Source of the DNA: Pseudoxanthomonas sp. PXM03
GTDB lineage: Bacteria; Pseudomonadota; Gammaproteobacteria; Xanthomonadales; Xanthomonadaceae
Reading direction: 5' to 3'
Length of the DNA stretch: 64,000 nucleotides
Assembly: GCF_014852005.1 (NCBI RefSeq)
Contig: NZ_JACVAU010000001.1
Location: forward strand, 890,001-954,000
Part shown: positions 1-64,000 of the stretch, one piece after another
Position numbering within the stretch: the first letter of the stretch is position 1
Layout: each line of letters starts with the position of its first letter
Notes under the pieces: model-generated
Databases searched by the model: none
Seen by the model: only the letters and a program-made list of their open reading frames with translations
What the model was told of the DNA's origin: nothing
Program-made: the position numbers and the translations under genes

Positions 1-1648
1 GCGCCTGCAACGCACCCAGGTCGACATCGCGGATGGCCTTGCGCAGTTCCAGCAGCGTGGCCGGATGCAGGCTGAACTCCCGCAGGCCGAGTGCCAGCAG
101 CATGGGCGCTAGCGTGGCGTCGCCAGCGATCTCGCCGCACATCGCCACGGGAACCTTGTGCTCCGCGCCCACGCTGATCACGTGGCGGAGCAGGCGCACC
201 ACACCCGGGTGAAGCGGCGAATAGAGTTCGCCCAGTGCTTCGTTGTTGCGGTCGGCGGCCAGCAGGTACTGCACAAGGTCGTTGGTGCCGATGGAGACGA
301 AGTCGACCACGTCGACGAACGCGTGCAACGCGATCGCCGCGGCCGGCACTTCGATCATCGCGCCCACGTCGACCTGTTCGGCGATCTCGAGCCCTTGCTT
401 GCGCAGCTGCAGCGCCGCGCGCCGCAGGCGACGGCGTACCTCGAGGATTTCCTCGCGGCTGCTGACCATGGGCACCAGGATGCGGACCGGGCCGTAGGCG
501 GAGGCACGCAGGATGGCGCGGAGCTGGGTGTCGAAGACGCCGGTGTGCGCCAGCGAGAGACGCACGCCGCGCAGACCGAGCGCGGGATTGTCCTCGTCGC
601 TGACGACGAGTCCGGTGCGATCGGCCTTGTCCGCCCCCAGGTCGAGCGTGCGGATGGTCACCGGGCGTCCGCTCATGCCGAGCACGAGATCGCGGTAGAC
701 CTGGAACTGCTCGTCTTCGCCCGGCAGCTCGCGTCGCTGCAGGAACAGGAATTCGGTGCGGTACAGGCCCACGCCGGACGCACCCAGGGCATGGGCATTC
801 GCCACGTCCTCCAGCGATTCGGCATTGGCCCACAGCGCGATGTCGACCCCGTCGCGGGTGCGGCTGGGCTTGGAGCGCAGCCGGCCCAGTTCGCGCGCTT
901 CACGCGCCGCATCACGCAGGCGTTCACGATAGCGGCGCAGGTCTTCGGGGTCGGGATTGACCACAACCTCGCCCGTGCTGCCGTCCACCAGCAGTACGTC
1001 GCCGTCGTTGATCTTCTGCAGGGCCAGCGCATTGCCGACGACCAGCGGCAGGTGCAGGCTGCGGGCCAGGATCGCGCTGTGCGACAGCGTGCTGCCGGCG
1101 GCGGTGACCACCCCCACCACCCCTTGTGTCTGCAGTTCCGCCAGTTCCGAAGGGGCCACGTTGTTGCTGACCAGGATCTCGCCTGCCGCGCCCGGCGTGT
1201 CATCGGCGCGTTGGTGCAGGTGCGCGTGGATGCGGCCGATCACATGGTCGAGGTCGTCCATGCGGCTCTTGAGGTAGGCATCGTCCATGCCATCGAACAC
1301 GGCGGCCAGCCGGTCGCGTTGCAGGCGCAGCGCGTAGTCGGCCGAATACCGGCCGGTGCGGATCAGTTCGTCCAGGCCATGCAGCAGTTCGGGGTCGTCC
1401 AGGAGCAGGGCATGCAGGTCGAGGAATTCGCCGACCTCCTTCGCCAGCGCGCCGTGCAGACGCGTGCGCAGGCTGTGCATCTCGCGGCGGGTGGCGTCGA
1501 CGGCGTCATGCAGGCGGACCAGTTCGTCGTCGAGCTGGTCCTGGCGGATGTGCTGCTCGGCCACATCCAGCACATGCGGCAGCCGGACCCGGGCGCGTCC
1601 CAGCGCGCTGCCGCGCGATGCCCCGTGGCCCGGCAGCAGCGCCCGCAT
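1..1648 (-). CDS. ptsI: Phosphoenolpyruvate-protein phosphotransferase (PTS enzyme I), 3' end outside the window
   Basis: Enzyme I takes phosphate from PEP and passes it to HPr in the cytoplasm. My translation of the minus strand is open from an ATG at 1648 to the window edge, giving 549 codons against about 575 in the family, so roughly 25 C-terminal residues are missing. The phosphorylated histidine lies in TLSHSAILARS at residue 190 and the C-terminal catalytic cysteine in VAMCGEIAGD at residue 504, matching the usual 189 and 502. The start codon overlaps the ptsH stop by one base (TGATG), so the two are translationally coupled. The sequence is a plain EI, without the N-terminal GAF domain of the nitrogen-PTS EI (PtsP). 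Confidence 0.95.
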   Translation of the reverse strand, partial: MRALLPGHGASRGSALGRARVRLPHVLDVAEQHIRQDQLDDELVRLHDAVDATRREMHSLRTRLHGALAKEVGEFLDLHALLLDDPELLHGLDELIRTGRYSADYALRLQRDRLAAVFDGMDDAYLKSRMDDLDHVIGRIHAHLHQRADDTPGAAGEILVSNNVAPSELAELQTQGVVGVVTAAGSTLSHSAILARSLHLPLVVGNALALQKINDGDVLLVDGSTGEVVVNPDPEDLRRYRERLRDAAREARELGRLRSKPSRTRDGVDIALWANAESLEDVANAHALGASGVGLYRTEFLFLQRRELPGEDEQFQVYRDLVLGMSGRPVTIRTLDLGADKADRTGLVVSDEDNPALGLRGVRLSLAHTGVFDTQLRAILRASAYGPVRILVPMVSSREEILEVRRRLRRAALQLRKQGLEIAEQVDVGAMIEVPAAAIALHAFVDVVDFVSIGTNDLVQYLLAADRNNEALGELYSPLHPGVVRLLRHVISVGAEHKVPVAMCGEIAGDATLAPMLLALGLREFSLHPATLLELRKAIRDVDLGALQA

Positions 1649-1917
1649 CAGGCGTCCTCGTCGAATCGTCGTTCGAACAGCGACACGACTTCGTGCATGG
1701 CGGCGGCCTCGTCCTCGCCCTCGATGCGGACGGTGACCGGCGTGCCCTGGCCGGCAGCCAGCAGCATGACGCCCATGATGCTCTTGGCATTCACCTCGCG
1801 TCCCTTGGCGGCCAACGTGGCGTTGCAGCGGAAGCCGGCCAGCGTCTGCACCAGCTTCGCAGTGGCGCGCGCGTGCAGCCCGAGGCGGTTGGATATTGTG
1901 AGTTCGCGTTCAAGCAT
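1648..1917 (-). CDS. ptsH: HPr phosphocarrier protein
   Basis: HPr is the small phosphocarrier between enzyme I and EIIA proteins. The ATG at 1917 is chosen because it gives the standard 89-residue protein with the active histidine at exactly position 15 (LGLHARATAK). An in-frame start six codons upstream would shift this. Ser46, in AKSIMGVM, is the regulatory serine phosphorylated by HPr kinase, and hprK lies in the same gene run. The start overlaps the end of the EIIA gene by 8 bp and the stop overlaps ptsI by one base. Confidence 0.95.
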   Translation of the reverse strand: MLERELTISNRLGLHARATAKLVQTLAGFRCNATLAAKGREVNAKSIMGVMLLAAGQGTPVTVRIEGEDEAAAMHEVVSLFERRFDEDA

Positions 1918-2302
1918 CGTCGTGAATGACTCCATTGCGTGCGCCGGCCGCAGCGGTGGCCGGCAGTTCGTCCAGTCCCTGTTCCGAATAATTCATCACG
2001 CGCAACAACATGGGCAGGCTGAGCGCCGAGACGCGGCGCACGGGCGTGCCCAGGCGCGCGAGCTTGCCGGCCAGGTTGCTGGGGCTGGCACCGTACAGAT
2101 CGGTGAGCACCAGCACGCCATCGCCGCTGTCCACGCGCCGCAGCGCCGCGGATGCCTGCGGAAGCAGCGCGTCCAGGTCGGCGTCGAACGCCACCTCGAA
2201 GGCCTCCGCCTTCAAGGGAAGTTGCCGCAGCAGCGCGGTGGCGACCGCCAGGATCGCCGCGCCCACGCCAGGATGAGTTACAAGAAGAATGCCACAGGCC
2301 AT
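1910..2302 (-). CDS. PTS EIIA protein of the mannose (EIIA-Man) family
   Basis: A 130-residue single-domain EIIA of the mannose/fructose/sorbose class. The phosphorylatable histidine is His10 in GILLVTHPGVG, and the conserved DLYGASPSN stretch follows at about residues 67-75. It would accept phosphate from HPr. No membrane PTS subunit (EIIC/EIID) is present nearby, so a regulatory role is more likely than sugar uptake; that is inference from context. It is the first gene of the EIIA-ptsH-ptsI run and is separated from rapZ by a 276-bp gap containing an inverted repeat. Confidence 0.9.
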   Translation of the reverse strand: MACGILLVTHPGVGAAILAVATALLRQLPLKAEAFEVAFDADLDALLPQASAALRRVDSGDGVLVLTDLYGASPSNLAGKLARLGTPVRRVSALSLPMLLRVMNYSEQGLDELPATAAAGARNGVIHDDA

Positions 2303-2476
2303 GCAGGAACGTTAACAGACGGGCATGACGGGCTGGAAGCGGTGCGGCTGGAATGGTGAGGGAACGGGTCGCATGCCATCCGTACACGGGACGGGCCGCG
2401 CCGCCTTGCTGTCCGGTGCCGGATGCCGGCTCGCGTTCGGTGCCGTCCGGTTCGCGACTGCGGACAATTGCTCAGC

Positions 2477-2554
2477 AGGAGGGGCTACAGCCCCGACCGG
2501 AAACCAAAGCCCCCTGAATGCCGACCGAAAAGCATCGGGGCTGAAGCCCCTCCT
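2477..2554. repeat. Inverted intergenic repeat, REP-like
   Basis: Two 20-bp arms (2477-2496 and 2535-2554) are reverse complements with one mismatch, built on AGGAGGGGCTACAGCCCCGA, with 38 bp between them. It lies between rapZ and the EIIA gene. It resembles other GTAGGAG-type intergenic elements in this window (41553-41635, 61273-61402). It can fold as a long hairpin and may end or trim the rapZ transcript. Confidence 0.7.
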
Positions 2555-2578
2555 ACACCAAGCAATCCTGCAACTGGG

Positions 2579-3502
2579 TCAATCCAGTTCGCGGTGGAAG
2601 GTGGCGACTTCTTCCCAGCCCTGCTCGCGCGCATGCCGCGCCATGGTTTCGGCCAGGTAGACCGAACGGTGCTTGCCGCCGGTGCAACCGAAGGCGATGG
2701 TCACGTAGCTGCGGGTCTCGCCGCGCAGGCGGGGCAGCCAGGTATCCAGGAAACCGCTGACCTGGCCGACGTACTCGGCGACCTCCGGTTGGGCGTCGAG
2801 GAATGCCCGCACCTTGGGATCCCGGCCGGCGTACGGGCGCAGTTCGGGGTTCCAGTGCGGATTGGGCAGCACCCGTGCGTCGAACACGAAGTCGGCATCG
2901 GCGGGCACGCCCCGCTTGTAGGCGAAGGACTCGAACAGCAGCGAGAGCTGCGTGCCCTTGTTGAAGGCGAACTCGGCGATGATCCGGCGGCGCAGCTGGT
3001 GGACGTTGAGCTGGCTGGTGTCGATGACGACATCGGCCTCGTCCCGCAGGGGCTGGATGATCGCCCGTTCCTGGTGGATGGCTTCCTGCAGGGACAGTCC
3101 ACCGTGGCCCAGCGGGTGGCGGCGGCGGGTGTCCGAGTAACGGCGAAGGAGCACCTCGTCATCGGCATCGAAGAAGATCAGCCTGCCTTCCAGCCCCAAC
3201 TGGGCCAGTGCGGCGCGCCACTGGGCGAGTTTGGACAGGTCGCTCTGGCGGCTGCGCACATCGATGCCGATGGCGATCCTGGGTGGCAGTTCGTCCTCGC
3301 GCATCAGGCTGCGGACGAAGGATGGCAACAGGTCCACCGGCAGATTGTCGATGCAGTAGTAGTCGAGGTCCTCGAAGGTCTTCAGCGCCACCGACTTGCC
3401 CGAGCCGGACAGGCCGCTGACGATCACCACGGTCGGTGGAAGTGGAGGCGTGGTGCCGTTCTCTTCGTGTGCGTCCACGGGGTTGTCACCGGCCTGCGTC
3501 AT
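2579..3502 (-). CDS. rapZ: RNase adapter RapZ / YvcJ-type nucleotide-binding protein
   Basis: 307 residues with a P-loop GLSGSGKS at residues 30-37 and the conserved C-terminal GCTGGKHRS segment near residues 275-283, both hallmarks of RapZ/YvcJ. In enterobacteria RapZ delivers the sRNA GlmZ to RNase E to control glucosamine-6-phosphate synthase. Whether that holds here is not shown by the sequence. The N-terminus is about 20 residues longer than E. coli RapZ and low in complexity. Its start overlaps the hprK stop by 4 bp (ATGA), placing it in the hprK transcript. Confidence 0.92.
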
Positions 3503-4449
3503 GGCGTGCTGCGCTCCAGCAGGTTGCTGTGGCGCGCGATGAACATCGCGGCAGGGTCGATGCCCTTGGTGCGCAGGATGTGCAGGCGGGTAGCGGCCTC
3601 GGTCAGCACAGCCAGGTTGCGGCCGGGCATGACGGGCAGGGTGATCAGCGGCACGTCCAGGTCCAGCACGTGGCGGGTGCCGGAGTCGCCGGTCAGGCGC
3701 TCGTAGCCGTGCGGGTTGGGCTCGGTCATCGGCCGGGTCAGGTGCACGATCAGGCGCAGGTACTTGTTCTTCTTCACCGCCGTGTCGCCGAACATCTCGC
3801 GGACGTTGAGCACCCCCAGGCCACGCACTTCCAGCAGGTCCTGCAGCAGCTCGGGACAGGTGCCATCCAGCACGTCCGGCGCGATCTGGGTGAACTCGGG
3901 GGCGTCGTCGGCGACCAGGCGGTGGCCGCGGCTCAGCAGTTCCAGGGCGAGTTCGCTCTTGCCGGACCCGGCTTCGCCGGTGATCAGCACGCCAATGGAA
4001 TAGATTTCCATGAACACGCCATGCAGCGTGACTCGCGGCGCCAGCGTGCGTGCCAGGTGGTAGGAAAGATGATTGAGCAGCTCATGTCCGCGCTTGGGGG
4101 AGAGCCACAGCGGCGTGTCATTCTCGTTCGCCGCCTCTCGCAGGTCCTCGGGGCAGGACTGGTTTTTACTGATCACCAGCGCCAGCGGCTTGGCCTGCAC
4201 GATCTTCTCGATGGTCTCCCAGCGTTGGCGGGAATCCAGCGAATCCAGCCAGGTCAGCTCCTCGGTGCCCAGGATCTGCACCTTGTTGGGATACACCGCG
4301 TTGAGATAACCGGCGAGTGAGGGGCGCCGCGACACGGTGTCGCCGGATTCGAGTATCCGCTTCTCGCCCTTCTGGCCAGCCAGCCAGCGCAGGGCCAGCT
4401 TGTCCTTCTGCTGATCGAACAGTTCACGGGCGGTGATGCTGGTATTCAT
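3499..4449 (-). CDS. hprK: HPr kinase/phosphorylase
   Basis: Phosphorylates and dephosphorylates Ser46 of HPr. The protein is 316 residues from the ATG at 4449. A second ATG immediately upstream (4452) is also possible, and a longer open frame to 4629 has low-complexity, non-conserved sequence. The P-loop GEAGSGKS is at residues 158-165, and the family segment [16 protein letters not shown] follows about 45 residues later. The partner HPr has the target serine. ptsN, expected between hprK and hpf in many proteobacterial rpoN clusters, is absent: the 235 bp upstream hold no credible gene. Confidence 0.93.
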
Positions 4450-4684
4450 CATGCGGAGGCGGCCGGCAGGAGGGGGTGCCGGGCCCGGGGCAGCAAGACG
4501 CGCATCGACATCGTCGTCGCGTTCGCATGCCGGGAGCGGCGTCTGCCAGTGTAATGGCCCATCCGCGGGTTCGCGACCGCGTGGGCGCTTGGCGGCGCGC
4601 TGCGTGCGTGTGGTACGCGCCGGGATCACTGAAGGCCGCTCCGCAGGGCGGAGCGACCTTGCGTGGTGTCACGTGCGGCCGGCG

Positions 4685-5005
4685 TCAGCCGATCAGCTCT
4701 CCGCGCGCAGCGGTGCGATGGACATCGTTGCGCTTTTCCTTGTGCTTGACCAGCAGGCGGTCGAGCTTGTCGGCCAGGATGTCGATGGCGGCGTACATGG
4801 TCTGCGCGCCGGCGTCGGCGTGCAGGGTGCGACCCGCCACGATGATCGTGGCCTCGGCCAGGTAATCGGGCTTGCGGGTTCCCAGCTGCGTACGGACCTC
4901 GAAGGGTTGCTCGAAGTGGCGTTCGAGCCGCTTCAGTTTGGTTTCGACGTATTCGCGCAGGGCGGGAGTGACTTCGATTTCATGGCCGTAAGTCTCGATA
5001 CGCAT
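4685..5005 (-). CDS. hpf: Ribosome hibernation-promoting factor (sigma-54 modulation protein)
   Basis: A 106-residue HPF/YfiA short form, which binds the 30S subunit and promotes 100S ribosome dimers in stationary phase. The ATG at 5005 is chosen over an upstream in-frame start because a strong Shine-Dalgarno (AAGGAGG, 5 bases before it) precedes it and MRIETYGHEIEVTPALREYV is the conserved N-terminus. It follows rpoN as in most gammaproteobacteria. The 261-bp gap upstream to rpoN (5006-5266) has no gene and probably carries its own promoter; I could not pick out a convincing one. Confidence 0.93.
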   Translation of the reverse strand: MRIETYGHEIEVTPALREYVETKLKRLERHFEQPFEVRTQLGTRKPDYLAEATIIVAGRTLHADAGAQTMYAAIDILADKLDRLLVKHKEKRNDVHRTAARGELIG

Positions 5006-5266
5006 GTTGCCTCCTTCGGGTCGGTAGAACCGCGCGCGGGGCGCGGATGGCGTGTCATGGAATGACAACGCGGACAGGGTCTGGGTTCCGGCAATCCTCC
5101 TCTGTCAGTTGCGATGGGAAGCGGTGCTTCCAGGTTCAAAGATGGACCCGTCGGCGGCAACTATCAACCTCTGGCGCGTTCTTTTTCGCGCAGTGTGAGC
5201 TGGTGTGAAAAATGCGTTGCGCCGCCCCGGAACGCGGTCACGGAACCGATGCACGCCTAGCAGGAT

Positions 5267-6700
5267 TCAGGCGATGCGCACGCGTTCGTGCGAAGAGAGG
5301 ATGTTCAGTGCTTCGCGGTACTTGGCCACGGTGCGTCGTGCCACCGGAATGCCGGACGCCTTGAGAAGATCAGCGAGCTTCGCGTCGGACAGCGGCTTGC
5401 GGGGGTTCTCGGCATCGACCAGCCGGCGGATCATCGCCTGGATGGCGGTGCTGGATGCTTCACCGCCGCCCTCGGTGTCGATGCCGGAGGCGAAGAAGGC
5501 GCGCATGGGAAGGGTGCCGCGCGGCGTACGGACATACTTGCGGGCGATGGCGCGCGACACGGTGGATTCGTGCAGGCCCACTTCTTCGGCCACGTCGCGC
5601 AGCGTCAGCGGGCGCAGCGCCTGCTCGCCGAATTCCAGGAAGCCGGCTTGCTGGTGCAGCAGGCAGCGCATGACCTTGAGCAGGGTCTCGCCGCGCGCTT
5701 CGACGCTTTTCAGCAGCCAGCGGGCCTCCTGCAGTTGCGCCTTGAGGTAACCGGCATCGCTGTCGCCGCATTGCCGGATCATCTGTTCGTAGCCGCGATG
5801 GATCGCGATCCGCGGCAGCGTGCTGCCTGCGAGCGCGGCACGCCACACGCCCCGCTGGCGCCAGACCACGCAGTCGGGCACCACATAGGTGTCGTGCGAG
5901 AGGTCGCCGATCTGCGCCCCGGGCTTGGGATCGAGCGTGCGCAGCAGATGCACGGCCTCGTCCACCTCGGCGACGGGCCGTTTCAACTCCTGGGCGATGC
6001 CGGCCACGCCGCTGCGCGGCAGGCGCTCCAGGGCGGTGTCGGCGATCTGCAGGGCCAGCGCCTTGCCCGGCGTGTCGTCGCTGAGTACCGCCAATTGCAG
6101 GTGCAGGCATTCCCCGAGCGTCCGCGCCGCCACGCCCACCGGGTCGAAACGTTGCACCTGGTGCAGGACGACGAGGACGTCCTCTTCGTCCGCCTCGATA
6201 TCCGGACGCAGCGCCTGCACGATGCCGGACAGTGGCTCGCGCAGGTAACCGTCTTCTTCCAGCGCATCGATCAGCGTGGCGCCGATGCGGCGGTCGCGCG
6301 GGGAGAGGTGGGACAGGTGGAGTTGCCACAGCAGGTGCCCGTGCAGCGTATCGGCTTCGGCCACGCGCTCGGCCGGGCTGCCGCCGTCTTCGTCGTCGAA
6401 CGAGCCGCCGCTCGAGGACGTCCATGGCCCCTCGTCCGGCGACCAGTCGTCGCGATCGTCGGGCGCATCGCGCTCGGCTTCCCTGGGGCTTTCTTCCGGC
6501 GGACGGTCATCTTCCGCGCCGTGCGTGGGTACGGGCTCTTCGTCGGCCTCGGTCCAGTCGAGCAGGGGATTGGTCTCCACCGCCTCGGTCAACTCGATCT
6601 CGAGTTCGGCGGTGGACATCTGCAACAGCCGGATGGCCTGACGCAGCTGTGGCGTCATGACCAGATGTTGTCCCAGCGATGTCTGCAGGCGTGGCTTCAT
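5267..6700 (-). CDS. rpoN: RNA polymerase sigma-54 factor
   Basis: 477 residues from the ATG at 6700 (MKPRLQTSLGQHLVMTPQ); an upstream TTG would add ten unconserved residues. Region I is Gln/Leu-rich (residues 1-50), region II is acidic (about 60-115), and the C-terminal RpoN box ARRTVAKYRE is intact at residues 454-463. It directs RNA polymerase to -24/-12 promoters with enhancer-binding ATPases. It lies 45 bp downstream of lptB, as in many proteobacteria, so it may be partly cotranscribed with the LPS export genes. Confidence 0.96.
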   Translation of the reverse strand: MKPRLQTSLGQHLVMTPQLRQAIRLLQMSTAELEIELTEAVETNPLLDWTEADEEPVPTHGAEDDRPPEESPREAERDAPDDRDDWSPDEGPWTSSSGGSFDDEDGGSPAERVAEADTLHGHLLWQLHLSHLSPRDRRIGATLIDALEEDGYLREPLSGIVQALRPDIEADEEDVLVVLHQVQRFDPVGVAARTLGECLHLQLAVLSDDTPGKALALQIADTALERLPRSGVAGIAQELKRPVAEVDEAVHLLRTLDPKPGAQIGDLSHDTYVVPDCVVWRQRGVWRAALAGSTLPRIAIHRGYEQMIRQCGDSDAGYLKAQLQEARWLLKSVEARGETLLKVMRCLLHQQAGFLEFGEQALRPLTLRDVAEEVGLHESTVSRAIARKYVRTPRGTLPMRAFFASGIDTEGGGEASSTAIQAMIRRLVDAENPRKPLSDAKLADLLKASGIPVARRTVAKYREALNILSSHERVRIA

Positions 6701-6745
6701 GTCCGACCCTGGAACCCGAAAGGCGGCCAAGAGCCGCCGACGGGA

Positions 6746-7465
6746 TCACAGGCGGAAGGTTTCGCCCAGATAGACCCGGCGTACGTCCGGATTGGCCAGC
6801 AGTGCGTCCGGGGCCCCCTGCGCCAGAACGCTACCGGCATTGAGGATATACGCCCGGTCGCAGATTCCCAAGGTTTCGCGCACGTTGTGGTCGGTGATGA
6901 GGACGCCGATGCCGCGATCCTTGAGGTGCTTCACGATGCGCTGGATCTCGCCGACCGAGATGGGGTCCACGCCGGCGAACGGTTCGTCCAGGAGCATCAG
7001 GCGCGGTCGTGCAGCCAGCGCGCGGGCGATTTCCACGCGCCGGCGCTCACCACCGGACAGGCTGGCGCCCAGCTGGTCGGAGACATGGGTGATCTGCAGT
7101 TCGTCCAGCAGCGAGGCCAGTTCGCGTTCGATGCCCGCGCTGTCCAGATCCTCGCGCAGTTCCAGTACCAGGCGGATGTTGTCGGCCACGCTGAGCTTGC
7201 GGAAGACCGAAGGTTCCTGCGGCAGGTAGCCCACGCCCAGCTTGGCGCGCTGGTACATCGGCTGCGCGGTGATGTCCTTGCCGTCCAGTTCGATGGTGCC
7301 TGCGTCCGCGGCCACCAGGCCGACGATCATGTAGAAGCAGGTGGTCTTGCCGGCGCCGTTCGGGCCCAGCAGGCCCACCACTTCGCCCGGCTGCAGGGTC
7401 AGCCCGAAATCGGCGACGACCTCGCGCTGCTTGTAGCGCTTGCGCAGTCCCTTCGCGGTGAGCAT
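6746..7465 (-). CDS. lptB: LPS export ABC transporter ATPase
   Basis: 239-residue ABC ATPase that powers extraction of lipopolysaccharide from the inner membrane by LptB2FG. Walker [10 protein letters not shown] is at 34-42, the signature is [15 protein letters not shown], Walker B is [12 protein letters not shown], and the switch histidine is in [10 protein letters not shown]. LptF and LptG are not in the window. The start overlaps the lptA stop by one base (TGATG), so lptA and lptB are translationally coupled. Confidence 0.96.
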
Positions 7466-7974
7466 CAGTTCTTGCCCTGCGCGGGTGCCGCCGCCTTGGG
7501 CTGGATCACGGTGCGCACGCGGGTGCCGTCGCCGCCGCTTTCCATGTTGCCCGACTTGGTGTTGTAGACCATGCGCTGCCCGCTGTTGGAGCCGCGGTCG
7601 GATTTCACGGTGTAGTTGCCGATGAAGGTGATGGTCTCCGACTTCATGTCGTATTCGACGCGGTCGGCCTGGGCATCCATCCAGCTGCCGTCGTCCATCT
7701 GCTGCTTCATCTTCACCTGCTTGCCGGTGAAGATGGAACGCGAGATCTCGCCGTCGGCCATGTGGATCTCGGCGGCAGTGGAGCGGATTTCCAGCGACCC
7801 CTGGGTGACGACCACGCCACCGCCCAGCAAGGTCTTGCCATTGCCTTCCATGTTGCCGGACTGGCTGCCGGAATCGATCGTCATGGCCTGGTTGCGGTCC
7901 GTGGACTTGGCCATGGCACCTGCGACGGGCAGCAGGAGCAACAGTGCGGCACTAGCGAGCAGAGCGCGGTTCAT
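7465..7974 (-). CDS. lptA: LPS transport periplasmic protein LptA
   Basis: 169 residues with a signal peptide (cleavage probably after the AMA at residue 22) followed by an OstA-type beta-jellyroll domain. LptA forms the periplasmic bridge for LPS between LptC and LptD. Identity rests on fold-like sequence ([20 protein letters not shown]), length, and position between lptC and lptB. Its start lies 23 bp inside the end of lptC, an unusually long overlap for this window. Confidence 0.92.
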
Positions 7975-8515
7975 AGATGGATCTCACCTCGGATTTGAAT
8001 GTGTAGTCCTTGGTCTTGAGGTTGGTCTCAAAACCGCGCCCGCTCAGTCTAGAGCCGGGCTGGGTAACCGTCACCACGTCATCGGTCTGCGCCACGTCCC
8101 GGTCGGGGAACACGTTCAACGTGTCCGTGCGGAATTCCGCCTGGCGGGTGCCGCCCTTCGGTGACGTGCCATGCACATCGCCCTTCAGGCGCAATTCCTC
8201 GCCCTTCGCGCTGAGCCAGCCCGTCTTCGAGCGTAACTCCCACGACCGGCCTTCTTCTTCCGGCAGCAGGAACAGCGGGGTGGTGATGGTGAAGGTCTGG
8301 TCGTGCGGATTGCGCGCCATCTCGGGGGCACGCACCGCCACGGCCTCTTGCCCCTCTCCGTTCAGTGCGATCATTTCGAAGTCGCGCATCACGTAGTCCG
8401 ATCGATCGACCACCACGCGGTTGGCTGCAGGAATGTCGCGGTTCTTCCAGGCCGACCAGCCACTCACGATGGCCGCCAGCAGCAGGACCAGGCCCAGCGT
8501 AGTGCGCCAGCTCAT
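7952..8515 (-). CDS. lptC: LPS export system protein LptC
   Basis: 187 residues with a single N-terminal membrane anchor (about residues 5-21, TTLGLVLLLAAIVSGW) and a periplasmic beta-jellyroll domain. It accepts LPS from LptB2FG and hands it to LptA. The ATG at 8515 overlaps the kdsC stop by 4 bp, and the end overlaps lptA by 23 bp. The family is weakly conserved, so the call leans on length, topology and the kdsC-lptC-lptA-lptB order. Confidence 0.9.
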   Translation of the reverse strand: MSWRTTLGLVLLLAAIVSGWSAWKNRDIPAANRVVVDRSDYVMRDFEMIALNGEGQEAVAVRAPEMARNPHDQTFTITTPLFLLPEEEGRSWELRSKTGWLSAKGEELRLKGDVHGTSPKGGTRQAEFRTDTLNVFPDRDVAQTDDVVTVTQPGSRLSGRGFETNLKTKDYTFKSEVRSIYEPRSAR

Positions 8516-9057
8516 GCGGTGCCCCCTTCGAAGGTGGGTGCATGGCCCTGCACGCCCAGCAGCAGATCGCAGGCCTCGCGCGCCGCACCCTGGCCTCCCG
8601 CCCGGCGGGTGCGCCAGTGCGCGTGCCGGGCCGTCCACGGGTGCGCGTCCGCAGGCGCGATGGCGAGACCTACGGCGGAGAACGGCGGCACGTCGGGAAG
8701 GTCGTCCCCCATGAAGGCGACCTGCTCCAGGCCGATCCCTGCCGAATGGCACAACTCGCGCACCTTGGCCAGTTTGTCCTTGATGCCGGTGAAGACCTGC
8801 ACGCCCAGTTCGCGGCCGCGGGCGACGGCGACCGTGCCACCGCGGGCCGTGATGAAGGCCACCTCGATGCCGGCGCGCTTCAGCAGCACCAGCCCCTGGC
8901 CGTCCTGCACATGGAAAGCCTTCTGTTCGCGACCTTCGCCGTCCAGGTACAGGCGGCCATCGGTCAACGTCCCGTCCACGTCGAAACACGCCAGGCGAAT
9001 GCGCGCGGCGCGGGCCAGCACGTCATCGGTCAGGTCATGGAGATGGCGAAGGGGCAT
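8512..9057 (-). CDS. kdsC: 3-deoxy-D-manno-octulosonate-8-phosphate phosphatase
   Basis: HAD-superfamily phosphatase that removes phosphate from Kdo-8-phosphate. With the ATG at 9057 it is 181 residues. The catalytic motif is FDVDGTLTDG, with Asp26 (nucleophile) and Asp28. The usual residue after DVDG in this family is Val, so the Thr is a mild variant. FITARGG and the MGDDLPDVPPF motif (metal-binding aspartates) follow. An in-frame start ten codons upstream (9087) cannot be excluded. It lies 62 bp after kdsD, the preceding step of Kdo synthesis. Confidence 0.93.
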   Translation of the reverse strand: MPLRHLHDLTDDVLARAARIRLACFDVDGTLTDGRLYLDGEGREQKAFHVQDGQGLVLLKRAGIEVAFITARGGTVAVARGRELGVQVFTGIKDKLAKVRELCHSAGIGLEQVAFMGDDLPDVPPFSAVGLAIAPADAHPWTARHAHWRTRRAGGQGAAREACDLLLGVQGHAPTFEGGTA

Positions 9058-9119
9058 GGGGACAGGATCGGGTGGGGATGGGGGCAACGCAAGGGTTGGG
9101 GCAAGGACGACCCTGCGGT

Positions 9120-10124
9120 TTACACCACGCGGGCACGCAACAGGTCGTGAATGTTCAGGGCGCCAAGCGGGCGCTGTTCATCGTCCACCACGATCAGGCC
9201 GCTGATCTTGTGGGTTTCCATCAGGCGCGCGGCTTCCACCGCGAGTTGGTCCGCACCGATGGTCCTCGGGTGGCGTGTCATCACGTCGGCGATCCTGGCG
9301 GTACGTACATCCATTGCCGGATCGTCGAGCATGCGGCGCAGATCGCCGTCGGTGAACAGTCCGGCCAGTCGGCCGTCGGCATCGACCACCGCCGTCATGC
9401 CGAGACGCTTGCGGCTCATTTCCATCAGCGCCTCGCTGAGGGTGGCATCCGCGCTTACGCGCGGCACGTCATCGCCTGCGTGCATCACGTCGGTGATGTG
9501 CAGCAGCAGACGGCGGCCGAGGCTCCCGGCCGGGTGCGAACGGGCAAAGTCGTCGGCGGTGAAGCCACGCGCGTCCAGCAAGGCCACGGCCAGCGCATCG
9601 CCCATCGCCAGCGAGGCGGTGGTGCTGCTGGTCGGAGCGAGGTCCAGCGGGCAGGCTTCTGCGGGAACGCTGACGTCCAGGTGGAGGTCGCTCTCGCGCG
9701 CCAGCGTGGACTGCGGCCGACCGGTCATGCCGATGACGAGGTTGCCCTGGCGCTTCAGCACCGGCAGCAACATCAGCACCTCGTCCGACTCGCCCGAGTA
9801 CGACAGCGCCAGCACGATGTCGGCATCGGTGATCATGCCCAGGTCGCCATGCCCGGCTTCGCCCGGGTGCACGTAGAACGCCGGCGTCCCGGTGGAGGCC
9901 AGCGTCGCCGCGATCTTGCGCGCCACGTGCCCGGACTTGCCCATGCCGGTGCACACCACGCGGCCCTGGCCGGCGAGGATCGCCTGGCAGGCCGCCGAGA
10001 ACGTGCCGTCGATACGGGCGGCCAGGGCATCCAGTGCACGCGCCTCGATCTCGATGACCCGACGGCCGCTGGCCGCCAGGCTGGCAGGCGAGACGGGGGG
10101 TGTCAGGGGGGACGGCTGGGACAT
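9120..10124 (-). CDS. kdsD: D-arabinose-5-phosphate isomerase
   Basis: Converts ribulose-5-phosphate to arabinose-5-phosphate, the first committed step to Kdo. 334 residues from the ATG at 10124: an N-terminal SIS sugar-isomerase domain (GMGKSGHVARKIAATLAS; SYSGESDEV; SSTTASLAMGDALA) and two C-terminal CBS domains (about residues 205-330). A longer open frame reaches 10229 but has no conserved sequence. It heads the kdsD-kdsC-lptC-lptA-lptB-rpoN run and is divergent from ibaG, with only 53 bp between them. Confidence 0.95.
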   Translation of the reverse strand: MSQPSPLTPPVSPASLAASGRRVIEIEARALDALAARIDGTFSAACQAILAGQGRVVCTGMGKSGHVARKIAATLASTGTPAFYVHPGEAGHGDLGMITDADIVLALSYSGESDEVLMLLPVLKRQGNLVIGMTGRPQSTLARESDLHLDVSVPAEACPLDLAPTSSTTASLAMGDALAVALLDARGFTADDFARSHPAGSLGRRLLLHITDVMHAGDDVPRVSADATLSEALMEMSRKRLGMTAVVDADGRLAGLFTDGDLRRMLDDPAMDVRTARIADVMTRHPRTIGADQLAVEAARLMETHKISGLIVVDDEQRPLGALNIHDLLRARVV

Positions 10125-10144
10125 GCGGACGGGGCGCCGGCGGG

Positions 10145-10150
10145 TAGAAT
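10145..10150 (+). promoter_or_regulatory. Candidate -10 element upstream of ibaG
   Basis: TAGAAT, 27 bp before the ibaG start. The same hexamer sits before the HutD-type gene and the aspartate kinase gene in this window. No good -35 is visible at the right distance, so this is a motif match only. Confidence 0.4.
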
Positions 10151-10177
10151 GGCCGGGTATTTTATTAGGAAAGCCCG

Positions 10178-12084
<1,907 letters not shown>

Positions 12085-12088
<4 letters not shown>

Positions 12089-12117
12089 AAAAGCCCGGCC
12101 TGGCCGGGCTTTTTCAT
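12085..12117. terminator. Bidirectional Rho-independent terminator
   Basis: A perfect 16-bp inverted repeat around one central base, with AAAAAGCCCGGCC on one side and GGCCGGGCTTTTT on the other, gives a GC stem with U-runs on both strands. It ends the ibaG-murA-EF-hand transcript on the plus strand and the DUF3108 run on the minus strand. Confidence 0.92.
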
Positions 12118-12132
12118 GGGTACCTGGAGGAT

Positions 12133-12807
12133 TCAACGCCAGGATGTAAGTTGCAGGCGGAACACGTCGCTGCCGCCTTCCCGCTGCACGATGCGGACCG
12201 GCGCGGGAACGCCAGTGGCGATCCACGCGGTGGTCTGCTTGCCGCCCGCGCTCTGCACCACCTTGGTCGTGTCCAACGCGCGACCACCCACGGTGATCTT
12301 CTCGCGTCCGGCCACGCGGTAGGTCATCGGCTTGGCCTTGCCGTTCTCCAGCAGGCGATAGGTCATGACCGTGCGACCGAAGCCGACGTCGCGCACCAGC
12401 GCGAGATTGACCAGCAATGCATCCATGTCACCCGGCTGCATGGCCACGGGGCCCGCGCGTTGCGGTTTCACGTCGCCGGTCCAGCGCGCCTGCATGCCTT
12501 TCCAGTTGTAGACGGTGATGACCGAGCGGGTCTTCATCAGGTACGTGGCACGATCGCTGCCACCCAGTGGCCGGTAGCGGCCGGCCGCGTCCTCGAACAC
12601 CGTAGCCTGGCTCAGGTTCGCCATCGTGTTGCGGATGCCCATCGAGTAGGTCCAGCGGTTGCCCTGCTGGCTGAGCGACATCGCGCCGCCAGCCGAGATG
12701 CCCTTGAAGGACGCCTCGTATTGCGCCGTAAACGGCTTGAGCGCATGGGCGGGGAAGGCCACCGTGGCCAGCGCGGCCGTGAAGAGGAGGACGGACATCC
12801 GTGTCAT
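12133..12807 (-). CDS. DUF3108 exported protein (copy A)
   Basis: 224 residues with a signal peptide (cleavage probably after AHA at residue 22), then a DUF3108 domain, a beta-rich periplasmic domain of unknown role. It is the last of three tandem paralogs. Shared landmarks are a start near KPFTAQYEAS, ATWSGDVKP-like and GPV....GDMDALLVNLALVRD segments, and an ending in VPAPVRIVQRE. Copies A and B are closer to each other (both have GKAKPMTYRVAG-like and KVV motifs) than to copy C. The gene follows copy B by 30 bp. Confidence 0.85.
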   Translation of the reverse strand: MTRMSVLLFTAALATVAFPAHALKPFTAQYEASFKGISAGGAMSLSQQGNRWTYSMGIRNTMANLSQATVFEDAAGRYRPLGGSDRATYLMKTRSVITVYNWKGMQARWTGDVKPQRAGPVAMQPGDMDALLVNLALVRDVGFGRTVMTYRLLENGKAKPMTYRVAGREKITVGGRALDTTKVVQSAGGKQTTAWIATGVPAPVRIVQREGGSDVFRLQLTSWR

Positions 12808-12837
12808 GGGGGTCTCGGAAATGCGGAAGCGTGTGGC

Positions 12838-13527
12838 TCAGCGCCAGGACTTGAGCGTCAGGTCGATGGTGTCCTGTCCGTTTTCACGCTGCAGGATGCG
12901 CGCCGGCACCGGCGCGTCGGCCACCACCCAGACGATGGTCTGCTTGTCGCCGTCGGTGCGAACCACCTTGGTGGCGTCCTGCGGCTTGCCGCCAATCGTG
13001 ATGCGCTCCTTGCCGGCAACCTGGTAGGTCATCGGCTTCGCACGGCCGTTCTCCACCATGCGATAGGTCAATGGCTTGCCCGCCGCCACGTCACGCACGA
13101 TGGCCAGGTTGACCAGCAGGGCGTCCATGTCGCCGGCGGCCAGCTTCACCGGGCCGGCGCGGTCGGGCTTCACATCGCCACTCCAGGTGGCCTGCGCCTT
13201 GGACCAGTCATACACCGTGTTGACGTTCTTCTTCTTGATCAGCAGGCGAGAGCTGTCGCTGCTGCTCAGCGGCCGCATGCGGCCATCCTGCACGTCGAAC
13301 ACGGTCTTCTGGCTCAGGTCCACGGCCTGGTTGCGCACGGTCAGCGTGTACTGCCAGCGGTTGCCGGGCTGCGGCGCGACCGCCATCTGGCCTTCGCCGA
13401 CCATGCCCAGGGCGCTGGCGTTGTACTGCGCGATGAAGGCCTCGACGGCGAACGCGGGTGCGCTGGCGCTGGCGAGGATCGCGGCAGCCAGCAGCGTGCG
13501 CGGAGAGTGGAGCGTGGTCTTCATCAT
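12838..13527 (-). CDS. DUF3108 exported protein (copy B)
   Basis: 229 residues from the ATG at 13527 (MMKTTLHSPRTLL). GGGAG lies just upstream, inside the end of copy C, and the gene begins two bases after that gene's stop. The signal peptide ends near APAFA (residue 28). The DUF3108 domain shows the GDMDALLVNLAIVRD and RAKPMTYQVAGKERITIGG segments shared with copy A. Its function is unknown. The tight spacing says the three copies are cotranscribed after purN. Confidence 0.85.
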   Translation of the reverse strand: MMKTTLHSPRTLLAAAILASASAPAFAVEAFIAQYNASALGMVGEGQMAVAPQPGNRWQYTLTVRNQAVDLSQKTVFDVQDGRMRPLSSSDSSRLLIKKKNVNTVYDWSKAQATWSGDVKPDRAGPVKLAAGDMDALLVNLAIVRDVAAGKPLTYRMVENGRAKPMTYQVAGKERITIGGKPQDATKVVRTDGDKQTIVWVVADAPVPARILQRENGQDTIDLTLKSWR

Positions 13528-13529
13528 GT

Positions 13530-14246
13530 TCAAGGTACTCCCTGGTATTCGACCAGGCGCAGATCGACGCCGTCCTGACCGTTCTCCCGCTGCAGGATGC
13601 GCACGGGGGTGGGCACGCCGTCGGCGACCCAGAAAATGGTTTCGTCGTTGCCGCCGTTCGCCCGGCTGACACGCAGGGCACTGTAGCTCAGGTCCTCGAC
13701 ACTCACGATCTCGGGCTCGGACGACACGACGTACTGATAGTCGCGGATGCGGCCGTTGTCCACCACGCGGTAGTTGAGCTCGCGCCCCGGTGCGGCGTCG
13801 CGGATCACGGCCAGGTTCATCAGCAGGGCGCTCATGTCGCCTGTCTGCAGCGACAACGGTGCACGGCGTTCTTTCTTGATGTCGCCCCGCCATTGGGCGG
13901 TGCGGTTGGTCCAGTCATAGGTGCCGACCATGCTCTTGCCCATCAGCAGGGCGCGGCGGGCCGTGGCCTGGCTGAGCGGACGAAACTGGTTGTCGCTGGC
14001 ATCGAATACGGTGCTCTGCTCGATGTTCAACCCGGCCAATCGCGCAAAACCACGCGTACCTTTCACATCCAGATCGATCTGCCACTGGCTGCCGGTCCTG
14101 GGCGCGACCTTCATGCTTGCGCTGCCGGCCAGCTTGCCCTCGTTGTAGGCCTGGTAGCTGGCCACGAACGGCTCCAGCGCCAGCGCGGGCGCGGTGGCGC
14201 CGGCCAGGGACAGGCCGAGCAGCAGGGAGCGGAGTGGGCAAAGCAT
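13530..14246 (-). CDS. DUF3108 exported protein (copy C)
   Basis: 238 residues with a signal peptide (LLLGLSLAGATAPALA) and a DUF3108 domain. It keeps the family landmarks (LEPFVASYQAY, AQWRGDIKKERRAPL, GDMSALLMNLAVIRD, VPTPVRILQRENGQDG), but its middle differs from copies A and B. It is the copy next to purN (13 bp gap). A DUF3108 gene beside purN is a common arrangement in gammaproteobacteria, so copy C is probably the ancestral one and A/B are later duplicates; that is inference. Confidence 0.85.
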   Translation of the reverse strand: MLCPLRSLLLGLSLAGATAPALALEPFVASYQAYNEGKLAGSASMKVAPRTGSQWQIDLDVKGTRGFARLAGLNIEQSTVFDASDNQFRPLSQATARRALLMGKSMVGTYDWTNRTAQWRGDIKKERRAPLSLQTGDMSALLMNLAVIRDAAPGRELNYRVVDNGRIRDYQYVVSSEPEIVSVEDLSYSALRVSRANGGNDETIFWVADGVPTPVRILQRENGQDGVDLRLVEYQGVP

Positions 14247-14259
14247 CGGGGCAAGCAGG

Positions 14260-14913
14260 TCAGGAGAGCAGACGGTCGGCTGAATCTAGGGACAGCGCAT
14301 TTAATAGCGGCTGACCGTGACAGAACGTGATGTCGCCCTGTTCAGCCAAGCTGCCGCTGGCGGCCAGGCGCAGCACGGCCAGCAACAGGGCGTGCTCGCG
14401 CGGGAGCAGGCGTGCGGCCAGTGCTTCCGGCGTGTCGCCGGGCAGGACCGGTACCCGCGCCTGGGCGATCACAGCGCCGGCATCCAGTTCAGGAATGACG
14501 AAGTGGACACTCGCGCCATGCTCGGTGTCGCCGGCCTCAAGCGCGCGCGCGTGCGTGTGCAAGCCGCGGTATTTGGGCAGCAGCGACGGATGGATGTTCA
14601 GCAGCCGGCCGCGGAAGCGGGCGATGAAGGCATCGCCCAGGATGCGCATGTAGCCTGCGCAGACCACCCAGTCCGGACCGGTGGCGGCGACGGCGTCCGC
14701 CAGGGCGGCCTCGTATGCGCCACGATCCGGGAATGCCGCGGGTCGCGCGCTCCAGCGCCGCGCTGCCGGGACCAGACGCAGGGCAGGGGCGGTCGGCTTG
14801 TCGGAGAACACGCCCACCACGTCGGCATCGAGGGTGCCGTCGGCAATGGCCTGCAGGATGGCCTGCAGGTTGCTGCCGCGACCGGACGCCAGCACCGCGA
14901 TGCGCGCGGTCAT
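14260..14913 (-). CDS. purN: Phosphoribosylglycinamide formyltransferase
   Basis: Transfers a formyl group from 10-formyl-THF to GAR in purine synthesis. 217 residues from the ATG at 14913 (MTARIAVLASGRGSNLQAI). The catalytic Asn-His pair is in LLNIHPSLLPKYRGLHTH and the catalytic Asp in VIPELDAGAVIAQ. The start overlaps the stop of the membrane protein upstream by 4 bp, linking it to purM. Confidence 0.96.
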   Translation of the reverse strand: MTARIAVLASGRGSNLQAILQAIADGTLDADVVGVFSDKPTAPALRLVPAARRWSARPAAFPDRGAYEAALADAVAATGPDWVVCAGYMRILGDAFIARFRGRLLNIHPSLLPKYRGLHTHARALEAGDTEHGASVHFVIPELDAGAVIAQARVPVLPGDTPEALAARLLPREHALLLAVLRLAASGSLAEQGDITFCHGQPLLNALSLDSADRLLS

Positions 14914-15530
14914 GCCACGGCTCCGCGACGCTCGGCGCGTGCCAGCGGCCACGCCAGCAAGGCACCCACGGTGGCCAGCAGCATGTCGGCGTGCGCGTCC
15001 CACCCATCACCTTGCTGGCCGTTGTAGGACTCGGCCGCCTCGGGCGACATGGTCAGCGCAATGCCCCACTCCAGCCATTCGTACACCAGGCTCGTGCACA
15101 TGATCAGCATCACCGCCAGCGTGAAGGCCTGCCCGACCGACAACGTCGGCCAGCGCTGGCGCAGCCAGTGCCATGCGGCGGGCGTGAAGCAGATGCCGTA
15201 CATCAGATGGATGAAGCGGTCGAAGTGGTTGCGCTGCCAGCCGAAGGCCACCGCCGGCGACCATCCCGTCGCGGATTGCAGCCAGGCGTCATACGGCACG
15301 TACGAATACAGCCAACGGGCGCCGATGCAGTGCGCGATGATGAACACGCAGATCAGGGCGAAATGCACCGGCCGCAGCGGCCAGCGGCGGTCATGCCACC
15401 ACAGCCAGGCCAGTCCGAGCACGGTCAGGCTGCTGTGCATGGCCTGTTCGACCGGCCACCGCGGCGCGATCCAGCTGGCGGCGAACACCGCCAGCGTCAG
15501 TCCGAAGACAATCCCCTTGCTGCGCGGCAT
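14910..15530 (-). CDS. DUF2238 (YjdF-type) membrane protein
   Basis: 206 residues, mostly hydrophobic, with about six predicted membrane helices. The conserved RFIHLMYGICFTP segment and the C-terminal EAAESYNGQQGDGWDAHADM motif are typical of DUF2238. The function is unknown. It sits between purM (7 bp upstream) and purN (4-bp overlap), so it is transcribed with purine genes. Position alone does not prove a purine-related role. Confidence 0.85.
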   Translation of the reverse strand: MPRSKGIVFGLTLAVFAASWIAPRWPVEQAMHSSLTVLGLAWLWWHDRRWPLRPVHFALICVFIIAHCIGARWLYSYVPYDAWLQSATGWSPAVAFGWQRNHFDRFIHLMYGICFTPAAWHWLRQRWPTLSVGQAFTLAVMLIMCTSLVYEWLEWGIALTMSPEAAESYNGQQGDGWDAHADMLLATVGALLAWPLARAERRGAVA

Positions 15531-15537
15531 GCCGCGC

Positions 15538-16554
15538 TCAGCCGATGCGGACGCGTTCGCCGCCGTGGGCGGTGACGACTTCACCGATCTGCCAGTGCGC
15601 CAGTTGCAGGCGGATGAGATCCGCCTGCACGGCGGCAAGCTGGTCCGGCGCAACCACCAGCACGAAGCCGATGCCGCAGTTGAAGGTGCGCCACATCTCG
15701 GCGTTCTCCACCGCGCCTTCCCGTTGCAGCCAGTCGAACACGGGCGGCAGCGTCCACGCACTGGCGTCGATGTCCAAGCCCAGGCCGTCCGGGATCACGC
15801 GGATGATGTTCTCGGTCAGGCCGCCGCCGGTGATGTGCGCCATCGCATGCAGGTCGTGCGCCTGCAGCAGCTCCAGCACGGGCTTCACGTACAGCGTGGT
15901 CGGTGCCATCAGGGCATCGGCCAGCTTCACGCCGCCCACATCGATGTCGGCAGGACGGCCGGCGCGGTCGTAGATGCGCCGCACCAGCGAGTAACCGTTG
16001 GAATGCGGGCCGCTGGAGGCGACGCCTATCAACACGTCGCCCGCGCGTACCTTGGCGCCGTCGAGCAGTTTCGACTTCTCCACCGCCGCCACGCAGAAAC
16101 CGGCGAGGTCGTATTCGCCGGGGCCGTACATGTCGGGCATCTCGGCGGTCTCGCCGCCGATCAGTGCACAGCCGGAAAGCTCGCATCCCCGGGCGATGCC
16201 ACCGACCACCGACACCGTGGTGTCCACGTCCAGCTTGCCGGTCGCGAAGTAATCCAGGAAGAACAGCGGCTCGGCGCCCTGCACCAGCACGTCGTTCACG
16301 CACATGGCGACCAGGTCGATGCCGATGGTGTCGTGGCGGCCCAGTTGCTGCGCGAGCTTCAGCTTCGTGCCCACGCCGTCGGTGCCGGAGACCAACACCG
16401 GTTCACGGTATTTGCCGGACAAGTCGAACAGCGCGCCGAAACCGCCCAGTCCGCCCATCACTTCCGGCCGGAAGCTGCGCTTGACCAGCGGCTTGATGCG
16501 CTCGACCAGCTCGTTGCCGGCGTCGATGTCGACACCCGCGTCGCGATAGGTCAT
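15538..16554 (-). CDS. purM: Phosphoribosylformylglycinamidine cyclo-ligase
   Basis: Makes AIR from FGAM with ATP. 338 residues from the ATG at 16554 ([17 protein letters not shown]); a GTG 11 codons upstream would add only Pro/Thr-rich sequence. The ATP-binding segments [24 protein letters not shown] and [12 protein letters not shown], and the [12 protein letters not shown] motif, are all present. It heads the purM-DUF2238-purN-DUF3108 run and is divergent from the DUF2066 gene, with a 170-bp gap. Confidence 0.96.
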
Positions 16555-16724
16555 CGGGGTGGGGGCGGAAGGCGTCGGCTGGGTCACGGGCGGTCGTCGA
16601 TGGGGCAAGAGGCGTGATTTTAATGGAATCGGCAGGCCTCGCGGCCGTCCTGAACGGGTGCCGTTGGCGATGGCATGCCATTCGGGCAACAATTCACAGG
16701 GTCTGCAGAGCCCAAGGACGCTCG

Positions 16725-17810
16725 ATGCGCTGGATCCCAGGTTTCGCCCTCGCCACCGCCGTGCTGTTGGCGGCCATGACCACGACGCCCGTCGCATACG
16801 CCCAATCGGGCTTGCGCACTGAAGGCGACGCGGTCTCCGCGCGCGGGCTGTATCAGGCCGAGGTGCCGGTCAACGGGCAGGGCGAGGAAGAGCGGCAGGG
16901 CGGTTTCGCGCGCGCGCTGGGAACGGTGCTGGGCAAACTGTCGGGCGACCGGTCGGCGATGTCGCGCCCCGGCGTCGGCGCCGAGTTGCGCAACGCCAAG
17001 GACTACGTGGACGGCTACGACTACCGGCAGGACCAGGGCACGTCGCCTACCGGCGCGCCCACCTTCCGAACCACGCTGGTGGTGCGGTTCGATGAAGACC
17101 AGGTCAATGGACTGGCGGGCGCGCTCGGCCTGCCGGTGTGGCCGCAGCCACGCCCGAAGCCGGTGGTCTGGCTGGCGATCAACGACGGCAGCGGTCCGCG
17201 CCTGGTCGGCTTGCCTCAGTCCAATGCCGCGCGCCCGCTGCTCAACCGCGCCATCGAGCGTGGCTACGGCCTCGGCCTGCCGGCCGGCGGTGCGGCGGAA
17301 CAGGCGCTGGTCGGCGCCATCTGGCGCCAGGACACCGCCGCCGTCGCGCGCGCGTCGGCCCGCTACAGCCCGCCGATGCAGCTGATCGGCAAGCTCTACC
17401 GCAGTGCCAAGGGTGGCTGGACCGCCGACTGGGTGTTCGTCGATGCCGGCAAGGTGCTGGCGAAGTGGTCGGTGACCGACGCCGATGCGCGCCGCGCGAT
17501 GGCCTCCGGTGCCGACGGCACCGCCGATGCGCTGGTGAAGCGCTACGGCAAGCGTGGCAGTGCGGGCCCCGCGGGTACCTATCGCGTGCTCTTCACGGGC
17601 ATCCGCAGCACGGACGATTACCTGCGCCTGACCGGGCATCTGCAGAAGATGGCAGTGGTCCGTCGCATCACCCCGGTGCGTGCCAACGGCGATGTCGTCG
17701 AGTTCGACCTGGAGCTCGTGTCGGGCCTGGCCGGGTTCCGTCGCACGATGGGCGACGAAGCCCCCTTCACCGGTGGCGAAGGCGAGCCGCCGGCCTACCA
17801 GATGCGCTGA
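16725..17810 (+). CDS. DUF2066 exported protein
   Basis: 361 residues with a signal peptide ending near AYAQ (residues 25-28) and a DUF2066 domain. The ATG at 16725 is preceded by AAGGA; an earlier in-frame ATG at 16614 would add 37 unconserved residues. DUF2066 genes usually stand next to a PerM-type permease and hda in gammaproteobacteria, as here. No function is established that I know of. It is the first gene of a three-gene plus-strand run. Confidence 0.85.
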
Positions 17811-17825
17811 CCCACAAGGATGCCC

Positions 17826-18989
17826 ATGGATCTCTCTCCCACGCCGGTCGGAACGCTGGCCCGCCGTTGGCAATGGCTGCTGGTCGCGGTGATCGTCGGC
17901 TGGCTGGTCTGGCTGCTGGCGCCGGTGCTGACGCCGTTTGTCTGCGCGGCACTGCTGGGCTGGCTTGGCGACCCCTGGGTCGACCGGCTGGAACGCTCGG
18001 GGCGCTCGCGCACCGTGGCGGTGGTGCTGGTGTTCACGCTGATGTTGCTGCTGCTGGTGCTGGCGCTTGTGATCCTGGTGCCGATGATCGAACGTCAGGT
18101 GGTCACGGTGATCGAATCGCTGCCGGCTTACCGGGACTGGTTCGTGCAGACCGCGTTGCCGTGGGTGGAGCGCCGCACCGGGCTGGAACTGGTCGCGTGG
18201 CTGGACCCGGACCGGCTGACCGAATGGGTGCGTGGCCACTGGCAACAGGCCGGTGGCGTGGCGGCCACGATGTTCGGCTATTTCTCGCGCTCCGGTTTCG
18301 CGGTGATGGCGTGGGTCGCCAACCTGGTGCTGCTGCCCATCCTGACGTTCTACTTCCTGCGCGACTGGGACATCCTGGTCGAACGCGTCGCGGCGCTGGT
18401 GCCGCGCGACCATATCGCCACGGTCACGCGGCTGGCGCTGGAATCGAATGAAGTGCTCGGCGCCTTCCTGCGCGGCCAGTTCCTGGTGATGCTGGCATTG
18501 GGCGCGATCTACGCGGCCGGCCTGTCGGTGGTGGGGCTGAAGGTCGGCCTTCTGATCGGCATCATCGCCGGCCTGATCAGCTTCGTGCCTTACCTCGGTA
18601 CCGCCACCGGCATCGTGCTGGGCGTGATCGCCGCGCTGGTGCAGTCCGGCGGCGACTGGTCGCTGGTGGCGATGGTGCTGGGCGTGTTCGTGGTCGGCCA
18701 GATGCTGGAAGGCTACGTGCTGACGCCGCGCATCGTGGGTGATCGCATCGGGCTGCACCCGGTCGCGGTGATCTTCGCCATCATGGCCGGCGGCCAGTTG
18801 TTCGGCTTCCTTGGCATGCTGCTGGCGTTGCCGGTGGCGGCGATCGCCAACGTACTGCTGCGCTTTGCCCACGAACGCTACACGCAGAGCCGGCTGTACG
18901 CCGGTGACCGCCCCTCCATCGTGCTGGACTCGTACATCGACAAGGGCAGCGTGGAGCAGGCGCCGGCGCGCGACACCGATACGCCGTGA
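17826..18989 (+). CDS. AI-2E family (PerM/TqsA-like) transporter
   Basis: 387 residues with about seven to eight membrane helices: two N-terminal (about 15-70), a soluble stretch, and a C-terminal group with the family segment GLISFVPYLGTATGIVLG and the GQMLEGYVLTPRIVGD motif. Family members export small molecules or ions, and the substrate cannot be read from sequence. The ATG at 17826 has AAGG five bases upstream; the ATG at 17820 is too close to that site. The stop overlaps the hda start. Confidence 0.88.
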   Translation: MDLSPTPVGTLARRWQWLLVAVIVGWLVWLLAPVLTPFVCAALLGWLGDPWVDRLERSGRSRTVAVVLVFTLMLLLLVLALVILVPMIERQVVTVIESLPAYRDWFVQTALPWVERRTGLELVAWLDPDRLTEWVRGHWQQAGGVAATMFGYFSRSGFAVMAWVANLVLLPILTFYFLRDWDILVERVAALVPRDHIATVTRLALESNEVLGAFLRGQFLVMLALGAIYAAGLSVVGLKVGLLIGIIAGLISFVPYLGTATGIVLGVIAALVQSGGDWSLVAMVLGVFVVGQMLEGYVLTPRIVGDRIGLHPVAVIFAIMAGGQLFGFLGMLLALPVAAIANVLLRFAHERYTQSRLYAGDRPSIVLDSYIDKGSVEQAPARDTDTP

Positions 18990-19696
18990 GCAGGGGCATG
19001 CAGGGTACCGACCTCGGTCCGCAATTGCCGTTGGCGCTGCGCTATCCACCGGATCAGCGCTTCGAGAGCTTCATCGGTGCGCCGCAGGGCGCGTTGGCGG
19101 CGCTGGGTGCACTGGCAACCAGGCCGGGCGCGGACTGGGTCTATCTGGCTGGCCCGTCAAGGACGGGCAAGACCCATCTCGCGCTGGCGCTGTGCGCCGC
19201 CACCGAGCAGCAGCATCGTCGCGCGGCCTACCTGCCGATGGCCGCTGCCGCCGGCCGGTTGCGCGATGCACTCGACGCACTGGAGGGCAACGATGTGGTC
19301 GCGCTGGACGGCATCGAAGTGATCGCAGGTGCGCGCGAGGATGAAGTGGCGCTGTTCGATTTCCACAACCGCGCGCGCGCCTCCGGATTGAACGTGCTGT
19401 ACACCGCGCGCGGTATCCCCGACGACATCGGCCTTGATCTCCCTGACCTGCGTTCACGCTTGCAGCAGTGCTTGCGCGTGATGCTCGATCCGCTCGACGA
19501 GGCGGGGCGTCGGGATGTGCTGCGCGAACGTGCGCAGCGGCGCGGCCTGGTGCTGGAAGACGCTGCGCTGGAGTGGCTCCTCACGCGGACCGATCGTGAC
19601 CTGGGCGCGCTGGTGGCATTGCTGGACCGCCTCGATCGCGCATCGCTCGCGGCGCAGCGGCGTATCACGGTACCGTTCCTGCGCAGCGTGCTGTAG
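18986..19696 (+). CDS. hda: DnaA regulatory inactivator Hda
   Basis: A DnaA-like AAA+ protein that, with the loaded sliding clamp, stimulates ATP hydrolysis by DnaA to prevent over-initiation. 236 residues from the GTG at 18986; an ATG at 18998 with a nearby AGGGG is an alternative. QLPLALRYPPDQRFESF is the clamp-binding N-terminus (QLPL). Walker A is GPSRTGKTHL, Walker B is NDVVALDGIE, and the arginine-finger region is LRSRLQQCL. It follows the permease with a 4-bp overlap. It is shorter than DnaA and lacks the DNA-binding domain IV. Confidence 0.9.
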   Translation: MSRGMQGTDLGPQLPLALRYPPDQRFESFIGAPQGALAALGALATRPGADWVYLAGPSRTGKTHLALALCAATEQQHRRAAYLPMAAAAGRLRDALDALEGNDVVALDGIEVIAGAREDEVALFDFHNRARASGLNVLYTARGIPDDIGLDLPDLRSRLQQCLRVMLDPLDEAGRRDVLRERAQRRGLVLEDAALEWLLTRTDRDLGALVALLDRLDRASLAAQRRITVPFLRSVL

Positions 19697-19747
19697 GAGC
19701 GCGCTCTGCCTGCGGTGCTGTCCGCGTAGTGCAAGGAAGGAGACTGG

Positions 19748-20452
19748 CTACGCGCGCAGAGTGGTTTCCAGTTCGGCCAACCGTTGCGGTGTGCCTACGT
19801 CCGTCCAGCGGCCGCGATGGTATTCGCCAAGGATTCCGTCGGCGTCCATGTGCGCGCGGAGGATCGGCGCCAAACGGAAGCGGGGCTTGCCGTCTACAGT
19901 CACGCCTGCCTGGTCGTCTACGTGCCTCGGCCAGTCGTCCAGCAGTGCGGCGCGGTAGACGCCGATGCCGGCGTAGGTGAGGCGCCGTTCGCCGTCACGC
20001 CGCACGTGTCCGGCAGGATCCAGCGCGAAATCGCCGTGGGTGGCGTAGCCGGGTGGATCAATCATCACCAGGTGCGCCAAGCCCTGCGGCTCACGCGGCA
20101 GCCGCGCGAAATCGAAATCGGTCCAGATGTCGCCATTGACCAGCAGGAACGGCGCTTCGCCGAGCAAGGGTCGTGCGTTGAGCATGCCGCCACCGGTTTC
20201 CAGCGGCGTGTCGCCTTCATGCAGGTAGTGCAGCCGCAGGCCCCAGCGAGCGCCATCGCCGAGCACAGCCGGGAAGCGGCCAGCCAGCCAGCTGGTGTTG
20301 ACCACCACCTCGTCCACGCCCATTGCCGCCAGTTTCTCCAGGTGCCAGACGATCAGCGGCTTGCCTCCGGCTTCTATCAGCGGCTTGGGCGTGTGGTCGG
20401 TCAGCGGGCGCATGCGCTCGCCGAGTCCCGCCGCAAAGACCAATGCCTTCAT
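19748..20452 (-). CDS. murU: N-acetylmuramate-1-phosphate uridylyltransferase
   Basis: 234-residue nucleotidyltransferase. The N-terminal signature AAGLGERMRPLTDHTPKPLI is followed by the metal-binding Asp in LVNGDIWTDFDF and a C-terminal WTDVGTPQRL. With AmgK it forms UDP-MurNAc from recycled MurNAc, bypassing MurA. Its start overlaps the amgK stop by 4 bp, which favours murU over a generic glucose-1-phosphate enzyme. It is convergent with hda; 51 bp separate them. Confidence 0.88.
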   Translation of the reverse strand: MKALVFAAGLGERMRPLTDHTPKPLIEAGGKPLIVWHLEKLAAMGVDEVVVNTSWLAGRFPAVLGDGARWGLRLHYLHEGDTPLETGGGMLNARPLLGEAPFLLVNGDIWTDFDFARLPREPQGLAHLVMIDPPGYATHGDFALDPAGHVRRDGERRLTYAGIGVYRAALLDDWPRHVDDQAGVTVDGKPRFRLAPILRAHMDADGILGEYHRGRWTDVGTPQRLAELETTLRA

Positions 20453-21465
20453 GCGATCTCACCGCGCGCATGCAGTACGGGCTTGATGCGTGCATCGAGC
20501 AGGGTGTGCAGGCCTGCCAGTTCCGGATAGCGTGGCAACACCTCGTCCAGATAGCGGACGAAGCGTGGCACGTCGGGCAGGTAGCGTGTCTTGCCGTCGC
20601 GGTAATGCAGGCGCGAGAAGATGCCGAGGATCTTCAGGTGCCGCTGGATGCCCATCCAGTCCGCATCGCGCAGGAACACCTTCAGCTCCGGCACCGGCAG
20701 CCCGGCACGGGTGGCGCGGGCGTGGTAGCGCGCCAGCCAGCCGTCCACGCGCTCCACCGGCCAACTCAGGAAGGCATCCTTGAACAGGCTCATCGCGTCG
20801 TACGCGATGGGGCCGCGGACGCAGTCCTGGAAATCGATCACCGCCGGCCCCGGTGTCACCGGCATCAGGTTGCGCGGCATGAAGTCGCGATGGGTCAGCA
20901 CGCGCGCCTGCTTCAGCGCGTTGTCCATCAGGCGCCGCTGTGCCAGTTCCAGCCCCTCGGCTTCACCGCAGTCCAGCGTCAGGCCCAGGTGGCGCTGCAG
21001 GAACCACTCGTCGAACAGTCCCGCATCACGTTGCAGCAGGGCTTCGCCGAATTCGCCCATGCCCTCCGGTGGCGTGATTGCCTGCAGGCGCAGCAACTGT
21101 TCAATGGCGGCGTCGAACCAGGTATCCGCATTGTCGTCGCTGATGACGTGCGCGAGGGTCGGGCCACCCAGGTCTTCCAGCAGCAGGAAGCCGTGCTCGG
21201 TGTCGATGGCCAGCACGTCGGGCACGCGCACGTCGCCGCTCGCCAGCAGTTCGCGCATGGCCAGCCACGGACGCACGTCCTCCAGGCCGGGAGGCGAATC
21301 CATCACGATGCGCCCAGGCCCGTCGCCCAGGCTGCGCCAGTAGCTGCGGAACCCGGCATCCATCGATGCGCGTTCCAACTGCGCGAACGGGTCGCCGAGC
21401 GCGCCACGCGCCCACTCCAGTCGCTGGGCTTCCCGCCCCGAGGGGTCCTGAATCGTTGGGTTCAT
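20449..21465 (-). CDS. amgK: Anomeric MurNAc/GlcNAc kinase
   Basis: 338 residues with an aminoglycoside-phosphotransferase fold. The catalytic loop is THRDFMPRNLMPV and the metal motif VIDFQD. AmgK phosphorylates MurNAc at C1 for recycling of peptidoglycan. The ATG at 21465 is used; a GTG at 21483 is possible. It is paired with murU and divergent from xanB (72-bp shared intergenic region). Confidence 0.88.
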   Translation of the reverse strand: MNPTIQDPSGREAQRLEWARGALGDPFAQLERASMDAGFRSYWRSLGDGPGRIVMDSPPGLEDVRPWLAMRELLASGDVRVPDVLAIDTEHGFLLLEDLGGPTLAHVISDDNADTWFDAAIEQLLRLQAITPPEGMGEFGEALLQRDAGLFDEWFLQRHLGLTLDCGEAEGLELAQRRLMDNALKQARVLTHRDFMPRNLMPVTPGPAVIDFQDCVRGPIAYDAMSLFKDAFLSWPVERVDGWLARYHARATRAGLPVPELKVFLRDADWMGIQRHLKILGIFSRLHYRDGKTRYLPDVPRFVRYLDEVLPRYPELAGLHTLLDARIKPVLHARGEIA

Positions 21466-21537
21466 GCGGTCGCGACCGGGCACAGGCGATAAAGGCCTAC
21501 AGGGTAAACTGGCGCCCTACCGACTTGCGAGGCTTGC

Positions 21538-22944
21538 ATGGCCAAACTCCAACCTGTGCTGCTTTCCGGCGGCTCCGGCACGCGCCTGTGGCCGCTCTCG
21601 CGCGAGGCGTATCCCAAGCAGTTCCTGCCACTGGCGGGCGACGACACGATGGTGCAGGCGACCTGGCGTCGTGTCGAAGCCATCGCGGATCTGGGCCCCA
21701 TCGTGGTGGCGAACGAGGAACACCGGTTCCTGGTCGCGGAACAGCTCCGGCAGATCGGCGCGCCAACACCGGCGATCCTGCTTGAGCCGGTTGGTCGCAA
21801 CACGGCTCCCGCGATCGCGGCGGCCGCGATGCAGGCGATGGCCGGCGGCGCCGATCCGCTGCTGCTGGTGCTGCCGTCGGATCATGTGGTGCGCGACGAG
21901 GCCGGCTTCCAGCGTGCCGTGCGCGAAGCGTTGCCTGCAGCCGACGCCGGCGCGTTGGTGACGTTCGGGATCGTGCCGGATGCGCCGGAAACCGGATTCG
22001 GCTACATCCAGGCCGAAGCCGGCGACGGCCTGCGGAAGGTGTCGCGCTTCGTCGAGAAGCCCGATGCCGCCACGGCTCGGTCTTACCTCGATGCGGGCGG
22101 CTACTACTGGAACAGCGGCATGTTCCTGTTCCGCGCCAGCCGCTATCTGGAAGAACTCGCGCGTTTCCGCCCCGACATCGTCGAAGCCGTGCGCGCGGCG
22201 CATGCAGCCGCGCGCCACGACGGCGACTTTGTCCGCCTCGACAAGGAGGCCTTCACTGCGTGTCCGTCGGACTCGATCGACTACGCGGTCTTCGAGAAGA
22301 CGGATCACGCGATGGTGCTTCCGGTGGACATCGGCTGGAATGACGTCGGCAGCTGGTCTGCGCTGTGGGATGTGGCGGAGCGCGATGCCGATGGCAACGC
22401 CCACCACGGCGACGTGATCGCCATCGACAGTCGCAACAGCTACGCCTACGCGCAACGACTGGTGGCCCTGGTGGGCGTGGACGACATCGTCGTGGTCGAG
22501 ACCGACGACGCGGTGCTGGTGGCGCGCAAGGACCGCGTGCAGGACGTGAAGCTGGTGGTGGCGCGGCTGAAGGAAGAGCAGCGCAGCCAGGCCGTCCTGC
22601 ATCGCGAGGTGCATCGTCCGTGGGGCAGCTACGATTCCGTGGACAACGGCGGCCGCCACCAGGTGAAGCGGATCAAGGTCAAGCCGGGCGCCGCGCTCAG
22701 CCTGCAGATGCATCACCACCGCGCCGAGCACTGGATCGTGGTCAGCGGCACGGCCAAGGTGACGCGCGGCGACGAGACCCTGCTGCTGTCGGAGAACGAG
22801 AGCACCTATATCCCCCTGGGCGTGAAGCATCGCCTGGAGAATCCCGGCAAAGTTCCACTCGAGTTGATCGAAGTGCAGTCCGGCAGCTACCTGGGTGAAG
22901 ACGACATCGTCCGCTTCGAGGATGTCTACGGTCGCAGTGAGTAA
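21538..22944 (+). CDS. xanB: Mannose-1-phosphate guanylyltransferase / mannose-6-phosphate isomerase
   Basis: 468 residues, type II bifunctional enzyme. The N-terminal GDP-mannose pyrophosphorylase domain ([26 protein letters not shown]) is followed by a C-terminal cupin isomerase domain (about 360-468; [16 protein letters not shown] with metal-binding His/Glu). It supplies GDP-mannose for exopolysaccharide and O-antigen; XanB is the Xanthomonas name. TAAACT at 21505-21510 is a possible -10. The last 23 bp overlap the next reading frame. Confidence 0.94.
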
Positions 22945-24538
22945 TGGCGTGAGCTCCGTGCGCTACCGCCTGGACGATCTGGTGATCGATCTGGAGCGGC
23001 AGCGCGTCGAACGCAATGGCGAACTCCTCAACGTGGCGGGTCTCAGCTTCCAGCTGCTGCGCCACCTGCTGGAACAGGGCGACCGCGTCGTGGGTTTCGA
23101 CGAACTCATCCAGCGCGTGTGGGCACCGGCGCTAGTCAACGAGGAGACCGTCACCCAACGGGTCAAACTGCTGCGCCAGGCCCTGGGGGATGACGGACGC
23201 AGTCCGCGCTACCTGCGGTCAGTGCGTGGGCAGGGCTACCAGTTGTGCGCGCGCCCGGAACCGGTGCCTGCCATCGAGCCCGCAAACATGCCGGAACCCG
23301 GATCGCATCGATCACGCCGGGTGGTCATGGCCATGGCAAGCGTCGTGGTGTTCGCAGCGTGCGCGGGATTGTGGGCGTGGAAGCAGCATGTCGATGGCGA
23401 GGACGCCCGTACGCTGGCCACGGCGACCGCCCCGCCCTCGTTGCTGCAGCGTGCCGCCTACTACGCCAGCATCGGCCAGCGCGATGACAACGAACGCGCG
23501 GTCGAACTCTTCGGCCAGGCCCTTGAAGAAAAGCCCGGCAACGTGGATGCGCTGGTCGGATTGAGCCGCGCCTACAGTGCCCGTGTCTGCCTGTTCAATT
23601 TCCCGCCGGAATGGGCGGAACGCGCGCAGATGCTGGCCGAGCAGGCCATCCGCGCCGAGCCCAGGCGCGCGGCTGCCCACGCCGCGCTGGGCTATTCGCA
23701 TGACTGTCGCGGCCGTATCGATGATGCGCTTGCGGGGTACGAACGTGCGGTCGCACTGGACCCTGCCGCCGACAACAGCCGCGCGTCCGCCGCCTACCTC
23801 TATGACCGCAAAGGGTTGCTCGCGCAGGCGCTGCTCGCGAATACATCCCTGCACGGCGATCCCGCGCGCGTGCGCTATCTGCAGGTGCAGATCGCCGGCA
23901 TCCTGGATCTGCTGGGCTATCCGCAGGCGGCGGAAGCGCGTTATCGCCAGAGCTTCGCGCTGTATCCCGACAACGTGTTCTCCAACATCGCGTGGCCGCG
24001 TTTCCTGTTCCGCCACGGCCGCACGACGGAAGCGCAGGCCGCGCTGGACCAGGCCATGCGGCGCGGCACGGAGCATGCCGACCTGTTCCAACTGGCGGCC
24101 GAACTGGCGCAACTGCGGGGTGATCCCGCCGCTGCCCTGACCGCTTACCGGCAGGCTCAAGCCTTGCGTCCCGGTGCCAGCCTGCCGACGACGCTGGCCC
24201 GCCTCCATGCCGGCGCCGTCGACCCGGCGTGGGCCAGTGCGCGTGCCGACGGCCTTGCCCGCGAGTTGGAGGGCGGTGCGGGCTATCCCTCCGACTGGCT
24301 TGAAGTCGTGGTGCTGCGCGAGGCTGCCGGCGATCGTGCGGGTGCGCTCGCATCGCTGCAACACGCGGTGGATGCGGGTTACAGCGATGCGGCGTACCTG
24401 CGGGTGTCGCCATTGTTCAGGACGATGGCGGCGGAGCCCGCCTTCGCCCGCAGCGAGGATGCGCTCAACCGGCGCGTCGCGCTCGAGCACCGCAAGGTGC
24501 CCGGCGCGTTGCTGGAAAGCCTTACGGCATCGCCTTGA
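22922..24538 (+). CDS. Winged-helix transcriptional regulator with membrane helix and TPR repeats (CadC/ToxR-like)
   Basis: 538 residues from the ATG at 22922, which lies inside the 3' end of xanB. An N-terminal OmpR-type winged helix (about 15-105: [30 protein letters not shown]) is followed by a Pro-rich linker, one membrane helix (about 132-150, [18 protein letters not shown]), and a large periplasmic TPR-like region with tetratricopeptide units around 190-400. The plan fits a one-component sensor that binds DNA directly from the membrane. The target genes are unknown; translational overlap suggests cotranscription with xanB. A GTG at 22937 is an alternative start. Confidence 0.85.
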
Positions 24539-25664
24539 GCACGTAGTCGCCAAACATCTGTTGCGACTGCGGGTGTACGTTACGCTGGTTGAACGAGGTC
24601 CGCGTGATCACCGCCACCAGCTGCCGGTCGGGCGCGATGAAGACGTAGTTGCCGCCGTTGCCCGACATCGCCCACGCTGCCTGCTCTCCTTCCGGGCGCG
24701 GGAAACGGAACCGCCAGAACTGGTAGCCGTAGTCCGCATCCTCGCGCGCCTGCGCATGCATCGTCAGTGCGGCGTTGATCCAGGACGTGGAGATGATCTG
24801 CCGGCCCTGCCAGCGGCCGCCATCGGCCACCAGTTGCCCGAGCTTGGCCAGGTCGCGACTGCGGTAGCGCGTGCCCCCGCCGCCCATGCCCACACCCTCC
24901 GACGACCTGTTCCACTGCACCTGCCGGATGCCGAGTGGGTGTTCCAGTGCTTCGGCAGCGAACGTCGCCAGCGGCTTGCCTGTTGCCCGTTCAATCACCG
25001 CGCCCAGCAGGAAGCTGCCCGCCGTGCAGTACGAAAAGGCCCGGCCGTGCGGGCTGTCCTCCGGGCGCGTCATCCACGGCGCGAAGCCGCGCATCGGCAG
25101 GTCCAGCGCGAACCGGGTCCAGTCCTCGCTCAGGTACATGCGCTCCTCGTTGCCGGCAGAGAACTGGTTTTCGTCGTCGCATTCCCAGGCCGAGCTCATC
25201 GTCAGCAGGTCTTCCAGCGTCATCCGCTGCTTGCGCGGACTGGGGTGCTGCCACGGTTGCCTGTCGGCGAAGTAGGCATAGACGGGCGCCTGCGCGCCGG
25301 GAATGTGCCCGCGATCAATCGCCGCTCCCAGCAGTAGGGCGGTGACGCTCTTGGTGGCCGAACGCGTGTCGTTGAGCACGTCAGGGCCGCCGCCATTGAA
25401 GTAGCGCTCGTAGACCAGCTTGCCCTGATGGGCGATGACGATGCTGGTAACGCCGGGGAAATCCCCCTGGGCGATGGCGGCCTCCAGCGCATGCAGGCGA
25501 TCCACCTGCCAGCCGTCGCGACGGGCGTCGGCGGTCTGCCAGCCATCCTGCATCGGCATGGGTGGGCGATAGGTGTCGGTCAGGGCAGGGGCGCGGGCGG
25601 CCGGTTCCGCCGCGTGTGCGACGGTCGACATGACGAGGGACAACACAAGCAGGAAACGACGCAT
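24522..25664 (-). CDS. Secreted serine hydrolase of the beta-lactamase/penicillin-binding class C family
   Basis: 380 residues with a signal peptide (cleavage near AHA, residue 18). The SxxK catalytic motif is SATK (Ser102, Lys105). The expected YxN is replaced by YCT in FSYCTAGSFLLG, and the late motif is around MSGNGGNYVFIAP. Such proteins include esterases and D-amino peptidases; a true beta-lactamase is unlikely. Its 3' end overlaps the convergent TPR regulator gene by 17 bp. Confidence 0.85.
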   Translation of the reverse strand: MRRFLLVLSLVMSTVAHAAEPAARAPALTDTYRPPMPMQDGWQTADARRDGWQVDRLHALEAAIAQGDFPGVTSIVIAHQGKLVYERYFNGGGPDVLNDTRSATKSVTALLLGAAIDRGHIPGAQAPVYAYFADRQPWQHPSPRKQRMTLEDLLTMSSAWECDDENQFSAGNEERMYLSEDWTRFALDLPMRGFAPWMTRPEDSPHGRAFSYCTAGSFLLGAVIERATGKPLATFAAEALEHPLGIRQVQWNRSSEGVGMGGGGTRYRSRDLAKLGQLVADGGRWQGRQIISTSWINAALTMHAQAREDADYGYQFWRFRFPRPEGEQAAWAMSGNGGNYVFIAPDRQLVAVITRTSFNQRNVHPQSQQMFGDYVLKAMP

Positions 25665-25773
25665 GGCATGACTCCTTGGTAGGGAGCGTCATTGCATCGC
25701 GGGTCTCGATGAAGGACCTGACAGCCGAATGAAGAATTATGAAAGCGGTCGTGCGCGCCGCACGGGGACAAGA

Positions 25774-25798
25774 AAAAGCCCCGCGTGGCGGGGCTTTT
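25774..25798. terminator. Bidirectional Rho-independent terminator
   Basis: An 11-bp stem (AAAAGCCCCGC / GCGGGGCTTTT) with a GTG loop. It lies just downstream of the GlsB-type gene on the minus strand and has a U-run in both directions. Confidence 0.9.
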
Positions 25799-25832
25799 CG
25801 TGGCACTGGGCCGACCGGTTGTCCCTGGCGGC

Positions 25833-26099
25833 TCAGGCCTTCTTCTTCACCATGGCGTAGATGAAGAGCAGCACGATGGCGCCGACCACCGAGGCGATGA
25901 AGCCCGCCGGTTCGCCGGGGGAGTACCAGCCCAGCGCACCCCCGATGAAGCGCGCCAGCAGGGCGCCCAGGATGCCCAGCACGATGGTCATGAAGAAGCC
26001 GAGCTTGTCGTTGCCGGGCTTGAGGGCCCGTGCCAGCAAGCCGGCAAGGAAGCCGATCAACAACGTCCAGAGGATGCCGCCGCCAAAGATCTGTTCCAT
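25833..26099 (-). CDS. GlsB/YeaQ/YmgE family small membrane protein
   Basis: 88 residues with three membrane helices and the family pattern GFLAGLLARALKPG...LGFFMTIVLGILGALLARFIG. The ATG at 26099 follows GGAG with an eight-base spacer. Members (E. coli YeaQ/YmgE, enterococcal GlsB) are stress-linked transglycosylase-associated proteins with no proven catalytic role. It is a single-gene unit followed by a terminator. Confidence 0.9.
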   Translation of the reverse strand: MEQIFGGGILWTLLIGFLAGLLARALKPGNDKLGFFMTIVLGILGALLARFIGGALGWYSPGEPAGFIASVVGAIVLLFIYAMVKKKA

Positions 26100-26170
26100 C
26101 GAGTCGCTCCAGTTGGGAATGCGGGGGTGTCCGGAGCGTAACCCAGGACTCCCCCCGCGAACCATCCGGG

Positions 26171-27661
26171 TCAGCAGCAGCCGTGGTCGCCGTGCTGCTC
26201 GCCACCGGCCGCCACGCCCACGCCCGTGGTTTCGCCACGCACGCTGGCCGCATGGTGCTCGGCGATCACGCGCGCCACGCAGGCGGTGACCTTCTTGCCC
26301 ATCGGGATGTGCAGGAATTCGTTCGGACCGTGCGCGTTGGAATGCGGGCCCAGTACGCCGGTGATCATGAACTGCGCACCGGGGAACTTCTCACCCAGCA
26401 TGCCCATGAAGGGAATGGTGCCGCCTTCGCCCATGTACATCGCCGGGGCGCCGAAGAACTCGCGGCTGGATGCATCGATTGCCTTCTCCAGCCACGGTGA
26501 CATGGCGGGCGCGTTCCATCCGGTGCTGGCCTTCTCCAGATCCAGGCTGACCTGCGCACCGTTGGGCGCATCCTTTTCCAGTAGTTCCTTCAGCAACTGG
26601 CCGGCCTGCTTGCCATCCAGCGTGGGCGGCAGGCGCAGCGACAGCTTCACCGAGGTATGTGGTCGCAGCACGTTGCCGGCTGACGACAGCGGCGGCATGC
26701 CGTCCACGCCGGTCACCGAAAGTGCCGGGCGCCAGGTGCGGTTGAGCACGAGCTGGGCCAGATCGTCCGCCATCGGGGTCATGCCGGGAAGGAACGGAAA
26801 TTTGTCGAACACCGCCGTATCCAGCACGCGCGCGGCTTCCTGCGCCTGTGCAAGGCGGTCTGCCGGGATCTCGACCTGCAGGCCGTCCGGCAGGATGCGA
26901 CCGGTCTGCTCGTCCTCCAGTCGCGACAGGAGCTGGCGCAGCAGGCGGAAGCTGGAGGGCACCACGCCCGATGCATCGCCCGAGTGCACGCCTTCCTCCA
27001 GCACCTTGACCGTGAAGTTGCCGCCGGCCAAGCCGCGCAGCGACGTAGTGCACCACAGCTGCTCATAGTTGCCGCAGCCCGAATCCAGGCAGACGACCAG
27101 CGACGGTTTGCCGATGCGGCCGGCGAGGTGATCGACGTAGGCCGGCAGGTCGTAGCTGCCGGACTCCTCGCAGGCTTCGATCAGGATGACGCAGCGCGCG
27201 TGCGGCACGCCCTGCTGCTGCAGCGCCTGGATGGCCGCCAGCGAGCCGAAGATCGCGTAGCCATCATCGGCCCCGCCGCGGCCGTACAGCTTGTCGCCCT
27301 TGATCACCGGCACCCACGGGCCCAGGTCGTCGTCCCAGCCGGTCATTTCCGGCTGCTTGTCCAGGTGGCCGTACAGCAGGACCGTATCCGCTGCTGTCTC
27401 GGGTCCGGTCGCAGGAATCTCGATGAAGATCAGCGGGGTGCGGCCTTCCAGACGCACGACTTCGACCTGCATGCCCGGAACCGACTGCGCCTTCGCCCAG
27501 CGCTCCATCAGCTGGACCGCCTGTTCCATGTACCCGTTGGCTACCCAGTCCTTGTCGAACATCGGCGACTTGTTGGGGATGCGGATGTACTCGACCAGCT
27601 GCGGGACGATGTCGTCATCCCACTTCTCGGCTACGTAGCGGTCGACTTTGGCGGTATCCAT
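26171..27661 (-). CDS. M20 family metallopeptidase (dipeptidase-like)
   Basis: 496 residues, cytosolic. Di-zinc site residues are visible: His99 and Asp101 (LLYGHLDKQPE), Asp132 (GRGGADDGY) and the catalytic/metal Glu165-Glu166 (IEACEESGSYD). A dimerisation lid domain (about 225-390) follows. The family cleaves dipeptides such as Cys-Gly and carnosine-like substrates. The C-terminus ends GEQHGDHGCC, a possible metal-binding tail not needed for the fold. It is divergent from the ComEA-like gene (241 bp apart). Confidence 0.92.
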   Translation of the reverse strand: MDTAKVDRYVAEKWDDDIVPQLVEYIRIPNKSPMFDKDWVANGYMEQAVQLMERWAKAQSVPGMQVEVVRLEGRTPLIFIEIPATGPETAADTVLLYGHLDKQPEMTGWDDDLGPWVPVIKGDKLYGRGGADDGYAIFGSLAAIQALQQQGVPHARCVILIEACEESGSYDLPAYVDHLAGRIGKPSLVVCLDSGCGNYEQLWCTTSLRGLAGGNFTVKVLEEGVHSGDASGVVPSSFRLLRQLLSRLEDEQTGRILPDGLQVEIPADRLAQAQEAARVLDTAVFDKFPFLPGMTPMADDLAQLVLNRTWRPALSVTGVDGMPPLSSAGNVLRPHTSVKLSLRLPPTLDGKQAGQLLKELLEKDAPNGAQVSLDLEKASTGWNAPAMSPWLEKAIDASSREFFGAPAMYMGEGGTIPFMGMLGEKFPGAQFMITGVLGPHSNAHGPNEFLHIPMGKKVTACVARVIAEHHAASVRGETTGVGVAAGGEQHGDHGCC

Positions 27662-27902
27662 GGCAACTCCGGAGTACTTGAGACGTAGTGCGTCATTCTA
27701 CGCTCTTGCCTGGGGTAGGACTTTTCCTACGCATGGCCGGGGTGTTTACGGGCAGATTCGCACGCGCAGTGGCGATACCTTGGCACCCATGGGCGCTGGA
27801 CACTCTCCCTACCGTCGCGGGCCTGAGGCGACCGACGGACATGACGGATGCGTCGACGCATTCGCCATCCATGGAGAGTCCAACGTCACAAGGAGAGTCG
27901 TC

Positions 27903-28238
27903 ATGAAGTCGTTCATCCACATCGTATTCGCCACTGCACTTTCGCTGTTGATCGCCGTGCAGGCCATGGCGGCGGAGAAGGTCAACATCAACACGGCGGA
28001 TGCGGCCGCACTGGACCGTGTGCTGACTGGCGTGGGTCCGGCGAAGGCCGCCGCCATCGTCGAGTACCGCAAGGCCAACGGACCATTCAAGAGCGCCGAG
28101 GAACTGGCGATGGTGAAGGGCATCGGCCTGAGCACCGTGGAGCAGAACCGCGACCGTATCGAACTGCGGGCCGGTGCCGCCCCGGTACGCAAGCCGGCCG
28201 CCGCCGCGACGCCCGCCAAGCCGGTAGCACGGCGCTGA
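27903..28238 (+). CDS. ComEA-like helix-hairpin-helix protein
   Basis: 111 residues with a signal peptide (ends near AMA, residue 23), a ComEA-type helix-hairpin-helix domain (VNINTADAAALDRVLTGVG... FKSAEELAMVKGIG) and an Ala/Pro/Lys tail. Such proteins bind double-stranded DNA in the periplasm during natural transformation. AAGGAG precedes the ATG. No other competence gene is nearby, so a DNA-uptake role is likely but not shown. A hairpin follows at 28411. Confidence 0.88.
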   Translation: MKSFIHIVFATALSLLIAVQAMAAEKVNINTADAAALDRVLTGVGPAKAAAIVEYRKANGPFKSAEELAMVKGIGLSTVEQNRDRIELRAGAAPVRKPAAAATPAKPVARR

Positions 28239-28410
28239 TCGATTCCCGTGCCCGGCGGTTCCACAGGATGTGGAACGCCGGACACAGGGGCTGGATGCCA
28301 GGGGGAAACAGGCAGGAGGCCGACAAGGACGTACCTACAACGCGCAGGACGCGCATGGGTCAGGAACAGGCATTGGCCTGCCACTGGCAGGATGCCGACA
28401 CGGAGGTGGA

Positions 28411-28454
28411 CATCGCCCGGACGCGCAGGAAGCGCATCCGGGCGATGTCGTTTT
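28411..28454 (+). terminator. Probable terminator after the ComEA-like gene
   Basis: A 16-bp stem (CATCGCCCGGACGCGC with GCGCATCCGGGCGATG, one G-U pair) and a five-base loop, followed by TCGTTTT. The U-run is short. Most of the 287 bp between 28239 and 28525 is otherwise empty, apart from a second hairpin near 28253-28284 (CCGGCGGTTCCACA with TGTGGAACGCCGG). Confidence 0.6.
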
Positions 28455-28492
28455 GGGGTTGTCGCGTAGCTGCCTCAATAACGTGGAGGGGC

Positions 28493-28498
28493 TAGAAT
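28493..28498 (+). promoter_or_regulatory. Candidate -10 element for the HutD-type gene
   Basis: TAGAAT, 27 bp upstream of the start at 28526, in the context GGGGCTAGAATCG, nearly the same as the one before the aspartate kinase gene. No clear -35. Confidence 0.4.
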
Positions 28499-28525
28499 CG
28501 CGCCGCATCCAGACAGGGGACCACC

Positions 28526-29128
28526 ATGCCGGACGTGTCGCGCATCATTCCCGCCAATGAGTACCGACGGGAGCGTTGGAGGAATGGCCTGGGCTGGACG
28601 CGCGAGATCGTGCGGGTGCCTGATGCCGGGGCATGGAACTGGCGCCTCTCGATCGCCGAGATCGAACAAGATGCCGCTTTCTCCGAATTTCCCGGCATTG
28701 ATCGCGAACTGGTCCTGCTGCGCGGCAACGGCCTGCGCCTCCGTTTCAACGGAGGGCGCGTGGTGGAGCTTGCCCCACCGCACGGTCGCCATCGTTTCGC
28801 GGGCGAAGACGCGGTGACCGGCGAACTGGTCGATGGCCCCACGCATGACTTCAATCTGATGTGGCGACGTGGCGTCGTCCGCACCGAACTGCTGCATCGC
28901 CCCTTGGTTGGACCGATGCTGTTCTTCACCGAGTCTGGTATGCATTGGGTGGTTCACCTGCTCGCAGGGCAGGCGGCGTTCGATGCCGATTGCGGGCTCG
29001 GGAATCTCTGGAGCGGTGACACTGCCATCCTGGCCGCCGGGCCGGCGCGTAACCGCTACGCGCTTCAGGGTGGTGGCGAACTGTTGGCCATCCGCATCGA
29101 GGATGAGGGCGCTGACAGGAATGCCTGA
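28526..29128 (+). CDS. HutD/Ves family protein
   Basis: 200-residue cupin-like protein with the family landmarks WRNGLGWTREI near the N-terminus, WRLSIAEIEQDAAFSEFPGIDRELVLL, and FNLMWRRG. HutD is linked to histidine utilisation in some bacteria and Ves to cold/stress in E. coli, but no hut genes are near and the biochemical role is unsettled. The start is supported by family alignment from memory and by a TAGAAT box upstream. Confidence 0.85.
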   Translation: MPDVSRIIPANEYRRERWRNGLGWTREIVRVPDAGAWNWRLSIAEIEQDAAFSEFPGIDRELVLLRGNGLRLRFNGGRVVELAPPHGRHRFAGEDAVTGELVDGPTHDFNLMWRRGVVRTELLHRPLVGPMLFFTESGMHWVVHLLAGQAAFDADCGLGNLWSGDTAILAAGPARNRYALQGGGELLAIRIEDEGADRNA

Positions 29129-29138
29129 GCAGATGACG

Positions 29139-30782
29139 TCAGTACACGTCGCGGCGGTAGCGCCCGTCGCCACGCAGTAGCTCGACCCTGTCATCTCCGA
29201 GTATCTGGCGCAGCGTGGCGTCCACGTCCGGCGCCATGCCCGCCAGGCTGCCGCAGACGTACAGGACGGCCCCTTCGTCTACCCACTTGCGAAGACGCTC
29301 GGCCTGCGCCAGCAAGGCGTGCTGGACATACCGGTGCTCGCCGTCATCGCGAGAGAACGCCAGGTCAAGGTGCTCGAGTACACCCTGTGAGTGCCATGTC
29401 ATCAATTCGTCGGCATGGAAGAAGTCGCGGGAACGCTGGCGTTCGCCGAACAGCAGCCAGTTCCGCGTCACTCCGGCATGCATCCGGGCCTTCACGTGGG
29501 CCCGCAATCCCGCCAACCCGGTGCCATTGCCAATCAGCACCATCGGTACGTGGGCAGCAGGCGGGTGGAAGTTCGGATTGCTCCGGATGCGCAAGGCAAT
29601 CGTTTCTCCAGGCCGGGCGTGACGGCACAACCATCCGCTACCGAGTCCGGGCGCACCGTCCGCGCGCTGCATCAAGCGGACCAGCAGGTGCAGCGCGCCA
29701 TCTTCCGGTATCGACGCAACGGAGTACTCCCGATGGGGCAGTGGCGCGCAGGCGTCAACGAGTGCCTGCGGAGTCGAAAACAGGGGCGCGCCGGCAGAGG
29801 AAGGCCACTGGCTGCGTGCGAGCGCGTCAGTCAATGTCATCCGTTCGCCCTGCCAGTCCACCACCGCATCGCCCTGCAGGCCGCTGGCACGCAGGAAGGC
29901 TTCGACATCGGCAATGGCGTGTCGTGGGCCAATCTCCGCGATGTCGCCCGCCGTCCATGCCGGCAGTATTCCCGCGGTGGGTTCCAGCACCAGGTGAAAC
30001 GCGGGTCCGCCGAGACTTCCTGGATTCAGTTCGATGCGCTCGCGCAATCGCCAGGATTCGTAGCGTGGCGCCGACCAGTCGGGCATGTCCGTGCCATTGC
30101 CGAGTTGGCCGATGTGGTGCTGCCAGTGGCGCAGCGCGCTGTCGTCGGCGTTGTCGACCTCGACCAGGTCGAACAGCGGTTGCGCACCGTGGCGACGCAG
30201 CCAGTCGTCCAGTTGATGGCCGAAAGCGCAGAAGTGCGCGTACTCACGGTCGCCCAGCGCAAGCACCGCGTACTGCAAGCCTGCCAGCGAAAGCGATTGC
30301 GGCATCACCTGACGCACGAAGCCCAGGGCGGGATCGGGTGGATCACCCTCGCCGGTCGTACTGACCACGAAGACCGCGCGGGTCATGCCCTTGAGCCGGA
30401 CCGCATCCAGATGCTCCAGCCCCGCGCGCTGCACGACCACGCCGCTGTGGCGCAGTGAGGTGGCTGTCAGGTCAGCCAGTTCCAGCGCGAAGCCTGTCTG
30501 GCTGGCATGCACGACCCACACTGCATCCTGTGAGGCATGCGCACTGGGCTGGGCGGCGCGTTCGCGCACGCGTGCACGGTGCAGGAACCAACCCGTCAAG
30601 CCTGCGTACGCGAGCACCGCTGCCGCAGCGGCGTAGCCGCGTGCCGCCGAGGGCGCGGCCATCCACCAGGCGCCTTCGTGCAGGCGAGCGAACAGCCACG
30701 CGCATGCGACCAGCAGCAGGATCACCAGCGTGTTGCCGAGCAGCGGGGCGATTCCGCGCGAGGGCGTCGGGGACGTGCTCAT
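29139..30782 (-). CDS. Membrane-anchored flavodoxin/FAD-NAD(P)H reductase (CysJ-like)
   Basis: 547 residues. Two N-terminal membrane helices (about 12-32 and 46-66) are followed by a flavodoxin-like FMN domain (about 87-225, HASQTGFALELADLTA), an FAD-binding ferredoxin-reductase domain with REYSVAS, an NADP site GNGTGLAGLRAHV, and a CysJ-like end YRRDVY. It would move electrons from NAD(P)H in the cytoplasm to a membrane partner. The start overlaps the apbE stop by 4 bp. It closes the PepSY-DUF2271-DUF4198-apbE run, so its likely partner is the PepSY membrane protein. Confidence 0.88.
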   Translation of the reverse strand: MSTSPTPSRGIAPLLGNTLVILLLVACAWLFARLHEGAWWMAAPSAARGYAAAAAVLAYAGLTGWFLHRARVRERAAQPSAHASQDAVWVVHASQTGFALELADLTATSLRHSGVVVQRAGLEHLDAVRLKGMTRAVFVVSTTGEGDPPDPALGFVRQVMPQSLSLAGLQYAVLALGDREYAHFCAFGHQLDDWLRRHGAQPLFDLVEVDNADDSALRHWQHHIGQLGNGTDMPDWSAPRYESWRLRERIELNPGSLGGPAFHLVLEPTAGILPAWTAGDIAEIGPRHAIADVEAFLRASGLQGDAVVDWQGERMTLTDALARSQWPSSAGAPLFSTPQALVDACAPLPHREYSVASIPEDGALHLLVRLMQRADGAPGLGSGWLCRHARPGETIALRIRSNPNFHPPAAHVPMVLIGNGTGLAGLRAHVKARMHAGVTRNWLLFGERQRSRDFFHADELMTWHSQGVLEHLDLAFSRDDGEHRYVQHALLAQAERLRKWVDEGAVLYVCGSLAGMAPDVDATLRQILGDDRVELLRGDGRYRRDVY

Positions 30783-31810
30783 GCCGCGAGGTGTCGCTCG
30801 AAGGCGGGCGTCATGGTTTCCTGCAGGCCCTGTGCGGAGCGTTGGAGGAAGCGCGCGGCCAATCCGTGGCGCGCTGCGAATGCCTGGCCATCGGCTGCCC
30901 CCATCACGGTCAACGCAGTCGCCCACGCATCGGCCTGCATGGCATCGGCCGCGACCACGGTGACGGCCGCTGCGGCATCGGTCACCGGCTCACCGCTGCG
31001 CGGATCGATCGTGTGCGAATAGCGCCGGCCCTCGTGTGCGTAGGCATGCCAACGGTCGCCGGAGGTCGCGACCGCCACGCCATCGAGCGTCAGCACGCGC
31101 GGCTCCAGCCCCTCGTCGTCCACTTCCTCGTCCGGCGACGATTCGACCAGCACGCGCCAAGGCTGGCCGTCGGGCTTGCGGCCGTAGCCGTACAGTTCGC
31201 CCCCTACTTCCACCAGCGCACTGTCGATGCCGCGACGGCGCAGCAGCGCCGCGACGACATCCACGCCGTAGCCCTTGGCGATGGCCGAGAGATCGAGCAT
31301 GAGGCCGCCCGGTTGCCTGACGCGGCGTTGGTCGGCCTCGAAGCGCAGGTGCTGCCAGCCCACGCGCGCGCGCGCGTCGACGAGATCGGCTGGCGTCGGA
31401 CGTCCACGGGCGCCGGCATGCGCGCCGAAACCCCACGCGGCCACCAGGGGCGACACGGTCGGGTCGAAGGTTCCTTCGCTGGCGGCCGCGATCTCGAGTG
31501 CTGCCGTCAGCACGTGCAGGAAGTCGTCCTGCAGCGCGAACCATTCCCCCGACCTGCCACGGTTGAAGCGCATGATGTCCGTGTCCGCATGCCAGGTGCT
31601 CATCTGTGCCACGACCTGGTCCAGGCGCGCCTGCACCGCGTCATGCAGCGTGTGGAGATCGAGGCGCGTCGTGCTCGAGCATTGCACCGACCAGGTGGTG
31701 CCCATGGTCTGCCCGTGCACGGCCTGTACGGGCGATGGAGGAGCGGAGAGCGGGGAGAGGGAGACGTTCATTCGATTGCGCGCCGCCGGATGCCTGTCCG
31801 ACGGCGCCAT
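30779..31810 (-). CDS. apbE: FAD:protein FMN transferase
   Basis: Covalently attaches FMN from FAD to Ser/Thr of target proteins. About 343 residues from 31810; an ATG at 31771 is also possible, and neither has a clear ribosome site. Family motifs: QTMGTTWSV, a metal/FAD region DLSAIAKGYGVDVV, SHTIDPRSGEPVTD, and DAMQADAWATALTVMG (Mg2+ binding). No signal peptide or lipobox is evident, although most ApbE proteins are exported. It is encoded six bases after the DUF4198 gene and near a DUF2271 gene with a flavinylation-like motif. Confidence 0.92.
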   Translation of the reverse strand: MAPSDRHPAARNRMNVSLSPLSAPPSPVQAVHGQTMGTTWSVQCSSTTRLDLHTLHDAVQARLDQVVAQMSTWHADTDIMRFNRGRSGEWFALQDDFLHVLTAALEIAAASEGTFDPTVSPLVAAWGFGAHAGARGRPTPADLVDARARVGWQHLRFEADQRRVRQPGGLMLDLSAIAKGYGVDVVAALLRRRGIDSALVEVGGELYGYGRKPDGQPWRVLVESSPDEEVDDEGLEPRVLTLDGVAVATSGDRWHAYAHEGRRYSHTIDPRSGEPVTDAAAAVTVVAADAMQADAWATALTVMGAADGQAFAARHGLAARFLQRSAQGLQETMTPAFERHLAA

Positions 31811-31816
31811 GCGGGA

Positions 31817-32629
31817 TTACTGCGGCAGCACTTCGAGCGTCGCCACGTAGCTCAGGCGACGCTGCTTGGCCTGCGGTACCGACGTCTTGTCATCCTGCGT
31901 ACCGGTTTCAAGCCAGTACATGCCGGCTTCCGGCCAGGTCACGCTGAACTCGCCGCTCGCGTCGGTGGTGACCTTGATCTCTTCCTGCGCGTTGCGATAG
32001 CGCGTGCCGCCGCGCGTGATCTCGAATTCCAGGCCGGCAGCGGGCTTGCCGTCGACCAGCATCCGGAACTTCGCCACTTCACCTGCGAACAGGTCATTCG
32101 GGTGCGTCATCGGCACCAGTTCCAGGCCTTCGCCCGAGCTCTTCAACGCCGTGTCGTTGGGCGAGCCGTTGGTCACGAACGTCTCGATGCGGCCGATGGA
32201 CTGCGATACCTGCAGGTTCTTCACATCCTTCGGCACCTTGGTGGCGAGGTCTTCCGGCTTGGCGCCACGCAGTCCGCCCGGCTTGCCGTCAGCACCTTCC
32301 CAGCGGACCATCAACCCCTTGTTGACGGTCGCGATGCGGTACGTGCCCTGCTGTTTCAGTTCGACATCGAACACGGTGCGGTACTTGCCGGTAGCCAGAT
32401 TCTGCGCTTCCACCGTGCTGCCATCCGGCGCAGTGATGGCCAAACCTTCGGTGCGCAGCGGTACGTGGTTGAAGTAGAACAGGTCGTTCGACACGGCGGC
32501 GTCGACCGTGATCCACGGATTGGTGCCGGCAATGACCGTCTGCGACGGCATCATCCAGGCCTTGTGCGCCAGGGCGGTGGCGGGAATGGTGGCGGCCAGG
32601 GCGATGGCGACGGCAAGGGAACGCTTCAT
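31817..32629 (-). CDS. DUF4198 exported protein
   Basis: 270 residues from the ATG at 32629, with a signal peptide (cleavage near ALA-HKAW, residue 21). DUF4198 proteins are periplasmic beta-sandwich proteins, often encoded near nickel, cobalt or iron transport and TonB receptors. The C-terminal half has an Ig-like pattern ([18 protein letters not shown]). A role in handling a metal complex at the periplasmic face is inferred from its neighbours only. Confidence 0.87.
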
Positions 32630-32661
32630 GGAAGTCTCCAGCAAGTAAAAGGGAAGGGCGA

Positions 32662-33195
32662 TCAGGGCTTCACGGACAGGGTCACGGCACCGAGTTCGGT
32701 ACTGCCCTGCGCCTTGCCGGTCTGCGCAGGCTTCTTCGCCGGCCAGCTGAAGGGGATCTTCAGCAGTTCGCGACCACCGACTTCGCGCGCAGCTTCGACC
32801 ACCAGCGTGTACTCGCCCGGCGCCAGCCTGGCCAGTTGGGGCTGCTTGTCGGTGAAACTCAGCGCATGCTTGCCCACCGGCTTGGTCGGGCCGGTCACGC
32901 CGTCCACGGGCACCTTCAGGCTGCGTCCGGACTTGCGCCACCACTGGCGCATGTCGGGTAACCATTTGGTGCCATGGCCTTCGGCGTTGCTCGTCTGCTG
33001 GTACCAGACCGAGAGATTGGCGGCGACCTTCTGGTCCGCGCCTTCGATCCAGATGGCCACGTAGGGGCGGTGGTACTCGGCTACGTTGAGCTTGGGGATC
33101 TCGACGTTGATGTCCAACGTGGCGGCATACGCCGGCGTGGCCAGCAGGCCGCTGAGCGCGATGGTCAGCGTGGTGTGGACGGCGATCTTCGACAT
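32662..33195 (-). CDS. DUF2271 exported protein with a likely FMN-attachment motif
   Basis: 177 residues from the ATG at 33195, with a signal peptide ending near AYAA (residues 22-25). It belongs to DUF2271 by the segment [15 protein letters not shown]. Residues 98-104, DGVTGPT, match the ApbE target pattern D-x-x-[ST]-G-x-[TS], with Pro where Ala is usual; Thr104 would carry FMN. The apbE gene lies two genes on in the same run. It is probably a periplasmic electron carrier. That is inferred from motif and context. Confidence 0.85.
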
Positions 33196-33224
33196 GCGGT
33201 CACTCGTGGGTTCGTGGAAGGGAA

Positions 33225-33860
33225 TCAGTGGATGAAGAGCAGGGCGATCAGCAGCGGCACCAGCAGGCCCAGGCCGACCATCGGCCAGGTCATGCGGCGC
33301 TGCCGACCGTGCAGGTAGAGCAGGAACAGGCCGGTGATGCAGAACACCAGGCAGGCCACGGCGAAGATGTCGAGGAACCAGCCCCATGCCGGCCCGGCAT
33401 TGCGACCCTTGTGCAGGTCATTGAAGTAGGAGATCCAGCCACGGTGCGTGCGTTCGTATTCCACCGCGCCGGTTTCCCGGTCGATGCTCAGCCATGCATC
33501 CGTACCGGGGCCCGGCATCGAGAGGTAAAGCTCCAGGTCGGACCATTCCGCTGGCCGCTGGCCGACGGATACCGACAGTTCCTTGTCCAGCCAATCGGAA
33601 ACGCTGGCAGGCAGCGGTGCATTGCCTTCCTGCCGGTCACCCAGCGTGGCGAGCAAGGGGGCGGGAAGCGTGGCGGTGAGGTTGGTGACCTCGGGCGAGG
33701 CCTCGATCCTGGATGCGTGGTTCAGCGTGATCCCCGTGATGGAGAACAGCAGCATGCCGATCAGGCAGACCGCCGAACTGATCCAGTGCCACTGGTGCAA
33801 CGTGCGCAGCCAGAAGCCGCGGCGTTGTTGCTGGAGGGCGGGGGACGCGGAAGAGGACAA
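33225..33860 (-). CDS. PepSY-associated membrane protein
   Basis: 211 residues with three to four membrane helices (about 25-45, 165-185 and 190-210) and a periplasmic PepSY-like loop between. The first helix follows the family start [20 protein letters not shown], with histidines that could bind haem, and is followed by SITGITLNH. PepSY_TM proteins near siderophore receptors (FoxB, PiuB types) are linked to ferric siderophore reduction. It is the first gene of the run ending at 29139 and has a Fur-box match 47 bp before its start. Confidence 0.88.
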
Positions 33861-33906
33861 CGGCAGTCTCGACGCAGGATGGAGCGGGACGCCATTACAT
33901 CACAGA

Positions 33907-33921
33907 TGAGAATGGCTCTCA
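33907..33921 (-). promoter_or_regulatory. Fur-box match upstream of the PepSY operon
   Basis: TGAGAATGGCTCTCA, a 7-1-7 inverted repeat close to the Fur consensus TGATAATnATTATCA. It lies 47 bp before the PepSY gene start and just after the receptor's terminator hairpin, so the operon appears to have its own iron-regulated promoter. Confidence 0.75.
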
Positions 33922-33929
33922 ATTAAGGA

Positions 33930-33964
33930 GCGCGCTCCCCTCCCGCGTGGAGAGGGGAGCGCGC
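33930..33964 (-). terminator. Hairpin terminator after the TonB receptor gene
   Basis: A 13-bp perfect stem GCGCGCTCCCCTC / GAGGGGAGCGCGC with a nine-base loop, 8 bp past the receptor stop. The U-run on the minus strand is weak (TCCTTAATT), so termination may be partial. Confidence 0.65.
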
Positions 33965-33971
33965 GTTCGCG

Positions 33972-36362
33972 TCAGAAGTTGACGTTGAGGCTCAGCCACA
34001 GGTTCCGCGACTTGTCCTTGTTGTTGTAGTCGTCCAGGTACGCCACCTCGTTGGAGGTGTAGGTGCCATCGTTGTTGAGGTCGGTGAAGACCGTCTGGAA
34101 GGTGGTGAAGTCTTCGTCCAGCAGGTTGTTGATGCGGCCCGATACCGAGACATGCTCGTTGAAGCGGTACTGCGCGCCCAGATGCAGCACGGTGTAGTCC
34201 TGGTAATCGCGGCGCACGCCATTGATGGTGTCGCGATAGCGCTTGGAACGGGCTTCCGCCAACAGCTGCAGGCTGAAATTCTCGGTGGCCTGCCAGTTGA
34301 GGCTGGTGTTCGCCATGTGCCGGGCTGTATTGGTCAGCGGAAGGCCCTTCTGCGCACCACTCAGCTGCTCGCTGTCGGTGAAGGTGTAGTTGGCGCGCAG
34401 TGAGAGGGTTTCGGTGATGCCCCAACGGCCCGCGATCTCTGCACCCTGGATGCGGACTTCGTCGATGTTGATGTTCTGCGCGTAGGTCGTGTAACCCAGC
34501 AGCGCGTAGTCGCCCAGATTGGCGCACGGGCGTACGCCACCCGTCTGCTCACAGCTCAGGCTGGTCTCGCCGCGCGCGATCTTGTCGTCGAAGTCGTTGC
34601 GGAACACCGTAAGGTTGAAGTTGTGCGCGTCGTCCGGTGACGTCCAGTACAGCGCGATCTCGCTGTTGACGCTGGTCTCGGGCTGCAGGTCCGGGTTGCC
34701 GACGAACGGCGTGGTGCCCTGGCCACCGAAACCGGTGACGCCGTCGTACAGGTCGGTGGTCTTGGGTGTCTTGAAGCCCGTGCTGACGCCGCCCTTCAGC
34801 GTCCAGGCTTCGCTGACATCCCAGACCGCATAGGCACGCGGACTGAGCTGACTGCCGAAAACATTGTGGTCGTCGTGCCGCAGGCCCAACGTGATGGTCA
34901 GCGCCTCGACCGGATTCCAGTTGTCCTCCGCGAACAGCGACCACATCTTGTGTTCCTGCACGGTGCCGCCGCCATCGCCGCCGCCTTCCATGCCGAACAC
35001 GCCGTCTTCCAGCTCGCCATCGATGAGCTGTCCGCCGACCACGACGTGGTGGGCCTGGCCGATCGCGAAGTCGAGCTTCGCATCGAGTGTGTACTGGCTG
35101 CTCTCCATGGTGCGCTTGGGGCGCGGCAGGAAGGTGTCGACGGCCAGCTGCTGGCGCTGCGCGCGGGTCTGTCCGGCGTAGGGGCCCGTGGCGCAGGTCG
35201 CCGCGTTGTTGCAATAGATGTCCCGATGCAGCAGTCGCTCGGCGACCGTGAAGGGAAGCGTGCGGCCGTGGTTGCCGGTATCGATGTGGGCCAGCGAGAT
35301 GAAACTGTTGCCGAAAGCCCACTGGCCGTTGTGCGTGACCGACCACTGGTCCCGGGTGAATTCCTGGTCGGCGGCGTATCCCACCTGCGGCGCCGCGCGC
35401 CAGATGCCGGCCAGCCCGTCCACCGTGCCCAACGGATAGGTTTCGGAGCCGAGATTGTTGATGTACGGCGTGTTGTCGTACACCTGCTTCGACGTGTCGT
35501 AGTCGAAGACGACGCTCTGGTTGTCCGTCGGTGTCCAGCTCAGCGTGACGCCTGCGCTCTTGTTGGTGTTGTCCACCGTCTTGCCGCCGCCTCCGAAGCC
35601 CAGTGCCCGCTCGAACACGCTGCCGTCAGGCGCCGTGATGGCTTCATATTCCGGCGTGGATGCATTGCGCTCGTACCAGGAGCCGCGTACGCCCAGGCCC
35701 AGGCGGTCCTTCATCAGCGGCCCCATCAGCATGAAGTCGAAGGTGCTGTCGCTGCCGAAGTCGCTGTTCTCCTGGATACCGTGGCCCAGCGTGGCCGAGC
35801 CCTGCCAGCGGTCCGAAACCTTGCGGGTGATGATGTTGATGACGCCGCCCAACGCATCCGCACCGTACAGCGTGGAGGCCGGGCCGCGGATTACTTCGAT
35901 GCGCTGGATCATGTCCAGCGGCGGAATGTGGTTGAACTGGTTGCCGCCGAACGCGTTCGGATAGATGTCGCCGTGGTTGTTCTGGCGCTTGCCGTCGATG
36001 AGGATCAACGTGTAGTCCGGCCCCATGCCCCGGATGCTGATGGTCTTCTGGCCGGTCTTGTCCGACGTCTCGCCGACGTCCACGCCTTCCAGGTCGCGCA
36101 CGGCGTCGATCAGCGTGATGTAGGGGCGCTGGCGCAGTTCTTCCGCCGTGATCACGCTAATGCTGGCCGGCGCATCGGTGATCTTCTGCTCGAAGCCGGC
36201 GGCGGTGACCACGACGGTGTCGAGGTCGGTGGCATCGGTGGCGCCATCGGGCACCGGCTGGGCGAGTGCAGGCGCGGACACGACGGCGATAAGGGCGATG
36301 GCAAGACGGGTGCGGCGCAGCGGCGCCTGCAGGGAGCTGCAAGAGTTCTTCATGAGGTTCAT
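33972..36362 (-). CDS. TonB-dependent outer-membrane siderophore receptor (FepA/CirA type)
   Basis: 796 residues from the ATG at 36362; the ATG at 36353 is an alternative. The signal peptide (LAIALIAVVSAPALA) is followed by a TonB box region TDLDTVVVTAAG, a plug domain (PASISVITAEELRQRPYITL, RGMGPDYTLILIDGKR, IEVIRGPASTLYGADALGGV) and a 22-strand barrel ending in aromatic LWLSLNVNF. The plug resembles catecholate receptors such as FepA/PfeA. The ligand cannot be read from sequence. A small membrane-protein gene and a Fur-box match lie upstream. Confidence 0.92.
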   Translation of the reverse strand: MNLMKNSCSSLQAPLRRTRLAIALIAVVSAPALAQPVPDGATDATDLDTVVVTAAGFEQKITDAPASISVITAEELRQRPYITLIDAVRDLEGVDVGETSDKTGQKTISIRGMGPDYTLILIDGKRQNNHGDIYPNAFGGNQFNHIPPLDMIQRIEVIRGPASTLYGADALGGVINIITRKVSDRWQGSATLGHGIQENSDFGSDSTFDFMLMGPLMKDRLGLGVRGSWYERNASTPEYEAITAPDGSVFERALGFGGGGKTVDNTNKSAGVTLSWTPTDNQSVVFDYDTSKQVYDNTPYINNLGSETYPLGTVDGLAGIWRAAPQVGYAADQEFTRDQWSVTHNGQWAFGNSFISLAHIDTGNHGRTLPFTVAERLLHRDIYCNNAATCATGPYAGQTRAQRQQLAVDTFLPRPKRTMESSQYTLDAKLDFAIGQAHHVVVGGQLIDGELEDGVFGMEGGGDGGGTVQEHKMWSLFAEDNWNPVEALTITLGLRHDDHNVFGSQLSPRAYAVWDVSEAWTLKGGVSTGFKTPKTTDLYDGVTGFGGQGTTPFVGNPDLQPETSVNSEIALYWTSPDDAHNFNLTVFRNDFDDKIARGETSLSCEQTGGVRPCANLGDYALLGYTTYAQNINIDEVRIQGAEIAGRWGITETLSLRANYTFTDSEQLSGAQKGLPLTNTARHMANTSLNWQATENFSLQLLAEARSKRYRDTINGVRRDYQDYTVLHLGAQYRFNEHVSVSGRINNLLDEDFTTFQTVFTDLNNDGTYTSNEVAYLDDYNNKDKSRNLWLSLNVNF

Positions 36363-36458
36363 CGAAGTGGGGACAGGGTAGGGAGGCACGCGCCTGACCG
36401 CGGTTGCGTCGGGTGGCGTGCGGTCATGCAGGCCCGCGCGGTGCGGGCGAAAAAGCCG

Positions 36459-36959
36459 TCAGGCCGTGTGCGGCGGCGCTTGGCCGGGATGCAGGCGGAG
36501 GGACGGACAGGCACGGCCAGGGGGCACCGCGTCGTGGGACGCACGGCGCTGCGAGTGCAGATCGCAACTTCCGGGGGCGTCAGAATCGCGGGAAGCAAAC
36601 ACGGCCGGCGTAGTGACCGGCGACGCGAGAGTGAAGACCTGCAGTGCGCTGAGGCGCGGTTTCTTCAGGTGATGCGCGCGGTGTCGAACCTCGTCCGGCG
36701 GGTCGCCATCATGGACATGGGCCGACACATGCCCGGTGTAGGAGACGGCATGGACGCTGAAGGCATCGGGGTGCGGCAGATCGGCAGCGGCGAGGCCCAA
36801 CAGGATCAGAACGCCCCACAACACGGCGGCCACCGTGCCCGCATGCCAGGACGACGCGTGTCGACAGGACACGCGGACTGGGCTGGCAGCGGTGAGACGG
36901 ATGCGGATCAAGCGGTTCCCCGGCGACGTGCCAACAGCGGCGCGTCGAGCAGGGGTCAT
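36459..36959 (-). CDS. Small membrane protein upstream of the TonB receptor, function unknown
   Basis: Up to 166 residues. One membrane helix (about 41-60, TVAAVLWGVLILLGLAAADL) is followed by a His-containing stretch (SYTGHVSAHVHDGD), then an Arg/Pro/His tail ending LHPGQAPPHTA. The ATG at 36959 stands 7 bp from a Fur-box match and has no Shine-Dalgarno, so the true start may be further in. Support is moderate: open frame, helix, and the same arrangement before the second receptor. It would be cotranscribed with the receptor (96 bp downstream). Confidence 0.5.
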   Translation of the reverse strand: MTPARRAAVGTSPGNRLIRIRLTAASPVRVSCRHASSWHAGTVAAVLWGVLILLGLAAADLPHPDAFSVHAVSYTGHVSAHVHDGDPPDEVRHRAHHLKKPRLSALQVFTLASPVTTPAVFASRDSDAPGSCDLHSQRRASHDAVPPGRACPSLRLHPGQAPPHTA

Positions 36960-36965
36960 TTTAAA

Positions 36966-36980
36966 TGAGAATACTTATCA
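36966..36980 (-). promoter_or_regulatory. Fur-box match upstream of the first TonB receptor unit
   Basis: TGAGAATACTTATCA matches the 7-1-7 Fur consensus at nearly every position and is the best of the three in the window. It lies between the small membrane-protein gene and the end of piuC, pointing to control of the small gene and the receptor behind it. Confidence 0.85.
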
Positions 36981-37024
36981 AGTGCAAACAAGAACGGATC
37001 TTGGCCGTGTCGCGGGCGGCGGGA

Positions 37025-37711
37025 TCAGGTCTCGGCCCACTGCCTGAGCAGGTTGTGATACACGCCGGTCAACTGGAGCAGTGCGGGATGGTCGGGGACG
37101 TCGGCGGTCAGGCGGCGGATCGAGACGTCCAGTTCGAACATCAGTCGCCGGTGGCCATCGTCGCGCACCATGCTCTGCATCCAGAAGAACGACGCCACGC
37201 GCGCGCCCCGCGTCACCGGGGTGACCTTGTGCAGGCTGGTGCCGGGATACAGCACCATGTGCCCGGCCGGCAGCTTCACGCTCTGCGTGCCGAAGGTGTC
37301 TTCGATGATCAGTTCGCCGCCGTCGTATTCGTCCGGCGCGCTGAGGAAGAGCGTGGCCGATACGTCGGTCCGTACGGGATCCACGCCGCCGCGGCTGCGG
37401 TCGTAGCGGATCGCGTTGTCGACGTGGTAGCCGAACGACTGGCCGCCGGCATAGCGGTTGAACAGGGGCGGATAAATGCGCTTCGGCAGCGCTGCGGAAA
37501 AGAAGGTGCTGTTGCGGGAAAGGGCGTCAAGGATCAGCACGCCGACCTCGCGTGCGGCCGGCGAATCCTCCGGCAGCTGCGCGTTGTCCTTGGCCTTGGC
37601 CGACTGGTAGCCGGCGGTGATGCGGCCGTCGGCCCAGTCGGCGGCGTCGAGCATCGCACGGGCCTGCGCGACCTGGGTCGGTGTCAGTACGTCGGCAATG
37701 GGTAGCAGCAT
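37025..37711 (-). CDS. piuC: Fe(II)/2-oxoglutarate-dependent hydroxylase, PiuC/YbiX type
   Basis: 228 residues, PKHD-type hydroxylase. The iron ligands His and Asp are in [14 protein letters not shown] and the distal His in [15 protein letters not shown], with the 2-oxoglutarate Arg nearby. The family is iron-repressed and encoded next to catecholate receptors (PiuA/Fiu) in Pseudomonas and E. coli; the substrate is unknown. Here it lies 76 bp after a Fiu-like receptor, beyond a terminator-like hairpin. Confidence 0.93.
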
Positions 37712-37735
37712 CGTCAGTCGCCTTTGAACGGAAAA

Positions 37736-37760
37736 CCCCGCCCATTCTGCATGGGCGGGG
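37736..37760 (-). terminator. Terminator/attenuator between the Fiu-like receptor and piuC
   Basis: A 10-bp stem CCCCGCCCAT / ATGGGCGGGG with a five-base loop, followed on the minus strand by TTTTCC. It ends the receptor transcript at least in part; piuC follows 24 bp later with no obvious promoter of its own. Confidence 0.8.
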
Positions 37761-37787
37761 CAAGTGGGGCCTAGCGCATCCTGCGGA

Positions 37788-40040
37788 TCAGAACTTGAAG
37801 GTGGCTGTCAGCACCGCGGAGCGGGCCGCACCCGGCGTCGCCCAGCCGTTGTTGCGCACGCGGGTGAAATACGCCTTGTCGAACAGGTTGTCGATGTTCA
37901 GCTGCAGTCCGAAGCGCGCATTGAACTGGTAACCCGCCATCGCCCGGTGCATGGTGTAGCTCTTCACGCGCGGGGCATTCGCCGTGCTCGCGGTATAGAA
38001 GTCGCCCTGGTAGGTGACGCCGTAACCGAACGTCCAGCCCTGGAGCGCATAGGTGGTCCAAGCGCTGGCCGAATGCTCCGGCGTATTCGGCAGCGGATTG
38101 CCTGCCTGGGCATCGATGCCGGTGGTCTCGCGCACATGGTCAGACACGCTCTGCAGGACTTCGCTGTCCAGGTAGGTGTAGTTGGCGAAGATCGACCACG
38201 CACGAGTGATGTTGCCGGCCACGCCCAGCGCGATGCCATCCACGCGTGCCTTGCCATCCAACTGTTGCGTGCCGGACGGATTATCCGGGTTGTTGGGATC
38301 GGCCACCTTGTAGTTCTGGCGCTCGTTACGGAACACGGCTGCCGTCACTGCCAGTCTATCTTCCAGCAGATTCCACTTGGTACCCAGTTCGATATTGACT
38401 GCGGTCTCCGGATCGACTTCGCAAGTCTGCGCAGTGCAGGCCCCGTTCACCGATGCCTTCGATGGTGTTTTCGAGTTTGCGTATGACAGATAGATGCTGC
38501 CATTGTCCGCCGGCTTGAAAAGCAAGCCTGCGCGATAGGAGAACAGGTCATCCTCATTCCCGAGGGTGGGACCAACGGTGATGGCGCCGCCTGCGGCGGG
38601 CGTGGCATAGGTCAGTGTGCGCGTGTCGCCCTCGTTGTGTTCGTATCGCGCGCCCAGTGCGAGTTCCCATCTTGGACTGAACTTCAGGGTGTCGAATGCA
38701 TAGAACGCCTGGTTGTCCAGCGTGCCGTCCGTGTGCCCTGCGCGGATGTAATTGACCGGCCCCGTGTACACGTTGTTCGGGTTGTGGATGTCCATCACAG
38801 GATAGACAGGAGCCGTGCCGTCGGCGTTGCGCTGGGTATTGCCGTTGTCCAGTTCGTAGGTTTCGTGCATGAATGAGACACCGGCGACCAGTGCATGCTC
38901 AACGCTGCCGGTGCTGAATCGCGTGGTCAGATCGGTCTGGCTGAGTGCCAGGCCGTTCGTCGTGTCGCGGGTGGTTCCACGCGGGCCACTGGGCTGGTAG
39001 GTTCCCGGTGCACCACAGGGCTGACCGTTGGCGGGATTGATGCCGCTGTCGAGGCACCACGTGCCCTGGGTCGGGTTCACCAGCACGTATTGATCGACTT
39101 TCTGGTAACGGGCCAAGCTGCGCAGGGACGTCGTTTCGCTGAAATCATGTTCGAACACGCCCGTGAGCACGTCCACATCGATCTCCTGCGTGTCCATGTT
39201 GCGGTAGCCGAAGTAGGCTTCACGGCTGACGCCGGGCAGCAATCCGCCATAGGCCGCGAAGTAGGGCAGTCCGTACTCCGGAACGTTCTCGTCATGCTGG
39301 TGCACGTAGCTGAGTGTGAAGCGGGTATCCGAACCAAGACCGATCGCGAACGAAGGCGCTATGCCCCAGCGCTTGTATTCCTCGACATCGCGATCGGGCA
39401 CGTCGTTGCGATGGACCATCGCATTCACGCGTAGCGCCTGGCCCTTGCCCAGGTCGGTATTGCTGTCCACGGTTGCCCGACCGAAGCTGTCCGTGCCGGC
39501 ACCCAGCGTGAAGGTATTGAAGCTGCCCTCCCTTGCCATCTTGCTGACCAGGTTGATGTTGCCGCCCACCGAGCCCGCGCCCGACATGGCCGAATTGGCA
39601 CCGTTGATCAATTCGATCGATTCGAGATTGAAGTTGTCCGTGCGGGTGTACTGGGCACTGTCGCGCACGCCGTCCACGGTAATGTCGGTGGTGGCGTTGA
39701 AGCCACGCAGGTTGATGCTGTCGCCGTAGCCGCCGCCGCCTTCACCGGCGCCGAAGGTGATGCCGGGCAGCGTGCTGAGCACGTCCCTCAGTCCGAGAAG
39801 GTTCTGTTGTGCCATCACTTCGCTGGTCACCACGGTGATGGTCTGCGGCGTGTCGACCAGCGCTTCCGTGTACTTCGGTGAGCTTGCCTTCTGCACACGT
39901 TCGCCGTGCACTTCGACGGCGTCGAGTTCCTTGGCCTGGCCTGCGGCATCGGCGGGCACGTCCCCGGTCGGTGCGGCGAGCGCGGGGGCAGTGATGGCGA
40001 GCAACAGGGCGGCGGCAAGCGGGGATGGACGCAGGTTCAT
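37788..40040 (-). CDS. TonB-dependent catecholate siderophore receptor, Fiu/PiuA type
   Basis: 750 residues from the ATG at 40040, with AGGA upstream. The signal peptide ([15 protein letters not shown]) is followed by a TonB box [14 protein letters not shown], a plug with [36 protein letters not shown] and [16 protein letters not shown], and a barrel ending in LTATFKF. The plug sequence and the adjacent piuC point to the Fiu/PiuA/PirA class, which takes up monomeric catecholates. An upstream Fur-box match (40609) fits iron repression. Confidence 0.93.
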
Positions 40041-40188
40041 GAGAATCCTCAGGTGCGGAGAAGAAACACCCGGTGGCGGAAGGCTGGCGGGAGTGAAGTG
40101 AAGACTGGGGGCGGCGGATCTGCGCCTTTGCGGGAGTTGGATCCGGCAAGCAGCGGTATCACCGGTAGGTGCGGTGCACGCAGGCGGC

Positions 40189-40533
40189 TCAGGCGGCCGG
40201 CGGCCCGCGACCGGGATGGCGGATATGGCGCGAGGGGGCGCTGTTGGAATGGCCGGCGGCTGCATCATGCGCCCGCGACCCTGCCCGCACGGAGTGGGCA
40301 CGGGCGCCCGCGTCATCGCCTTCCGACTCGGCCGGCGTGGACAGACCTTCAATCGCCTGCTCCGCCAGCGACGCCGAGGCGTAGCGGAGCTCATCCCGGG
40401 AGTGGATCCCGGCATCGCGATGCAACGACGTGTCCGAAGAACCTGCTGGCGGGAAGATTCCCGTGGAAGCCAGCGCGGCGCCGCCCATGATCACGAGCAG
40501 GCACGCCAGCACCAGGCGGGCGAACGCGGTCAT
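40189..40533 (-). CDS. Small exported protein upstream of the Fiu-like receptor, function unknown
   Basis: 114 residues from the ATG at 40533; a TTG at 40587 is also open. The N-terminus is a signal-like helix MTAFARLVLACLLVIMGGAA with a cut site near ALA. The rest is low complexity, rich in Ser, Ala, His and Arg, ending IRHPGRGPPAA, which resembles the end (LHPGQAPPHTA) of the other small gene at 36459. It lies between a Fur-box match and the receptor, 148 bp before the receptor start. The coding call is moderate only. Confidence 0.45.
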   Translation of the reverse strand: MTAFARLVLACLLVIMGGAALASTGIFPPAGSSDTSLHRDAGIHSRDELRYASASLAEQAIEGLSTPAESEGDDAGARAHSVRAGSRAHDAAAGHSNSAPSRHIRHPGRGPPAA

Positions 40534-40608
40534 GATTGAGCTGGCATCACGCAGCACCGGGGCCTCGGGCGGGTCAGGCTGCGGCAATCCGCCGCAGGGG
40601 TGCGACAG

Positions 40609-40627
40609 GATAATGAGAATGATTTGC
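40609..40627 (-). promoter_or_regulatory. Fur-box match upstream of the Fiu-like receptor unit
   Basis: GATAATGAGAATGATTTGC matches 15 of 19 positions of the classic GATAATGATAATCATTATC box. It lies 76 bp before the small exported gene and past the 3' end of the Rieske gene, so it belongs to the receptor-piuC direction. Confidence 0.8.
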
Positions 40628-40656
40628 GATTACAACAGAATGTTCACATTCCCGAC

Positions 40657-40989
40657 TTAGTCCCGGTCGTCGCGTGTCCAGACGCCACCGTGCTCCGTCT
40701 TCGTCGGGAATTTCACCACGGGCGAGTAGGCCGGCGCGCACAGGGCGCGGCCATCGCGGATGTCGAAACGTGCGCCGTGCAGCACGCATTCGATGCTGGC
40801 TTCCCCGGCATTGAAACTGCCGGAGGACAGTTCGAAGTCCTCGTGGCTGCATTTGTCTTCCAGCGCGTACAGATCGCCATCATGGTTGAAGATGACGATG
40901 GGCGTGCCCGTGACCTCGTCGAAGACCATCTTCATCTCGCCCGGCAGCAACTCGCCGGTAGGACAGACGAAGGTCCATGTCCCGCTCAT
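40657..40989 (-). CDS. Rieske [2Fe-2S] ferredoxin
   Basis: 110 residues. The cluster ligands are visible: Cys47 and His49 (KCSHEDFELSSG) and Cys68 and His71 (ECVLHGARF). It resembles the ferredoxin subunit of non-haem dioxygenases, but no oxygenase gene is near. It is the last gene of the SUF run, overlapping the GNAT gene by 4 bp. A possible role is electron delivery during Fe-S assembly or to another oxygenase; this is inferred from position. Confidence 0.9.
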   Translation of the reverse strand: MSGTWTFVCPTGELLPGEMKMVFDEVTGTPIVIFNHDGDLYALEDKCSHEDFELSSGSFNAGEASIECVLHGARFDIRDGRALCAPAYSPVVKFPTKTEHGGVWTRDDRD

Positions 40990-41525
40990 GCCGCGTCCCC
41001 CGGCAGCGGTTTCTCCAGGACCTCGAAACGCAGGTCGTCACGCTTGGGAATGCCGTAGCGCGCATCGCCATAGGGGAACGGTTTCTTGATCCCGGTACGC
41101 GCATAGCCGCGCCGCTCATAGAAAGCGATTAGTTCATCGCGCAGGTCGATCACGGTCATCCGCATCGCACGCAGTTGCCACTCGACGGACGCAACGCGCT
41201 CCGCCTCGGCCAGCATGGCCTTCCCCACGCCTGCGCCCTGCAGGTCGGGACGCACCGAGAACATGCCGAAGTAACCGGCACCGTCGTCGTCCGCTACGTG
41301 TGCGCAGGCGAGCGGGTCCCCGTCTCGTTCGGCGATGATGATCCGGCTGCGCGGCCGTTCGATGTCGCGGCGAAGCGCGTCGGCGTCGATGCGCTGGCCG
41401 TCCAGAAGGTCGGCTTCGGTGGTCCAGCCCTGCCTGCTGACGTCGCCCCGGTAGGCGGACGTCACCAGGGCGACGAGTTCGGGGATGTCGGCCTCGGTGG
41501 CCGTGCGGAATGTCAGGGTATCCAT
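40986..41525 (-). CDS. GNAT family N-acetyltransferase
   Basis: 179 residues with acetyl-CoA binding motif A (MFSVRPDLQGAGVGKAML) and a C-terminal FYERRGYARTG. The substrate is unknown. It sits between sufS (134 bp upstream, with a REP-like element between) and the Rieske gene (4-bp overlap). Confidence 0.9.
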   Translation of the reverse strand: MDTLTFRTATEADIPELVALVTSAYRGDVSRQGWTTEADLLDGQRIDADALRRDIERPRSRIIIAERDGDPLACAHVADDDGAGYFGMFSVRPDLQGAGVGKAMLAEAERVASVEWQLRAMRMTVIDLRDELIAFYERRGYARTGIKKPFPYGDARYGIPKRDDLRFEVLEKPLPGDAA

Positions 41526-41552
41526 GGCCGGATTTTACGGAAATCCGGCAAC

Positions 41553-41635
41553 CTGTAGGAGCGACGTCATTCGCGACCGCTATCCCGCCATGCCCCGACA
41601 GGTTCTGTAGCAGGAGAATGCGCGGTCGCGACCGG
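41553..41635. repeat. REP-like inverted intergenic repeat
   Basis: CTGTAGGAGCGACGTCATTC starts the element; CGCGACCGC (41572-41580) pairs with GCGGTCGCG (41622-41630). It is of the same family as the pair at 61273-61402. It lies between sufS and the GNAT gene. Confidence 0.7.
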
Positions 41636-41659
41636 CATCGCCCCTGAAGAACGCAGTCG

Positions 41660-42913
41660 TTACGCCAGCAGGCTACGCGCCTTCTTCAGGGCGGCAATGA
41701 AGCGCTCCACTTCCTCGTGCGTGTTGTAGAACGCGAACGACGCCCGCAGCGTGGCCGCCACGCCGTAGAACTGCAGCAGCGGATGGGCGCAGTGCTGACC
41801 GGAACGGACGGCGACGCCCTCCAGGTCCAGCAGCGTGGCCAGGTCGTGTGCGTGCGCGCCTTCGATCAGGAACGAGATCACTGCCGCCTTGTCCGGCGCG
41901 CGGCCGAAGATGCGCAGGCCGTCGATCCTGTCCAGTTCCTCGCTGGCGTGCGCCAGCAAGTCTGCTTCGCGTGCTTCGACGCTCGCCATGCCCAATGCAT
42001 CGAGGTAGTCCACGGCCGCACCCAGGCCGATGAAGCCGGCGATGTTGGGCGTACCCGCCTCGAACTTGTGCGGCGCGTCGTTGAAGACGGTGCCGTCGAA
42101 GCTGACTTCCTTGATCATCTCGCCGCCGCCGATGAAGGGCGGCATGGCCTGCAGGTGTTCCTTGCGTGCCCACAGTGCACCGGTGCCGGTGGGGCCGCAC
42201 ATCTTGTGGCCGGTCAAGGCGTAGAAGTCGCACCCAATGGCCGCGATATCCACCGCACGATGTGGCACGGCCTGCGAGCCGTCGACGACGGTGACGATGC
42301 CGCGCTTGCGGGCCTCGCGGCAGATCTCGCGGACGGGATTCACCGTACCCAGCACGTTGGAGGTGTGGGCGATGGCCAGCAGCTTCACGTCGCCGGTCAT
42401 GGCGGCGTGCAGCGCATCCAGGTCCAGGGTGCCGTCCTCGCGGATTTCCGCGACCTTCACCGTCGCCCCGGTGCGCTCGGCGACGAGTTGCCATGGCACG
42501 ATGTTGGCGTGGTGCTCCATGCGCGAGACCAGGATCGTGTCGCCGGCCTTCAGGCGCGGCAATGCCCACGAGTACGCGACCAGATTGATCGCGAACGTGG
42601 TGCCGCTGCACAGCACCAGTTCGTCCGGGCGCACGTTGAGGAAGCGCGCAAGTTTCTTGCGCGCGCCTTCATAGGCCTCGGTCGCCTCGGTGCCGAGCGT
42701 GTGCACGGCGCGGCTGACGTTGGCGTTGTGCTGGCGGTAGAACGCGTCGACGGTCTCGATGACAGATGACGGCTTCTGGCCGGTGTTGGCGCTGTCCAAG
42801 TAAATCAGCGGCTTGCCGTTGATCTGGCGCGTCAGCAAGGGGAAATCGGCGCGGACCTGATCCCAGTCGACGCCGGTTTCCGCTGCAGGCGCCTGGACGG
42901 TCTCGCGGTTCAT
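41660..42913 (-). CDS. sufS: Cysteine desulfurase SufS
   Basis: 417 residues. The PLP lysine is Lys237 in ALTGHKMCGPTGTG, and the catalytic loop cysteine is Cys375 in VRSGQHCAHP, a short-loop (group II) type. It takes sulfur from cysteine for cluster assembly on SufBCD. Group II enzymes usually need SufE or SufU to accept sulfur, and neither is encoded in the window. It overlaps the sufD stop region by 4 bp. Confidence 0.95.
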   Translation of the reverse strand: MNRETVQAPAAETGVDWDQVRADFPLLTRQINGKPLIYLDSANTGQKPSSVIETVDAFYRQHNANVSRAVHTLGTEATEAYEGARKKLARFLNVRPDELVLCSGTTFAINLVAYSWALPRLKAGDTILVSRMEHHANIVPWQLVAERTGATVKVAEIREDGTLDLDALHAAMTGDVKLLAIAHTSNVLGTVNPVREICREARKRGIVTVVDGSQAVPHRAVDIAAIGCDFYALTGHKMCGPTGTGALWARKEHLQAMPPFIGGGEMIKEVSFDGTVFNDAPHKFEAGTPNIAGFIGLGAAVDYLDALGMASVEAREADLLAHASEELDRIDGLRIFGRAPDKAAVISFLIEGAHAHDLATLLDLEGVAVRSGQHCAHPLLQFYGVAATLRASFAFYNTHEEVERFIAALKKARSLLA

Positions 42914-44172
42914 GCCGCGCCCAAGGTTGCCAGTGCCGCATCGACGCGCGCCACCAACAGGTCACGCAGGCCCGCATCCTCGATGACCGACAGCGGTTCG
43001 CGGCAGAACGCGGCCGTCAGCAGCTGCTGCGCTTCCGGCGCGGAGAGGCCGCGGGAGCGAAGGTAGAACAGCGCATTGGCTTCCAGTTGGCCGACAGTGG
43101 CGCCATGTGCCGCCTTCACTTCGTCCGCATGGATCTCGAGCACCGGCTGGGTGTCGATCTCCGCGTTGTCGGAGAGCAGCAGGTTCTTGTTCGACAGCGC
43201 CGCATCGGTACCGTCCGCGCCCTCGCGGATCAGGATGCCGCCGTGGAAAACCGCGCGGCCGCGGCCGGCACCCAGTCCGCGCCACGTCAGCTCGCAAGCG
43301 GTGTCGCGGGCAATGTGGTCGATGCCCAGGCGGGTATCCACGTGGCGGCGACCGTGCGCCAGCAGCACGCCGTTGGCGATCAGGCGTGCGCTGTCGCCTT
43401 CGAGGCGGACATTCAGTTCATGGCGCGACAGGCCGCCATCCAATTCCAGATCCACGCGACGGTATTCGGCGTCACGGGCCAGTACCGCGTCGGTGCGCAG
43501 CAGCGTGGTGGCGCGTGCGCTGTCGGCTTCGACGCGTGCATGGGTGAGGCGTGCGCCCTGCGCCAGGTGCACGTGGCTCAGGGCGTTGATCAGGTGCGCG
43601 TGCGTGCCGATGGCGACATGGTGCTCGACCACGGTCAGGGCAGCGCCGGCACGCAGCTCGATCAGGTTGCGCAGATGCCAGGCTCGCTCAGCGCCATCCT
43701 CGGCGCCGATGAAGACCAGGTGCAAGGGCTGCTCGCTGCGCGTACCTTCTTCCGCGCGCAGCAGAACGCCTTCGGTGGCGAGCGCGGCGTTGAGACGGGC
43801 GAACACTTCGTCGCCACGCTCGAAGCGGCGCTGCAGGAAACGCGCGGCGTCACCGCCCTCGGCGAGGGCTTCGGACAGCAGCTGCAGGCTGACGCCGTCG
43901 GGCAGGTCGGTGGTCAGCGACAGTGCGACGGAGTAGCGACCGTTGACGAATACCGCACGCGGTGCGGGGATGTCGGCCAGCACCATCGGGTCCACGGCGG
44001 GCACGGCGTCCACGCTGGCGAAGCTGCGACGCTCCAACTGGCGCAACGAGGTGTACTTCCACGCTTCCGTGCGCGGGCCGGGCAGGCCGTCGCGCAGGGC
44101 TTCGTCCAGTACCGCGCGACGCGATGCGTCGCCATTGAAGCCGGCCGACAGGGAATCCAGCAGCGCGCTCAT
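42910..44172 (-). CDS. sufD: Fe-S cluster assembly protein SufD
   Basis: 420 residues from the ATG at 44172; a longer frame adds 13 residues inside sufC. It has the beta-helical SufB/SufD core with the C-terminal segments KAAHGATVGQLEANALFYLR and SRGLSAPEAQQLLTAAF. It forms the SufBC2D scaffold. The start overlaps the sufC stop by one base (TGATG). Confidence 0.94.
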   Translation of the reverse strand: MSALLDSLSAGFNGDASRRAVLDEALRDGLPGPRTEAWKYTSLRQLERRSFASVDAVPAVDPMVLADIPAPRAVFVNGRYSVALSLTTDLPDGVSLQLLSEALAEGGDAARFLQRRFERGDEVFARLNAALATEGVLLRAEEGTRSEQPLHLVFIGAEDGAERAWHLRNLIELRAGAALTVVEHHVAIGTHAHLINALSHVHLAQGARLTHARVEADSARATTLLRTDAVLARDAEYRRVDLELDGGLSRHELNVRLEGDSARLIANGVLLAHGRRHVDTRLGIDHIARDTACELTWRGLGAGRGRAVFHGGILIREGADGTDAALSNKNLLLSDNAEIDTQPVLEIHADEVKAAHGATVGQLEANALFYLRSRGLSAPEAQQLLTAAFCREPLSVIEDAGLRDLLVARVDAALATLGAA

Positions 44173-44936
44173 CAGGCGACCTTCTCCGGTGCCACGCGGT
44201 CCTTGATCCACGCGTAACCGTGCTCTTCGAGTTCCAGTGCCAGTTCCGGGCCGCCGGATTCGACGATGCGCCCATTGGCGAGCACATGCACGACATCGGG
44301 CTTGATGTAATCGAGCAGGCGCTGGTAGTGGGTGATCACCAGGAAGGCGCGGTCGGGCGAACGCAACGCATTGACGCCCTCGGCGACGCTCTTCAGCGCG
44401 TCGATGTCCAGGCCGCTGTCGGTCTCGTCGAGGATCGCGAGCTTGGGTTCGAGCACGGCCAGCTGGAATATCTCGTTGCGCTTCTTCTCGCCACCGCTGA
44501 AGCCTTCGTTGACACCCCGGTGCAGCAGTTCGTCCTTCAGGTGCAGCACGGCCAGTTTCTCGCGCACCAGCTTGAGGAACTGCATGGAATCCAGTTCGGC
44601 TTCTCCACGCGCCTTGCGCTGGGCGTTGAGTGCGGCGCGCAGGAAATAAGTGTTGTTGACGCCGGGGATTTCCACCGGGTACTGGAAGGCGAGGAACACG
44701 CCGGCAGCGGCGCGCTCTTCCGGTTCCAGTTCCAGCAGCGGCTTGCCTTCGAATTCCACCGTGCCGGCGGTGACCTCATACCCCTCGCGGCCGGCAAGAA
44801 TGTTGCCCAGCGTGGACTTGCCCGCGCCATTGGGGCCCATGATGGCGTGCACCTGGCCCGGCTTCACGTCGAGCGAGAGGCCTTTCAGGATTTCCTTGCC
44901 GGCGACGCTGGCGTGGAGGTTGTCGATCTTGAGCAT
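44172..44936 (-). CDS. sufC: Fe-S cluster assembly ATPase SufC
   Basis: 254 residues, soluble ABC ATPase of the SufBC2D complex. Walker A is GPNGAGKST (34-42), the signature is EGFSGGEKKRNEIFQ, Walker B is LAILDETDSGLDID, and the switch histidine is in LVITHYQRL. The ATG at 44936 is preceded by GGAAA. A 152-bp gap with two palindromic elements separates it from sufB. Confidence 0.96.
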   Translation of the reverse strand: MLKIDNLHASVAGKEILKGLSLDVKPGQVHAIMGPNGAGKSTLGNILAGREGYEVTAGTVEFEGKPLLELEPEERAAAGVFLAFQYPVEIPGVNNTYFLRAALNAQRKARGEAELDSMQFLKLVREKLAVLHLKDELLHRGVNEGFSGGEKKRNEIFQLAVLEPKLAILDETDSGLDIDALKSVAEGVNALRSPDRAFLVITHYQRLLDYIKPDVVHVLANGRIVESGGPELALELEEHGYAWIKDRVAPEKVA

Positions 44937-44962
44937 GTTCGTTTCCGTTTGATTCTTTCGAG

Positions 44963-45080
44963 CCCCTCTCCCACCGGGAGAGGGTTGGGGTGAGGGGCGA
45001 TGGAGTCCATATGTTTGATGCCACCGGACTTCGTTGCCCCTCATCCGCCCTACGGGCACCTTCTCCCGCAGGGAGAAGGG
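44963..45080. repeat. Two palindromic intergenic elements between sufB and sufC
   Basis: The first hairpin is CCCTCTCCC-ACC-GGGAGAGGG (44964-44984), followed by TTGGGGTGAGGGG. The second is CCTTCTCCC-GCA-GGGAGAAGG (45059-45079), preceded by CCCCTCATCCGCCC. Elements of this CCCTCACCCC...GGGAGAGGGG type are scattered in many Xanthomonadaceae and pseudomonad genomes. Placed inside the operon, they could stop or process the transcript. Confidence 0.75.
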
Positions 45081-45088
45081 AAAAGCCG

Positions 45089-46528
<1,440 letters not shown>

Positions 46529-46543
46529 CGGGCTGCCTACGGT

Positions 46544-47002
46544 TCAGCGGGTCGCGACTTGCACGGCGATGGGTCGCCTGCGCACGTCGTCGGAAGAAGG
46601 GGGAGGGGTGATCATCTGGGCCAGGGTGAAGCCGCGCAGCGCGTCGGCCACCACGTCGTTGATCAGGCGCCAGTTGGCGCGCGCGCCGCACTGGTGGGCG
46701 ATGCCGCACTGGCTTTCGCTCTGGCTGCATTCGGTCATGGCCAACGGACCTTCCATGGCCTCGACGATCTCGACCAGGGTGATGTCCGCCGCATCGCGGC
46801 TCAGGCGGTAACCGCCGTGGACGCCGCGCAGGCCTTCCACCAGCCCGGCCTGCGCCAGTGGCTTCAGCACCTTGCTGACCGTGGGCGTCTCCAGGCCGGA
46901 ATGCTCGGCCAGGTCGGACGCGCTGAGCACCTCGCCCGGTCGTGCGGCGAGCACGGTCAGGACCACGGTGGCGTAGTCGGTGAGCTTGGTGACGCGGAGC
47001 AT
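46544..47002 (-). CDS. Rrf2-family Fe-S-responsive regulator of the SUF operon
   Basis: 152 residues: N-terminal winged helix (MLRVTKLTDYATVVLTVLA; TPTVSKVLKPLAQAGLV) and three cysteines, Cys92, Cys99 and Cys105 (ECSQSESQCGIAHQCG), set as in cluster-binding Rrf2 proteins such as IscR and SufR. It should sense Fe-S status and control its own operon. It is the first gene of the SUF run, and an inverted repeat just upstream (47023-47039) is a likely operator. Confidence 0.92.
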   Translation of the reverse strand: MLRVTKLTDYATVVLTVLAARPGEVLSASDLAEHSGLETPTVSKVLKPLAQAGLVEGLRGVHGGYRLSRDAADITLVEIVEAMEGPLAMTECSQSESQCGIAHQCGARANWRLINDVVADALRGFTLAQMITPPPSSDDVRRRPIAVQVATR

Positions 47003-47022
47003 GGGGAAGGGGATCCTTAAAA

Positions 47023-47039
47023 CGTACCGAAATTGTACG
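47023..47039 (-). promoter_or_regulatory. Candidate SUF promoter and Rrf2 operator
   Basis: CGTAC-CGAAATT-GTACG, a perfect 5-bp inverted repeat with a 7-bp centre. On the minus strand it contains TACAAT, a good -10, about 30 bp before the regulator's ATG. Overlap of repeat and -10 fits autoregulation by repression. Confidence 0.6.
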
Positions 47040-47210
47040 CTTTCGTCCCCCGCGGCTCAAACCTGGAGGAATTCCCCCGTTCAGGCGCGCCTGCGCGGGC
47101 TGACGAATGTCACCCGCGATGGCTGACGGCTGCGACTGATGCCGGGGGCCTCCGGTCAGGAAGATGGGCGGCGTCCACTCCCGGACAGTCTCTCTTCAAG
47201 GACAGTCGCC

Positions 47211-47414
47211 ATGAACACGATCCACGGTCACCCCGAATCCGCTTCCTCCCGTCACGGCCTGGATCAGGGCTTCCTGTGGCGCGTGCTGCTGGCCATCGGC
47301 GGCGTCTATCTGGCGGTGAAGCTGTTCCGCGGGCTGGGCCAGTTGTTCTGGACGCTGTTCGGATTGGCCTTCGGTCTGTTCTGGATGGTCAGTGGCCGCG
47401 TGTTTCCCTGGTGA
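47211..47414 (+). CDS. Small membrane protein, function unknown
   Basis: 67 residues from an ATG with CAAGGACAG upstream. Two predicted membrane helices (about 20-36 and 41-62; FLWRVLLAIGGVYLAVKLF, FWTLFGLAFGLFWMVSG). No family recognised. It is a single gene, convergent with the cytochrome gene (46 bp between stops). The 208 bp before it (47003-47210) contain the SUF promoter on the other strand and nothing else clear. Confidence 0.7.
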   Translation: MNTIHGHPESASSRHGLDQGFLWRVLLAIGGVYLAVKLFRGLGQLFWTLFGLAFGLFWMVSGRVFPW

Positions 47415-47460
47415 ATGTGTCCATGGTGGAGGTTTTCATAGTGGAGCCCGCCAGCACCGC

Positions 47461-48003
47461 TCACTGGGCGGCGGCGGGCGGCGAGGGCGGTGCCGGCAGC
47501 ACCATGCCGAAGTAGGGCGGCGGCGGCGTCCTGCCCGGCGGCAACGCCTCCGGCGCCGGCTGTCCTGCGGCGCCGAGCGCGTGCACGAAACGGTAGATCG
47601 CGCGGCGGTCCTCTTCACTCATGTCGCGCACGGCGAAGTCCGGCATGATCGGGCGGGTACGCAGGTTGGCGCTGTATTCCAGCCATTGCGCCTCGGTCAG
47701 CTGCTGCATGCGCAGGCGCAGGTTGCTGGCGTAGGTCGTGCCCCAGGGGCCGTGGAAACCCATCGGCGAACCCACCAGCCATCCCGCCTTGTCGACCTTG
47801 CCGCCCGATTCGGCGTAGCCCGGGGTGTGGCAATCGTTGCAGCCGGCGATGCGGACCAGGTATTCGCCGCGCGCGAGCAGATCGCCTCCCGTCGCTGACG
47901 TTGACGCCGGCGGCAGGCTCGCGACGGCGCGTGGCCCGGCGGGCTGGCACGCGGCCAGGAACAACAGCGAGGCGGGCATCAGCAGGGCACGGACAGGGCG
48001 CAT
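47461..48003 (-). CDS. Lipoprotein c-type cytochrome
   Basis: 180 residues from the ATG at 48003. A lipoprotein signal (LLFLAACQ, Cys19) is followed by a haem site CNDCH (Cys55, Cys58, His59) and a likely axial Met in RPIMPDF or RDMS, then a Pro-rich tail. It is a mono-haem cytochrome on the periplasmic side of a membrane. No dehydrogenase partner is adjacent, so its electron donor is unknown. Confidence 0.88.
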   Translation of the reverse strand: MRPVRALLMPASLLFLAACQPAGPRAVASLPPASTSATGGDLLARGEYLVRIAGCNDCHTPGYAESGGKVDKAGWLVGSPMGFHGPWGTTYASNLRLRMQQLTEAQWLEYSANLRTRPIMPDFAVRDMSEEDRRAIYRFVHALGAAGQPAPEALPPGRTPPPPYFGMVLPAPPSPPAAAQ

Positions 48004-48161
48004 GGCGAGGACAAATTGAAGGGAACCGGGCAAGGAACGCACCGCCCCGTGGGGACCGGCCATGTGCCGTGCGATGCCGTTCAGCGGCATGGAAGGTGGG
48101 AAACGCGGCGGCATTGGGCGAGAATCCCCCCTCCGCACTCCACTGCATCCCTGGACACCGC

Positions 48162-48635
48162 ATGCCCCGCAAGATCGAAGCCCGCCAATCCGACATCCAT
48201 GGCAACGGCGTGTTCGCCATCGCCCCGATCGAGAAGGGCGAGCGAGTGGTGGAATACAAGGGCAAGCGCCGCACGCATGACGAAGTGGACGCCGACGACA
48301 CCGGCGACGCGGATTCGGGCCATACGTTCCTGTTCACGCTCAACGACGATTACGTCATCGACGCGAACCACAAGGGCAACAAGGCGCGCTGGATCAACCA
48401 CAGTTGCGACCCCAACTGCGAAGCCGTGATCGAAGAGCACGACGGCAAGAACCGCAAGAAGGACAAGGTCTTCATCGAGGCGATCCGCGCGATCAAGCCC
48501 GGCGAGGAGCTGACCTACAACTACGGCATCACCCTGTCCGAACCGCACACCGCGCGCCTGAAGAAGATCTGGGCCTGCCGTTGCGGCAGCAAGAAGTGCA
48601 CGGGCACGATGCTGCAACCCAAGAAGGGTCGCTGA
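48162..48635 (+). CDS. SET-domain protein (putative protein lysine methyltransferase)
   Basis: 157 residues, almost entirely a SET domain. The AdoMet-binding and knot motifs are RWINHSCDPNCEA (NHSC at 79-82) and GEELTYNYG (catalytic Tyr 119/121). A post-SET zinc motif CRCGSKKC (Cys139, 141, 146) completes the metal site with Cys86. Such compact SET proteins occur in Xanthomonas and Chlamydia; the substrate here is unknown. A Lys/Ala-rich HU-like protein is encoded 6 kb away (54653). The start is the ATG at 48162. Confidence 0.9.
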   Translation: MPRKIEARQSDIHGNGVFAIAPIEKGERVVEYKGKRRTHDEVDADDTGDADSGHTFLFTLNDDYVIDANHKGNKARWINHSCDPNCEAVIEEHDGKNRKKDKVFIEAIRAIKPGEELTYNYGITLSEPHTARLKKIWACRCGSKKCTGTMLQPKKGR

Positions 48636-48748
48636 TCCCCATCAGGCACGGATGCCGCGGAAGGCCGAACGGTTGAAATGACCGAAGGCAGGTGTCGCGC
48701 GCGCGTCCCGCCGCTAACGTGCGCGCACCGGACCACCACCCAGCCTCC

Positions 48749-50959
48749 ATGACCCTGCCACGACTGATCGGCCTGCTTGCCCTGGCCCTGCCCTGTGCCT
48801 CCGTCCATGCCGTCGAGATCGACGGCCGCGTCGATCCTGCCGAATGGCAGGGCGCGCACCACGTCACCGACTTCCGCAAGACCCAGCCGCTGACCGGCGA
48901 GCCGGGTTCGTTGCCCACCGAGGCCTGGATACTGGCCACGCCGGACGGCCTGGCCATCGCCTTCCGCAACACGCACCCTGCCGCCGTGCCGCGCACGCGG
49001 CAGAGGGTGCAGCGCGATTTCGACGAACAGGTCGACCGCGTCAACGCGTTCATCGATTTCGATGGGGATGGGCGCACCGGTTATGCGTTCACCGTCAGCT
49101 CCACCGGTGGCATCGCCGACGAGGTCATCACCAACGAAAACCAGTTCAACAGCGACTGGGACGGCCAGTGGCGGCATGCCGTGGGCGAAGACGAGCAGGG
49201 CTGGAGCGTCGAACTGCTGATCCCGTGGCATACCGCGCCGATGCGCGATGGCACCGACGGACAGCGCACGCTGAAAGTGTTCCTGGCGCGCGTAATCGGC
49301 GTGACCGGCGAGCGCATGGCCTGGCCGAGCGCCAGCTTCGAGCGCCCGCGCTTCATGTCCGATTTCGCGTCCGTCACCGTGCCGCGTTATGACCAGTCGC
49401 TGCTGGCGTTGACGCCCTATGTGTCGGGCCTGTACGACAACGTGGGCCGGCGCAGCGACTTCAACGGTGGTGCGGACGTGTTCTGGAAGCCCAATGGTCG
49501 CTTCCAGCTCACCGCCACGGTGAACCCGGACTTCGGCCAGGTGGAGGCGGACGACCTGGTGGTGAACTTCAGCGCCACCGAGACCTTCATCAGCGACAAG
49601 CGGCCGTTCTTCACCGAGAACCAGGGCATCTTCGAGCTGACCACGCCGTCGGACGACAGCCAGCAGCTGTATACGCGTCGCGTGGGCAGTACGGGCGACA
49701 TCACGGCGGCGCTGAAGTTGAACGGCAGCCTGGGCAAGGCGAACTACGGCCTGTTCTCGGCCGACGAGGATGGCGAGTACGGAAGGAGCTTCCATGCGCT
49801 GCGCGTGGTGCGCGATTTCGAAAAGCAGAACCTCGGCGCGATGCTGACCCGTGTGGAGCAGGACGCCACCGACCGCGAGGCCACCGTGCTGGGCGTGGAC
49901 CACAACTGGCGGCCGACGGCGCGCTGGAACATCCGCAGCCGCCTGCTGGGCAGCCGCATCGACCAGGCCGGGGATCGCGCGCAGGACCTGGGTGCGACGG
50001 TGTGGGCCGACTACGAAATGGAGGACGGCTGGCGCCAGCAGTGGATCGCCATGCACTTCGGCAACGACCTGCAGATCAACGACTTCGGCTATCTCTCGCG
50101 CAACAGCACCAACTACCTGCATTGGGAAGTCCGCAAGCGGTTCACCGGGTTGCCCGATGCCTCGCGCTATTCCTCCAAGGACTGGCGCTGGCGGGTGAGC
50201 AGCAGCCACAACAACCACGGCGACAAGCTCAACGACCAGTTCCGGATGAGCCGCGAGGGCCAGCTGCGCAACGGCAGTTACGAATATGCCCAGATCAACG
50301 TCAACAGCGCGGGCCTGAGCGACCTGCTGCTGCGTGGCAACGGGGTGGTGCGGCTGCCGGCGAACTTCAATACGTACTTCGAGTTCGAGCGGCCGCGAAA
50401 GGGCGACTGGGCGCACGAGACGGAGCTGGAAACCTTCACCGGGGGGCTGGCGGGCAACCGCAAGCTGGGCGCGGGCGCCGGATACACCGCCACCTACTTC
50501 ATCAGTGATGCCTTCAGCATCTACGCCGGCGGCTATGCGCTGTACACCCCCGACTGGCTGGTATGGCAACGCGAGGATCTGGTGGGCGGCTTCAAGCGAC
50601 GGCAGTTCGACCTCAGTGCCGGCCTGGACTGGGTGGTCGATGACCGCCACGAACTGCGGGTGAAGATGCAGGCCATTGCGCTGGACGCGCGCGTGCAGGA
50701 TGCCTGGCGTTTCGATCCGCAGGGCTACGCGCTGGCGGCGACCGACACGGTGGAGGATTTCAGCGTGCGCAACCTGGGGTTCCAGGTGCGCTACCGCTAC
50801 GAGCTGGCGCCGCTGTCGTACCTGTACGTGGTCTATGCCCGCGGTGGCTACGAGCAGCGCACCGGCACCGAAGGGGTGGAGGACCTGCTGCAGGACAGCT
50901 TCAGCCTGCGCGACGACGAGCAGTTGGTGGTGAAGCTGAGTTACCGCTTCGAGATCTGA
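48749..50959 (+). CDS. DUF5916 outer-membrane protein with CBM9-like domain
   Basis: 736 residues from the ATG at 48749, with a signal peptide (LIGLLALALPCASVHA). The N-terminus (about 22-215) is a carbohydrate-binding family 9-like domain (IDGRVDPAEWQGAHHVTDF). The remainder (DUF5916) has the conserved NPDFGQVEADDLVVNFSATE and FTENQGIFELTT segments, then amphipathic beta-strands ending in LSYRFEI, as in an outer-membrane barrel. The function is unknown; binding or uptake of a glycan is possible. It is a single gene. Confidence 0.87.
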   Translation: MTLPRLIGLLALALPCASVHAVEIDGRVDPAEWQGAHHVTDFRKTQPLTGEPGSLPTEAWILATPDGLAIAFRNTHPAAVPRTRQRVQRDFDEQVDRVNAFIDFDGDGRTGYAFTVSSTGGIADEVITNENQFNSDWDGQWRHAVGEDEQGWSVELLIPWHTAPMRDGTDGQRTLKVFLARVIGVTGERMAWPSASFERPRFMSDFASVTVPRYDQSLLALTPYVSGLYDNVGRRSDFNGGADVFWKPNGRFQLTATVNPDFGQVEADDLVVNFSATETFISDKRPFFTENQGIFELTTPSDDSQQLYTRRVGSTGDITAALKLNGSLGKANYGLFSADEDGEYGRSFHALRVVRDFEKQNLGAMLTRVEQDATDREATVLGVDHNWRPTARWNIRSRLLGSRIDQAGDRAQDLGATVWADYEMEDGWRQQWIAMHFGNDLQINDFGYLSRNSTNYLHWEVRKRFTGLPDASRYSSKDWRWRVSSSHNNHGDKLNDQFRMSREGQLRNGSYEYAQINVNSAGLSDLLLRGNGVVRLPANFNTYFEFERPRKGDWAHETELETFTGGLAGNRKLGAGAGYTATYFISDAFSIYAGGYALYTPDWLVWQREDLVGGFKRRQFDLSAGLDWVVDDRHELRVKMQAIALDARVQDAWRFDPQGYALAATDTVEDFSVRNLGFQVRYRYELAPLSYLYVVYARGGYEQRTGTEGVEDLLQDSFSLRDDEQLVVKLSYRFEI

Positions 50960-50978
50960 GAGCGTCGCCCTCTTCAGG

Positions 50979-51316
50979 TGGCGCGCAAGGCCTGGATTCC
51001 GGCCCGTGAGTATCGGGAACCTTGCGCGCAAGGTTCCAGGGCTCGCGCGCGAGGCGCTACGGCTCGTACGCCACTGGCGGGAACGTCGCGGCTGGGTTTC
51101 CGCAACTTGCGCGCAAGATGCTGCGTCTGGCGCACCGGTATCGCGAGTCTCGCTCGCGAGTTTCCGGGTCTTGCGCGCGCGCCTGCGCGACCCGTGGCTC
51201 GGTATCGGCGCCTTGCACGCAAGTGTCCGCAGCTTGCGGACGGGACTCAGAAGGTCGCGCGCAAGCCTCGAGGGCTTGCAGGCGCGTCTCCGGACCTTGC
51301 GCACGGACCTCCGTCA
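50979..51316. repeat. About sixteen degenerate 21-bp tandem repeats with palindromic cores
   Basis: The only gene-free stretch over 300 bp (50960-51324). Units begin at 50979, 51000, 51021, 51042, 51063, 51084, 51106, 51127, 51149, 51170, 51191, 51212, 51233, 51254, 51275 and 51296. The spacing is 21 bp, with one extra base twice. The best core is CTTGCGCGCAAG (51021, 51106; near-copies at 51170, 51212 and 51254). Around 51016-51037 the core extends to a perfect 22-bp palindrome. A CTCGCGCGCGAG variant is at 51042. It lies between the 3' ends of two convergent genes. Confidence 0.85.
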
Positions 51317-51324
51317 GGTGGGCG

Positions 51325-51882
51325 TCACGGCGTCGCGGCCGGTGCCAGCTGCAGTTCCACGTGGCCGTCATTGATTCGCAGCGAGTCCGCGCCCAACGGC
51401 CCAGGCGCCTGGGCCAGATCCTCTTCGGTGAGCGTGTAGAGCGGCCGGGTGCGGGCGTACTCGCCGATCAGCTCCTGCAGGACCTCGCGCGATCCGCCGG
51501 GCAGGCCGCGACCGGCGGCGCCGGTGCCCAGGTGTTCGATCCGCGGATCCACCAGGTGCAGGCCGCGGGTGCCGGGGTCGTAGCGCAGTCCGCTGCTGAC
51601 CACCACGTTGCCGTTCTCCAGGCGTTCGCCCGTGGCCAGCGCGATGTCGTAGTCCATCTGCAGCGTCAACCGCTCACCGGGCGAGGGAATACTGACATCG
51701 GGATCGCTGAGGGTGAGCGATGCGAAGCCCTCCAGCAACGACTGTTCCATCGGGAAACCGGCGCGCGCCGCCGTTTGCAACTGGGCGGCGTTGAAGCGCA
51801 GCACGTTGCCGGTATCGGCAATGGCGATCACGGACAGGGAGAGCAGGGCGAGCAGCGCGATGCGCGAGAGCAGGTTCTTCAT
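51325..51882 (-). CDS. DUF1439 exported protein
   Basis: 185 residues with an N-terminal signal (LLSRIALLALLSLSVIAIA) but no lipobox cysteine. The DUF1439 domain shares the pattern LRYDPGTRGLHLVDPRIE and EYARTRPLYTLTEEDL with its neighbour at 51892, so the two are tandem paralogs (9 bp apart). Family members such as E. coli YceB are lipoproteins of unknown role. This copy appears to have lost lipidation. Confidence 0.85.
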   Translation of the reverse strand: MKNLLSRIALLALLSLSVIAIADTGNVLRFNAAQLQTAARAGFPMEQSLLEGFASLTLSDPDVSIPSPGERLTLQMDYDIALATGERLENGNVVVSSGLRYDPGTRGLHLVDPRIEHLGTGAAGRGLPGGSREVLQELIGEYARTRPLYTLTEEDLAQAPGPLGADSLRINDGHVELQLAPAATP

Positions 51883-51891
51883 CGGAGTCCC

Positions 51892-52461
51892 TTATTGCAG
51901 GTGGATGACCACGCGGCCGTCTTCGATCAACGTGCTGCCGATCCGCTTGCTGGCCGGCAGGCGCCGCAAGGTGTCGCTGTCGATCCGGTAGACCGGTTCG
52001 GAGCGGGCGTACTCGGCCAGCACCGTGTTGACCAGCTGGCGCGTGCCGCCGGACATCAGTGAACCGGAACCGGGCACGTCGACCGACAGGATTTCGGGGT
52101 TGTCCAGATGCAGGCCCTGGGTGGCGGGGTCGTAGCGCAGGCGACTGGCCAGTGCGAAATGGCCGCGGCTGACATCGCGTGCGCCCAGCGCGCTCACCCC
52201 GATGTCGAAGTCCAGGCGCAGGCGATCGTCGCCCGACGGAATGCTGAGGCGCGGATTGGTGAGCGTGGCCGATACCAGCCCGCCCAGCTTGTCGAACTCG
52301 CGCGGGAAGCTGTGGTTGAGGTAGCGCTGCAACTGCGGCTGGGTGAAGTTGATCTGGTTGCCCAGCAGGCCGGTGACCGTGTTGAGGGTCTCGCAGCCGG
52401 CGAGGGCGAGCGTGGCGGTCGCGGCGAGGGCCATGACCAGGAAGCGTCGGCGTGTACGCAT
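51892..52461 (-). CDS. DUF1439 lipoprotein
   Basis: 189 residues from the ATG at 52461 (GGAG upstream). The lipoprotein signal ends in LALAGCETL. The DUF1439 domain has LRYDPATQGLHLDNPEIL and EYARSEPVYRIDSDTL, parallel to the paralog downstream. It is probably anchored in a membrane facing the periplasm. The function is unknown. Confidence 0.87.
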   Translation of the reverse strand: MRTRRRFLVMALAATATLALAGCETLNTVTGLLGNQINFTQPQLQRYLNHSFPREFDKLGGLVSATLTNPRLSIPSGDDRLRLDFDIGVSALGARDVSRGHFALASRLRYDPATQGLHLDNPEILSVDVPGSGSLMSGGTRQLVNTVLAEYARSEPVYRIDSDTLRRLPASKRIGSTLIEDGRVVIHLQ

Positions 52462-52514
52462 GGAAAGCTCCGTGACGTGTCGGCGCACCTTAGCCGGGGC
52501 CGCCTGTCCGACGC

Positions 52515-52814
52515 CTAACCGGCCAGCGCAGGGTTCCGCTGGAACTGGCGCTTGCGTTCCGGGGTGTAGTGCCACCACGGGAGCGGCGCGCTTCCCTGCA
52601 TGAAGTGCACGGCAGCGATGAAGCAGTCGCACAGGCACGGATCGTGGCGCTGCCCGGTGGTTTCGTTCACGCGCCGGTAGAGCGCGTACGGGTCCTGGTG
52701 GGCAAGCTCTTGTGGCAGGGTGATGCCGATGCCGCGCAGGTCCCCGGCAATGGATGGCCCGATGTTGGGGATATCCTCGAGTACCAGGGCGTCATCGGCG
52801 TGGCGTGCTTTCAT
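52515..52814 (-). CDS. Helix-hairpin-helix protein (Cdd1/pathogenicity-locus type)
   Basis: 99 residues. A helix-hairpin-helix (LEDIPNIGPSIAGDLRGIGI) is followed by QDPYALYRRVNETTG and DPCLCDCFIAAVHFM with clustered cysteines. This pattern fits the Cdd1 / mitomycin-resistance-like family, whose role is not established. It is a single gene between the DUF1439 pair and the DUF3861 gene. Confidence 0.82.
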   Translation of the reverse strand: MKARHADDALVLEDIPNIGPSIAGDLRGIGITLPQELAHQDPYALYRRVNETTGQRHDPCLCDCFIAAVHFMQGSAPLPWWHYTPERKRQFQRNPALAG

Positions 52815-52845
52815 CGCCGCAGGCTAGCGCGGGATGGGTGGCATG

Positions 52846-53157
52846 TCAGCCCGCATCCCGGCCGCGTTCCTTGAGCGATGCGATGAACTCGCCCATGTGC
52901 GGACGCAGTGGCGCGAACAGGTCGTCCGTGTCCTTGCGGTGGTCCAGCATCAGGCCGCTCAGCAGCTTGGTGCCGACCACCAGCGCGGCGCGCTCGTCGC
53001 CGCTGAGGCCGCGCTGACGCTGGAGTTTCTCGAGGATACGCATCCAGTCGTCATGACAGGCGTGTTCGAACTCGATGGTGCAACGGCCGTTGCATTGCAG
53101 GCCATCGTCTTCGATGGGCGTGACGGTGATGCGGTAGCGGTGGGTGTTGTTGGGCAT
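52846..53157 (-). CDS. DUF3861 protein
   Basis: 103 residues, soluble, with the family start HRYRITVTPI and the segment FAPLRPHMGEFIASLK. The function is unknown. It lies 31 bp upstream of the HhH gene on the same strand, so the two may share a transcript. Confidence 0.8.
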   Translation of the reverse strand: MPNNTHRYRITVTPIEDDGLQCNGRCTIEFEHACHDDWMRILEKLQRQRGLSGDERAALVVGTKLLSGLMLDHRKDTDDLFAPLRPHMGEFIASLKERGRDAG

Positions 53158-53267
53158 GGCGGCAGGCGCGGGGGCGCAGTGGGGACCAAAGCCAAGATAG
53201 GCCCGTGTACGCAGTGGAACGAGGGCTGCTGTCGCGATGGACTGTTCTGCCGGACGGCGTCGTTCAG

Positions 53268-53834
53268 TCAGCGCGGGTGCGTGTCCGCGACGGCCTTGAA
53301 CAGCGGCAGCGGATCGTAGGCCCCCTGTTCGCCATAGATGCCATAGTGCAAGTGCGGCGGCGTGCCCTGCGCGTTGCCGGTGGTGCCGACGTAGCCCAGC
53401 ACATCGCCGGGCTGGACGACTTGCCCGGTGGACAGATCGTCGGCCCAGCCGTCAAGGTGGGCGTAGTAGTGGCGTTCGCGGCCGGGGCCGAGCACCCACA
53501 CCTGCTTTCCGCCGAGTCCGCCGTCGCGCACCGACACCACCACGCCGCGCGTGGCGCTGACGACGGGCGTGCCACGCTTAGCGAAGATGTCCACGCCCTG
53601 GTGGGTACGGTCGCTGCCGCGCGCAGCGCCGAACGTGTCCGCGATCTGCCGTGCACGCACGCCCTGCACGGGCACCGGGAGTTCGCTCGGCGATGCTGCA
53701 CGCGAGATGTCCCACAGCATGCGTGCCGATGCCATGAACGGCCGGCCCCACGCCCAGGCGAGCAACGCGGCGAGCGCCACCAGCCACAACAGCGACCATG
53801 CGAGGCGTCGCAAACGGCGCGCGGCGGGGCGCAC
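53268..53834 (-). CDS. Membrane-anchored M23 (LytM-type) peptidase
   Basis: 188 residues. One N-terminal membrane helix (about 11-29) precedes a LytM domain with the zinc ligands His78 and Asp82 (THQGVDIFA) and His163 (PHLHYG), and the catalytic His126 (YYAHLD). All key residues are present, so it should be an active peptidoglycan endopeptidase. It is short, with no coiled coil as in EnvC/NlpD. It lies 8 bp after the YebE-type gene. Confidence 0.9.
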   Translation of the reverse strand: MRPAARRLRRLAWSLLWLVALAALLAWAWGRPFMASARMLWDISRAASPSELPVPVQGVRARQIADTFGAARGSDRTHQGVDIFAKRGTPVVSATRGVVVSVRDGGLGGKQVWVLGPGRERHYYAHLDGWADDLSTGQVVQPGDVLGYVGTTGNAQGTPPHLHYGIYGEQGAYDPLPLFKAVADTHPR

Positions 53835-53842
53835 GGCGCCGG

Positions 53843-54481
53843 TCAGGGCAGCGGGGGCGGCTGCGGCTGCGAGAGCTGGCGTTCGAGCTGTGCCTTCAGT
53901 GACGGGTCGAGCTTCAGCTGTTTCGCCAGCTCATCCAGGTAGGCGCGTTCCATGAAACTCTGCTCGTCCGCGACCATCAGGCTGGCGAGATACATTTCGG
54001 AGGCGATTTCCGGCGTGCTGGCGGAACGCGCCACCTCGACCGGGTCCAGTGGCTTCTCCAGTTCCGCATGCAGCCACTGCTGCAGTTCGCCATCGCTGTT
54101 GATGCGGGCGAACTCGCCCTCGATCACCTGGCGTTCGCGCGCATCGATGTGGCCATCCGCCTTTGCTGCGGCAACCAGCGCCTTCAGGATGGCCTGGCTG
54201 TGCAGTTCGGCCTGCGGCGGCGGCAGGCGATCCACGGTCTGCGGACCGGCACCGGCGGCGAATCCACCCTGTTGTTGCTTGTAGTCGCCGTAGGCGCGAT
54301 ACGCCATCATGCCGATCGCCGCCAGGCCGCCATAGGTGGCCAGCTTGCGCGTGGTCTTGTTCTTGCCCAGCAACAGGCCCAGCGCGCCGCCGGTGACCGC
54401 ACCCTTGCCGAAGTCGGCGTTGAGCAGGCTGCCGCCGTGGGAGGATTTCAGCAGATGGTCGAGGAAGCCCTGGATCTTCAT
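53843..54481 (-). CDS. DUF533 (YebE-type) inner-membrane protein
   Basis: 212 residues from the ATG at 54481. The N-terminal Gly-rich hydrophobic segment (KGAVTGGALGLLLGKN...YGGLAAIGMMAYRAYGDY) is followed by a TerB-like helical domain (ALVAAAKADGHIDARERQVIEGEF, DEQSFMERAYLDELAKQLKL). E. coli YebE is envelope-stress induced; the role is unknown. It ends in a Pro/Gln tail and precedes the M23 peptidase. Confidence 0.88.
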   Translation of the reverse strand: MKIQGFLDHLLKSSHGGSLLNADFGKGAVTGGALGLLLGKNKTTRKLATYGGLAAIGMMAYRAYGDYKQQQGGFAAGAGPQTVDRLPPPQAELHSQAILKALVAAAKADGHIDARERQVIEGEFARINSDGELQQWLHAELEKPLDPVEVARSASTPEIASEMYLASLMVADEQSFMERAYLDELAKQLKLDPSLKAQLERQLSQPQPPPLP

Positions 54482-54594
54482 GCGTTGCGTACCCGGTTGG
54501 AGGAAGGACAACAACAGAGTTGCGGGCGGCGCCGGACGATCACAAGGGTGACCGATGGCACGCCGCGCCGTGGTCGCGCGCTGGATGATGTGCC

Positions 54595-54628
54595 GCAAAA
54601 TAAAACGGGACGGCCATGCCGTCCCGTT
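54595..54628 (-). terminator. Rho-independent terminator of the HU-like gene
   Basis: An 11-bp stem AACGGGACGGC / GCCGTCCCGTT with a three-base loop, followed on the minus strand by TTATTTTG. It lies 24 bp past the stop codon. Confidence 0.92.
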
Positions 54629-54652
54629 CGGGTGACGCGAGGTGCGCAGCGA

Positions 54653-55051
54653 TCAGGCTGCGGCGTCCTTCAGCTTCTTCAGCGGACGGACCTTGACCTT
54701 CACCGAGGCGGGCTTGGCAGCAAACCACTGCTCTTCCTTGGTGAACGGGTTGATGCCCTTGCGCTTCGGCTTGGCCGGCACGTTGACGGCGCTGATCTTC
54801 AGCAGGCCCGGCAGGGTGAAGGAGCCGGCGCCCTTCTTGTTGACGGAAGCGTGCACGGCGCTTTCCAGCGAGGCCAGCACGGCGCGGACGTCCTTGGCGG
54901 CGATCGCGGTCGCTTCGGCGATGTGGGCGACGAGGCCCGACTTGCTCAGCGCTTCCTTGATCGGCTTCGGCGCGGCCGGCTTGGCGGTGGCCTTCGGTGC
55001 AGCTTTCTTGGCGGCCTTCTTCGGCGCGGCCTTCTTGGTGCTCTTTGCCAT
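54653..55051 (-). CDS. HU-family DNA-binding protein with Lys/Ala-rich N-terminal tail
   Basis: 132 residues from the ATG at 55051. Residues 1-32 are Lys/Ala/Pro-rich (STKKAAPKKAAKKAAPKATA), like histone H1 tails. Residues 33-132 are an HU/IHF fold (IKEALSKSGLVAHIAEATAI; NPFTKEEQWFAAKPASVKVK). It is longer than the ordinary 90-residue HU and probably a second nucleoid protein. The upstream 262 bp (55052-55313) carry an A/T-richer stretch (TTTTTCTTCGGTTTTTTTCG) that may include its promoter. Confidence 0.9.
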   Translation of the reverse strand: MAKSTKKAAPKKAAKKAAPKATAKPAAPKPIKEALSKSGLVAHIAEATAIAAKDVRAVLASLESAVHASVNKKGAGSFTLPGLLKISAVNVPAKPKRKGINPFTKEEQWFAAKPASVKVKVRPLKKLKDAAA

Positions 55052-55313
55052 GTGTCCTGTCTCTACTGTCGAGTGGTTGGGTAATCGGGCCGATCGCATC
55101 GGCAAGCGAAATGTAGGGCAAAGGAATCGCGCCGCCAAGGGCAGGAAGGCCCCAAAACGCCTTTTTCTTCGGTTTTTTTCGATTTTCTTTGGTCTGGCGC
55201 TCGCCGCGCGTCGGAAATGGCCGGATATGACGAGCAAACCGGACCGCCTGCGCGCACCGGAAGCGGCATCCATCGCGTCCCGCCGCGACCGGATGCCGCA
55301 CCACAATGCACAC

Positions 55314-57359
55314 TCACTCTTCCTCGTGCCTCGGCCGGTACGCCTCCACCAGCTTCTGCTGCACGTTGGGCGGCACGGGCTCGTAGTGGCTGAAATCCAG
55401 GCTGTATCGGCCCTGGCCTGCGGTCATCGACTTGAGTTCGGCCGCGTACCCCTCCAGCTCCGCCAGCGGCACCTGTGCCTTGACCACGATCTCGCCGCGC
55501 AGCGCATCCGTTCCATTGATGCGTGCCCGCTTGCCCGCCAGGCCGCCGGTGATGTCGCCCACCTGTGCTTCCGGCACGGCGACCTCCAGATCGACGACCG
55601 GTTCGAGCACCTGTGGCCGCGCCTTGGCGATGGCGTCGAGGAAGGCTTTCTTGCCGGCGGCCACGAAGGCGACTTCCTTGCTGTCCACCGCGTGGTGCTT
55701 GCCGTCGTGGACGATCACCCGGATGTCCTGCAGCGGATAGCCGGCCAGCGCGCCGCTGCCCAGCACCTGGCGCACGCCTTTCTCCACGGCCGGCAGGAAC
55801 TGTCCGGGAATGGTGCCGCCCTTGACCTCGTCGACGAACTCGAAGCCGCCGCCGCGCGGCAAGGGTTCGATGCGCAGGAAGACTTCGCCGAACTGCCCGG
55901 CGCCGCCGGTCTGCTTCTTGTGGCGATGGTGGCCTTCCGCTTTCGCGCTCACCGTCTCGCGGTAGGCGATGCGGGGTGGGCGCGTCTTCACTTCCACGCC
56001 GTGGCGTTCCTTCAGGCGTTCCAGCATCACCCGCAGGTGCAGGTCGGACAGGCCGCGGATGACGGTCTCGTTCAACTCCGGCTGGTGTTCGACCACGAAG
56101 GCAGGATCTTCCTCGGCCAGTTTCTGCAGCGCCACCGACAGCTTCTGCTCCTGGCCCTTGCTGGCGGCCTCGATGGCCAGGCCGAACATCGGCCTGGGGA
56201 AGTCGATCGGCGCCAGGTGGATGTGGTCCTCGTCGTGGCTGTCGTGCAGCACGGCATCGAAATGCAGGTCGTCCACCTTCGCCACGGCCGCGATGTCGCC
56301 GGGAATGGCCTGGTCGACTTCCACGTGGTCCTTGCCCTTGAGCTTGAACAGGTGCCCGACCTTGAACGGCTTCTTGCCATCGTCGACGAACAACTGGGTG
56401 TCCTTCTTCAGCGTGCCCTGGTAGACGCGGAAGACGCCCAGCTTGCCGACGAAGGGGTCGTTGACGATCTTGAAGACATCGGCGATGACATGCGCGCGCG
56501 CATCGGGCACGGCCTCGATGGGTTGCGGGCCGCTGCCGTTGAGCTTCACGAACGGGGGCGGATTGGCTTCGGCGGGATTCGGAAACAGGCGCTCGGCCAC
56601 GTCCAGCAGTTCCTTCACGCCCACGCCGGTGCGCGCGGAGGCGAAGCACACCGGCACCAGATGTCCTTCGCGCAGGCACTGCTCGAAGGCATCGTGCAGT
56701 TCCTCGCCCGACAGTCCGCCTTCGCCCAGGTCCAGGTAGTGCTCCATCACCGTCTCGTTGATCTCCACGACCTGGTCGATGATCTTCTGGTGCCAGTCGG
56801 CGACGGGACCGAGATCGGAGTCGCCCTGGGCCTGGCCGTAGCAGTCGATCACCGCTTTGCCGCCATCCGCCGGCAGGTTGAGCGGCAGCAGTTCGGGGCC
56901 GAATTCCTCGCGCAACGCCGTCAGCACGCCGGCACAGTCGGCGCCTTCGTGGTCGATCTTGTTGATGACGATGGCGCGGCAGAGGTTGCGTTCGCGTGCG
57001 CGCTCCATCAACCGGCGCGTGCCGTGCGCGATGCCGGTATCGGCATCCACCACGACCAGCACGGTTTCCACGGCGGAGAATGCCGACAGGGCGGGCCCAC
57101 GGAACTCCGGGTAGCCAGGCGTGTCGATCAGGTTGACGTGCATGCCGCCGTGATCGGTGCTGGCGATGGCGGTGTCGATGGAATGCCCGCGCGCCTTTTC
57201 GATCGGATCATGGTCGGACACGGTGGTGCCGCGCTCGATGGTGCCTGCCACCTGGAGGGCGCCGCCGGCATGCAGCAGGGCTTCGAACAAGGTTGTTTTG
57301 CCGGCGCCGGGGTGGCCCGCCAGGGCCACGTTGCGGATCTGTTGTGTGCTGTACGACAT
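55314..57359 (-). CDS. Elongation factor G-like GTPase
   Basis: 681 residues. The G domain has GHPGAGKTTL (15-24), the DTPGYPEFRG switch and NKID, then EF-G domains II-V (VFRVYQGTLKKD; GLSDLHLRVMLERLKERHGVEV). It matches the EF-G-like paralog class (FusA2-type), not the main translocase: no str-operon neighbours are present and the G1 and switch sequences differ from housekeeping EF-G. Its role is unclear; related proteins act in ribosome or stress functions. It is a single gene. Confidence 0.88.
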   Translation of the reverse strand: MSYSTQQIRNVALAGHPGAGKTTLFEALLHAGGALQVAGTIERGTTVSDHDPIEKARGHSIDTAIASTDHGGMHVNLIDTPGYPEFRGPALSAFSAVETVLVVVDADTGIAHGTRRLMERARERNLCRAIVINKIDHEGADCAGVLTALREEFGPELLPLNLPADGGKAVIDCYGQAQGDSDLGPVADWHQKIIDQVVEINETVMEHYLDLGEGGLSGEELHDAFEQCLREGHLVPVCFASARTGVGVKELLDVAERLFPNPAEANPPPFVKLNGSGPQPIEAVPDARAHVIADVFKIVNDPFVGKLGVFRVYQGTLKKDTQLFVDDGKKPFKVGHLFKLKGKDHVEVDQAIPGDIAAVAKVDDLHFDAVLHDSHDEDHIHLAPIDFPRPMFGLAIEAASKGQEQKLSVALQKLAEEDPAFVVEHQPELNETVIRGLSDLHLRVMLERLKERHGVEVKTRPPRIAYRETVSAKAEGHHRHKKQTGGAGQFGEVFLRIEPLPRGGGFEFVDEVKGGTIPGQFLPAVEKGVRQVLGSGALAGYPLQDIRVIVHDGKHHAVDSKEVAFVAAGKKAFLDAIAKARPQVLEPVVDLEVAVPEAQVGDITGGLAGKRARINGTDALRGEIVVKAQVPLAELEGYAAELKSMTAGQGRYSLDFSHYEPVPPNVQQKLVEAYRPRHEEE

Positions 57360-57564
57360 GAGGCCGTTCCTCCCGAGGGTTGGGGTCGAAGGGCCGTCAT
57401 GGCTGTCCGGGCTGAGCGCATCCCGTGAGCGGTGTCGCTCGGCGGGCGGTCATGGCGGGCGGTCAGCATCGGTGCGGCTGCCGGAGGGGTCAAGTCGCAC
57501 TGCGGAACGCGGCGTGAACATCAGCGGGTGTACGCTGCGCGTCCCTTACCCGAGGAGCACGACC

Positions 57565-57999
57565 ATGGCTTTGAAGCGTTATGCGGATGCGGTGTGGAAC
57601 GGTGACCTGCAGTCCGGCAAAGGCAGCCTGAGCACGCCGCAGAGCGGCTTGTTCGAGGCGCAGAACTACTCCTTCAAGACGCGCTTCGGCGACGAGAAGG
57701 GCACCAACCCGGAGGAGCTGCTGGCGGTGGCGCATGCGGGCTGCTTCAGCATGGCGCTGTCGGCGGTGCTGGGGAAGGCGGGCTTCACGCCGGACAAGAT
57801 CCAGACCCGTGCCGAGGCGACGATGGAGCCGGGCATGGATCCGGGCCCGACCGTCACCGGCATCAAGCTGACCGTATCGGCCAGCGTGCCGGGGATCAGC
57901 GCGGCGCAGTTCGAGGAGATCGCCCAGCAGGCGAAGGCGGGCTGCGTGATCTCGCGCGCACTGTCGGTGCCGGTGTCGCTGGAGGCCACGCTGCTTTGA
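57565..57999 (+). CDS. OsmC-family peroxidase
   Basis: 144 residues, with the ATG preceded by GAGGAG. Redox cysteines are Cys60 (AHAGCFSMALSAVLG) and Cys127 (AKAGCVISRAL), the OsmC pair that reduces organic hydroperoxides. N-terminal ADAVWNGDLQSGKGSL is typical of the OsmC (not Ohr) subgroup. The stop overlaps the TTG start of the hydrolase gene. Confidence 0.92.
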   Translation: MALKRYADAVWNGDLQSGKGSLSTPQSGLFEAQNYSFKTRFGDEKGTNPEELLAVAHAGCFSMALSAVLGKAGFTPDKIQTRAEATMEPGMDPGPTVTGIKLTVSASVPGISAAQFEEIAQQAKAGCVISRALSVPVSLEATLL

Positions 58000-58691
58000 C
58001 GGCCGTGCGGGCTGCGCTGCTGGTGCATGGCGCCGGCGGCGGTGGCTGGGAATGGAACGTATGGCGTGGCGTGTTCGAGGCGGCGCGCCTCCGCGTGGAG
58101 GCGCGCGACCTTGAGCCGGTGCACGGCGGACTGGCCGCGACGCGCCTGGAGGACTACCAGGCCCAGGTCTGCGCCGCGCTCGCAGGCCTGCCTCGGCCAC
58201 GCGCGCTGGTCGGGGCGAGCCTCGGCGGCCTGCTGGCCCTGGGCGCTGCAGCGGACGCGGATGCCGTGGTGCTGGTCAATCCGTTGCCGCCTGCGCCGTG
58301 GCACGCCGGATTGCCCGCGCGCGACTGGCCCCACGTGGTGCCGTGGCGGCGCGATGCCCGGCTCGCCGGCACGCGCAGGGCGTTGCCCGGGACGGATGAG
58401 GCCACCGCGTTGTTCGCCTTCCGGCATTGGCGCGACGAATCCGGCGCGGTCCTGCGCGCGGCGCAGGGCGGTGTCGCACGGGCGCGTCCCGCGTGCCCGA
58501 CGTTGTGCGTGGTGTCGCGATACGACGAAGACGTATCGCCGGAGATAGCCCACGCCATGGCTGATGCCTGGGGCATGGAAACATTGCAAACGCTTTCGGA
58601 TTCGCACGTCGGGCCGCTGCTCGGGCGTGAGGCCGCCGGCATCGCCGCGCAAGCTGTCGAATGGCTAAACCGGGCATCGCCCGCCGCCTGA
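57996..58691 (+). CDS. Alpha/beta hydrolase
   Basis: 231 residues from a TTG overlapping the OsmC stop (TTGA); a GTG at 58005 is an alternative. The fold is seen in LLVHGAGGGGWEW (oxyanion region), the nucleophile elbow GASLGG (Ser75), an acid in SRYDEDVS and the catalytic His in SDSHVGPL. It is probably an esterase or thioesterase; the substrate is unknown. Cotranscribed with osmC. Confidence 0.87.
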   Translation: MTAVRAALLVHGAGGGGWEWNVWRGVFEAARLRVEARDLEPVHGGLAATRLEDYQAQVCAALAGLPRPRALVGASLGGLLALGAAADADAVVLVNPLPPAPWHAGLPARDWPHVVPWRRDARLAGTRRALPGTDEATALFAFRHWRDESGAVLRAAQGGVARARPACPTLCVVSRYDEDVSPEIAHAMADAWGMETLQTLSDSHVGPLLGREAAGIAAQAVEWLNRASPAA

Positions 58692-58760
58692 GTTCAGCCA
58701 TGTTTCACCCGTCGCGCCCGAGCATGCCGGCACGCCACCCCGGCGTGGGGAGTACCCGAC

Positions 58761-59444
58761 ATGAAGCGTCTATCCGCCACCGTGCTGGCCATCGGCCTGC
58801 TGACCACGGGCATGGCGTCCGCGCAATCCTCGCGCTACTACGGCACCGAAGACCGTGACGGCGACCAGCCCTATTACGACTATGCCCGCGTAGTCCGGGT
58901 GGATCCCGTCATCGATAGCGGGTACCGAAGCACCGGCGGTGGTGAGCGATGCTATTACCGCGACGCCGACGACGTGTATGCGCGCGATGTCCGTCGCGAC
59001 GATGTATACGACAACGGTGACTACCGTGACGTCTATGGACAGGACCGCTATGGCGACGACCGTCGCTACCCTGCCGGCGGCAACGGCTCGGGCCGCACCG
59101 TGGCCACGGTGATCGGCGGCATTGCCGGCGCGGTGCTCGGCAGCAAGGTGGGGGACGGCAGTGGCCGCTACGTCGGTACCGCCGTCGGTTCGATGGTCGG
59201 TGGCATGGCGGGCCGTTCCATCTACGACAGCGCCCAGCGCGATCGCCAGGTGCAGCGCGGCCGGGTACGGGTCTGCGATCCCGTACCGGTGAGCGACGGG
59301 CGCTACGGTGACGATTACTACGGCGACGGACGCGTCAACGGTTACGACGTGACCTACGAGTACGCCAACCGCACCTACCGGACGCGCACGGACCATCATC
59401 CCGGCGACCGCATCCGCATCCGCGTGGATGTCCGCCCCGAATGA
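58761..59444 (+). CDS. Glycine-zipper (17-kDa antigen-like) envelope protein
   Basis: 227 residues with a signal peptide (cleavage after ASA, residue 21). An Asp/Tyr/Arg-rich region (about 22-105) precedes a glycine zipper with two hydrophobic Gly-rich helices (TVIGGIAGAVLGSKVGDG; YVGTAVGSMVGGMAGRS), then a basic C-terminus. No lipobox cysteine was seen. Similar proteins sit at the outer membrane. The function is unknown. Confidence 0.85.
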   Translation: MKRLSATVLAIGLLTTGMASAQSSRYYGTEDRDGDQPYYDYARVVRVDPVIDSGYRSTGGGERCYYRDADDVYARDVRRDDVYDNGDYRDVYGQDRYGDDRRYPAGGNGSGRTVATVIGGIAGAVLGSKVGDGSGRYVGTAVGSMVGGMAGRSIYDSAQRDRQVQRGRVRVCDPVPVSDGRYGDDYYGDGRVNGYDVTYEYANRTYRTRTDHHPGDRIRIRVDVRPE

Positions 59445-59505
59445 GCGTGCAGGCGTGTCCGCTCAGCGGATGCCTCGCCCGGCAACGCAAATCAGTCGAA
59501 AACCG

Positions 59506-59525
59506 GAGGGGCCGCAAGGCCCCTC
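59506..59525. terminator. Possible terminator hairpin
   Basis: GAGGGGCC-GCAA-GGCCCCTC followed by TTCC. Stable stem with a GCAA loop but almost no U-run; it lies between the glycine-zipper and amidohydrolase genes. Confidence 0.45.
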
Positions 59526-59596
59526 TTCCGTATCCGGGTTGCCGCAGTGCGCGCGAGACCGCATAGTCCGGCCGGTCACCAAACGGGGAGCGGGGC

Positions 59597-61261
59597 ATGC
59601 GGCGTCTGGCATTGGGAATCGGATGTGCCCTGGGGCTGGCAGGTGCCGCGCAGGCGCAGGTGCAGGTACTGACGGCGACGCGCGTGCATACCTCCGATCC
59701 GGACCGCCCTGTTGTTGAGGCGCTGGCATGGGACGCCTCGGGCCGCGTCCTGGCGGTGGGCGATGCCAAGGCGTTGCTCGCGCGGTATCCCGATGCGAAG
59801 CGCATCGATGCGACCGGCAAGACCGTCATTCCCGGCCTGATCGACGCGCACGGCCATGTGATGGGGCTGGGCTATGCGCTGATGCGTGTCGATCTTGTCG
59901 ATGCGCGCGACAAGGCCGAGGTGATCGCGCGCCTGCGCGCGTACGAGAAGCAGCTTCCACCCAACGCATGGCTGCTTGGCAGCGGCTGGGACCAGAACGA
60001 CTGGCCGGAGAAGGCATTCCCGACAGCCGCCGACCTGGATGCGGCCTTCCCCGAGCGTCCTGTCTGGCTCGAGCGCGTGGATGGCCATGCCGGCTGGGCG
60101 AACGGCGCGGCGCTGCGCGCGGCGGCGGCCAAGGCGGTGCGTCCGCTGGAAGGCGACTGGCAGCCGGACGGTGGGCGCATCGAGCGCATCGAGGGCAAGC
60201 CGAGCGGGGTGTTCGTGGATGCCGCGATGTCGCTGGTCAACGCCGTCGTTCCCGCGCCCGATACCGCCTACCGCCGCCAGGCATTGGAGAAGGCGTTGCA
60301 GGCCGCAGTGCGCAATGGCCTGACCGGTGTGCACGACATGGGCGTGTCGCGCGAGGACCTGGCGCTGATGGTGCAGTTCGCCGATGAACAGCACCTGCCG
60401 CTGCGCATCGACGCGTATGCGGATGGGGATGGCGCCGCACTTGCGGACCTGTGCGCGCGCGGCCTGTACGGCCATGCGGGTGGCCGACTGCAGATGCGCG
60501 GCGTGAAACTGTATGCCGATGGCGCGCTGGGCAGCCGCGGCGCTGCGTTGCTGGAGGACTACAGTGACGATCCCGGCAATCGGGGCCTGCTGGTGACCGA
60601 ACCCGGCGCGCTGGAAGCCGCGATGCGCAAGGCGCACGGCTGTGGCGTGCAGGTGGCCACGCATGCGATCGGTGATCGTGGCAATCGCCTGGTGCTGGAT
60701 GCCTACCAGCGCGTGTTGGGTGGCACGGCGAAGACGGACCATCGCTGGCGCATCGAGCATGCGCAGGTCGTTGCGCCGGAGGAGTTCCCGCGCTTCGCCG
60801 AGCTTGGCGTGATCGCTTCGATGCAGCCCACGCACGCCACCTCCGACATGCCATGGGCGCAGGACCGGCTGGGTCCGGTACGCATCGGGGGCGCCTATGC
60901 GTGGCAGCGCATGCAGGCCAACGGCGTGAAGCTGGCGCTGGGTTCGGATTTTCCGGTGGAATCGGTTGACCCGCGGCGGGGTCTGCACGCGGCGGTGACA
61001 CGGCAGGATGCGCACGGTCATCCCGCGGGCGGCTGGAGGGCGGCCGAACGCCTGAGTGCTGCGGAGGCGTTGCGGGGTTTCACCGCCGATGCCGCCTGGG
61101 CCGCGCATGACGAGCGCGACGTCGGGCGGCTCGCGCCGGGGTTCCGCGCGGACTTCGTGGTGCTGGACGAGGATCCGCTCGCGGTGCCGGGTGAGCAGCT
61201 GGATGACCTGCATGTGCGTTCGACGTGGGTCGATGGCAAACCGGTCTACGAAGGGGAGTAG
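59597..61261 (+). CDS. Exported amidohydrolase (YtcJ-like)
   Basis: 554 residues with a signal peptide (LALGIGCALGLAGAAQA). Metal ligands: HxH in LIDAHGHVMG (His85, His87), a likely carboxylated Lys in MRGVKLYADGALGSRG, later histidines in VATHAIGDRG and IEHAQVV, and Asp in LGSDFPVES. This is the amidohydrolase 3 / YtcJ group, and the substrate is unknown. The signal peptide implies a periplasmic site. It is a single gene bordered by repeats. Confidence 0.9.
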   Translation: MRRLALGIGCALGLAGAAQAQVQVLTATRVHTSDPDRPVVEALAWDASGRVLAVGDAKALLARYPDAKRIDATGKTVIPGLIDAHGHVMGLGYALMRVDLVDARDKAEVIARLRAYEKQLPPNAWLLGSGWDQNDWPEKAFPTAADLDAAFPERPVWLERVDGHAGWANGAALRAAAAKAVRPLEGDWQPDGGRIERIEGKPSGVFVDAAMSLVNAVVPAPDTAYRRQALEKALQAAVRNGLTGVHDMGVSREDLALMVQFADEQHLPLRIDAYADGDGAALADLCARGLYGHAGGRLQMRGVKLYADGALGSRGAALLEDYSDDPGNRGLLVTEPGALEAAMRKAHGCGVQVATHAIGDRGNRLVLDAYQRVLGGTAKTDHRWRIEHAQVVAPEEFPRFAELGVIASMQPTHATSDMPWAQDRLGPVRIGGAYAWQRMQANGVKLALGSDFPVESVDPRRGLHAAVTRQDAHGHPAGGWRAAERLSAAEALRGFTADAAWAAHDERDVGRLAPGFRADFVVLDEDPLAVPGEQLDDLHVRSTWVDGKPVYEGE

Positions 61262-61272
61262 ACCGGCTTTCC

Positions 61273-61402
61273 TGTAGGAGCGACGTCCGTCGCGACCGCA
61301 CGGCCATCGTGGTTACAGATGCGCGGGTCGGGCGCGTTGTTCCATTCCCGCGATTTCCTGCATGCCTCAGGCCATGCGGTCGCGACGGACGTCGCTCCTG
61401 CA
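61273..61402. repeat. Paired 28-bp inverted repeat, REP family
   Basis: Arms at 61273-61300 and 61375-61402 match in 27 of 28 positions as reverse complements; each contains GGAGCGACGTCCGTCGCGAC. The spacer is 74 bp. It fills the gap between two convergent genes. Related single elements lie at 41553 and, more diverged, at 2477. Confidence 0.85.
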
Positions 61403-61416
61403 GGAGGCCGTGATCG

Positions 61417-62295
61417 CTACCAGTCGATGCGACCCGTCACGATGGTGCGCACGTGGCCGCCGGACCAGACGTCACCGGCCTCGTCCACGCGCAATTGCAG
61501 GCGGGCGTCGTAGCCGACTTCGCGGCCCTGACTGACGATGTATCGTCCGTTGCGACCTGGCAATGCGTCGCGTGATGTCAGCCAGGCGGCCAGGGTCGCG
61601 TTGGCGGCGCCCGAGGCTGCATCCTCGAACGCGGCGGGCGCGCCCACGAAGGCGCGCACGGCGAGGTCATAGCCTTGGTCATGCGCGCGCGCGTAGGCGC
61701 ACACACCCATGCTGTCGGTGGCGGTTGCCAGCGCGCTGATCGCGGCCCAGTCCGGCGCGGCGGCACGCAGAGCCGCCTCGTCACGGACTTCGACCAGCCA
61801 CCAGCGGCGTCCACCATTCATCAGGGCGGGAGGCAACCGGCCCGCAGGCAGGTTCGCAATGGCCGCGCGCAGTATTTCGTCGCTGTGCGTGTCCCCTGTT
61901 TTCACCACGTGGGCACGGGGCGTGCGCACTGCGATGGTGCGGCCGGCAGCATCGTCTTCGACACGCAACGGCAGCAGGCCGGCCACGCCCTCCTGCACCA
62001 GCAGGCCATCGATGGGCGTCGCCAGGCCGGCATCAAGCACGACATGCGCCGTGCCCACGCTCGGATGGCCGGCGAATGGCACCTCGCGGCGCGGGCTGAA
62101 CATGCGTACGGCGTAGCTCGCACCCGGTTGCGTGGGCGCGAACACGAAGGTTGTTTCCGGCAAGCGTGTCCAGCGGGCAATGGCCTGCATGGCCGCATCG
62201 TCCAGTCCGGCGGCATCGAGCACGACGGCCAGGGGATTGCCGGCGCCAGGGCGGTCGGCGAACACGTCCAGCTGGACGTAACGGCGAGAAGTCAT
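61417..62295 (-). CDS. PhzF-family isomerase (copy 1)
   Basis: 292 residues from the ATG at 62295. It has the diaminopimelate-epimerase-like fold with PhzF features: YVQLDVFADRPGAGNPLAVV, the catalytic Glu47 in RLPETTFVF, FAGHPSVGTA and a late EDAASGAANA. The substrate is unknown. It lies 29 bp after a second PhzF gene; the two are diverged tandem paralogs. Confidence 0.9.
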   Translation of the reverse strand: MTSRRYVQLDVFADRPGAGNPLAVVLDAAGLDDAAMQAIARWTRLPETTFVFAPTQPGASYAVRMFSPRREVPFAGHPSVGTAHVVLDAGLATPIDGLLVQEGVAGLLPLRVEDDAAGRTIAVRTPRAHVVKTGDTHSDEILRAAIANLPAGRLPPALMNGGRRWWLVEVRDEAALRAAAPDWAAISALATATDSMGVCAYARAHDQGYDLAVRAFVGAPAAFEDAASGAANATLAAWLTSRDALPGRNGRYIVSQGREVGYDARLQLRVDEAGDVWSGGHVRTIVTGRIDW

Positions 62296-62324
62296 GTCGG
62301 GGTTTCGCGTGGGGGCCGCGCAGC

Positions 62325-63200
62325 TTACCAAGTCACCCGGCCATCGATGACCAACTGCACCTGACCGCCGATCCAGACCTGGCTCTCGTCATCCATTTGT
62401 ACGTGGACGCGGCCGTCTCGCCCCAGTTCGCGGCCCTGGCTGGCCAGATAGCGCCCCGAGTCGCCGGGCAACGCGCCTGCGGCGTGCAGCGCGGCGGCGA
62501 TGCAGGCGTTGACACTGCCGGTCACCGGGTCTTCCGGAATGTTGTCGGCAGGGCAGAAGGCGCGCACGGCGAGGTGGTGGTCGCTGCCGGGTGGCGTCCG
62601 CCCGAACACGGACAGGCCCACCGCGCCCGTGGCCGTGGTCAATGCAGCGATGGCGGCGAGATCGGGCACCAGGTGTCGCACGGCTGCAGCGTCCTCCAGC
62701 TCCACGAGCCACCAGGAAGGTCCGTTGTTCCACAGCCCGGGGCGGAGGCCCGCAATCGGGAGTGATGAAAGGACGGCATCCAGGGCAGGGAGCGGCGGCG
62801 TCTCGACCAGATGCGCCTGCGGCGTCCTCAGTTGAATCGTGGGTTGAGGGCCGCTGTCGTCGATCCGGATGGGCAACAACCCCGCGGCGCATTCCTGCAC
62901 CGGGCGGTCGGATGCGGTGACCAGGCCAGCCTGCAGCGCGACCCATGCCGCGCCCACACTGGGGTGACCAGCGAACGGGAGTTCCTGCCGGGGCGTGAAG
63001 ATGCGGATGCGGTAACTGGCGTCGGGTGTCGTCGGCGGCAGGAAGAAAATGGTCTCGGACAGGTTCGTCCAGGCCGCGAACGCCTGCATGCGGGAGGTAG
63101 CCCACTCGGCCGCATCCAGGACCACACCCAGCGGGTTGCCGCCACCAGGACGGTCGGCGAACACGTCGACCTGCAGGTAGCGGTGGGAGGTTTGTTGCAT
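62325..63200 (-). CDS. PhzF-family isomerase (copy 2)
   Basis: 291 residues. QVDVFADRPGGGNPLGVVLD, catalytic Glu49 in NLSETIFFLP, FAGHPSVGAAWVAL and EDPVTGSVNACIAA are all intact. It is the upstream gene of the PhzF pair. No phenazine genes are near, so a phenazine role is unlikely. The promoter region is shared with the divergent aspartate kinase gene (87 bp). Confidence 0.9.
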   Translation of the reverse strand: MQQTSHRYLQVDVFADRPGGGNPLGVVLDAAEWATSRMQAFAAWTNLSETIFFLPPTTPDASYRIRIFTPRQELPFAGHPSVGAAWVALQAGLVTASDRPVQECAAGLLPIRIDDSGPQPTIQLRTPQAHLVETPPLPALDAVLSSLPIAGLRPGLWNNGPSWWLVELEDAAAVRHLVPDLAAIAALTTATGAVGLSVFGRTPPGSDHHLAVRAFCPADNIPEDPVTGSVNACIAAALHAAGALPGDSGRYLASQGRELGRDGRVHVQMDDESQVWIGGQVQLVIDGRVTW

Positions 63201-63234
63201 GCGGTACGGTCCGGTCCTGCGCGGGGGCTTCGGC

Positions 63235-63240
63235 TAGAAT
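63235..63240 (+). promoter_or_regulatory. Candidate -10 element for the aspartate kinase gene
   Basis: TAGAAT, 47 bp before the start codon, in the context GGCTTCGGCTAGAATCG, close to the box at 28493. A GCCCGAAGG / TTCGGGC hairpin lies between it and the start. Confidence 0.45.
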
Positions 63241-63287
63241 CGACGGTTCACGCCCGAAGGGTTCGGGCATCCCTCGCCATTCTACCC

Positions 63288-64000
63288 ATGCCCTCTGCCT
63301 CCCCCGCGCCTGATCGTTGGATTGTTCTCAAGTTTGGCGGCACCTCGGTGTCGCGTCGCCACCGTTGGAACACGATTGGCGCGCTGGCGAAAAAACGCGC
63401 GGAAGAAGGTGATGCCCGCATCCTGGTGGTGGTGTCGGCCCTGTCCGGCGTCACCAACGAATTGACCGCGATTGCCGATGGTGCGACGGACAGCGCGGAG
63501 CGCGTGGCGAAGCTGGAACAGCGCCATCGCGAATTCGTCGCCGAACTGGAACTCGATGTGGACGCCGTGCTGGGCGAGCGCCTTGCGGCGTTGCGCAACC
63601 TGCTGACCGATCCGCGCGCGGCCAGTCGCACGCTGGACTGGCAAGCCGAGGTACTGGGCCAGGGTGAGCTGCTGTCCTCCACGCTGGGCGTGGCGTACCT
63701 GCGCGCGCAGGGGCTGGACTTCGGCTGGGTCGATGCGCGGCACTGGCTGCAGGCCAACTTCCTGCCCAACCAGAGCCCGTGGGCGCAGCGACTGTCGGTG
63801 TCGTGCAATACCGCGCCCGATCAGGACTGGCGTCGCGCGTTCGCGGGACAGTCCAGCCGCATGCTGCTGACGCAGGGCTTCATCTCGCGGCATGCCGATG
63901 GCGGCACCGCCATCCTCGGTCGCGGAGGCTCTGACACGTCGGCGGCGTACTTCGGTGCGCTGCTCGGCGCGCAGCGCGTGGAGATCTGGACCGACGTGCC
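63288..64000 (+). CDS. Aspartate kinase, probably the N-terminal part of the bifunctional aspartate kinase/diaminopimelate decarboxylase; 3' end outside the window
   Basis: 237 codons visible. The kinase N-terminus ILKFGG-type motif appears as VLKFGGTSVS, followed by VVVSALSGVTNELT and GRGGSDTSAAYFGALLGAQRVEIWTDV, the AK substrate-binding motif. The sequence resembles the Xanthomonas fused lysC-lysA protein. Only the kinase part is in the window, so the fusion is a prediction. It catalyses the first step to lysine and cell-wall diaminopimelate. Confidence 0.9.
   Translation, partial: MPSASPAPDRWIVLKFGGTSVSRRHRWNTIGALAKKRAEEGDARILVVVSALSGVTNELTAIADGATDSAERVAKLEQRHREFVAELELDVDAVLGERLAALRNLLTDPRAASRTLDWQAEVLGQGELLSSTLGVAYLRAQGLDFGWVDARHWLQANFLPNQSPWAQRLSVSCNTAPDQDWRRAFAGQSSRMLLTQGFISRHADGGTAILGRGGSDTSAAYFGALLGAQRVEIWTDV

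Follow-up and report, generated by a model that had tools for sequence, protein, structure and literature searches.

A phased array of dyad-symmetric units between two convergent genes

The window analyzed here, a stretch of 64,000 nucleotides from Pseudoxanthomonas sp. PXM03, contains at positions 50978–51307 an array of 16 in-phase units with a 21-bp spacing, organized around CTTGCGCGCAAG and with dyad-symmetric cores. The array is framed by two genes whose 3′ ends both face it, and its features are as follows, with mismatches counted against the 12-nt core:

48749–50959, + strand: left neighbor, DUF5916 protein (Pfam), 3′ end towards the array
50978–51307: array of 16 in-phase 21-bp units, from self-similarity, profile, and core placement
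50978–50989: core of unit 1, 2 mismatches
50999–51010: core of unit 2, 5 mismatches, followed by a +1 slip
51016–51037: perfect 22-bp palindrome, which contains the core of unit 3 (from the sequence)
51021–51032: core of unit 3, 0 mismatches
51042–51053: core of unit 4, 2 mismatches, CTCGCGCGCGAG
51063–51074: core of unit 5, 5 mismatches, followed by a +1 slip
51085–51096: core of unit 6, 7 mismatches
51106–51117: core of unit 7, 0 mismatches
51127–51138: core of unit 8, 4 mismatches, followed by a +1 slip
51149–51160: core of unit 9, 3 mismatches
51170–51181: core of unit 10, 2 mismatches
51191–51202: core of unit 11, 8 mismatches, R-N4-Y kept
51212–51223: core of unit 12, 1 mismatch
51233–51244: core of unit 13, 4 mismatches
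51254–51265: core of unit 14, 2 mismatches
51275–51286: core of unit 15, 4 mismatches
51296–51307: core of unit 16, 4 mismatches
51325–51882, − strand: right neighbor, DUF1439-like protein (Pfam, 21.9 bits, below the 25.9 cut-off), 3′ end towards the array

The composite self-similarity of the 338-bp block at 21, 42, and 63 bp was 0.390. None of the other 338-bp stretches sampled with overlap from the window (n = 3144; best 0.387; mean 0.309, s.d. 0.022) reached this value, nor did any of 5000 first-order Markov sequences (maximum 0.373); the GC content is 0.692 for the block and 0.670 for the window. This agrees with the first-pass annotation, made from the sequence alone, which had described about sixteen 21-bp units with palindromic cores and the perfect 22-bp palindrome. 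Its count of two one-base slips needed correction, since core placement and the spacings between core-like anchors (43, 21, 64, 43, 21, 42, and 42) correspond to three +1 slips. The units are degenerate, with 8 of the 16 departing from the 12-nt core at no more than 3 positions and the remaining 8 at 4 to 8. A tandem-repeat check, which the same annotation had suggested, gave a divided answer: the 21-bp periodicity exceeds background, narrowly so for the best of the other stretches, but Tandem Repeats Finder at a minimum score of 40 did not report the block. Scanned with a 63-nt array profile at an E-value limit of 1, the window gave 11 matches, all within 50975–51304, a result obtained partly by construction because the 58 trimers from which the profile was built include two from the block itself, one from its G014 ortholog, and two from its G016 ortholog.

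Two further repeats were noted in the window. The hexamer GTATCG occurs three times in the block (51010–51015, 51138–51143, and 51202–51207), twice at slips and once at a regular unit, and is likewise found close to the first slip of the G016 ortholog. Elsewhere, a 27-bp tandem repeat, CTTCGGCGCGGCCTTCTTGGCGGCCGC, is present in 2.7 copies at 54965–55038.

A purine–pyrimidine rule shared by degenerate units

In the genome contig collection, two exact cores lie 18–24 bp apart in 68 stretches (L032–L099), isolated two-copy pairs included, with a 21-bp pair in 38, a 20-bp pair in 13, and each of the remaining five spacings in 2 to 6; 12 of the 14 two-core stretches inspected held only two copies. 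We considered in-phase units from 45 arrays that are located between anchors without themselves matching the core; there are 82, some of them orthologous copies and hence not all independent. Relative to the unit center, a purine was found at −2.5 in all 82 and a pyrimidine at +2.5 in 79, together with a pyrimidine at −4.5 in 74 and a purine at +4.5 in 73, around four central bases of mixed composition. Units that have lost the palindrome thus still follow R-N4-Y. The same rule is obeyed by all 16 units in the window when slips are set behind the unit located 21 bp from its predecessor, a first placement having left three units failing, and other offsets of the same grid satisfy R-N4-Y in 14 and 13 of the 16 units, with a 7-bp rhythm. 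The bare core TTGCGCGCAA is found at 7 places in the own genome, and its reversed control also at 7.

Other short motifs recur near these units. AATGTGAG or CTCACATT was seen within or next to arrays of Pseudoxanthomonas (L002, L013, L022, L134, and L201). In arrays of Lysobacter sp. M2-1 (L016 and L093), TTGCGATTGG units stand near CCAAAT(C) letters, so that adjacent units could pair too.

Patchy distribution across genomes

The search for further blocks, another step suggested by the first-pass annotation, was productive: the 63-nt profile matched the own genome 15 times, at about six places, and relatives in a patchy manner. Within the genus, 13 of 38 genomes had a profile match at E ≤ 1e−3, two of these (G026 and G035) by one weak match each. 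In the family, named Lysobacteraceae at NCBI, a two-core search matched 32 of 297 genomes and its reversed control 22, the latter at 1 or 2 places each and never more than 2. Matches at 1 or 2 places per genome are thus no more than expected by chance, and the analysis was restricted to the 10 genomes that have at least 4 close core pairs; the own genome had 2 matches in this search. Extended arrays with variable spacers were recovered from Pseudoxanthomonas, Lysobacter, Luteimonas, Aquabacterium, Accumulibacter, uncultured Burkholderiales, and a gammaproteobacterial MAG. Arrays are patchy in Pseudoxanthomonas, Lysobacter, Luteimonas, and some Burkholderiales. A phylum-wide profile search of 398 genomes at E ≤ 1e−6 and with stricter filters returned three matches, in the own genome, in G047 (same family), and in G448, the last of which was counted as false since the one stretch read there resembles heptad-rich coding DNA. 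Plasmids gave no blastn match at E ≤ 0.01.

Arrays with a 21-bp phase and related cores were also seen in Bacteroidales (L037:185–427), Spirochaetaceae (L081:3–119), and Verrucomicrobiales (L050:7194–7289), and a second Spirochaetaceae stretch (L034) likewise has a 21-bp phase; the spacers differ in all four, and we do not claim kinship with the arrays of these three groups. In one Pseudoxanthomonas MAG, two arrays (L049:1959–2568 and L086:5528–5948) align over 382 bp free of gaps with unit order kept, and their flanks have no mutual blastn match.

Arrays are intergenic and over-represented between convergent genes

None of the 55 arrays compared, orthologous ones included, shares more than the tolerated 30 bases with a called gene. 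Among the 42 with called genes on both sides (13 with no called gene on one side were excluded), 26 are flanked by tandem, 11 by convergent, and 5 by divergent genes; the corresponding numbers for 67 gaps that lack an array and span 300 bp or more are 43, 5, and 19. Convergent pairs are over-represented (11/42 vs. 5/67, nominal Fisher p = 0.011) and divergent ones fewer (5/42 vs. 19/67, nominal Fisher p = 0.057), with orientations taken from a home-made, unbenchmarked gene caller and a choice of background gaps that is arbitrary because an array lengthens its own gap. The position between two 3′ ends emphasized by the first-pass annotation holds for this block and is enriched in the class, but with tandem arrays outnumbering convergent ones (26 vs. 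11), this setting is favored rather than defining. A Pfam scan of 20 neighbor proteins of 10 arrays assigned 13 to families and 7 to none, with no shared theme.

Presence, absence, and rearrangement at shared loci

For the gene pair flanking the block, we examined 16 same-genus loci out of the 30 returned for the right-hand gene. An array is present in G000, G014, G030, and G016, where the gap measures 273–454 bp, and lacking at the other 12, where it measures 9–161 bp, so that the array is dispensable in those genomes. In a tree of the flanking genes, G016 groups with two array-less species (support 88/93) and two array changes are therefore needed; the starred branches alone force one. The arrays themselves vary in length, with two gaps, one of 64 bases (about three units) and one of 4, separating G000 from G014, for a net difference of 60, and about seven units fewer in G030 than in G014.

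Arrays occupy shared gaps in several species. Matching gaps in which both flanks are alike include L190/L196/L203, L191/L195/L199, and L198/L201, and at least one adjacent flank is alike for L194/L204 and L193/L200. At locus C (L194, L198, L201, and L204, from G000, G014, G016, and G020, respectively), the G000 and G014 arrays are unalignable next to a flank that is 95.7% identical; by eye, G014 looks like G016 and G000 like G020, a pattern reminiscent of an array exchange.

Cores change more slowly than spacers over longer distances

Between G014 and G016 at this locus, identity is 144/204 (0.71) in cores and 60/158 (0.38) in spacers, a difference with a Fisher p of 8e−10 that is nominal, as are all core/spacer p-values here, since the test treats sites as independent; core identity is also to be read with the tendency of alignment to pair core with core. 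The flanking genes of these two genomes have 0.37–0.38 synonymous differences (identity about 0.62), a level of change that lies somewhat above that of the cores and below that of the spacers. At three more loci that G016 shares, with the phase taken from the G016 copy, core vs. spacer identities were 125/168 vs. 71/130, 136/192 vs. 66/148, and 124/156 vs. 60/120. Cores and spacers differ as well for L047–L049 (p = 0.016 and 0.028) and L110–L112 (p = 0.006 and 0.001). Each unit keeps its own core variant, as in-register core identity exceeds that of other registers (0.27–0.38 for G014–G016, at most 0.44 for the remaining pairings, and 0.42 after pooling). Across five pooled ortholog pairs (the four with G016, plus L047–L049), identity peaks at ±2.5 (147/169, with R/Y kept in 162/169) and drops to 43/101 at ±10.5. 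Paralogs were not used for such rates, these being biased by the shared consensus.

Most closer pairs did not show a significant difference. This was the case at this locus for G000–G014 (150/168 vs. 112/130, p = 0.47) and G014–G030 (109/121 vs. 82/92), and elsewhere for all three locus A pairs, G000–G014 at locus B, L083–L095, and 4 of 6 Lysobacter rows. The more distant pair L194–L204 (G000–G020, locus C) also fails, with 24/33 vs. 11/20 or 87/119 vs. 60/92. On these alignments, cores at helical phase show site-wise constraint at the four G016-shared loci, with most closer pairs and L194–L204 not significant.

A candidate protein-binding array and its alternatives

We propose, with a rough probability of 0.5, that the block represents one copy of a chromosomal array, maintained and helically phased, whose dyad sites would be bound by a candidate homodimeric DNA-binding protein, and that the bound array has an architectural or roadblock role at gene ends. 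Each 21-bp unit, i.e., two helical turns, would represent one site, ideally AGSCTTGCGCGCAAGSCT, with R-N4-Y and a further Y and R two bases outward as the minimal site. Homodimers bound to consecutive units would line up along the same helical face, and a short nucleoprotein array might then form in the intergenic gap and serve as an architectural element, or as a roadblock or insulator, beside gene ends. What the sequences show directly is the array, its phase, the site rule, the shared chromosomal positions, and the slower change of cores over longer distances; that a protein binds, that it is a dimer, and that the arrays insulate or have an architectural function are what we infer. Counting against this reading are the closer pairs and L194–L204, in which cores and spacers do not differ significantly, the 12 of 16 same-genus loci that lack the array, a bare core as frequent in the own genome as its reversed control, and the other grid offsets that satisfy R-N4-Y in up to 14 of 16 units. 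A more elaborate version, in which a dedicated dimeric protein reads R-N4-Y by DNA shape and builds a chromatin-like filament on intergenic arrays of ~150–550 bp that insulates genes, with protein and arrays gained and lost together across Lysobacteraceae, is speculative and, as a whole, probably not correct.

The main rival is a neutral or selfish minisatellite-like element, generated by an old tandem amplification, spread by recombination, and now decaying, whose shared consensus mimics conservation. The scattered distribution (at least 4 pairs in 10 of 297 family genomes, a profile match in 13 of 38 genus genomes), the presence or absence of an array at one site, losses close to whole units, the non-significant core/spacer difference in most close pairs, and the gap-free 382-bp alignment of two arrays of one MAG despite unmatched flanks are all compatible with such an element. 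However, neither a shared consensus nor homogenization explains an in-register core identity of 0.71 against 0.27–0.38 out of register, and the R/Y rule survives in units without a palindrome, so that we consider this reading a serious one and yet distinctly less probable than a maintained site array. Alternatively, unit hairpins could act at the RNA level, in transcripts that run past gene ends, by terminating or protecting mRNA. The excess of convergent and paucity of divergent gaps, the AAAAAGCC or GGCTTTTT spacers of some arrays, and a weak pairing excess at ±5.5 to ±8.5 would speak for hairpins, but no significant strand-specific signal was seen: in 26 tandem arrays, inner G-U pairs on the sense strand are not significantly in excess of A-C pairs (64 vs. 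53, p = 0.36; all pairs 133 vs. 120), and sense T-runs equal A-runs (24 vs. 24). G-U being about as common as A-C is as expected for double-stranded DNA, and this equal tolerance of transitions on both strands would fit double-stranded DNA read by its shape or by groups common to purines. Core pairs showed no significant covariation among 324 anchored units, 8 loci had no Rfam match at the gathering threshold, and no terminator-like site was found in 50900–51400. The termination barrier envisaged by the first-pass annotation is accordingly not upheld in the form of a terminator, and an RNA-level function overall seems unlikely.

A loading site for gyrase or topoisomerase IV, comparable to E. 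coli BIME-2 or the Mu strong gyrase site, is less likely still. The GC power of the block at 10.4–10.9 bp (9.2) was reached by none of 629 window stretches, and the free 4-bp center of the units recalls the 4-bp stagger of the published motif (PMC6379681), whereas the 40-array mean GC power is 1.93 at 10.75 bp against 8.68 at 7 bp, and 10.75 bp was examined post hoc. In addition, gyrase is to our knowledge universal, and the arrays are patchy. The gyrase suggestion of the first-pass annotation therefore retains the helical GC signal of this block and loses its generality, since that signal does not extend to the arrays at large. An origin as a REP/BIME element mobilized by a RAYT transposase, for which the palindromic, extragenic, and clustered units would speak, is largely refuted and has very little probability left: no GT(A/G)G head appears in the 24-position profile of the 324 anchored units, the own genome has about six places instead of >100 copies, and Y1_Tnp genes occur in 35 of 38 genus genomes against 13 of 38 for arrays. 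Finally, a protein-coding heptad repeat, as the open frames on both strands might suggest, can be practically dismissed, with no homolog of the ORF at 50978–51436 among 1115 candidates scored, none of the 55 arrays overlapping a called ORF beyond 30 bases, and frames broken by the +1 slips and by the single gaps of 64 and 4 bases relative to G014. The Leu/Ala/Arg frames hence look like the artefact that the first-pass annotation took them for.

Noncoding DNA of this type, conserved at unit centers but not in the spacers and found at the same places in several species, can easily escape notice, as illustrated by the tandem-repeat finder missing the block and Rfam remaining silent at 8 loci. No description of such arrays was found in the literature searched, whose coverage leaves out most subscription journals. 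If a protein does bind them, these arrays would constitute an intergenic architectural system of Lysobacteraceae (Xanthomonadaceae).

Comparison with known systems

One study of REPs reports that those of X. campestris form large clusters and that GT(A/G)G-headed REPs occur in Stenotrophomonas and Xanthomonas (PMC2817692). The arrays resemble these REP/BIME elements in being extragenic palindromes in clusters, but differ from them in lacking a GT(A/G)G head, in their direct 21-bp phase, and in occupying few places per genome. Their presence does not track Y1_Tnp genes either, a set that may include RAYTs. Because the units are near self-complementary, their orientation, on which the REP/BIME alternation criterion depends, is hardly defined. 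The main text of the RepRanger paper contains the terms Lysobacter, Luteimonas, and Xanthomona- zero times (PMC12306157).

For strong gyrase sites, the motif is characterized by a 10.75-bp GC periodicity, extending over about 130 bp, and a 4-bp stagger (PMC6379681). Relative to this description, the arrays share with strong gyrase sites and BIME-2 a helically phased DNA, with GC power near 10.5 bp in the block, but averaged over 40 arrays, GC power at 10.75 bp is low. Heptameric quadruplex-forming repeats are reported to be enriched in Xanthomonas (PMC4692102). The arrays described here have a strong 7-bp periodicity (GC power 8.68, mean of 40 arrays).

Fis-type degenerate dyads have a G...YR...YR...C layout with an AT-rich center. 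The array units share this layout, including YR steps on both sides of the center, but their site is one base longer and its center GC-rich instead of AT-rich. The F-plasmid sopC is a centromere-like operator array made of tandem units that each carry an inverted repeat, a structure also seen in the arrays; in contrast to a single-locus centromere of the sopC/parS type, however, the own genome has arrays at about six places, and parAB was absent among the 13 of 20 neighbors (10 arrays) with a Pfam match.

Plasmid iterons are tandem protein sites of about two helical turns. The arrays differ from iterons in being found at several chromosomal places and in having palindromic units, and a replication initiator was likewise absent among those 13 of 20 neighbors of 10 arrays with a Pfam match. 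Like iterons, the arrays consist of tandem units about two helical turns long that resemble protein sites, and a helically phased, iteron-like protein-binding array, one of the roles that the first-pass annotation had suggested, is the best fit.
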